In this document: positions 1-44,316 of the stretch, piece by piece | Numbering within the stretch: position 1 is the stretch's first letter | Layout of the letters: every line of letters starts with the position of its first letter | Assembly: GCA_018524725.1 (NCBI GenBank) | Contig: JAEUWP010000549.1 | Coordinates: forward strand, 1-44,316 | Direction of reading: 5' to 3' | Length of the DNA stretch: 44,316 nt | Origin: Podaxis mareebaensis | Taxonomy: Eukaryota > Basidiomycota > Agaricomycetes > Agaricales > Agaricaceae | Notes under the pieces: generated by a model | Told to the model about the DNA's origin: nothing | Database searches by the model: none | The model's input: only the letters and a program-made list of their open reading frames with translations | Translations under genes and position numbers: made by a program

Positions 1-75
1 GGAATTGAACCCAACACCTCTCGCAATTGCATTTTAATGCTAAGCGAGCGTGATAACCAACTACACCATGTGCCC
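1..75 (-). tRNA. tRNA-Ala (AGC), intron-containing, 3' end outside the window
   Basis: On the minus strand the 5' acceptor strand GGGCACA starts at 75, followed by a D-arm (GTGTAGTTGGTTATCAC) and an anticodon stem CTCGC/GCGAG. The loop reads TTAGCA, then about 12 extra bases, then T, so an intron sits one base 3' of the anticodon AGC, the usual place for nuclear tRNA introns. The T-arm (TTGGG, TTCAATT, CC) is cut at base 1, so the 3' acceptor strand is not visible. Anticodon AGC (read as IGC) means alanine. Confidence 0.85.
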
Positions 76-291
76 TTGGGAAAGGGCTAGTATCCCATAA
101 ATCACGTAGACAATATTCATATGAGCAAGGGTCTTTTAATCCACGCCTAGCAGGAGACTGCTACATAACCAACCCTCCACATGACTAATCCGAATATTTC
201 AAGGCAATTTCAAAAGCTTGTCCAGCATTGCAAGAATTATATTGTACAAGATACAGGTAGGGATACAATGAAAAGTGAACATAACAATCAT

Positions 292-1528
<1,237 letters not shown>

Positions 1529-1917
1529 ACATCTCATCGCTATCTTTCTCTATTCTTACTCGTTGATGGCTTTCGTTTATTCATTATTGTACTTGTAATA
1601 GTGTATCACTTCATGGCCATGTCTCATGCAATATATATGCGGCGCATGTGTTAGTCATAAGTTGTCTTGGAGTGGAACATCAAGTGTGTATGGGTTTATG
1701 CCAAAAGTTTTGGCATAGGTATTTATGGATTGTGGCAGTGGGATCAGTGACCTTGGCTTCGGGTCATTGTTACTATTATAGAACAATCGTGGAAGTACAA
1801 ATGTCATCAGAAATGCAATAAAGATACGAAAGTCTATGAGAAGTGTAAACAGGAGCTATGGAATCCGGACGAAACCGCTTCTAGCGTTAAGTGTCCAATC
1901 GTGATAAGTCGCCAAAT
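1529..1917. other. Intergenic, 3' flanks of H3 and of the next gene
   Basis: About 390 bases between two converging genes. I see AT-rich 3' untranslated-type sequence and no ORF or RNA gene that I can support. Confidence 0.5.
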
Positions 1918-2852
1918 TCAACATGCATCACGACCACCTAATACAGATAACGTCAGTTCGTAGGCGAGTATGAAAACGAACCCCAGTCCAAACACCAAGC
2001 CCGTGTTGCCTATGTTTGCAAACCACGGAACGTCGGAGACGGCCTCTATCCTCAGCTCTTTGGAAGCTGAATGTCGGGGTTCGATAACGCCGTTGTCAGC
2101 TATCGCACGACCATCAAGCCACGCCTCTCCGTGAACGAACATCCTCCTGTCCGGGAAAACCTCTACTATGTCACAGTCGAAATTAGGCATGGCAAGCTTG
2201 TATCTGCGCCATAAAGTTGTGCACTCGCTAAAAAGGGATGGCGAAGTTGTGCCCGATTCTGACCAGTTCTGACCAACATTTGTTCCACTCCCCTGACCAC
2301 AAGGGCCAAGTCCAACTGATAACAATTCGAACACGGGTAGTTTTTCCAATTGACGAAACATTTGGCCGATGGCGTATTTGTCGACGAGGAATAAATGAGC
2401 GATACGGGGGCAAGTAATGCGGACAGTAGACGTCGCCGTGCAAACTGTCTTGCCAGAGCATTGAAGATGAACTTGACGAGTCTGAATGATGGGAGTTTCG
2501 GGAGAGGCGGAGGCGACAGTCTTTTGATTGAACTGATTGAGCGGCTCAGGTATTGCGTTCGGAGAACGCTGCCAGTAGGTGTTCGCGTATACCACCGCAA
2601 TTGAAATTGGCCGAGCAAAATATGCACTGTCTCATTGAATGAGGACAATGCGCTGAGAATGGAAGAAATGAGTGGCGAACCTCAAAACTCTTTGTAGGTC
2701 ACCCTGGGCAGACAGTACGATGCGTTCGATGCCTGTAATGGTCGGTGGCCACGGATACTATGAGATAGTCAGAGTGTGATTTAGTGGACCGAATCGCAGT
2801 GACATACTGAGACCGCTGTAGTCCTTTGGGTGAACGAATACGTGGGGGCCAT
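1918..2852 (-). CDS. Conserved protein of unknown function with C-terminal membrane segment
   Basis: I built a 3-exon model: 2852-2808, 2757-2681 and 2626-1918, with phases closing at 276 codons. It starts MAPTYSFTQRTTAVS. The N-terminal third includes GIERIVLSAQGDLQRVLSAYF and the middle IGQMFRQLEKLPVFELL, followed by a TLWRRYKL segment. I associate this pattern (QGDLQR..., short linker, IGQ.F......P.F.LL, LW..Y.L) with a family of uncharacterised basidiomycete proteins whose layout recalls chorismate-lyase-like folds; that link is my inference. About residues 250-270 (VFGLGFVFILAYELTLSVL) form one hydrophobic helix near the C-terminus, so tail anchoring in a membrane is likely. There is no N-terminal signal peptide. 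I name no enzyme activity. Confidence 0.72.
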
Positions 2853-3717
2853 TGTCGCGGTGTTCTTTGCACTGCGTGTCCGAACGGAGTGAATTGGAGA
2901 GTAACTGGACGATAAACTGAGCATTTTATGCGGTTTCCTTTGATTAATCAATACGTTGCGTTGCCGAGTTGCAGCGACAGTTGAAATATGTCGATATGAG
3001 AAGATGACACCACTATTGCGTAGGTAATCCAATGGACGCATTCGCTGACTACCAGGCAGTCACTTTCCAGGCTCTGGGATCCCGAACTAGTCCTGGAAGG
3101 CGGTTGTGATGGGGCACTCTCCAGGTGCCAATTTAACTCTCGGCCTGCGGCGTCCAACTAATAGCTGAGGGTGTCCTTTATTTTGTGTTACTCTTCTCCT
3201 GTGAAATGAAATGGAAACTCCCACAGTGCTGTAACGGACGGGTGATTGTCTGAGTGTTTGGAGAGCGAGTGGTGATGGGAAAGACAAAGGTTAACAGTTG
3301 ACCCTGCACCGTGAACATAGAGCGGGCCCGACGTTGGATGTTGGGCTGGATTCATAATATTGAGAGCAAAGCTTTACATAAGTAGTTGCGGCTGGTAATG
3401 GAGCTGTCAAAGAAACGGGAACGGCGGGCATGTTTCTGTTTAGTGTTTGTGTTTGTGTGTCACATCTACTTACTCCTCGTCCTTCCTTATTACAACTTGC
3501 TCCATCTTTGCAGTTCGGTAAATCTTTGCTCATTTCTATCCAAAACGCTACAAAAACTCGGCCCTCAATTCACACAGGGAAGTCTGTTGCTCCCCTTCCT
3601 TTGCTCTCGCGCACAGCACGTCCCGCCTTTACTAGCCCCCGAATAATCGCTTCATTTTCCGAGCCGGTCCCAGGACCACGATATCTTGGGAAAGTTGAAA
3701 GATCTAGTTGCAAGCGA
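2853..3717. promoter_or_regulatory. Divergent intergenic region between the membrane protein gene and the sirtuin
   Basis: 865 bases between two divergent start codons. The part just before the sirtuin (3480-3717) is pyrimidine-rich on the plus strand, as in many fungal 5' untranslated regions. An open frame from 3430 runs in phase into the sirtuin, but its residues look like translated leader. I see no other gene. Confidence 0.4.
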
Positions 3718-6311
3718 ATGACTGACACTCGAGAATCGTCTCCAAGCCGAGAAGCCTCTCCATCATCTGACGAGGAGAGTCTTCTCACTTTGCAAATTCA
3801 AGCATTCCTTGAGGCCTCGGAAGACGTCGACATCGACCAAGAAACCGTCGAAGATTTGATGCGGGTCCTTTCCGACCATCAAAATGGTGGAGAAGAAAGA
3901 GCCGCCGACGTCGAAGTTGCCGCTGCTGAAATCCCGACAGCTACCCTGCTCAACGAATGCCAACCGGATGAATCGAGCTCGGAAGGTAATCTTTCAAATT
4001 GTTTCATTATATTTACCGCTGTTCACGCATCATGACGTCGCTTCCAGCAGAAGAGCCTGAGTGGACAAAACAAGAGGTGAAGCGAATGCTGCACCATCTG
4101 AAAGAACGCGGTCAGCAGCCTCCCTAGTCCTTCCCAACCTTGACTAACTGTTCAGGGGGATATATAGGCATGTCTTCATTCATCAAGGAATACGTCTTGC
4201 AACGAAATATAGCCATCCCCCGCCTTTTGGAAGCCCTAGGGGTGTACCTGGTTGGTTCGCTTAACCGTCCTTTTGACGGTTTTGGATGACGATGCTCCAG
4301 TGCCCTGAACTGAGGACTTTACGGCCACAAACGCTCCTATATTTCCTGCGTGTCGCCATGTCGCATCAGTGAGCATACAAGCACTTGTCTACCTGATCAA
4401 GTAACGCTGAAACCCTATGTAAGACTTCGCATGCGTGATAGACTCGGGCAGTATAACACCGTTGGGGACGCAGTGAAGCTGATCCAAAATTCGAAGCGTA
4501 TTTTGATCCTCACTGGCGCTGGCATTAGTAAATGGCAGTTGTTTGGTCTTTATGAGTGGGTCTCAACCTTTTACACCAGGTGTGTCTTGCGGAATACCCG
4601 ATTTCCGCTCCCGCGACGGTTTATATGCGTCGCTTAAAGCACGTGGAGATTACGATCTTGATGATCCCCAACAAATGTATGAATGTGTTTGCTCATCCGC
4701 ATAGGCCGGTTCAGCCCCTAACGAAGCACCCAGGTTCGATATCCATTATTTTAAAGAAAACCCCTCAGGTACGAGGTTTTTATTTGACACATGGGTCTTA
4801 TCGTGGAATTGTTGCAGTATTTTAGTGAGCTGCGCTTAAGCCTACTGGTGGTCTGAGCCTGATCCGACCTGGCTCTAGTTCTTTTGCCAGGTGAGTCAAC
4901 CTTGACCGCCGGTTATCGAAATTCAACCATAAAAACTACTCCAATAGCCAGATATATCCTTCCAATTTCACACCTTCGCCGTGTCACCGATTCATCAAAT
5001 GCGTAGAAGATAGAGGAAAGGTAGAGACTTTGTTTTTGAGTCCAAACGAGACCGCTGAATTCACAATAACTTTAGCTTCTCCGCGTGAGATTCTGAGAGG
5101 TTTATCCCGAGCCGCAGCTGACTTGTCTTACAGAACTACACCCAAAACATAGACACTCTAGAAACACTTGCAGGAGTACAACGCGTCTTACAATGTCACG
5201 GGTCCTTCGCCACAGCCTCATGCCTTCAATGCCGCCGTAAAGTTCCTGGAGCTGACATAGAAGCAGAAATCATGGCCCGCAAAGTACCTTTGTGCTCCGT
5301 ATGTAACCCGCCTGATGCCCGGCCTAAAAAGCGCAAGCAAACGCGGAAACAAGCCAAAGGCCAATGGGATAGTGATGCAGAAGACGAAAGCGACGCACCG
5401 GAATACCCTCCTGGAATCATGAAGGTATTGTTTTCGCACGAAAGCACATTGCCTTGACCCCTGGTGCTGACATCTGCTTATTCTCTAGCCCGATATTACG
5501 TTCTTTGGGGAGAAATTAGACGACCAGTTTGATCGTGCCCTCGCAGAGGATCGAGACCAAGTCGATCTTCTTATTGTAATTGGAACATCCCTCAAGGTAT
5601 CCCCAGTCGCTGACATTCTCAGTGAGTGTGAATGCATTGTCAGTTTCTATTTTTACTGAACCATCGAGCATATTCCAGATCATCTTCCACATTCCATACC
5701 GCAGGTGGGTACCCCACCCTGTGACCTATGTTATCGAAACTCATACCCGATCCAGATCCTTATCAACAAGACGCCCGTTAGACATATCAATCCAGATGTG
5801 TGTTTGATTCCCGCTTTCCTTATTAGCCTTGGAAACCATTTAACCGCACGGAATAGATTGTCCTCTTGGGCAACGCAGACGATGTCATCCTTTATTTATG
5901 CCAAGAGCTTGGGTGGGAGCTTCCACCTCCCAGCAGTAGCACCCTCTCTCAAGCTTCCACAAACAACTCCCACCCAACCCGGGACGATCTCAAGAAACGG
6001 CCTTTGACGTCTCTGCATGAAGTATCACCCCCGGTCCGCGTCGGGAATAGGTTCGTGGTCGGTCGTGTGCAGTGAGTGAGCTTCTTCTCACCCCTAGGTT
6101 CTCCCCGTGCTTCATTAGCCATGTCTGGCTTTTCACCGGAGCTGAAGGCGGAAAATGGCTCGATGATCTTCAACGCGAGGTCGGTTATAAGCAAGCTTCT
6201 CCGGAATCTTCTGGGAAAGCCATAGAAACCACCACCATTCTGATGTCTCCTCCACATGGCGACACACAAGATCCCGCTTTCCGAGAAATAAAAAAGCAGA
6301 AGCTTAATTAA
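3718..6311 (+). CDS. sir2: Sir2-family NAD-dependent protein deacetylase (17 exons)
   Basis: Removes acetyl groups from protein lysines using NAD, typically histones in silent chromatin. Exons: 3718-3985, 4048-4110, 4156-4241, 4301-4368, 4424-4527, 4580-4676, 4734-4768, 4818-4824, 4879-4890, 4948-5020, 5076-5084, 5134-5424, 5489-5621, 5679-5704, 5756-5797, 5857-6050 and 6119-6311; phases close at 566 codons. Order: acidic N-terminus; a helical block before the catalytic core like that of yeast Sir2/Hst1; [46 protein letters not shown] with zinc pair CLQC; second pair CSVC; a basic run [12 protein letters not shown] (possible nuclear signal); [25 protein letters not shown]. All core motifs, including the catalytic His of CHGS, are present. 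Exons 8, 9 and 11 are only 7, 12 and 9 bases. Without them the region shows stops and looks like a pseudogene. Confidence 0.9.
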
Positions 6312-9300
6312 CTTTTGGCTTTGTTTTACATGTAGCGCTCAGTCGTTTTGGTTACTTGCCCCACCCGTGTATATTCCTTCTAAAATACACGACGCTGTCC
6401 GGGGACGACAAACAAGCCACTTGATAGTGGCATCGTGAGCTCACTAGCCATGGCATGTAGACATATTCGTTATTGATTACTTGTACTGCGCAAAGAGAAT
6501 GATCATCTCTCCGCGAAGCAAGTGGGAGACTGGTTCCCCAGTTCCCGGACCTCTGACACATCATTTACAAAACAAGGGGCCTACCTCGGTGATAGAAGCA
6601 AATACTTAAGCTGACTCGTCTACAAATGTCCCATCTTGCAGATCCGAGCACTTGGTAAAAATGCGGTTGTGGAGCTCCTGCATTCTTAGCTTTTATGCCA
6701 AACGCCCTAGTTGTCCATAGAATAATATATAAAGTGCTGATCGCTATGGTTATACCGCTCAAAGTTATGTGTTACCTGCTTTGCCTACACACCCGCTATT
6801 CCTGCCAGCATGAGGTTCTGACCGAGAGACAGAAGGTATAGTAGAACCGGCCAACGAGATAACGAGATTACCCCTTGAAGCTGCTTCTCCCCATAGATGG
6901 ATTGCAATCAGAAAAACTGCGGAGTCAGCGCAAGGCATTCAGAGGAGTCTCACGATTGTCTTGCCGAGACTTGCGCATTGAGGTTTGATAGTCGTCCCTC
7001 TTTTCGAGACATTTAACTGACGATGAAGAAAGGATGCAGGGTGACCAAAATCTAGTGAACAAGGTGGACGATACGAGGGTATGCGACCAATGTCGCTGGA
7101 GCTCTCTGATAAATAGGGATCGGTGACTGAACGATACTCGAGGTGTTTGAGATAGTCGCTTAGTGCTGAACGAGATACAACTCCACATTTCTCGACCCTA
7201 CGCCGAAACACAGTCTGAAACGTTGATACGCTCTTACTACTCGGATGTTTGTCGCCCCTCTCACCCCTTCGCAAGGACCTCCATCCGGAGGGGAAAACCG
7301 CCTTCGATGGCGTTCCTGCATAAATGCAGAAAGACAATACAAAGTTCTATTTTAATGCTCAACTTCAGTAACAATAGTGTGTTCACTCATTCCATGCACC
7401 TCATGGTTTCTAGATGCAACCTCGCAGTCGCTTATTATTTGAGGGTGTAAGTGGAAATAGCTATGGGTTACCATAAGTTACCATTGGCTTCTTAACAACT
7501 CGGTTTTAAGCTTTAAGCCCAGACCCAAAGTACCACCCATGACAAAAGACCTCTGAAGATACCTATGGAATCCCTGATTTGCACGTTATTCACACGGACA
7601 TGGGCATAAGAGATATGGATTGCCTTATACAGGTGAAAGGTCCAGGTTCTTGGCCTCTGAAGGTGCTATTCATTTGGGGACTAGTCCGAAATGAAAGTGT
7701 GGATTAAGCTACCTCTCCTGATATATTGCAATTGAATCAACGTCAAGCAAAGTTAAAGTCCATCAATCATCATCCCACTCCATGGAAGTATGAGACACGA
7801 CCACTCGGGGGCACTTTGAAGTCGTGTTTCAGGCTGAAAGATATGGCGAAGGATGAATCATGATAAGCAAAATGGATTTTTATGCATAAATTGTGCTTGC
7901 GTGACACGGTGGTTGGCTCGAGTAGGTGTTCCGAGCGAACACTGAGTATCGGAATGATGATGAGAGTCACAAAATGCAAAAGAAACGGCAGGAAATGGCG
8001 GAAAATGTGAGAAATGTTAAATACAAAACATGGGATTATAAACACGAGAGATAGGGCGGTAACGTGTATAATATGGTGGTGCGTTGGGAACATGCTGCGC
8101 CGGATCTCGAGCACGCAATGAGCGAGAATCAAGTGATGTCGTCGATAGAATAATTATGCAAGAGGCAATGGGTGGCTGTTTCATGGCCAGCCGACGTCAC
8201 TTCCCAGTCAGCCCACACACTGAGCCTTCGGATACTAGTGATGCCGAAATAAAATACGAAAGTCATTCTTGATTCACACTGTGTCGTCGAGTTGCCCCCG
8301 TGTCGGCTAGGGTGTTTATTGTCATCACCGGGGGTTGGAGATAGCGAGTTGTACACGGTGGCAAGTGACGGAGGATAGAGGAGAGTAAACGGAGTGGGGA
8401 GGGAACAACTGGTGCAATAGACGAGACGGTGGTGTTTTGGGTTGTGCTCGCGTATTTCGTGGCGAAAGCGGCTCCGATACTGTGTGTAATGTAAAGATAA
8501 CTTGCTGGAGTGCAGAAGATAGTTGTACTGTCTTAAGGAAATCAACCCCCGGATCGGCGGGCGTCCCCGATGCTGCAAGGCTCGAAGTAGGACAAGAAGA
8601 GAGAAGATGGGAGGTTCCGTGAGGGTTAGAGCAGAGTGCGGTTGTATGGGCAGAGGTATTTAATAACTCGAGTGGCTATAAACGGCTTGACTTTCATGGA
8701 AGGCCAATAGCGGGTGTCTGGTGTTGTCGAAATCGACGTAGGGGTTGGTATCTGCGTGCTGACGAAAAAGGGAGAAGATAGTTGCTATCTGATGGAGTAG
8801 AGCATGTTTTATGGTGTTGGGGCCTTGATTCTGAATATTTCGGTTCTTGGCTTTCAGAGCCTCTGAGCTATCTGATGCAGGTGATCGGATACGCGGTCCT
8901 GTAGGAATGGTGATGACGATCTTTGTATTGGGAGCTCTGAAGATAATAGGAGAAAAGAGAGCCCCCGGGTTTCGACGGTGATTGTTGGGAATGTTACAAG
9001 AGGGCGAGCGGAATAGTGTCACCATAAGGAGAGGACACGAGTATGCGAGCATGCGGCGGCCGCTGGGCTGATGGTCGAGGTTATCAGGACTCAAGGTCCT
9101 GAAGAAGCTCCCCACGAAGCTTTAGCCTTGCCATAGAAGAGCACAGCGAATATCCAGTAATTATTTTGGCAGGAGTAGGGTTGTAATCACATGTCATATA
9201 TACAGTTGAGAATGTAGAGGCTCGGAGGACGAGGAAGCATCGCCGACTATGCCATAGTCTAGAAATCTCCAGGTTTCGGTCTGGACCCAGTAGGGAATAT

Positions 9301-9740
9301 TAAATGCTCAGTGACAGACATTATACCTGCCAAGGGCCTGGAGGTGCGATCGCCATATAGAAGCCCTCGCCTCTCCAAGGGGTCATTTGCAAGTTTAGGT
9401 CGTTCCAATACGGAGGCGTGAGGAGATCCCCCAGAATAGTGCACGAACGTGTGCTCCTTTGTCTGAAAGAGGGGTTAGATCCTTTCTGCGCCAGAATACC
9501 TGAGACCCAATAAATAAATCTAATATTTCAGTTTGCGTTATCCATACTAATACAGATTCAACAAAGCCCACATCACGGAGATAGTATACACTGCAGTCCC
9601 AATGTATGCACTATTGATCCCTGCCACAACTCCACGATCGTCACCCTAAAATCCACTCCAAGCCCGTGCCACCCATCGACCCCAGCAGCGCCCACACAAA
9701 TTAGTCCACTCGTCACGAGACACCCCATCTGCCCACCAAT
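6312..9740. other. 3.4 kb without a gene I can support
   Basis: Between converging sir2 and nup85. Several open frames exist: minus 8660-9115 (151 codons), minus 8129-8578 (149) and minus 7770-8132 (120). None shows a known motif, believable start context or exons that extend it, and their composition is low-complexity. I cannot exclude a fast-evolving small gene at 8660-9115. No RNA gene or transposon end was recognised. Confidence 0.4.
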
Positions 9741-12572
9741 TCACCGCGTCGGCGCGGGCCCCGAGCCTCCTAATACTGCACACCTCGCAAAGTATTGCGC
9801 CAAGAACAACCGCACAGTCCCCAACTGATTAACGGCGTCCATGCTGCACACCTCCTCAATCTCTTTCCCATCCGTCGCTTCTTGCTGTTGTCGGGTGTTC
9901 AATAACCGCTTGTAGAAGCCGAGATAGTCCTCTTCGGCGCCTTGATTAACTGCAGTCATGATTTCGTCAAGTTTTTGGAGGAGGACAAGAGCCTCAGAGG
10001 TATTGAACAAAAGCTCTTTATCTGTATATGCGGTGACGCATATGGTCAGCTTTGAGGGAGGGGTAAGTAGGGAATAAAGAACGGACCGAAGCGAATCAAA
10101 GGGATCGAGTCGCTCAGAACGACAGCTGCCCAAGCACGGGGGGCCAACTCCTCACTAATTATCGAGACAACAGCCTTCGCAGCAGTCGCGAAGTCCTTGC
10201 TCGCTAGAGATTCGTGGAATTGGGCATAACGGGCAACGAACATGAAGCGGTGATAGAAGACCCAGTGGGATGGACCTTTAGCATAGAGTTCTTGCATCGT
10301 GCCTGAGATGGCCGATGCTTGCTTGATGAATTGTTCTGGCCCTGTTGTGGCACGCGGAAGATTTGGTTAGCAAATTCTAAGGTGCAGGGAATGTTTGTAC
10401 ATACCTGAAGTGATGTATTCTTCGAGGACATAATCAACAACGCGTCCCAGTCCAGCCCAATCCTCTGCCGATGCGCAGTAGGCCACAGCCAAGCCATAGT
10501 CTTTTCTCGCAATAAACGCTTTCGCGGCAACCTTTCCAAACCAATCAGCATAGAATGCGTCGGAAAGAGCGCTTCAACTCACCCGACAGATCGTTCTTCG
10601 TGTAGCCTCTCTCTGATGCTCGGAACAGGTCTCATTTAACTCCTTGAGCACACCTACGACTGCTTCGGTATCGGCGTGCGTCATCGCTTGCTCTGCAGCC
10701 TCAGTCTCGCTATTTGCGATCGTGTTCGACTTCTCGTACAGCCGCAGAGGGACCCGCATGAGGACCTCATCACCTTGCTGCTTCCCAATTTCGTCACATG
10801 AGTACATGTAGTCCACAACAACCCGCCATAGGCCCGGATCTGAACGCAGGTATTCGGCATAGGAAAGGATGTAGTGATCCCTGAGAGAGAGTCCAGATCT
10901 AGCAACAATCGTAGATTAGTGCGGAGTATGAGCTTAGGGTATGAGCAAGGGCTTACTCTTCATCAATTTCGTTGTCAATCAATTGAAGAGGGACCATGAG
11001 ATCTGCCAGGTGGGCTGCCAACCAGGGGTCAAGGGTTTGTGCATACTGGAGTGCTTCCTTCAAGTTCCCTGACAGCAACGCGACGTGCAAAGAATCTTCA
11101 ATGTTCGTTGGATCAGGTGGCAGATCATCCAGAACCTTTGCCATAACATCACTGTGAAACCCATCAGGATTAGTTAGCCAGCCAGCAGCAGTAAGTCGGA
11201 CTCACGGCAAGTCTTGTCTCCTCGTCCTTCCCTCTACAAACATTCCCCACGCAACGACAGCCTCTTTCCAATCTCCAGCAAACTCCTCCTCCACAATTGT
11301 CTTCACAACATCGAATCTCCCCTCAAGCACACCGACGATATCACTCAACTTCGCCCACCAATTTTCTTCGCCTGCCTCACCAACATCGACGGTCCTCTCC
11401 GCCTCGGGGATCTTATTAATTTCAATACGGAGAGCCTTGACTTTATCCTTCCACCTGCGGGCAGCATACGCGAATTCACGCTCAGAGGAGAAGTTCTGGA
11501 GACGGGGTTGGTCCATAATGAGCGGTATGAGGAGTTTTGTCATGTCCTGAAGCGCGAGCGAGGGGTGTTGGGAGAGGACATTGAGGAAAAATACAGCCGC
11601 TTTTGTCAGTCCGCGCATGATGCATCTGTGAAGTTGTAAACGCCACCGCGTCCATCTTGTTAGCAATGGCATCCAAACGCGTCAAGAGTTATAACCTCAC
11701 TTGACCAGGTACGGCCAGAAGGTCTCGTCCTCCCAAGGCTTCTCGAGTTTGCTCAAATGGTCACCCTCCTCTGTCGAGGGTTCGATAAAGTGCATATTGA
11801 GCCATTCTAGCAGATCGTCTCCGACGGGCGCGTCCTCATACTCGGGCTCCGACAGATACAAGACCACAAAGAGCGAGAAAGTGGTGTAGAGGACTCTGTA
11901 GTGTTCGGATGGGAATTGCAGAGGTTCAGGACGGTTGATTGGTTGCTGGAGGAAGAATCGTGTTGAATACAGAGGGACACGGTCGACAATGTGATGGAGA
12001 GGGACATACGGATGCATGTACCCAGCACTCTTTGATGAAATTCACATAGTCAATACCGAGCTTGCGTAGCATAGTCAACGCCTCGGGTGTCTGGAGCCTG
12101 AGTCAACCGTTCAGTATTCCTCCAACACAAGACCTGAGATCAGGATGACACACCATCCTTCGGCCTGATTCTCAGCACTCTTCAACAAGTTCCTCAGTGC
12201 AGAAAAAATAACTAGAGTATCAGTGACAAACTGGAATCTGTTTGAATCGTCAATACCTCACTCCGAGGTACAAGCGTACGCACCAGTCGTCTCTCCATTG
12301 AGGGAGGTTTGTGCATTTTCGCAAAATAGATAGGGTGCTCGGCCTTGACAGATCGCTTGCCCGCTTCAAAATTCTGCCCATTTGTTTTTAATTTTATCTC
12401 AACCAACAAGTTCGGACTTATGCTTACATACCGTGTTCTTCATATGCACCGCCAGGGAGTCGTCCAAAGGAGAGATTGTTGTTGATAATGTTTCCCCTGA
12501 CTCGACAAGTTTATCAAACTTGCCAGCCTCAGCAAGAAAGGGACGAAGATTTAGATGTCGGGGGGTAGCCAT
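9741..12572 (-). CDS. nup85: Nucleoporin Nup85 (11 exons)
   Basis: Scaffold subunit of the Y-shaped (Nup84/Nup107) nuclear-pore subcomplex. Exons: 12572-12428, about 12355-12284, 12211-12154, 12097-12010, 11945-11701, 11625-11206, 11151-10957, 10898-10583, 10531-10405, 10341-10087 and 10021-9741; phases close at 733 codons. Family-typical stretches are FSLFVVLYLSEPEYEDAP, FIEPSTEEGDHLSKLEKPW, RLQNFSSEREFAYAARRWK, LPPDPTNIEDSLHVALLSG, DPWLAAHLADLM, DYMYSCDEIGKQQGDEVLM and GPSHWVFYHRFMFVARYAQ. The protein is all-helical, as expected for an ACE1-type scaffold. The exon 1/2 junction is uncertain: acceptor 12355 or 12343 both fit, and the strongest-looking AG at about 12371 would put exon 2 out of frame. 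It ends in TGA. Confidence 0.9.
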
Positions 12573-12795
12573 GCTGTCGCTGGGGCAGAGAATGCGCAAT
12601 GTCGCGAAATTAAACGCGGGGAACTGCTCAGGTTGTGCGATCCACGTGATCGCCTAGGTCTTGTGAGAGCACGAGCAAGAAAAGAAATCAATTCAAAAAA
12701 GCCAAGTACAACTAGCTACATTACGCGGAGATGACATTTACTGTTTTGATTCTATCTATCACACGACAATCAACGGATTTTACATCATAGGGCAT

Positions 12796-14600
12796 TTACT
12801 CGTTGCAATAGACGTCCTTAGCGGAGACGCCACCCTGGCCTTTGCGGATCTTTGACTGCGCCCACCTGGACAATATTATGAGCAGCCGAAACAGTGAGTG
12901 GTTATGCCTAGCACGCACTTCTTAATCCTGATGGACTCAATAGCGATGAAGCCAGTTGTATCCGTAGGCTCAAAGCCCCCGAGTTCATCCATGGAAGATT
13001 GAGCAGCATCATAAAGGCCCTGAATAGTGCGTCGGTAAGTCGTAGGCGTCTGTTGATGATCACTCACCTCGTCACTTTCACGACCTTCGACGACTGTGTT
13101 ACCCTTGTATAATTTCAGTCTGACGATACCATTCACAGTTCGCTGACTGCTAGGAATAGAACTCGTGATGAACTCGCGCTCAGGCGAGAAGAAGTGACCA
13201 TTGTACAAGATACGGCTCAGAGCAATGGTGGTGAATTGATCCCGTAGAGCACGGACATTGCGATCAAGTGTGAGGCCCTCAAGGTCCATGTGAGCAACGC
13301 GCAAGATGGTGGCTCCCGGGGACTCATAACATCCACGAGACTTGACACCAATAAACCTGTTCTCAACGATGTCAATACGGCCGATACCGTGCTTCCTGGC
13401 GAGGGTATTTAATGCAACGAAAATATCGACGGCGTCAGTATACTCCTTGGCGTCCTTCGGGACGACGAGTTTGACGGGAAGACCACCCTTGAATTCAATG
13501 GCAATGCGCTCGGGCTCGTCTGGGGCGTCCTCAGGAGCAGTGGTCAACTTCCACATGTCGGCGGGAGGGGTAATATTGGGATCTTCGAGGATACCGGCTT
13601 CATAAGATATGTGGAACAAGTTCTCGTCAGTCGACCATGGCTTAGCAGCTGTTTGCTGTACGGGAATGTTCTTTTCTGCAGCGTATTGAAGGAGTGCCTG
13701 TCGGCCGGCGAAACGATTATAGAATTCTTTACAACCAGTGAGACAACTTTCTGGCATATTCACGCTGACATACCAGGAATCCGCCAAGGTGCAATCACCT
13801 TGATATCGGGTTTGAGGCCGTAGAAAGCAAGCTCGAAACGAACTTGGTCATTGCCCTTGCCAGTGCAACCATGGGCAACATAACTAAAAATATCAACATC
13901 AGAAGTTTGTCCTGTGACCAAGATTTTTCGCGATATGCGAGGCGAATAACTGAGACGCGTCTACTCACTCGCAACCCTCCCTCTCAGCAATTTCAATCAT
14001 CCCGCGAGCAATAACAGGGCGGGCGAGGGATGTGCCAAGGAGATAGACATTCTATGGGAAGACAATTACAGTTGCTGTGACAGGAATGCACAAAGAAAAC
14101 CATACCTCGTATATGCAGTTCGTCTGTACGGCGGGATAGATAAGTTCGGTGACAAACTCGCGCTTGAGATCCTAACCGAAAAAAACGTTGCTTAGCTTTG
14201 TCCCCATTTGAAGAACCTGATTGCAAAATGACGCACCGATAGGAAGAACTTTTTCGCCCCGACCTTCAAAGCCTTTGCCTCCGCAGCTTTGAAGTCCTAT
14301 GATAGCACATACAGCGACCAAAAAGGAGCAGGAGCGAACATTGAGATTATGCGCGATCATGATCATTACACAGGGGAACACACCTCTTCTTGACCGACAT
14401 CTGCCATGAATGCATAGACCTCATATCCCTGTTCAATCAACCACGCCAATATACAAGATGTATCTACAAGCAGATCACATTCAGCACAATCGTTTGAAGC
14501 GCGCTACTCCGCGTATTTTAAGAAGGAATCCAGGCCATATGTCGGACTCACCGAGGCCTCCAGAGTAAGCCAAGAGTACGCGGCCGTGGCTTTCAGACAT
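12796..14600 (-). CDS. arg1: Argininosuccinate synthase (9 exons)
   Basis: Joins citrulline and aspartate using ATP to make argininosuccinate, the next-to-last step of arginine synthesis. Exons: 14600-14552, 14463-14384, 14296-14237, 14171-14106, 14051-13969, 13883-13774, 13726-13068, 13019-12919 and 12865-12796; 425 codons, close to the normal 400-420. Key motifs: [12 protein letters not shown] (ATP pyrophosphatase loop), [65 protein letters not shown] and [13 protein letters not shown]. The start is MSESHGRV. An extra 48 bases read through in one long open frame (13020-13067) form an intron: removing them joins ESDE to GLYDA as in the family. Same strand as nup85, with 223 bases between its stop and the nup85 start. 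Confidence 0.95.
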
Positions 14601-17600
14601 CTTTTTTCCGGTTAGCAGGTGAGGCAAGGTAGATGTGGAGGAACGTTGAGAGGGATGAAGAAAGAAAGGGAGTGGTGATTCGGCCGCAAATTTATGTGAC
14701 CCATCTCGTCCGACTGTCCACCGGGTCCCCTCAATCATTAATCAACTTGCATAATCAGACACTGATCCGGCGTCTATCGATTGGTCCAGATTTGGCACCA
14801 CGTGCGTCCTTTCGTCTTCCACAATGCCATCGGCGCTGCGTTTCCTGACAGCGAAGTCTTCTACCGATCCAATATACACCATTCGCGAGTCATATTCATC
14901 TACCGGATCTTGCTCACGTCGCTCAGACCGTTGGTTCTACTATCAAGAAGCGTTTAGCCGTCGTCATGGACGTTGCAACTCCTTTTCAGTGGCGCCTGAT
15001 CACGTCTGCTGACACGGCTAGTGGCACCGTTTGGCTCATTCAACTTGGAGCCAAAGAAGCGTCTCGGGAATTGCGTGCATGTTTCCTAACGCTAAGGTTC
15101 TACCGCCCAATAGGTTAGCAGCGCGTTGACAGCGAAACGTCAAATAAGCCGAGCGACTGATTCACAACAGACCCGTGAGTCATGTCTCAGAGGGGGTCCA
15201 CCAAATGTCCGTACTTGAGTGTACAATACCGTCAATCTGAATCGCAAGGCGAGTGGGACCAGTAGGACTAAGCTATCGAAATAGCACGGTGCCACAAAGC
15301 ACACCACAGAATGCCTTGAAGAAACAGTAGAACCGTCTCTTTATCGAAGTCGGTGGCCACGCGATGTTCTAGTGGGTCTATTCCAATCCTCTCTTCCTTC
15401 CCCCTTTTGCAGTTACAGCCAACTCCCTCGTAACTCATACTCTGCCACAACCCATAGCTCTTCCCGGGACCAAGTCAGCTTTTTCATGCTTTAGTCCTCT
15501 CTTATGACCCACACTCTCTCATAACCCATAGTCCGAACACGGGACCGGGTGGTATGGGCTATGAGAGAATTGACGGTATGCTGAAGTGATGCTACTTAAC
15601 ACCTTGAGGTAATCCAGACCAATTTTCTGGCTGACTTCCACCCAACCGAGGAGGAATTCCTTCCACAGGGTGTTTGACATTCATGTAACTCGGAGTTAAA
15701 TGAGTAGTCAGGGGTGAGTTATTTTGGTCACCAGCACAATCACAGCAAGGTTCCACAGAAAGAGCTTTGAATAAATGTTCCATCCAAGGTTGGCTAGAGA
15801 TACTATCGATGCTATCTTTTGACTGTTCCAAGGAGACGTCCGTGCCACATGCGTCAAGTTCTTCCTCGGCTTCAGCGAACGAGCGTAAACAAGAAATTAT
15901 GTACGTTGTCGAGCCAGTTAAGATAATCTCCCCCCCCCCCCAACGAAGTCCAAACACCTCCTTTCAAAACCTGACTAGTAACTGATTCCAATTTTTTCAA
16001 AAACGATAATGAATTCGGAACGTCGACTATGATAGGACAAATATTGGCTATTACAATTCTCGCCCAGTGACTTGTACATCTGTGATGACTGACGTATGGG
16101 AGGACAAGCCGGATCGCTCTAGGTGAATTTGCCTCGGTAAAACCGTCTCGGCGCTGGCTGGGCTCGATCCAGGGATAGAATGGAGATGATTTGTGCATGA
16201 AATTTGGCGTGATGTTCGGACGTCAAACATTATAGGCGCTGGAATCGAGATTCTTATCATGGATAGAACAAAAGGATTCAGGAGTGGCTCCGATAGCGGA
16301 AGCAAAAAGCGATCAGACAATTTCCTGTGTACTTTGACCACATCTCCAGTCGGATTTTTCGGAAGGTTGAGGTACTTATCAACTGCGAGTTAAGCGTGGA
16401 TTACAACACTTGTGTTCCGGAACGGGATACCGGGAACTGATTTGTATAATTATCTCGTTCAGACAAGTTCCTGAAGTTTCAAGAAATCGGAATTCCTGGT
16501 CCCGTAACCTTGGAGAGAAGACATCGGAGGGTGTCTTGTTTCTACAAAGAAGGACCAGGTTAGGGTCCGCAGCATCCCATCCAACGCCATCAGAAATCGA
16601 GAAGAGGTCAACATGAGAAAATACCGCCGAAGCCAGGATTGGAACCTGCCGTGGTGTTAAAGCCAGATACTGTGGTGTAATACTTAGATCACTGGCAGTC
16701 GGTTGAAGAAGCCTAGTATCGACTTGCCTTGCGAAAGCCCGACGTCACTCGGGGATTCGAAGACAACAGCAATCGTCTGAGTCCTGAGATCAGTTGACAC
16801 ATTCTCCTTAAAAAGGGGACACCTACGCGACCGCCCGCCCCGCGCCAATCGTATCATTTCCTGAAGGACTTAAAATGAACTTATCAATGTTCTATAGCAA
16901 GGCATGCCCAGGTGTTTCGGAGCAAGTTAGTGGATTCCATTGTCACTGGTGGCCTTGTTACTTCCGTTAGAGGGACGAGCAAGCCGTTCGAGGTATCCTT
17001 AAGGTCATCTGGAAATTCATAACAACGGAAGTTTGACGTCATGGATTGGCGAAGTAGCAGGAAGACCCACCTCCAGAGAAGCTTACGCCATTTTGGGGCT
17101 TATTCGTGTCTTTCCTTGACAGCCGTTACGAAAGGGCAACTGAAAAAGAGCCGTGAGTAAGGGATTTACTGGGTGATTGCACTAAGCAGAGCAAAGATGA
17201 GAGTTTGCCAAGTGGAGAAGGTGGTTGAGGAGCACTCGGTGAGTGCCGTCGTATGTGCGATAATTCGCAGTGCCAAGGCTTTTTTGTTAGGCGATATTTT
17301 GGTATCAACACCGGAGGGGAATCCGAATACAAAAGCCTGGCTGAAGGCACTATGGATTTTGAGCACGTGAAAATCGTATTGGATCTACAATCCAATTATC
17401 GTATATTTAAAATCCATGGTACCCTCCACAGGGCTCTTTTACCTGGGTCTCTCTCCAGTGTAAGGGACCCGAGAAGAAGTTGATATGTCCCCTAGGCTCC
17501 CACGTTTGTGTGAGTGTATTTACCTCGAAGTAATGCACATACACTTTCCAGAACTGGCAAACATATGTTCACATATCGATACGCGGTAAGTGCAGGATCT

Positions 17601-17894
17601 GGAAGATCGCTCATTATCTTTTATGAGCTACGCCTACTGAATGCTCATAGGGCACTGGGGCTGTACTTCTGGAAAACTCAGATAAATTGTGGCATTCGGC
17701 CATTGATATTTAGGAGAAGGAAATAGACCTCTGTTTGTTCGGTTGTACTTTTTGGGCATAGAAAATCCAGTGACAAAGATTTGTGCGTATCAGGATGAGG
17801 CTAATTCGTGCGAGTCGATGGGTCCGGTCACCTTTTTCTTCATCAGACCCCTTCCGGCAGTTTCCAATTATGAAGCTACAGCTAAGTAACATCC
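14601..17894. other. 3.3 kb without a gene I can support
   Basis: Between arg1 and a plus-strand gene. I see scattered short frames without motifs, a run of ten C at 15931-15940 and an interrupted inverted repeat at 15517-15568. A tRNA-like stretch at about 16620-16740 fails on the acceptor stem. Repeat-derived fragments are possible. Confidence 0.4.
15517..15568. repeat. Inverted repeat, 15-base arms with one mismatch
   Basis: The left arm CTCTCATAACCCATA (about 15517-15531) and the right arm TATGGGCTATGAGAG (about 15554-15568) are reverse complements except for one base. A related unit (acccatagctcttcccgggacc) occurs about 80 bases upstream. This may be a degraded small transposon or a structured RNA; only the base pairing is visible. 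Confidence 0.5.
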
Positions 17895-18827
17895 ATGTGC
17901 TATATATCCCCCCCCTTGTCTGGGTTTGCACTATTTCTCACCCCCGCTCATCTGCACTGTCATGGGGTGTCTCATTTCTTCACTTCGAAACGCCCGAAAC
18001 CGGTCATCCCGGCAACAAGATGGTTCTCCACTTCAAAACATACCGCCGCGTCAGAATATTGTATTCTTGTAAGTATATGCTACAATGGCATTGATGCATA
18101 AAGTAAATCATCTCGTGGGTTATTCGTTAGACTTTTAGGCCCAATAGGCTCTGAGATAACTTCGGTACATTTGCTAATACTCACTGCTACGTTTTCCCTG
18201 TCAGGTCACTCATTTCCTGTTTTCTTCCTTAGTTTGTTCAGTTGGCCACACAACAAGTCCCCAGCACTCTCCAGACTCTACAAGGTCCTGCCAGCTTTTC
18301 GGAGGATGACATCCACACTTTCAGGACGAGTATTCCTGGTTCCCCAAAGCCACTAGTACTCATAGTGCCGCCGTTATTCGATGGCGATGCAATCACAGAG
18401 AGGGACGTCATCGACGGGACAAGGTTATGGCTAGAGTGAGTCTCTTGAGGTCACCAAAACCCCCGCTCACCATCTTAAAATAAGCCGCAACGGAGACCAC
18501 CCGTACATCGACTGCGTTCTTTACTTCCCCGAGGTCGGAAAGCGTTACCAGATCCAACTCGCCCCAGTCTCCAGCTACCTCTCCTCCTTAGAGAGCCTTT
18601 GCGGTATATCAGACCGGAGAAAGCTCTGCAGCCGGATATCGGCCGTGGGCATGGCTCCTGCTGAATCAGACATGGATGGCCTCGAAGAAAATAGGTTATT
18701 CCAGGTTCCGAAAGCATGGGCCTTTCTAGAGGCGAATGGGTCGCGAAAGTTTGTCTTTGAAGGGGAGACGGTAGAGTCAGTGCAAAGCATCTTGCAAGAA
18801 CTTGCCACACAGGGGGATCTTGACTGA
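17895..18827 (+). CDS. Probable mitochondrial protein of unknown function (3 exons)
   Basis: Exons 17895-18068, 18233-18435 and 18485-18827 close in phase at 239 codons. The N-terminal part carries a basic stretch ending in RWFSTSKHTAASEY, which looks like a mitochondrial targeting presequence with a processing site. The rest includes PLVLIVPPLFDGDAI, DRNGDHPYIDCVLYF and EGETVESVQSILQELA. I do not recognise a domain. The start codon is the least certain part: the ATG at 17895 lies just upstream of a C-run, and another ATG at 17962 is in a different frame. Intron 1 is 164 bases, long for this window, so a small exon could be hidden there. Confidence 0.6.
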
Positions 18828-20614
18828 TCGGCGGGAGTCTTTTCCCAACCCCAAACCGGGTGGCGATTCTTGAGTTTGCGGCCGGTGGACTGTAGCTTTC
18901 AGTAGCGAATAGACCTGAGATTTGTGACAAGGATGTTATTCATATGAGCGACGTTATTCGTCGAGTTGGGGAGCGGAAATGTGATATTTGCTTTTTCCGG
19001 AACTCAGTCTTCAGGATATGTCCCATTGCTCGTGGTGGGAGGGTAGTGCTCTGGTGGGGCGGAAGTCACTTTGAGCCAAACTCGGTTTCGTTCAACAAGT
19101 AATTCGGTATACCAAAGTGGACTGAAGATTCCGACCGCTGGTTGTGACAGTCACCAAGTTCCTCGTGTATGGTCTTGTCCGAGGCTCTCATGTATGCCAG
19201 ATCGAGATTGGGGTATCATCGCGGATAGCCACCACTCAGGGAAGTCACCCAGGTCGAACGTCACCAAGGTCGTGTCTGGTAAGTTGGGATAATTCCTCCA
19301 CATTAGTTATGGTCAACGAAAGCGCTTTGGCAGGATTTTGGTGGCGTAGGGGCCAACCTGTCGTGCCTGTCGGTGCAAGGTCCAGTGCTTATAGTTGTGG
19401 CGTGATTGGAAAATCGCATTGAACTATCTTATCGGCGACGATGTCAATGTGTGGGAAGCCTCGGCGCTTTCTTCACTGAAGGGAGGAGCTCGCTTAAGGG
19501 TGCTAAATGACATTCATCATGTCGTAGATGTTTCCGAGCCTCCTCGAGTCCCTCGTTCAAGGACACGTTTTGTTCCTATACCAGCCACTCTCTCCCATGA
19601 GCGCATCTGTACATGATTTGGCCGACGTGACTAAGGGATTCGCAAATAATGTTGGTTTTCGGGATTCGCGGCAATATGCAACGTCGTGCTTCAGTGAACG
19701 AGAACTATCCCCGCGGCCAGCTAAGTGGGTCTTGATCATTCTTATTTGAAGTGGATCAGGGGAGGAATCCTCCTTTAGCGGAGCAACGCGACTTCGACTG
19801 ACAAGCGTGTTCGTGGATAAACCGGCTTGTCCCTTGGCTCAGCTCCCGTCGCTTCTCTTGAACTGTGCGGAACGCGGGTCCTATTGTCCACAGGAAAGTA
19901 CGAAAGTAGGGTCTAAAACTCTTTTGCGCCAATATATGGTTGTTGGTTTGTTGATGAAAAGTGTCTTCCAGAACTGGAGCATATATTCCGGGCGAACCGG
20001 GTATCGGACATGAACAGAATGAAAGGCCGTAAACCTTTGCTAGGTGTTCTATTTGTTCGACCGTTGAGAACGGATTCTTTGACTGGTAAAGGTGACTAGG
20101 GAGAGCATTCTTTCCACGCAAGTGGCCTGCGTAACCCTGATTTGGAACTCGCTACTCAGCAGGGTAGATTTCTGCTCCCGGGAACCAGTCTTCACATTCA
20201 ATTGTTCAAATGTTATGCTGCAATGAAATGGGCCTGACCAACTGACAGGTCGCCTAGTATGGCCTAAGCCCCGAATCACGGATCAATCGCGAAAGTCAAT
20301 GAAAGTAAAGTCGTGAAACGAAAGCGTGTATTGTCTTGAGAGGGAACATGGTAACATCAGTGATTGATTGGGGGAGGGGGGGGGCACTCGTGAATTGTAT
20401 CGTTGCCGGTTGTACGTCCTAGACTTGAGGCTCGTGTCCAGTAGACCAGATAGTTTGGAGGGCGACGAGAGACAATCCCGCAAGCAGTCACTACGGACGG
20501 GGAGCATGGCTCGTTGGGCCCAGACCGGTCACCCCCCAGAGGGCGCGGGACAGGAGGGATCCTAGACTCGGGAGTGGGAGTAGTGCATTTCCTCAGATGC
20601 ACGCACGAGAGAAA
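18828..20614. other. 1.8 kb without a gene I can support
   Basis: Between two converging genes. Short frames at 19071-19422 and 19756-20121 show no motif, no splice-consistent extension and no start context. I see no RNA gene. Degraded repeats are possible. Confidence 0.4.
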
Positions 20615-21572
20615 TCATGCTGGAAGTTCTCGTGGAGTGACCCTATGATGATACAGCATTTCACGTTTCAGTGTGACGACGAAGATGTTCTTGAAGAACT
20701 CGGGAGGGATGCTCCTATCTCTGAGACCGGTGGAGATGATCTGCTTGGTTTTTGTCGCGAAGAACTTGATGCCTGCATTCATGGCTGCTACGACGTCGAG
20801 CTTGATGTGGAGCTGGACGAGGGTGTCATGGGGCGACTTGGGAGGAGCTGGGTAGAGGGAAAAGGTTGAGGGTGAGAGGGATGTGAGGTGGTTTGCGAAG
20901 TAGAGAAAGTTCCGATTGGGAGGGTTAGGTACATGGGGTGTGGGGAACTCCGGACGAAGACCGTGTTGTTCTGTGAGGAAATATGGAACAATTGGCCAAG
21001 TTTTGGGATAAAGGAAAAATAAGCGCACCAATTAGGTTCCAGTATTCAGGGGTGGTAGTGTAAACGAGAGAGTGGATGGGGCCCGGTGTTTTGACTCGCG
21101 TCGTTGAGATATCAACGCCCTACATAAAAAGTCAGTTGCACGGCAATATCTGTGCAACATCAAACGCACTGGTATGGTGTGCCCTTCCCGCGCGCGAATA
21201 TACCAGGTCTTCCACCATCCCTGTCGGCCCTCGACTCTGTCAAGCTCACTGACAACTTCGAAGCGCCGGCGACGGTCATTCTTAACCCACTCGAGGACCT
21301 GGCCGGGATCTGCATTAATAATGGATCGAGACATATTCTACAAGTGTGTCAACGAAGAGCTAGGTTCACGTAGCAAAGAGACCGACCAAGTCCGACAAGG
21401 GGGTGAAGGCGTCTGGACGCAAGTTGGCATGGTGCCTCAGATAAGATGCGGCGGCATGTCCCCACGCGTGTTGCTCTTCTGTGGGAGGTGGTTTCCATGC
21501 GTACTTGAGGTATTTTTTGTATGTTCTTGGAGGCCTGGAGCGCGGTACGACGGGAAGAGCAGGTTTAAGCAT
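20615..21572 (-). CDS. tpt1: Tpt1/KptA-like RNA 2'-phosphotransferase (4 exons), divergent
   Basis: Tpt1 removes the 2'-phosphate left on tRNA after fungal splicing, transferring it to NAD. Exons 21572-21387, 21337-21170, 21119-21029 and 20970-20615 close at 266 codons. Family features: SYLRHHANLRPDAFTPLSDL (N-lobe, with the catalytic Arg-His), VLEWVKNDRRRRFEVV, WYIRAREGHTIP (the usual IRA.QGHS.P) and, near the end, LDVVAAMNAGIKFFATKTKQ, then IPPEFF. Anomaly: where the family normally has a HGT motif this protein reads VYTTTPEYWNLIEQHGL, so the HGT is missing, and the following HLA.. block is unusual too. It may be an inactive or repurposed paralogue. Start chosen at the only in-frame ATG (MLKPALPVV). 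Confidence 0.78.
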
Positions 21573-21660
21573 GGGCGGAGAGGGGAAAGAGAGGAGAGGC
21601 ACGTGACAGGGGGATATTAGGTGTAGATTGATGTAGCTCTAAGAGCAGGTCAGCTCTGCC
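21573..21660. promoter_or_regulatory. 88-base bidirectional promoter between tpt1-like and rgd1
   Basis: Only 88 bases separate the two divergent start codons, so both 5' leaders and the promoter must overlap or lie in the neighbour's transcribed part. The stretch is purine-rich on the plus strand (GGGGAAAGAGAGGAGAGG). No TATA box is seen. Confidence 0.5.
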
Positions 21661-24499
21661 ATGAAGACACAAACGGACGACGGACACACAGACGCCCTCT
21701 CCCACTGGGACTCCGACATCCCAAAGCTCGACGCCTTGGACGATGCCTCCTCCAACAACTTCTCCTCCTCCCCACAGCCCCGCGACAGCATCGACTCCGC
21801 AGGCGCACACTCGTCAAATGGCCATTGGAGAGACAGTACTACCATCTACTCCGACCGCCGGGATGCTCTCAACACTGTACAGTCCGTGCAAGGCGATCCG
21901 CCAATTCTCGTCGAACCCAGCTTTGACGAGGGCGTTCTCCGGGCTCTGTGTGAACTCGACGTATGTTCCTCCTTTCCCAACTCGGAACCAGCTATTCACT
22001 CACTTGTCTTCTTCTATACAGTGTGGTGTCCCGCTTCTGCTCGATCGAATCAAGCAAAGCACTATCTCGTGCAGGGTACGCCCTATGTTCTTCCGTCCCC
22101 TGGTGATTGAAATTCACAAACCTCATCTCATCAAATATCAGGAAGCCTCCGCCTTCTTCAAGAAGCGGGCTGCTATCGAGGACGAATATGGTCGGAACTT
22201 GCAAAAGATTGCTCGCACCACCTCTGAAACATACGCCATGAACGACGGAAAGGCTGGGTGAGCATCCCCTCCCCTTCCCTCCTTGTCCCGTCCTGTCTCC
22301 GTTCCCTCTACGCCGACCCGTCTCACCTATCCTTGTCCCCAACTACAGTTCCTTTGTCTCAGCGTGGCAGTCCTCGATGCGTGTACATGAAATGATGGCC
22401 GAGAATAGGCTGCGCTTTGCACAGCGGTTAAATGAGATGAGTGACGAGTTGGCGACTCTTGTTAAAGAAGTTGACAAGAACAGGAAGCAGGTATCTTGTG
22501 TTTATTTTATCAACTGCCACTACTGTTCTGATCATTCCATTTATTTGCATCAGACAAAGGAGCTCGCAACGCGTTATGAACGTGCACTCCAAGACTCAGA
22601 AACCGTCACAGAAAAATGCAAAAACAGGCTCGAGGTTACGTCCGAGGAGCTTGAGCGGGTTCTGCTCCAAAAGGAGGGCGAGTCATTCAAAGACACCGCG
22701 GTCCAGAGTCGATCAGGAGCAGCTGGGAAACGGGTCATCGGCAAGGCCGTCGCCAAGGGCGGTCTACTGCTCAAAGGCAAGAACCCAGGAAACGTAAGTA
22801 GCTTCTTGTTGCCAACTGTTCAGTGTGACAAACTCTTGATTGACACTCGGATTTGCCTCTAGATTCAACGCCAGGAGGATGATATCAGAGCACGAATGTC
22901 CACTGCGTCAGATCAATATAGGAAGGCTGTGACTGATACGCAAGCGATGCGACAAGAATACTTCAACTTTCAGTTACCACGAATATTGCGTGTGAGTCGC
23001 AGTGTGTTATTTTTGTCTCGGTTCTTTGTTACTGATGTGTCCGCAGGCATTGAAGGAGTGTGCAGATGAGATTGATTTGGGTACTCAGTATCATCTGACG
23101 AGATATGCGTTTTTGTACGAGAGTATTGTTCTCAGTGACGGACAGATACTGATACCTCCCGACGATGGTGAGTGTCCCATCCATGGGCCTAGCGATAAGA
23201 GTTGACTTGTGCGTAGGTCTGGGTCTGAAAGCGACAATTGAGACGATCGACAACCGGTCTGATTTCAAGACGTACATGCAAAACTATGTGTATGCACGAG
23301 GGTCAGTGGCTCCAAAAGGTCCACGAAGAGAGGGTCCGCCTGAAGACGGCTTCGTAAGTCTAACTTTCCACATATACTACCCATCACATCTCACGTCACA
23401 TTAACCAGCTTCCACCACTACCTACCCACAACCCCGAGAAACTCTATCGCTCATCAAATGCCATCAACGCCCCTAACAACGCCAACAACCAAACCGGCGC
23501 TCCACACCACAATCACCAGCAACAACCACACCCAGGTGTAGGTGGGAACAATGATTTGAACGGAGTGGCGGATAAAGGCCGACCGACATTTGGGGTCGAC
23601 TTATCGGAGCAGATGGCCAGGGATAATGTAGAGGTGCCGCCGATTATGGTCAAGTGTTGTGAGGCGATTGAGAAGTATGGTATAATGAGCCAAGGGATAT
23701 ATAGGGTCAGTGGAACAGCGCGTAAAGTTGCTGGGTTGAAGGCGAGGTTGGATAAAGGTGAGATCAGATTTTGATGTGGCCCGGTGGGCTCGTGTACCTG
23801 CGTTTTCGGTTTGCTGATGTTTGATTTCGTATTTTCTTTCTTTTTATGCTTGTGTTGATTTGATGTGGATTGAACGGGGTAGATTTGGATTCGGTCGACT
23901 TGGATGCGCCGGAGTGGTCGAATGATATCAACAACGTGGCGAGTGTGATGAAGATGTGGCTGAGGGAGCTGCCGGATCCGTTACTGACGTATTCGCTGCA
24001 CCAAGGGTTCATCGATGCTGCCAGTACGTATACATGTCTACCTTATGTCTTTCAAGAGGTGCTCACTGCGGTCGTAATAGAGATTGAAAACGACAGGCTG
24101 AGACAAATACGACTGCACGAGCGCGTAAATGACCTCCCGGACCCGAATTATTCAACCTTGAAATATTTCTTGGGACACCTACACCGGTGCGTCGTGTATC
24201 ACCTTATTTATTTCAAATGACTTATAGCCTTCGGGTTCTGTCCAGAATTAACCAACATGCGGGAGAGAACCAGATGTCGATGCAGAACCTCGCGATTGTA
24301 TTCGGTCCAACACTGTTCGGTCAACCTCTGTCCATGGCGAATGGTGCTGGGACGGCAATGCCAGATACGTTCCATCAGAATCTAGTGAGTTTATTGACGC
24401 GACTCTTGTCCGTGTTATGATCGCTGACGACATTTATAGGCAATCGAGACAATATTGAATCATTATGTGGATATATTCGTGGATGAGTCCGAGGCTTGA
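21661..24499 (+). CDS. rgd1: F-BAR and RhoGAP domain protein, Rgd1 type (13 exons)
   Basis: GTPase-activating protein for Rho-type GTPases, bound to curved membranes by its F-BAR domain; it acts in polar growth and cell-wall signalling. Exons: 21661-21960, 22022-22075, 22142-22257, 22349-22490, 22554-22793, 22863-22991, 23047-23167, 23217-23353, 23409-23757, 23883-24023, 24081-24186, 24246-24384 and 24440-24499; 677 codons, phases close. Residues about 95-370 form the F-BAR part (FFKKRAAIEDEYGRNLQKIA is the typical F-BAR start). Then comes a Pro/Asn/Gln/His-rich linker (about 400-450). The RhoGAP domain (about 465-670) has FGVDL, QGIYRVSG with the arginine finger, MKMWLRELPDPLL and MSMQNLAIVFGPTLF. 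It ends in TGA. Confidence 0.93.
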
Positions 24500-24990
24500 C
24501 CTGATATCCATCGCCTCCTTTGTTGATCCTGTGTTTGTTTTTCTGGCCCCGCTTGGCGGTTCTTTGTTTCTCTATATGTCTTCCTTGTTACTTATATGCA
24601 CCTAATTTGGTTCAGTTATCGTGTTGGGACACTATTTTCTTTCCTGTTCATTTCCCCTTTCCCTTCTTCCCTCCTGCATGTTGTTGTGTTCGTGTTCATA
24701 TTCGTTTCGAATTTTGGTTTAACAGAGCTAGCTAGTCTGGTTCTGAAGGATTAGGCTTTGAGAGGACGGCCAGACGGATGGAGCTCGAGCCGATGGGAGT
24801 CTGGATCCCTCCCCCCTTGTGTCGTGTCCACGTCCTTATTGAATGGCATCTAACTGACGCTGGGTGCGAATTGGCGCGGCTTGTTTGTTATGGGACGGTA
24901 GTTAGTTTGTATGTTATACATGTATTGTAGTAGTAGAATTTTCATATACCCACATGTTTGGCCTGGTGCTTTAGACTTCATTTAAAACAT
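24500..24990. other. 3' flank of rgd1, no gene seen
   Basis: T-rich untranslated-type sequence (24530-24730), then ordinary unique-looking DNA. From about 25000 the texture changes to AT-rich repeat-derived sequence. Confidence 0.5.
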
Positions 24991-25091
24991 GAACACTTCG
25001 AAAAAGGGTACTCCACTGTGTACTCGTACATCAGGATCTTGGGTCCCCTTGTGGAATGACATTGGCAAATACAAAGAGGTTGGAGCCAAGG

Positions 25092-25170
25092 TCTGGTGTA
25101 AGCCCTTAACATGGATAGAAACAGACCTCACTGAGAATTGGACAAGATGTAAGCCATGGCTTACACCAGA
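25092..25170. repeat. Inverted repeat with 13-base arms enclosing a palindrome
   Basis: TCTGGTGTAAGCC at 25092-25104 is the exact reverse complement of GGCTTACACCAGA at 25158-25170. The right arm overlaps the 18-base perfect palindrome at 25148-25165 (TGTAAGCC/GGCTTACA), so GTAAGCC occurs three times, in both directions. Confidence 0.8.
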
Positions 25171-25836
25171 AGACTACTAGACATGTTTAGTGCAGGTGAA
25201 GAACATTCCAGAATAGGAAGATGGTACATCAGCAAAATACAATGGACCTTATTCATGCCTTATGCAACTTATACTCTTCCATAAGTCAGGCATAAGGAGA
25301 ATTTGCATAAGGTAGGTTACCATCTTGATCCTTAGTATATGACTTATGGAGATTTCATAAGACATTTCTGAAGTTGGACTTAAGTCAGTGATTTTTTAGA
25401 AGCTCAAAATTCCTGGTGTGTTTCTTCAGCCTTTTTATGACAGTCATCAGTATACTATAAGTCACTCAAGTTATCCATAAGTTTTGTGTAAGTTCCATAA
25501 GTTTATCATAAGTCATAAATAGCACTAAGTTGTGGTACATTAAGTGAGACAGTATATCTAAAGTATCCTAACATAGCCTGAGGCTGGAAGATATATAAGG
25601 AATGAGAGGGAGGATTAGAAAAAGGTAGGGTGGAATAGAACATGAATTCAAGGACAACCACTGCACAAGTATATATGAGTGAGTGCTCATTTGAGAGCAG
25701 TGAAAGAGGGTTTTCTAACGCACCTAATATCAAGCCAAACAAGGGAGGCCCGAGTCCACAGTAAAGGAAACACTGGCAAAGTAGGGAAATGAGTAATTTG
25801 CATATTACACAACAAGGAGCACATTGTACAAGGTGC

Positions 25837-25862
25837 ATGAGGGCTTGTTATAAAGCCCTCAT
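25837..25862. repeat. Hairpin, 10 bp stem
   Basis: ATGAGGGCTT (25837-25846), six-base loop, AAGCCCTCAT (25853-25862), perfect pairing. It is the same kind of structure that saturates the Ty3 element further right. Confidence 0.85.
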
Positions 25863-26282
25863 CAAGGCAGGTAGAGCAAGCCCAAGGTGGCCAAATTGGC
25901 ATGGTTTTGACATTGCAGTGAGGAGTTGAAATCTGAAAAAGGGGGAAATGTGAATAGCAGTTGTGAGGGAATGGCTGGTGCAAATCATACCAAATTGGTA
26001 TTGTTGAGATCAGCTTGGAAGCCACTTTTGAAAGGTATAGGACACATGGCAGTATGTGCCCACATTCTTGAGATATCAACAAAATAGCCCAAAGTCTCCC
26101 ATATCCTCCTGTACTTCCTCAAAAACACATTCTTGCAGCTGGGAACATGTTGGGATGCATCCAAACAGAAGGGGGACACTCCTGGGGCCTATGTAGAGTG
26201 CCCCAAAGCAGTGGTAGGCTGGTTCAAGGGTTGTAGCATGCTGGGAGGTGAGGGGGGAGGTGTCTATGGTGGAAACTAGGAC

Positions 26283-26618
26283 TTGTACAAAAAAACAAAC
26301 ACTTGTTTGGCTGCAGAATCCTCCTTCCCACAGTGTTTAGGTTACATCAGGAAATCTGAAAGCCCACAAGCTACACCATTCTTCTTCATATCAAAGAAGG
26401 ATGGAAGGCTACAACCTGTTCTGGATTGCAGACATTTAAACTGGTTCACAGTGAAAAATGCATATCCTATTCCTTCTATTTCAGGAATACTTGATCACCT
26501 AAAAGGTGCCAAGTATTTCACTACTCTCAATATTCATGCAGGATATACAGTCAAGGACAAGCAAAGTCAACTAATTTTTCGAAAGTTCTTTGAGTTTTAT
26601 GAAATTGGTGTCATTTGA
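26283..26618 (+). pseudogene. Ty3 reverse-transcriptase fragment
   Basis: About 110 codons match the N-terminal part of a Ty3 RT: KSESPQATPFFFISKKDG, RLQPVLDCRHLNWFT, VKNAYPIPSIS and LKGAKYFTTLNIHAGY. In active enzymes the last motif reads LD(L/V)..GY; here the catalytic Asp is Asn. The frame ends after FRKFFEFYEIGVI, before the YxDD part. It is a truncated, inactive relic of a different element from the one at 34867-44316, in the opposite orientation. Confidence 0.8.
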
Positions 26619-26793
26619 TAGATCTCGTTGAGAGCTTTCTGTGGAATATTTTTTTTCACAAGCCACAGCCAGCAACAATGTCCCGAAGCAAAACCAGGCA
26701 AAAGATCAATGAACTTTGGTAAATAAATATACTGAAGTAGGCGCTGGTGCCTAGAACAGCAACGAAAGAAATTGCCGAGTGTGTCTATAACAG

Positions 26794-28521
26794 TCAAGAC
26801 GGGGCACTAGCTAAATTACCACCAGAAGATTCAACCGGAGACGACATAAAGTCCAAGGTATGTGATCTCTGAACGATCTCCAAATCAAACCCGGACATTG
26901 CAAGCCTCCTAATCCTCGTCAGTACCTCAGGTTCCCAAGGTTCCGCCTCGGACAATACCAAACGAAAACGCTCCCGGGTCTCCCTAACGCCATGCAACGC
27001 CTCCAACATTTCAGCCACCATCTCCGCGTCTGGATCGCAATAGTTATCCAGCACAAGGGTTTTGAGGGAGGGCGTAACTTTCGGACCTTCAGCTTTAGTA
27101 GGATCAATCGCTGCCCTTCCACGGTCTCTATCTTCGAAAAGTCCAGCAATGGGCCGTCCAATCATGCTCACAGCCATCGAGACCACCCTGCTCGAACACT
27201 GTCGTAGGTGGAGTTCTGGAAGGTGGGAGACACTGCTGAGAAGGTCCTTCACGATGCTGTAGGAGTAAGGGAAGTGGACGAGTTCAAGGACTTGGAGGGT
27301 GGTTGGTAGATCGGCGAAGAAGGAGATAAATATCAAGTGCAAATCTTCCGAGAACTCTTCGACAAATATACTCTGATGGGATCCAGACCATTTCAGAAGG
27401 CGGAGTTTGGCGAAACGAACATGGCGGAGGAACGCATAGCTCCATTCATCGCTGGTGGTATGCCACTTGAGTGATTCAAGGTGTTCCAGCACAATGGGTT
27501 TGTCGAATGAGGGTAAATTGTCACGGGCGGTGTGGGAGTAAGGTTGGAGACTTTCGAACTCGATGAGGTTCGGGCACTTGGTGAGTAGTTCCACACATTC
27601 CTTGATCGGGAGGTCGCGTAACTTCAGGACGGTGATTGCTGGCCAGTAGGGAATGAGTGGAATACGGAGGTCTTTCAGCGATATTTGGCGTAGACAAGGA
27701 AGATCCGAGAGGTCGACCGAATTGCTGTACTCGGTCCAGGTCGTGATGTGTAACTGTGGCCAATACAGTGTCATCGATTCACACTGCGAAAGCCTTCTTC
27801 CAATGGAGGAGATCCACTCCATTGGAAGGCCTGTCAAAATGAGGCTTCGTATCTTATTCGCATTGTCAACAAAGACAGACGTTTTGATGGGATCCAACGT
27901 GGAGATAGATTTAGCGCGTTGCTCCGGGTCGTCTGCACTATTTAAAAGTAACAGCTGTGCCCTGAGGTCCAATTCGATTGTCATTGGGAGTCCACGAGCG
28001 TTCTCGAAGTATAGGCTGAGAAGCGAAGCATTGTTTTCGGATACAATCTCGTAAACTTCGACCGAGATGGTCGTCCAGAGCTGTGGAGTCGACCAGACGA
28101 CTTGTCGCCAATGATAGGAAACGGCACCCAAGACGAGCTGGAAGTCATCCTCGCTGACATAGTTACCCCGTCGGAGGTCTGGATCGTCAGGGAATTCCGT
28201 TGGGATTGAGCGGCTGGTAAAATCAATAGGCGGGCGGGCAAATTGAAAGATAGTGGATAACACCTCGGGAGGCAAGCGCCTTGTTGAAGCCTGAACACTA
28301 TTTATCTTGCGCAATAGACCAGCCCTATCCTGGTTGAGGCGATAAATAAGGTCATTCAGGCGACGTACTTCGTCCTGAATGAGTGCCACCTCCTCCTGCT
28401 GAGCCCAAACCACCGATCCACTGGGGGAGGGGGCACGACGGGTATCCGCCAGGACTGTGTTGTCAAAACAATGCCCGCAACGAGGGCAAGTAGATGTGGA
28501 AGGAGTCATAGACAGGGTCAT
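26794..28521 (-). CDS. F-box domain protein with leucine-rich-type repeats
   Basis: Intronless frame of about 575 codons; the frame stays open upstream to 28815, but the likely starts are the ATGs at 28521 or 28509 (MTPSTSTCPRCGHCFD, with a CxxC..C pattern). Then comes a coiled coil (about residues 40-75, VRRLNDLIYRLNQDRAGLL), then an F-box (RRLPPEVLSTIFQFARPP), then the agaric-type WRQVVWSTPQLWTTI and a long region of LRR-like segments. F-box proteins recruit targets to SCF ubiquitin ligases; agarics hold hundreds, mostly of unknown targets. Paralogous to the two genes to the right. Divergent from the second copy, with a 379-base spacer. Confidence 0.85.
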   Translation of the reverse strand: MTLSMTPSTSTCPRCGHCFDNTVLADTRRAPSPSGSVVWAQQEEVALIQDEVRRLNDLIYRLNQDRAGLLRKINSVQASTRRLPPEVLSTIFQFARPPIDFTSRSIPTEFPDDPDLRRGNYVSEDDFQLVLGAVSYHWRQVVWSTPQLWTTISVEVYEIVSENNASLLSLYFENARGLPMTIELDLRAQLLLLNSADDPEQRAKSISTLDPIKTSVFVDNANKIRSLILTGLPMEWISSIGRRLSQCESMTLYWPQLHITTWTEYSNSVDLSDLPCLRQISLKDLRIPLIPYWPAITVLKLRDLPIKECVELLTKCPNLIEFESLQPYSHTARDNLPSFDKPIVLEHLESLKWHTTSDEWSYAFLRHVRFAKLRLLKWSGSHQSIFVEEFSEDLHLIFISFFADLPTTLQVLELVHFPYSYSIVKDLLSSVSHLPELHLRQCSSRVVSMAVSMIGRPIAGLFEDRDRGRAAIDPTKAEGPKVTPSLKTLVLDNYCDPDAEMVAEMLEALHGVRETRERFRLVLSEAEPWEPEVLTRIRRLAMSGFDLEIVQRSHTLDFMSSPVESSGGNLASAPS

Positions 28522-28773
28522 AGGTAATGTGATGGATCGGATGGGCGAGGGGTCACAGATGAGGAAAGGTAGCCGGGAAAACGATGTCGGGTCGGTGAGC
28601 GAAAGCACCGAGAGAAACCAAAAGATGAGCTTGTGAAGAGGACGGAGGAGAGCAAAACGGGTTAGACCGTAGAACCGACGGATGTCAAGGTCAGAAAGTC
28701 TAATGAGCGCCCGGAAACACTGACGTACAGGTGTCACGCAGTCACATGGCTCGGCCGTAAGCCACTCGTCCCG

Positions 28774-28797
28774 TCTCCCATCCCATCCCATCCCATT
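28774..28797. repeat. Short tandem TCCCA repeat in the F-box divergent spacer
   Basis: Four TCCCA units in a row (cccatcccatcccatcccat) just upstream of the first F-box gene, inside the interval shared with the second copy. A simple repeat; regulatory use is only a guess. Confidence 0.6.
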
Positions 28798-28900
28798 TAA
28801 GACGTCAATAACCAAAGGTAAGTCAAATAACTTCCTTATACCTTAATGTAATCCATACGCGGTTCCTAACGTCAGTCCCTACCACCATCGAATCCCGAGA

Positions 28901-30407
28901 ATGGAACGTACTGAATCCACTCGTTCAACATCTATATCCCTGCCCGACGAGATCCTCGCCATTATCTTCATCTATGCATGTCCTTCCAACAAGTTCCAAA
29001 GTCGATTCTCCCATGCAAGAGCTCTTGACACTATCGATTATTACCGCTCCCACGAACGGGAGGGGTTGCAATACTGCACCCTCCCCATCGTCCTTAGCTC
29101 TGTCTCTTCCCAGTGGCGTCGCGTGTCCTGGTCGACCCCTCAGCTTTGGAGGACCTTAGCTGTACGCGTCACTAATGGAACTGCGGAGCAGGTGGCATCA
29201 CTACTGTGCCTCTACCTCCAGAACTCAGGGAACCATCCCGTCTCTCTCGAATTGGACTTCAGACAGGAGCCAACGATGAGAGTGGATCGCCCCCGTACAC
29301 CCCGCTCTCACACGGGGGTTTTTACGCCTTATGACACTGACCCTATCAAGAACGTTCTGTTTGAAAATAAGGGATGGAATATTAGCGTCCTGCGCTTGAT
29401 TGCTCCTCCTATCGAGTGGTTTTCGCTCCTTGGCCGCCTGCAACAACTTGAACTTCTTCTGTTTGGGTGGCCCGAGGAAGGTGCTAACAACCCAAGCCCG
29501 ATCGATCCTGCTTTCGGATACTTACCATGTCTCCGTCATCTCACTATTAAGGGAGTTTGGCCGGACATTGAAACTCAACCAGAAGCAATTACCACCCTCG
29601 ATTTGGAATCCGTTCCAATTGATGTCTGCGTGGCGTTCCTCATCCGCTGTCCCTACCTAACGGAATACCACGCCCGCCGCCCACTTCACCCTCCACACCA
29701 GTCACAACATTCTGTTTGGCTGACGACCCCCGATAAGTCTTCCGCGGTTGAGGATATTTTATTGGACAAGCACTGCACATGCCTGGGGTACGGCATTGCT
29801 GAACTATCTTCAACTTCCTACCCTGGAGCGATTAGGCTGGAGTGGCTCGCATCACAGCGAAGCACGACCCGCTTTCCAGCAGTTCTTTGCTCGTCTTCCT
29901 TCATCCCTGAGACATCTCGAGCTCGTAGGGTTCCGTTCCCTCGGTCGCGCCGGACTTCTGGTCGACATATTCCACGGTACTCCGCAGGTCTCGCATCTAA
30001 CGCTTCACGAATGTGACACGACTTTCCTTTCCAGTGTCATCATAGCACTTGCAACTTGCAATACTCATGAAGATGGTGCCGATTTACTGCCCAAGCTACG
30101 ATTTCTAGCTTGTCGTAAGGTTCCTGATGCAGAGGCCTGTCCTGAAATTCTTTGCGAGTTCTTCTGGACTATAGTTGCAGATAGGATGAAGAATAGAGTA
30201 GGGGAAGAGTTTCTCCTCGAGGCTGATCAGCAACTATTTGATTGGCAACCCTATGTACGGAAGAGGCTGAGAGAACTTGCTGGAAGGGGCATCAAGTTGA
30301 GAATTGTGGAGGGGTCGAAAGAGGTTGACTGGTTGACTTGCCCTGGCTCTGCAAATCTAGGTGATGGTGCTTCGTATATTGAAGCGGAACATCCGAGGGT
30401 CCAGTAG
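28901..30407 (+). pseudogene. Second F-box gene, broken by one extra base
   Basis: Starts with a true ATG (MERTESTRSTSISLPDEI) and an F-box (LPDEILAIIFIYACP), without the upstream coiled coil of its neighbours. The frame runs to about 29755, after which the homology continues one frame over to the stop at 30407 (AWGTALLNYLQLPTLERL, LGWSGSHHSEAR). Aligning to the first gene places the shift at the T-run in GATATTTTATTGG (about 29755-29765); with one T fewer the two halves join. It may be a real inactivating insertion or a sequencing error. No intron with GT...AG ends restores the frame there. Confidence 0.8.
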
Positions 30408-30539
30408 CCAGCTATTGCGATACCTACGCACGAGATGTTGCTCCAACGCAAATATAATACTGAATTGACTGACTCGTGGTTCGCAAAACATGATCGGCGA
30501 ATGTTGATAGCGGTCGCTGACGGCGAGATACTCTGAGTG

Positions 30540-32256
30540 CTTGATAATCATCTGTATGCCCGTTCAGGCGACATAGTGAACACGGCCTCCAGACCTCGCC
30601 AGACAAACTTCCTCACTCCGTCTTCCGTTGTACAATCAGAGGCTGCAGAAAGTGCATACATCGAACAACGACTGCGGACCCTAGAAATCGAGATACGGAA
30701 ACGGATTACAGAGCGTTCAACCTTGTTGCAGGATATCAACAAGAATGATTCACCTGGAAGGCAGAACCTTCCATCAAACGTTCTTTCCTTGGTTTTTCAA
30801 TATGCTTGTCCTCCCATTGATTTCACCAGACGCAAGCTAGACTCTACACCATATCCTCGAGTGTCTATCTTCGTTCTAACCCTCCAGGACATATCGAACT
30901 CAGAAGTCAATGGTCCCTACTTGCCGGATACATTTGGCGCTGTTTCACCCTACTGGCGCCAGATTGCATGGTCGACCAGTCAGATATGGACTATCATCGT
31001 CATAGAAATGAGGGAGAGAACCGCCAGAAGCCACGCTTCACTTTTTGCAGCTTTATCTGCAGAATGCTAAGACCTTTTCTTTCGGCATTGAACTCGACTT
31101 CAGAAGGGAACAAATGCTCCATTACACGCCCTCAAAAGACATTCCAACCCCCAAGTCCACGCTTCTGCACGCATTGCAACCTATCGCAGAAGTCCTCTTC
31201 AATCCCGAGAACGCTATGGAAATCACAACCCTTCGCCTCATCGCTCCGCCACACGAGTGGCTTTCCTCCGTACCGAGAATGTTCTCGCGGTTAGAAGAGT
31301 TATCCCTGTGTCGGCCATTCGATGGTTGTACGGAGCCTCCACCGGACTTCGGTCGACTAACCATCGACATCCTATTTCCATCCCTCCGATGTCTGCGGAT
31401 CCACAACCTCTCACAGTTCACCTTCGACTCGTCCTCCCACCTTACTAAGATTGACCTCGCACAACTGCCTTTATTAAAATGTTGGGATGTTCTTGCCAAG
31501 TGTCCACGCCCGCGGGAATGTCGCTTATACCACCCTACGAACGAGAATAGGCTTTCTGCCGATGCTGGGTCTGGAACGATCACCCTTGGATGCTTGGAGC
31601 GTTTCGATTGGATGTGCGGCCACAATTCTGGCATATCCAGCACTTTCCTGTGCATTCACGCTCCAGCTCTCCGTCGGGTGATGTGGGATGGCGAACAACT
31701 AGATGACCCGAGCCATCGTGCTACCTTCACCGACTTCTTCAATCGTGTTCCAACGCACATGACCTCTCTTCACTTAACTGGGGGAGCGGTTTCGGCACAT
31801 TTAGAGGAGGGCCTTACTGAGATTTTCTCTTGCATTCCTCAGCTCCAACAACTGACCTTGGAAGAACAGGTAAAAATATCAGGGATATTACGGCTTCTTC
31901 CGATCTTAAATGCCCTTACACCTCGGTCAGCCGATACTTCTTCGTTGACGTCCAGACTACCAGCGCTTCGCGTCATCACCTTCCTCTTCACAGGAGCATA
32001 CATATCACCTACTGAATCCTTCGAGTTCTTGAATAAGTTGGTTACGTTGGTTGCGTTCAGACAGCAAGTTGACTACGATGCTAAAGTGCGCATTGGGCTC
32101 GACACGGTGCTGAAATGGCCAGAAAAAAAGGGACGATTTGACGGAGGATGTGATCTATGCGATAGTTAATGACGGGCTGGAGTTGGATATACGAGAGAAC
32201 GGGAAACTCGTAAGATGGATAGAGTTAATGAAGGGGAGAGTCCAAGAAGAAATGTA
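30540..32256 (+). pseudogene. Third F-box gene, broken twice and without a clear start
   Basis: Has the coiled coil (YIEQRLRTLEIEIRKRITE), F-box (LPSNVLSLVFQYACPPIDF) and WRQIAWSTSQIWTIIV. No ATG lies in frame before the F-box; a TGA precedes the first open codon. The frame shifts at 31039-31043 (CTTTTTGCAG): one T fewer gives ASLLQLYLQNAKT, matching the paralogues. A second shift lies in the seven-A run at about 32123-32129: one A fewer adds about 40 more codons ending VQEEM at 32256, a C-terminus like those of the other copies. Both shifts are single extra bases in homopolymers. Confidence 0.8.
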
Positions 32257-32559
32257 GTGGTTACTCACCGAAGTCCGGGAGATTATTTCTTGATCTAATG
32301 CACCAATTTTGTTGTGCGATGCCGAGAGCAAGACTGCTCTTGAAAGCGGGTGGCGTTATTCTTAGCTTCCAATACTTACCGTGTGATATGCATATTTTTG
32401 GCCCTAGATCATGATGCATCGTGAATGGTCACATTTTGACCAACGAGGTAAGCGTACAAGAGTATCAACAAGACGTAAGTAGTCTGCTCTTTTCGGTACA
32501 TAGCACTAAAACCTGGACCGGCTTCGGCAGGTACTGACGAGGGGAGAACAGTTGCTACT

Positions 32560-33181
32560 ACACAAGCATAGCGTCAGTGGAGAGTAAACCAGTTACTCAC
32601 AATCCGAGGCAGGTCGAACGGGAATGAGACCATTGAAGTGAGTGAAGGGTGAGTCTTGAGGTGTACCAGAGAAGATAAGACTGAGTTGAAAGTAGCAAGG
32701 TATTTTGAGCTCAGAGTAGCTGGGTAGTCAAGTAGACGAGGAATATAAAACTCCAGTGAAGAAAGTACACTACTACATGAAGGTTTAAATACTGTAGAGC
32801 TACGACACTGGGTCAAGGGTAAGATACATGCATGAGTAAGTAAACATAAGGCATACGTGCATATAACATGAGTAATGTGCATGTAAAAGATAAAATAAGA
32901 AAGAACATGACTCTACCGTATGCTACAGGAGTCATCCACAGTCAAGAAACGTTTCTACAAGTCATAATCCATGAGGATATGAGTAATACTAACACAGGCC
33001 ATACATCTACATATGTGTATAAAAGTATTAATAGAAACAGATCAATCTAAACATAGCAAGAAGCTATGGAGTTCCAAAAATATATTAACTCTGTCAATGC
33101 AGAGCGCATATGTCGAGGATTCAGCATGTACTGCCAATAGCAAGTATATGCATAAGCATAATGCTGATTAATTCCTCAACA
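32560..33181 (-). mobile_element. copia 3' LTR (left end uncertain)
   Basis: The minus-strand sequence directly after the copia coding end reads a purine tract AAGTGAGGAGGAG, then TGTTGAGG, the classical polypurine tract and LTR start. The LTR therefore begins at 33181 and runs left. Its far end is not certain; 32560 is a guess from the change in texture. TATA-like sequence lies at about 33012-33020. Confidence 0.5.
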
Positions 33182-33215
33182 CTCCTCCTCACTTGAAATT
33201 GTCAGAGCATGAAGT

Positions 33216-34866
33216 TCAAAAGAATTCGATGCCAAAGGCAGGCAGAAAGTTATTAAACTTTTGCATATCGAGATTCTTAGTCAATAAATCTGCAGGATTC
33301 TCAGTTCCTTTAATATTATACAAGAGGAATTTTTCATCCTCAAGTAAATTGCAGATATAGTGATACTTAACATCCACATGTTTCGAACATTTTTTGGTAA
33401 CCAGATTTTTGGCCCAAAATACTGAACCTCAGTTATCACCGAATAAGTGTGGTTTTTTAATCCATTCAGGATTAATGCCGATTTCAGTGAGCAGGTTAAC
33501 TGTCCACTCAATTTGTTGACTAGCATCTGACAAAGCCATGTATTTGGCTTCTGTTGATGATAAGGCAACAGTCTTCTGGTGCCGTGATAGCCATGAAATG
33601 GTGGCTCCGGCTATTCTAATAAAGAAGCCAGTGACTGATTTCCTGGTTTCTGGATCTTGTGCCCAATCTGAGTCTGAGAACACATTGATTCCTTCATTTG
33701 TTTGTCCATCATAGACAATGGCATATTTAGATATGCTGTGAAGGTATCGCAAAGTATGTAAGCTGGCTTTATAGTGTTCCCATGACAGATTCATCATTTG
33801 TTGGGATAACTTGATGACTGCAAAGGCAATATCGGGATGTGATCCAATCATCAAGTACATCAAAGATCCAACCAATTGTTGATACTTCTGCCTAAAATTA
33901 GCAGATGCCTCATTCAATGCCATAGTAAAGACGAAGTCTCTTGGCAGTGGAGTAGATTCAGCTTTTTCAACCACATTAAAATGTTCTAAAACCTTATCAA
34001 GGTAAGGCTGTTGATCAATCATGATCAATAGATTATCATGGTCTCATGTGATTCGCATTCCAAGGAATTCGGTAAGTTCACCTAGGAATTGACATTCCCA
34101 TTTATCCATGAATGCTTTTATCTTTCGATGAAGAACTTTCAATCCACGTGGTCCTAAGAAAGCTGCATCATCCACATAAAGTAGTGTGATGATAAGAGAT
34201 TTCTCTCATGTATCATAATAATAGTAGACTCCAGCATCGAGTGATGCTCGTTTAAAGCCTAATTCTTTCATCAAATTGGTTACTTCAAGCCACCATTGTC
34301 AGCCAGCTTGTTTGAGACCATATAAGGTGCATTTAAGACACCATACTTTGGTTTCTTGTCCTTTTTGGACAAAACCTTCTGGTTGTCACATGTATATCTC
34401 TTCTTTAAGATGTCCATAGAGATAAGCAGTCTTCACATCAAGACCAAACATATCCCAATCCTCGAGGGCAGCTATTGCAAATAGCAAACATGTGGTCTCA
34501 TACCAGACAACAGGAGAGAAGAGTTCATCAAAGTTGATGCCTTTGATTTGTGAGAACCCTTGTGTGACTAGTTGAGATCTGAATCTGCCATCAGATTTCA
34601 GAGTAAATACCCATCGATTCCCAATCACTTTTCTTCCTTTTGGAAGGTCAACAAGTTTATAAACTTGTCGTTTCTTTAATGCATCTATTTCTTCAAGACA
34701 AGCTTTATACCACTTATTGTGGATCTCCTTCAGGAGTTTTGCTAAGTCTTTGAATACTTTAGGGGTATATGACACATTATGTAAACCTGTTGGGTTTACT
34801 ATAGAGCTATTGACCTTACATTCATGCCGAAGTACTATAAGCCTGATGTATTGGGTGTACTTAGAT
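33216..34866 (-). pseudogene. copia (Ty1-type) reverse transcriptase and RNase H, 5'-truncated
   Basis: One frame carries the RT core (VYKLVDLPKGRKVIGNRWVF, FGLDVKTAYLYGHLKEEIYM, ITLLYVDDAAFLG with the catalytic YVDD) and RNase H (VFSDSDWAQDPETRKSVTG, ALSSTEAKYMAL), ending ...AFGIEFF. It is interrupted by five stops, all TGA (34386, 34299, 34206, 34044, 33429), at places such as M-stop-QPEGF and DN-stop-GSV where the family has arginine. There is no frameshift. Gag, protease and integrase are absent on this side, replaced by the Ty3 LTR at 34867. Confidence 0.9.
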
Positions 34867-35050
34867 GTGTGGTATAAGGTCAGCTGTCCTAACGACAGCT
34901 GATGACAAGATTTATAAGGAACACATTTTGATGGATTGAGTAATCCATCAAGGTCGAAGACAAACAATAAAACGAATGATTAATTATTAATGAGTGACTT
35001 AAATAATCCTGAACAATTGAAGATACGACTGTAAGGGCCCAGCCCTTACA
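34867..35050 (-). mobile_element. Ty3 element 3' LTR
   Basis: On the minus strand, the purine tract ATGGGGGGTG (35060-35051) is followed by TGTAAGGGCTGGGCCCTTACA, a good polypurine tract/LTR start. The proposed far end ...CTTATACCACA at 34867 gives TGT...ACA ends and about 184 bases, short but possible; the true end could differ by tens of bases. A TATA-like TTATAAAT lies at about 34911. It contains three perfect hairpins (34881-34901, 34928-34951, 35030-35050). Confidence 0.55.
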
Positions 35051-35654
35051 CACCCCCCATTGAGACCGTAGAATATGGTCAAGGACATTGAAACACAAGT
35101 GGTGCAGCTACTTGTGGTAGTGAGTGATAGACAGGGCACATACAGTGCCCAGCCAGCAAGGTAGATTAGTACGAGGTGATGGTTCACCTCAATGAAGGTG
35201 TAAGCTGGAGTCGACTCATTCACGATGGTGATGAGCATGAGCATGAGCGGGAAGAGGCGATCGAAGAAGACTTGCCAACAACGTCTTGGGATGAGGGGGT
35301 GGAGGCGTTGGCCTCAGCCAAGAATGCAATGGGAGGCAGATCAGACACAAGGGCAGAGGCATTGGCCTTGGTCATGGTTGCATCTGATGACAGATGGTCG
35401 GTGACGATGGGGGTGATTACAGAGGTGTTGGCCTCTGTCATTTGGGTGTCCGCGTCGAGGGCCGCTTCCTCAGTGATTGTAGGTGCTGGCCCGGTGAGGG
35501 TTAGTGCGAGGGGGTGGGCTACCCATAATTGAGAGGGGGGCGGTTCCAGCAGGCATTGAGGGTACTTGTGGTTCTGGAGGAGCTGGAAGAATGGTGAGGC
35601 CCCTGCTGGCAACCATCCTCGGGGAACAAAGTGCTCCCCCTTGGTCTGTCGTGC

Positions 35655-35679
35655 ATTCTTGTACTCAAAGTACAAGAAT
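35655..35679. repeat. Hairpin, 11 bp perfect stem, 3-base loop
   Basis: ATTCTTGTACT (35655-35665), caa, AGTACAAGAAT (35669-35679). Lies inside the extra ORF. Confidence 0.95.
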
Positions 35680-36226
35680 CGGTTAATGTCATCGTGAGTG
35701 GGATGTCTCCATCCATCCCACTCAGGAATTGCTGGGGGTTTGTGATATCAGTCGAGATATTCAACCCGACGATTGTCATGTTTGTCATATAAATTGTGGT
35801 GCAGCTGGTCACCACGGTAGGTGTGGTTTAGCCACCACAACCCAAAAAGGTAAGAGTGGTCTACCCATGAAATGGGTATACCATTGCGAATGAGAACATG
35901 AGCCACATCATTGAGGCTCAAGTTGTGGGACATGTATGAAGTCATTTCTAGGGGCTGTATAGAATATATGGGCCCATTTTGAGGAGCGAAGGCATGTTCT
36001 GGAGGAATGTGACTGTTGTATGACGTGATGAGTTCGTGGTAGGGGTGCAGGGTCGCTACCAGTACTGCGAATAGTTGCATGAACCTCTGGGCTGTGCTCT
36101 TATCATCAGGGCTTAAAGCGTGGCCCAGGCCATATCCAAATACGCAACAGCAGTGCACAAGCTTCCGCTGTTCGAATGCAATGCCATTGAAGGCATTGTG
36201 CATGTCAGGGTTTCCATGTATTAGGA

Positions 36227-36251
36227 GATATTGACCTAAAAGGTCAATATC
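36227..36251. repeat. Hairpin, 11 bp perfect stem, 3-base loop
   Basis: GATATTGACCT (36227-36237), aaa, AGGTCAATATC (36241-36251). Lies inside the extra ORF. Confidence 0.95.
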
Positions 36252-36778
36252 GAATAGTTGCAGTCCGGAGGGCATCGGTAATCCTTTGCCCTCATTTTGC
36301 TTGAGGATATTGCATGTGCCGTGGTCTTGTACGGCACACACAATGGGTTCCAACCTGGTGATGTACTCCTCCTGCATCCCAGGTGCTAAGAACTTGGGGT
36401 CGTAACCCTCAAGGTTCAGTATGAATTCCATAGCATCATCATGATGCTCTGGAAGAGTTGAGGAGGCGATGTGATACAGTTGTCGAAGCAAGAAATATGC
36501 TTTGAACCTGCTGTGGATGTTGATGTGGCGGTTGTTCATGAACTGCCATAATCGAATTACTTGTCTCGGGGTCGTAGGTAGACCCTGGCCTGTGATGTGG
36601 TGGACAGTGCCCTTCTTGTTGCTGTGGATAAACTCCCTACCTTGGAGTTCACTGTTTGCAGCAATTCGGGCATTTGTACCAGCAAACACAGTGTTTATTC
36701 ACTGGCAGTAGTAGACGTCATGCGACAACATTCCACGCATGAAGTTGTCACATTCTCAAATGCCGGGTTCGGTTCCCC

Positions 36779-36803
36779 AGAGTCCCCAAAAGTTGGGGAC
36801 TCT
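36779..36803. repeat. Hairpin, 11 bp perfect stem, 3-base loop
   Basis: AGAGTCCCCAA (36779-36789), aag, TTGGGGACTCT (36793-36803). Lies inside the extra ORF. Confidence 0.95.
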
Positions 36804-37135
36804 ACCTCCGCGGCTGATGCGGTCTGATACATTGGTGCAGTCGTCATTATTTGATGATGACACCTTTGATTTGTTCTTGTTTTTCTTATGATGATTCTTT
36901 GTGGAATCATCATCATTGCTTGAGTATTCCAGGCCTGATAGTCGTTCGTCTGGGTCGTCTGGACTGTACTGGACAAACTCGTGATGTAGTCGGATTTCAG
37001 GCTCTGGGAGGAGAGTTCCTGGTGGGCATACCAGGATTGGTTGGCCAAAGGAGAGTCCTTCAAATAGGGACTCCGATGGAATGATGCCACTTGAGGTCTG
37101 TTTTATTGACCTCGATGGGGTTGTTTGAGGAGGTT

Positions 37136-37166
37136 CTGTCATGGGGACATCGATGTCCCCAGACAG
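37136..37166. repeat. 20-base perfect palindrome extended by 5 bp flanking arms
   Basis: TGGGGACATCGATGTCCCCA at 37142-37161 is its own reverse complement. Outside one unpaired A (37141), CTGTC at 37136-37140 pairs with GACAG at 37162-37166. Confidence 0.95.
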
Positions 37167-38275
37167 TACCTCCTTGATGTATGGTAAGGTGATGTTGGCT
37201 GGCAGTGGTGGTGGCTGATGTGAGGTTGAGATGGTTGGTGGAGGCGAAGGTTGACGACGTTGGTGAGGTAATGGTTTTACCTCATTACTGGTGTGTGGTG
37301 TCAGGGTCGTCGGAGTCTGTGGGGTGCTATGCACCCCCTGTTGAGATGATGTTGTCAATTGAGATGTTGCATGTCGTTTTGCAGGCCATTCTTCTTTGTG
37401 GTCTGACTTTTCATTTAGTTGTCATTGCAGGTTCGAGACCTGCCTCTGTAGTAAACTGTTTTGTCCTTCGAGCATGACAAAACAATCTTGCAGACTATGG
37501 AGCTTCATGAGAAGCTCCTCGATAATTGCATTACAAGCACCATGTCGGGAGCTGGTGCTTACTTCTGATATCAGGTCTATAGGTAGACCTGCTTCGTTGA
37601 GTCGGTTCATCAGCTCTTGGACATACTGGTTGTCCTCGAGCTCTATATCTACAGCTCTTTGCTTTCCTCGGGCTTTTGAGGAAAGGGCGGGCTGTGCTGA
37701 CTTGGTTGATTTCTGTTTGCCCTTGTCCTTAGAGGACAAGGGTGCTGGGGAGTTCTTTGTTCTACTCCTTCCTCAAGTCGAGGTGACTGAGGATGATTGA
37801 GATGGAGGAGCGTTGTTCCTCCCTATGTCAGTTGCCGATGATGATGTTGGGGCCAGTGTTGTTGGTCGTGGTGTTGTGGCTGGCCGATCTTGGGTCGGCG
37901 GTGACAGCTGCAGTTGCAGTGGAAGTGGTGGCATTTGTTGGATTGGTGCAGTGGTGGGTTGTTGTTATGGTGGGTATGGTGCCAATGGAGGAGGGTAGGG
38001 TCCATACAGTTGAGCGAAACTGTACATGTGTGGAGGAGGCGGGTAGAATGCAGGGTATGGGTAACCCTGCATGAAAGGTTGGGGTGGTGGAGGCATCGCA
38101 TGTAAATGTGATGGATCCATTTGATTTGGACCTTGTGGTATCGAGCCCACAAGGTTAGATAGTAGCGCTTGCTGGGCAGCGAGTTGCTGCCCATTGTGGT
38201 GAGGAACTGGGATCAGGTCAGGCGATACATCCATTGCCCTCCCCCCTTCGAGGCCCATTGGAGGGCCTCCAGGAT

Positions 38276-38303
38276 GTGCAGGGTGATTCGCATCACCCTG
38301 CAC
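38276..38303. repeat. Hairpin, 12 bp perfect stem, 4-base loop
   Basis: GTGCAGGGTGAT (38276-38287), tcgc, ATCACCCTGCAC (38292-38303). Near the start of the extra ORF. Confidence 0.95.
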
Positions 38304-38400
38304 TGATGTGTATTGTTGATTTTGGGTGTGTTGGGGTTGTTGCGCGTCCATGGTGGTGGTGTTGAAGTGAGGATGAATTAAAGTTATTTGTCCCATCTTT

Positions 38401-38457
38401 GTGTTCCCAAACATTGGGAACACGATCCTCAGGGTCAAGTGTCCAAATTTGGACACT
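38401..38457. repeat. Two adjacent hairpins: 10 bp stem, then a 20-base perfect palindrome
   Basis: GTGTTCCCAA, aca, TTGGGAACAC at 38401-38423; then AGTGTCCAAA/TTTGGACACT at 38438-38457 with no loop. They lie between the end of the chromodomain frame and the first Met of the extra ORF. A third hairpin, CCATGGAT...ATCCATGG, follows at 38468-38495 across the pol TGA. Confidence 0.95.
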
Positions 38458-38477
38458 GTCAATTTTTCCATGGATAG

Positions 38478-38783
38478 TCATTGACTGATCCATGGTAATT
38501 GTCGAATTGAGTTAGCACCTTTCAGCTCTAGATACCAATCTAGAGCTGCTAGGTCTTTACAATGGCAATATGGCTCCCATGTCATATCGCCTAGACTCCA
38601 GCATACCTGGAATTCTGCCTGGCCATCATTTGTGAAATGATGACCGATGATTTCGTCGATGAACCATTCATGTTCATTGTCTATGCCAAAGTCGTAGGGT
38701 TCCGGTTTATTTTGGCTAGGGAATAGTGTATCGTCTGATGCATTATAGGGCTGAAGCAATGATATGTGGAACGTCGGGTGTAT
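38478..38783 (-). pseudogene. Ty3 integrase C-terminus with chromodomain
   Basis: After IHPTFHISLLQPYN come EWFIDEIIGHHF, EFQVCWSLGDMTWEPYCHC and DLAALDWYLELKGA: the chromodomain pattern (aromatic...I...F.V.W...D.TWEP). Chromodomains on integrase mark chromoviruses and direct insertion to modified histones. A TGA at 38784 precedes it and a TGA at 38478 ends it; reading continues in the same frame into the extra ORF. Whether the 38478 TGA is the natural pol stop or another decayed CGA cannot be told here. Confidence 0.85.
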
Positions 38784-40199
38784 TCAACATTCCTGCAGGG
38801 CTGGTGGTAGCTCGAGATGGTAGTTAGACGTCTCAGGTTTGGCTTCCAGGACCTTAAAGGGTCTGATGAACTTTGGGCAGAGCTTTCGAGCTCTGCCTTT
38901 CGGCAAGTTCAGGTTTTTGGTGGAGAGGAATACCAGATCCCTGACTTTAATGTCGGGTTTGGGCCCTCTCTTTTTGTTCACCTGGTGGGTTTGAAAAACC
39001 TGCGCTTCTATGATGGTGTCATGAGCAGATGCCAAGTTTATCAGGGTGGCTTCGGCAAATAGTCTAACACCCTTAGGGGGTGTTAGGTCGCCCCGTATTT
39101 CTTGGATCATACTGGGCATGTATCCACTGTTCAATTCGAACAGTGCGTACCCAGTAGTGGCTGATATACTCGAGTTTATAGCAAACTTGGTCATGGGTAC
39201 CTTGTCTACCCAGTTTTTCTGGTCATGGCTGACCGTTGCTCGGAATATCTGTCCGATATTCTGGTTCATGTGTTCAGTCTGTCTGTCTGTTTGTGGGTGG
39301 AATGATGTGGACATTAGGAGCTTGGCTCCTAAAATTTTATGGAGTTCTATCCACCAAACGGAGGTGAACTTTGAATCTCGATCGCTTACAATTGAACTAG
39401 GGAGGCCATGTAGCCTCACGATCTCTCATAGGTAGATCCAAGATAACTCGGATGCTTTCATCTGCATATGTACTGGGATCAGGTGTACCATACTCATCAT
39501 TCTACAAATGACGACCCAGAGGTAGTCAAAGCCTTTGGATTCAGGGAATGGACCAACGAAGTCCATTCCAATGGAATGCCAAGGTTTGGTTGGGACTGGT
39601 AGTGAGTGCAGTGTCCCGGAAGGTTTCGTATTTGAGACCTTCGAGCATTGACATATTTTGCATGTTCTGCAGAACATGTGTGCATCTTTGGCTAATTTTG
39701 GCCACCAGTACCACCTTCAGAGGTACTCTGCTGTCTGTTGATCACTGAAGTGACCAATGATCTCGTGAGCTTTATTCAAAAGCTCTGTAATTAAGGATCG
39801 ATTGTTGGGAACACATACTACCTCCTGTCCTTGGGGGGTAGTTCTTTGAATAATACTGTCATCATTGATGGTAAAACCACTGTATTTCTCAGGTGCTTCA
39901 AGCACCGCTGAAAATACGGGGTCAGATGCATATCCCAATGTGATTGTATTCGTCACATTGCTTGGGAGCTCCATTGGAGCTTTGGTGGTGACGTTACCCA
40001 TTAATGCATCTCCTAGTGTTGGGGACTCAGCGAGTCGTCCTTGTGGCTCCTGTTGAGCAACCTGTCTCTGGGTTGCTTCTTGAAGCTCACGAGCTTTGAT
40101 CTCTCATTCTTCCTGCCGTTCACGTAGGCAGTTGCTTCGCTGCAATGGTGGCTCAACCATTGCCTTGACTCTGTTGAGGAGATGCTCGATTTCCTCGGT
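38784..40199 (-). pseudogene. Ty3 integrase
   Basis: Zinc-binding HHCC part: HEIIGHFSDQQTAEYL and MFCRTCKICQ. Catalytic DDE core: GMDFVGPFP (first Asp), SDRDSKFTSVWW (second Asp) and FHPQTDRQTEH (Glu). The extension RKLCPKFIRPFKVLE is the GPF/Y-type segment. The catalytic residues are intact. In-frame TGAs lie at 40104, 39717, 39426 and 38784, at positions such as YL-stop-RWYWWP where arginine is usual. TEHMNQNIG stands where relatives have an arginine (CGN to CAN change). Confidence 0.88.
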
Positions 40200-40856
40200 T
40201 CATTGTAAGGGTAGATCCTCGCAGTGAGGATCAATTTTGTAGTCGACTTGGACATAGTCTCCAGGGGAATGTTCCTCTCCTGGGGTATCGCTTTTGAAGT
40301 AGCGAGACAAGCAGTCCACTACCTTGTTTCGTTCCCCTTTGACATAAGTGATGTCAAAGTTGAAGTGCGACAGGTAGTCCATCCATCATCGTTGTCGACT
40401 GGACAATCGTGTTTGGGTTTTGAAAAACTCAAGCGCTTTGTGATCCGTGATTACATGGATCTGATAACCAACAAGTTTATCTTCCCACTTCATTAGCGCT
40501 TCCAGAATCGCTAGTGTCTTGAGTTCGTGCATGGCATAGTTCTGCTGTGCTGGGGTGAACTTCTTGGACATGAACCCTGCTGGGCGGCAGTCTGCCCAGG
40601 TGGGTCCTTGTCCATACATAGCTCCGACACCTGTCTTAGAGGCGTCACAGATGATCCATATAGGTTCCCCAGTTCTGGGGTCTATCGGTTTGACGATGGG
40701 GGTTTTCTCACAGATCCTCTTCACCATGTCGAAACATCATTGGTGAAGGGGCCTCCAATGGAACAGGGTCCCATTCTGAGTGATTGCGAGCAGTGGCCTG
40801 GTGTATGCAGATACATCTGGCAAAAAGTTTGCCAGGTAGTTGACGAGTCCAACGAA
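40200..40856 (-). pseudogene. Ty3 RNase H
   Basis: Contains FVGLVNYLANFLPDVSAYT (RT connection), PIWIICDASKTGVGAMYGQ (first catalytic Asp), NYAMHELKTLAILEAL (Glu), ITDHKALEFFKTQ (Asp) and YVKGERNKVVDCLSR. TGAs lie at 40857, 40737, 40386 and 40200. NVQ-stop-FVGL and RQR-stop-WMDYL are places where arginine is normal. Confidence 0.88.
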
Positions 40857-41007
40857 TCATTGGACATTGGTATAGTTTCTGGGAGTGCGCCACTCCCTGA
40901 TGTGGGTCAATTTGTCTTTGTCTGGGTGTATCCCTTGGTCATCAATAATATGACCAAGGCAGTCAATGCGATCTGCATACAGATTGCATTTGGATTGTTT
41001 GACGTAT

Positions 41008-41041
41008 AGCTTGTGTTTGCGCAGTTGCTCAAACACAAGCT
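41008..41041. repeat. Hairpin, 12 bp perfect stem, 10-base loop
   Basis: AGCTTGTGTTTG (41008-41019), cgcagttgct, CAAACACAAGCT (41030-41041). Inside the RT coding region. Confidence 0.95.
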
Positions 41042-41094
41042 GTAGATGATCTTCGTGCTCATCTATCGAGTCAGAGAATATGAAGATGTCATCA

Positions 41095-41118
41095 AGGTAT
41101 ATGTGTACACATATACCT
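41095..41118. repeat. 24-base perfect palindrome over the RT catalytic motif
   Basis: AGGTATATGTGT (41095-41106) is followed directly by ACACATATACCT (41107-41118). On the coding strand it covers the codons just before and into IYLDD, the RT active site. Confidence 0.95.
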
Positions 41119-42302
41119 ATGACATCGTGAAATATAGCGGTCATTAACCGCTGAAAGGTTGCAGGGGCATTACAATCCCCCTGCTGCATTATGTTGCTAA
41201 CATACATGCCAGTGATTGTGGCAAATCCCATTTTGTCTATGTCTTCTAGACGTATTTGGACTTGTTCATAGGCATCAGTGAGATCGATTTTGGATTGATA
41301 TTGTGCTTGGGCGATGTCTTCTCGAATGACGTCTTGGTCTGGCAAGGGCGTGGCATCCTTGACAGTGTTTTCGTTTCATTGTTGTGCATCTATGACGGTT
41401 CGTAGTCAACCATCTTTCTTTGGAATGCACAGTAACAGCACCACTTGGGAGACATGTTGTGGCTCCCACCATCTTGCATTCACATAACAGTTGAGTTTCT
41501 GGTGAAACTCCCTGTGTAGAGATTGAGGGCATCGAGGAGTGAAGTAATTGTACTTCTTGTTCTCATCGATGAGGTTTATTTTGTGATTTACTTCACGAAA
41601 TGGTGGTAATTCATCGGGAGGACCTTGCATGATGTCCTCGAGTTCACTGAACCACTGTTGGTGCAGAGTTGGTATGTTTTTCTTGGAATACTGACCTTGT
41701 CACTCAGGGTGGCAATTCCTCTTTTCAGTGTTGATACGAGCATTTTGTATTCATGTTTCTGGGTTGTCTTCCACTGGAAGATGAGTGATGATCATACTGC
41801 GGAGTTGATCTCATACTATTTTATCAGGGTAATGTACCCTGGTAAACTCCTGGGTTTCGACTACATCGTCGAGGTTGGGTTGTGTAAACCCAGTCAAAGT
41901 TGGTAGTTTGTCCCCAGGACGATGCATTTCCCATATGCCGCAGACCATGGCATTCCATTCTGCGGGCATGTGGGGGTTGTAATACCACTCGAACATTGGG
42001 TTCTGAGCTGGTTTGTCTATCAAACGAGACTTGTATCTCGTTTTTTGTGGTCCATGAGGGGCATTTTGTCCCTCTTGATTTGGTGAAGGAGGCACTTTCT
42101 CTTTCAGTTTGTGTCTCTTGGAGGAGACCTTGTGTTCTTCTTGATCTATGTCCCCCCTTCAAGAGTTCATGGAACTCTTGACCTTTTCTAGGAGGTGACA
42201 GCTATCGTGGGGTAATGTTTCCCCTCTAGAACTTTGTTCGTCATCTCGAACTTCTTCTATGGATGTTTGATGAATATTATCTCGTCGGACATCCTCCACA
42301 AG

Positions 42303-43109
42303 TCAACTTGACTTGTTTTTGTCAGTTGCATGGTGGCGATGCAGGCGGGTATCTGATTCGCCAGTGAAGTTCACCACTGCTATGGTTTCGTTTCCGATTC
42401 TGACTTCATTCTTGATGAAGTCGAGGATGACATTATTTGTATGCATGAATGGTGTACCAATTATCATGTCATAGCAATCGAAGTTCGCTACATCTACATA
42501 TGTACGGGTACGTATGTTTCCAATAGCGACATTTACTGTCACTCCGTACTTGACAGTGGATCAACTGCCCACTGTCCCCAGCTGCAGTGTGTGAGGGTCT
42601 AATAGTTCATTGACCCTGATGCCAGCCACTTGTGCAAATGTGGGGGTTATGCTGGTAGTCGTACTACCGGAGTCCCACAGTGTCCAAGTGTCAATGCCAT
42701 TGATGCTGACGAGAGTGGCGAGACATTGTTTCTCACTGAGGGATGCTTGGGGCTGAAGGATCTTATCCTTCTCTTTATGGAGGGTGACATGACATACCCT
42801 CACTTCGTGGTCTGGTTTCTCACTGGGTTCGACAGTGAGAGCATCGACGACATCGAAGTCGTTGCAGTCTTTGCCATTGATGTCTTCTGCGTCACCAATC
42901 ATGGTGGTGAAATCATATTTGTCATCAACATCGGATCTGTAGTCTGATTTGATGACTTCGACTTGTACTAGTTCATCTCTGTTTGACAAACTAGGTTCTG
43001 GTTCTTCTTGGACCTCAATGTTGTCATCTGAGGTCGAGTCCTGTTCGATTTCTTCAACTTCTTGTTGAAGGACTTCTTCATCATTCACTGGAACAACTGT
43101 GTGCACGGC
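42303..43109 (-). pseudogene. Ty3 aspartic protease region
   Basis: After an acidic linker (residues rich in Glu, Asp and Ser from 43100 to 42820) comes LATLVSINGIDTWTLWDSG with the catalytic Asp-Ser-Gly, then FDCYDMIIGTPFMHTNNVIL, a typical retropepsin C-terminal half (IIG.PF). TGAs lie at 42561 and 42303. The segment between 42300 and 41640 links protease and RT, carries TGAs at 42159, 41811, 41751 and 41700, and has no known domain. Confidence 0.85.
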
Positions 43110-44316
43110 TCATACATAGCTGTGTCATTTCCCCTTCTCTGGGCATTCTTGTGCCCAGTGGCCATGTTTTCCACATTTGTAACAAGGCCCTTTCTCTGTG
43201 GCCTTGTTCCCTTGGTTCTGCTTAACAGGTACCTTGCTCTGTACCTGTGGTTTGAATTGAGCCTTGGGTTTATGTTGTCGAGGTGGAGGTCTTGACAGTC
43301 ACTTTGGAGGAAAGGCATTTGAGGATCACCTTAGTTCATGAGCAGGGATGCGATCCCATCCTATGGATACACAATGAGGGACCCATGCAGTCCTCGTTCT
43401 TGGTTCTGCTGCGGCAGGCTTCTTTGGGAAGCCTGCTGATGGTTCATGTGATCGAGAGGGTTTCAAAACCCTTTCGAAGAAGGCACTGCTTTGCATCCGA
43501 TTCTCATAATTGGCTGCGTGCACTACAAAGTCTTCAAGTTGATTCATTTCAGGTGACAGTCCTCTGTTGAACATGAGGAAGTGTCTCATAGTTTGCAGTA
43601 GACCTTCTAAGAAGGTCTCGATGAGAGAATAATCATCGGGATGGACTGCCATGTCTTGCGAGTAGCCCAAGATGGCATCGTAATAGTGTTGAATCCCTTC
43701 CTTGGGATTGTATTTGACTCCCTTGAGGCTTTCATGAGCCTCATGCATCAATGTCAGTCTGATAAATCTGTCATAGAGTGCCGTTATGACACTCTTGAAA
43801 GTCCAATCGTATTTACTACAATCTATGCTAAGTACATGGCAAACGAACATCTCTTTCACCTCTCCAACGAGATAGTATTGGAGGGTCAGGATATGTAAAC
43901 GGTCTGTGGTGGGGTTCTGTCCCCCCAGTCCCTTCATGGCGAAGTCGGCACAGAGACTTGTCACAAATGACAATAAGTCTCTGAATTGGTGACTCCCTCC
44001 ATACAGCTCCAAGCTCTTTTCTGTGGGGAGCTTGTTCAATGAAGGTTTATAACCTTCAGGGTATTCAATTGGCTGTGCGAGGTATTGATCAATCATTCTA
44101 TGTAAATGATCATACATAAGATTATTGTAACTCTGGATGGATTGTACAATCCCCGGAGTTATGGACTCGTCGCATGCTTCTCTAACTAGGGAGTAATGGT
44201 GAGTCCCTCGATTTGGTGTTGGGAGTCGTGAGGTGTTATGCACCTCTCGTTCCTCCTCTTCTTCATCCTCTTCTTCTTCCTCTCTTACCGGAGGGAGGTT
44301 TCATAGAGGGTTTAGG
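43110..44316 (-). pseudogene. Ty3 gag with CCHC zinc knuckle, cut by the window edge
   Basis: A retrotransposon-gag-like helical region (about 44200-43430, including YDWTFKSVITALYDRFIRL and EAHESLKGVKYNPKEGIQHYY) is followed by basic residues and the zinc knuckle CYKCGKHGHWAQEC (about 43190-43145), which binds RNA. TGAs lie at 43326, 43299, 43125 and 43110. Upstream, at 44240-44290, an acidic run (EEEEEDEEEEERE) precedes HNTSRLPTPNRG. The gag start, 5' leader and 5' LTR are outside the window. Confidence 0.88.

What the first reader, a model, noticed from the sequence alone, without database searches (positions are those of the whole stretch)
34881..44316. Ty3 element saturated with short perfect hairpins
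Nearly every 60-120 bases two short arms are exact reverse complements with a 0-12 base loop. Stems of 10-12 bp: 34928-34951, 35655-35679, 35695-35724, 36227-36251, 36779-36803, 36888-36913, 37142-37161, 37720-37742, 38276-38303, 38401-38423, 38438-38457, 38523-38548, 40933-40959, 41008-41041, 41095-41118, 42159-42181. About 30 more have 8-9 bp stems, for example 37457-37484, 37499-37518, 38048-38072, 38876-38897, 39064-39086, 39545-39569, 39661-39678, 40337-40359, 42298-42316, 43181-43208, 43414-43436, 43600-43618. With equal base frequencies, stems of 10 bp or more with such loops are expected about 0.1 times in 9.4 kb, against 16 seen. They run through gag, pol, the extra ORF and LTR alike, so they are not one control element. 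Possible causes are repeated template switching during reverse transcription or repair, selection for folded RNA, or a link to small-RNA silencing. The host genes in this window did not strike me this way by eye.
Basis: partly seen in the sequence, partly recalled or inferred. Interest (0 to 1): 0.88.

Follow-up and report, generated by a model that had tools for sequence, protein, structure and literature searches.

The report
Retrotransposon packed with perfect hairpins
A family of jumping elements in what is probably a fungal genome carries a short, perfect fold-back sequence about every hundred bases, and comparison of its copies suggests that evolution keeps these fold-backs, for a reason that is not yet known.

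Summary
All 28 quoted hairpins are exact; the stretch holds 51 perfect stems of 8 bp or more (16 of 10 or more) against 1.4 (0.07) in dinucleotide shuffles. Codon-preserving shuffles and host ORFs do not show it. All 18 further copies aligned of this Ty3 (chromovirus-like) family have it, and so does a sister family 65% identical in pol DNA; eight other Ty3-type loci of the genome are at chance level. Much copy-to-copy divergence is CpG decay, which mimics compensatory change, so CpG columns were masked. After masking, internal-branch substitutions hit stems about half as often as loops or flanks; real differences between copies keep up to twice as many hairpins as the same differences shifted in codon phase; two thirds or more of stems sit elsewhere in the sister family at equal density. 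So hairpins seem kept by selection as a diffuse property. Against ordinary sense-RNA selection: G-U breaks are tolerated no better than A-C breaks (0.31, 0.32 of background), and loops show no RNA-type motifs. Template switching as main cause is also disfavoured. Best reading: selection for local Watson-Crick fold-back in cDNA or both strands. Benefit unknown; the sister-family replicate is inconclusive.

The parts
34780..44316 (-). Hairpin-saturated Ty3 (chromovirus-like) element, 3' 9.5 kb; cut by the contig end
   Evidence: 12 of 19 fetched loci start matching at 34772-34780; Pfam RT, RNase H and Tf2-type SH3 on its ORFs; stem counts
34780..35050 (-). 3' LTR (sense TGTAAGGG...GGTTTACA), preceded by a GGGGGG polypurine tract
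   Evidence: Read from sequence and copy borders; same plan in the sister family, L035. No second LTR seen, so inferred
35030..35050 (-). Hairpin at LTR start, TGTAAGGGC / GCCCTTACA, also in sister family
34781..34799 (-). Hairpin at LTR end, GTAAACC / GGTTTAC; sister family GTAAAGC / GCTTTAC (one C-G to G-C double change)
34880..34902 (-). LTR hairpin, 9 bp stem in the window (up to 12 bp in other copies)
34928..34951 (-). hairpin, 10 bp stem, loop 4 (LTR)
35655..35679 (-). hairpin, 11 bp stem, loop 3 (extra ORF)
35695..35724 (-). hairpin, 11 bp stem, loop 8 (extra ORF)
36227..36251 (-). hairpin, 11 bp stem, loop 3 (extra ORF)
36779..36803 (-). hairpin, 11 bp stem, loop 3
36888..36913 (-). 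hairpin, 10 bp stem, loop 6
37142..37161 (-). hairpin, 10 bp stem, loop 0
37720..37742 (-). hairpin, 10 bp stem, loop 3
38276..38303 (-). hairpin, 12 bp stem, loop 4
38401..38423 (-). hairpin, 10 bp stem, loop 3
38438..38457 (-). hairpin, 10 bp stem, loop 0
38523..38548 (-). hairpin, 11 bp stem, loop 4 (chromodomain-like end of pol)
40933..40959 (-). hairpin, 10 bp stem, loop 7 (RT)
41008..41041 (-). hairpin, 12 bp stem, loop 10 (RT)
41095..41118 (-). hairpin, 12 bp stem, loop 0, at the YLDD part of RT; no stem there in L032
42159..42181 (-). hairpin, 10 bp stem, loop 3
35748..36698 (-). Extra ORF 3' of pol, no Pfam family; 44% identical to P0001 (437 aa)
38478..39425 (-). Integrase C-terminal part with Tf2-type SH3 and chromodomain-like end
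   Evidence: SH3; chromodomain only in sister copy L032 (E 1e-4, below Pfam cut-off)
40386..41375 (-). Reverse transcriptase and RNase H pieces (broken by stops)
42561..44300 (-). Gag (one CCHC zinc knuckle) and protease pieces
   Evidence: Pfam gag and protease matches below their cut-offs

Best explanation
The element's nucleic acid is under selection to fold back on itself locally, all along: a short hairpin (stem about 6-12 bp, loop about 3-10) roughly every 100 bases, each replaceable, with density and not position kept over long times. SHOWN: excess over all shuffles; presence in two families and not in eight other Ty3-type loci; in the window's family, fewer substitutions in stems than in loops and flanks on internal branches and retention of hairpins beyond a local, codon-phase null; turnover between the families. 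INFERRED: what is selected is strict Watson-Crick complementarity, so the fold matters in DNA (single-stranded cDNA) or in both RNA strands (sense and antisense), because G-U is worth no more than A-C. GUESSED benefit: local fold-back keeps sense and antisense strands, or cDNA copies, from annealing to each other, and so from making long double strands that host silencing would detect; protection of single-stranded cDNA is the other candidate.
For: Excess; L032 has 41 stems of 8 or more in 7.0 kb, and its four ORFs 40 against a codon-shuffle sum of 1.8. Distribution: 19 aligned rows have 35-62 stems of 8 or more; L031 and L032 35 and 41; eight other Ty3-type loci 3 in 27.5 kb. Folding z: L032 -2.67, W -2.48, MS2 -2.87, one 7 kb host stretch -0.08, one other Ty3-type locus (L001) +0.16. 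Constraint: internal changes per non-CpG column stem 0.143, loop 0.293, flanks 0.325, rest 0.226; six neutral simulations show no such bias by ascertainment. Retention: W to L015 44 of 51 stems kept, phase-shifted differences 22.0 (maximum 28 over 52 shifts); 14 of 14 ordered pairs keep more than the shifted mean, 13 of 14 more than every shift. Turnover: 6 of 19 W pol stems have a stem at the same place in L032 (shift control 0.82, maximum 3); the other way 4 of 18 (0.53, maximum 2). Wobble: break acceptance GU 62/199.1 = 0.31, AC 73/229.5 = 0.32, other 40/164.3 = 0.24; pair just outside stems GU 13 (expected 12.9) in L032 and 12 (15.7) in W. Third codon positions build the stems: register 3-3/1-2 in 10 of 69.
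Against: In the sister family (11 copies, shallow) the constraint is not shown: stems of 8 or more give stem 0.074, loop 0.096, flanks 0.104, rest 0.084; stems of 7 or more give stem 0.087, above rest 0.071; break counts are tiny. Terminal-branch acceptance is also below 1 (0.51-0.68), so part of the deficit may not be selection on active copies. Stem length against GC is significant in one of three sequences (L032 p 0.009, W 0.087, L015 0.33); loop-closing C-G exceeds G-C in the four W-family rows tested, hardly in L032 (31 to 26) and is reversed in L031 (17 to 25). Sense and antisense z differ little but by about 1 for L032 (-2.93, -1.97, standard errors 0.33-0.34), not for W, so the molecule is not identified. 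In one copy, L023, G-U beside stems is above chance (19, expected 13.2). No RNA, small-RNA or cDNA data; no other species.
Confidence: 0.52

Rival explanations
1. Ordinary selection on folding of the sense genomic RNA (genome-scale ordered RNA structure as in some plus-strand RNA viruses), for packaging, stability or hiding from small-RNA silencing.
For: Folding z like MS2; stems avoided by substitutions; loops A-rich in L032; L032 sense z stronger than antisense (-2.93, -1.97), though not.
Against: G-U breaks accepted no more than A-C; no consistent G-U excess at stem ends or in single-mismatch stems; no repeated or RNA-stable loops and no consistent strand preference, whereas rRNA shows GNRA and UNCG loops 36- and 66-fold over their complements (PMC8794818, section 8); only loops up to about 10-12 are enriched.
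Confidence: 0.25
2. Snap-back template switching by the element's reverse transcriptase writes and corrects inverted copies, so hairpins are a mutational by-product.
For: Perfect stems, sharp ends, no G-U preference; both-arm changes on a branch keep pairing in 10 of 11 internal and 7 of 10 terminal cases, slid controls 1-4 of 4-9. Mechanism described for DNA replication (PMC8794818, outline and one section seen).
Against: Arm changes not concentrated in one arm: 10 of 19 clusters with two informative changes, 2 of 17 with three, 1 of 11 with four. No clear excess divergence at codon positions 1 and 2 in family-specific stems; codons with an amino-acid difference 0.373 (W-only) and 0.297 (L032-only) against 0.346 outside stems. 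Symmetric correction would leave stem sites changing at background rate as double changes, of the order of 300; 10 seen. That is my rough estimate, not a fitted model.
Confidence: 0.13
3. Stems merely mutate less (paired bases shielded from error or deamination), so old hairpins persist without benefit.
For: Lower change rate in stems, also on terminal branches.
Against: Does not explain how hairpins arose, why density is equal in a sister family with mostly different positions, or why eight other Ty3-type loci lack them; the terminal reduction (0.67 of loops, 0.79 of flanks) is smaller than the internal one (0.49, 0.44).
Confidence: 0.07
4. Ancestral hairpins decaying neutrally, with apparent covariation from CpG decay.
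For: CpG decay is a large part of the divergence (2,034 of 9,627 columns masked) and gives false compensation.
Against: After masking, real differences keep more stems than random or phase-shifted ones, and simulated decay gives a wider spread among copies (26-87 from about 110) than seen (35-62; some rows partial).
Confidence: 0.03

Closest known systems
[quoted passage not shown]
   Same: Structure spread over coding and non-coding parts, folding energy well below shuffles (MS2 used here as a structured RNA genome, my choice of control)
   Different: An LTR retrotransposon; perfect stems of 7 bp or more at 9-10 per kb against 2.0 per kb in MS2; G-U not preferred; almost only local loops
Chromovirus (Ty3) LTR retrotransposons
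   Same: Protease, RT, RNase H, H2C2 integrase, SH3, chromodomain-like end, LTR-like TG...CA, polypurine tract, CCHC gag
   Different: Hairpin saturation; long extra ORF after pol; probably more than 11 kb; eight other Ty3-type loci of the same genome lack hairpins
Template-switch hairpins (Monttinen and Loytynoja 2022, PMC8794818; outline and section 8 seen)
   Same: Perfect stems and Watson-Crick restoration
   Different: Whole-element density; no one-arm clustering; mostly avoided changes rather than double changes
Dispersed packaging-signal hairpins of RNA phages (recalled)
   Same: Many small hairpins along a genome
   Different: No shared loop motif; tri- and tetraloops nearly all different; loops change no less than background

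Membership tests
Ty3 / chromovirus LTR retrotransposon | RT, RNase H, integrase in Ty3 order | tested here: met
   Pfam RVT_1, RT_RNaseH, Integrase_H2C2, rve, SH3_Tf2-1 in order in sister copy L032; RT, RNase H and SH3 pieces in the window
Ty3 / chromovirus LTR retrotransposon | Chromodomain at the integrase C-terminus | tested here: inconclusive
   L032 Chromo E 1e-4, 22.6 bits, below the 25.1 cut-off; none in the window piece
Ty3 / chromovirus LTR retrotransposon | Two LTRs | tested here: inconclusive
   3' LTR-like end in both families; no LTR-like direct repeat in 19 fetched loci, which stop short of the 5' end, nor in one copy followed 1.6 kb further
Genome-scale ordered RNA structure | Folding energy below shuffles throughout | tested here: met
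Genome-scale ordered RNA structure | RNA-type pairing: G-U accepted as a pair (my criterion, from RNA structure in general) | tested here: not met
Genome-scale ordered RNA structure | RNA shown folded by biophysical probing | not testable with these tools
Template-switch mutation | Clustered changes confined to one arm | tested here: not met
Template-switch mutation | Perfect reverse-complement arms with short loop | tested here: met
Dispersed packaging signals | Shared loop motif | tested here: not met
   (tri- and tetraloops of three sequences; change rates of loops)
Small-RNA precursor | Small RNAs cut from the stems | not testable with these tools
   stems of 12 bp or less in the window

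The most novel reading that the evidence does not exclude
A retrotransposon clade whose whole genome is shaped by selection for Watson-Crick-only, strand-symmetric local hairpins, that is, structure selected in its single-stranded cDNA or in both strands at once, not in the sense RNA: a whole-genome DNA (or two-strand) fold-back code laid over genes and LTR.
Probability: 0.37. Interest if true: 0.88.

Novelty: new variant of a known kind. Interest (0 to 1): 0.78.

Why it matters
Whole-genome structure is known and debated in RNA viruses; here it appears, with short perfect stems several times denser than in MS2, in a retrotransposon with dozens of copies of many ages in one genome, beside other Ty3-type elements that lack it. 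That makes the cause of genome-wide folding testable: same host, same kind of element, with and without. If the indifference to G-U holds up, the selected molecule would be cDNA or both strands, which points to steps (annealing, silencing, cDNA protection) other than sense-RNA folding.

Tried and rejected
Covariation counted on raw alignments (161 of 173 double changes keep pairing) was rejected as evidence: CG/CG arms decaying to TG and CA pair by chance, and any two transitions keep pairing. One-mismatch counts on sliding windows were replaced by unique counts because windows overlap. Loop first-mismatch asymmetry gave no consistent strand signal. Folding z without G-U: L032 -2.93 to -2.88, MS2 -2.25 to -1.81, but the standard errors are 0.26-0.38, so I give it no weight. 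Uniform random placement of differences was replaced by codon-phase shifts as a fairer null. A replicate in the sister family was too shallow and does not by itself support the constraint. Relatives in viral contigs: none confirmed. No Rfam match in the window at gathering threshold. Literature: searches; titles and abstract starts of the listed papers only (15 of 70, 8 of 15, 8 of 16, 10 of 16), except PMC8794818 (outline and section 8) and PMC3950689 (passages). None of the listed titles or abstract starts describes a hairpin-saturated LTR retrotransposon. Rows dropped: L027 (1.8 kb of element only; 19 stems of 8 or more in its 9.9 kb) and L009-L011 (the window itself or part of a copy already used) were left out of the 19-row alignment.


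Full report
OBSERVATION. All 28 quoted hairpins are exact. Perfect stems with loops of 0-12 number 51 (8 bp or more), 16 (10 or more) and 3 (12) in 34881-44316, against 6, 3 and 1 in the remaining 34,880 bases of the window. Dinucleotide shuffles of the element give 1.43 and 0.07; two other stretches of the window of the same length hold 1 and 1 stems of 8 or more, 1 and 0 of 10 or more.

WHAT IT LIES IN. The window is the whole contig C345 of a 37 Mb assembly. On the minus strand lies a decayed Ty3 element with gag (one CCHC knuckle), protease, RT, RNase H, an integrase part with Tf2-type SH3 (gag and protease below Pfam cut-offs), an extra ORF with a single protein relative, and a 3' LTR-like end at 34780-35050. 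It runs off the contig; the one copy followed further shows 1.3 kb more with 8 stems of 7 or more and open coding stretches, and no 5' LTR. To its left is a copia-type fragment, by my reading of its translation.

COPIES AND RELATIVES. A 1.2 kb piece finds at least 40 matches in the genome (40 of 48 candidates scored). Of the copies fetched, 19 rows including the window were aligned over 9,627 columns; every one has 35-62 stems of 8 or more and 9-18 of 10 or more (some rows are partial). Loops peak at 3-5 and 7 and fall away beyond 10-12. A sister family, 65% identical in pol DNA, has 35 and 41 stems in 7.5 and 7.0 kb in its first two copies. L032, a copy without CpG decay (CpG o/e 0.97), has 8, 11, 16 and 5 stems in four ORFs against codon-shuffle means 0.36, 0.56, 0.54 and 0.34. 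An RT search lists 131 matches: 46 at 64-100% identity, then a gap, and 85 at 29-36%. Eight of those 85, loci L001-L008 (the best RT family hits, not a random sample), hold 3 stems in 27.5 kb, which is chance level. RNA folding energy z averages -2.67 (L032) and -2.48 (window element), like MS2 (-2.87); one host stretch -0.08; L001 +0.16.

A TRAP. Copies differ to a large part at CG sites decayed to TG or CA. Arms that pair CG with CG then show TG opposite CA, which looks compensatory. I therefore masked 2,034 of 9,627 columns; non-CpG divergence still reaches 12%.

HAIRPINS ARE KEPT IN THE WINDOW'S FAMILY. Between the window copy and L015, 708 non-CpG differences leave 44 of 51 stems and 54 stems in all; the same differences shifted by multiples of three bases leave 22.0 (maximum 28) and 24.5 (maximum 30) over 52 shifts. 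Of 14 ordered pairs tested, all keep more than the shifted mean and 13 more than every shift; the exception is the nearly identical pair W/L012, and the closer pairs show smaller gains (for example 46 against 36.4 for W/L014). On internal branches, changes per column are 0.143 in stems, 0.293 in loops, 0.325 in 10-base flanks and 0.226 elsewhere; on terminal branches 0.159, 0.238, 0.201 and 0.194. Six neutral simulations with implanted stems show no bias from choosing stems after the fact. I infer that the constraint is stronger in lineages that went on transposing. Loops are free, which argues against a loop-reading protein.

THEY TURN OVER. Of 19 pol stems (8 or more) in the window copy, 6 have a stem of 6 or more at the same place in L032 (shift control 0.82, maximum 3); the other way it is 4 of 18 (0.53, maximum 2). 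Shared ones include double changes: in pol a T-A pair where L032 has A-T, and in the LTR-end hairpin C-G to G-C. Columns of family-specific stems diverge much like other columns at each codon position (first 0.23 against 0.215, second 0.12-0.13 against 0.136, third 0.52-0.57 against 0.557); amino-acid differences are 0.373 and 0.297 of codons against 0.346. Stems avoid the register in which third positions pair with third positions (10 of 69). So stems seem built by ordinary, mostly third-position substitutions within the limits of the protein code.

NOT ORDINARY RNA STRUCTURE. Relative to background, breaks to G-U are accepted at 0.31 (62, expected 199.1), to A-C at 0.32 (73, 229.5), to others at 0.24 (40, 164.3) on internal branches; on terminal branches 0.61, 0.68 and 0.51. 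The first non-pair outside stems is G-U at about chance in seven of eight sequences; L023 has 19 where 13.2 are expected. Single mismatches inside stems, not explained by CpG, are A-C 10 and G-U 8 in L032, 13 and 2 in the window copy, where composition alone favours A-C about 1.8 to 1. Tri- and tetraloops are nearly all different, with no excess of RNA-stable motifs; first loop mismatches show no consistent strand preference. In rRNA, by contrast, 78.5% of two-step compensations involve G-U, and GNRA and UNCG loops exceed their complements 36- and 66-fold (PMC8794818, section 8). A fold test without G-U pointed the same way, but within its errors.

NOT MAINLY TEMPLATE SWITCHING. Informative non-CpG changes are spread over both arms: one-arm only in 10 of 19 clusters with two changes, 2 of 17 with three, 1 of 11 with four. 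Both-arm changes keep pairing in 10 of 11 internal cases, more than slid controls (1-4 of 4-9), which fits compensation or occasional switching; but by my rough estimate symmetric correction would give of the order of 300.

WEAK POINTS. The sister-family replicate (11 copies) is shallow and does not show the constraint by column rates: stems of 8 or more give stem 0.074, loop 0.096, flanks 0.104, rest 0.084, and stems of 7 or more give stem 0.087 against rest 0.071; its internal breaks (stems of 8 or more: G-U 1 of 15.6 expected, A-C 1 of 8.4, other 1 of 14.4) are few but depend on an uncertain root. Stability signs are mixed. L032 folds better in sense than antisense (-2.93, -1.97) but hardly (-2.67, -2.51). 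Polarity rests on parsimony and midpoint rooting. No expression data, no second species, host unnamed. Setting these against the calls once more, I lowered the best explanation from 0.55 to 0.52 and the novel case from 0.40 to 0.37, and raised sense-RNA selection from 0.22 to 0.25.

VERDICT. A genuine and striking property of one Ty3 clade: a dense field of replaceable, perfect local hairpins over genes and LTR, kept by selection as far as the window's family shows. What molecule must fold and what it gains are open; the indifference to G-U points to cDNA or to both RNA strands. The nearest known phenomenon is genome-scale ordered RNA structure of RNA viruses, from which this differs in kind of element, stem perfection, density, locality and indifference to G-U.

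Noticed in passing
33281-34779: Copia-type RT/RNase H coding fragment (read from translation) directly left of the element, which seems inserted into it.
   Followed up: no
35220-36698: Extra ORF of about 400 aa after pol, no Pfam family, one relative (P0001, 437 aa) found in the protein search.
   Followed up: partly
window element; L031, L032, L036-L044: CpG decay of copies (CpG o/e 0.09 to 1.01 in the sister family, 0.52 in the window element), suggesting CpG methylation of this family and a record of copy age.
   Followed up: partly
L035 162-409 and window 34780-35050: Both LTR ends are hairpins in both families, with a double change preserving one pair.
   Followed up: partly
26797-30013: Two neighbouring ORFs with weak F-box-like matches (below cut-off) on opposite strands; for the second the protein search found only itself.
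   Followed up: partly
12879-13787: Argininosuccinate synthase C-terminal exon (host gene).
   Followed up: no
1-34880: This part holds 6 stems of 8 bp or more, 3 of them 10 or more and one of 12; not examined.
   Followed up: no
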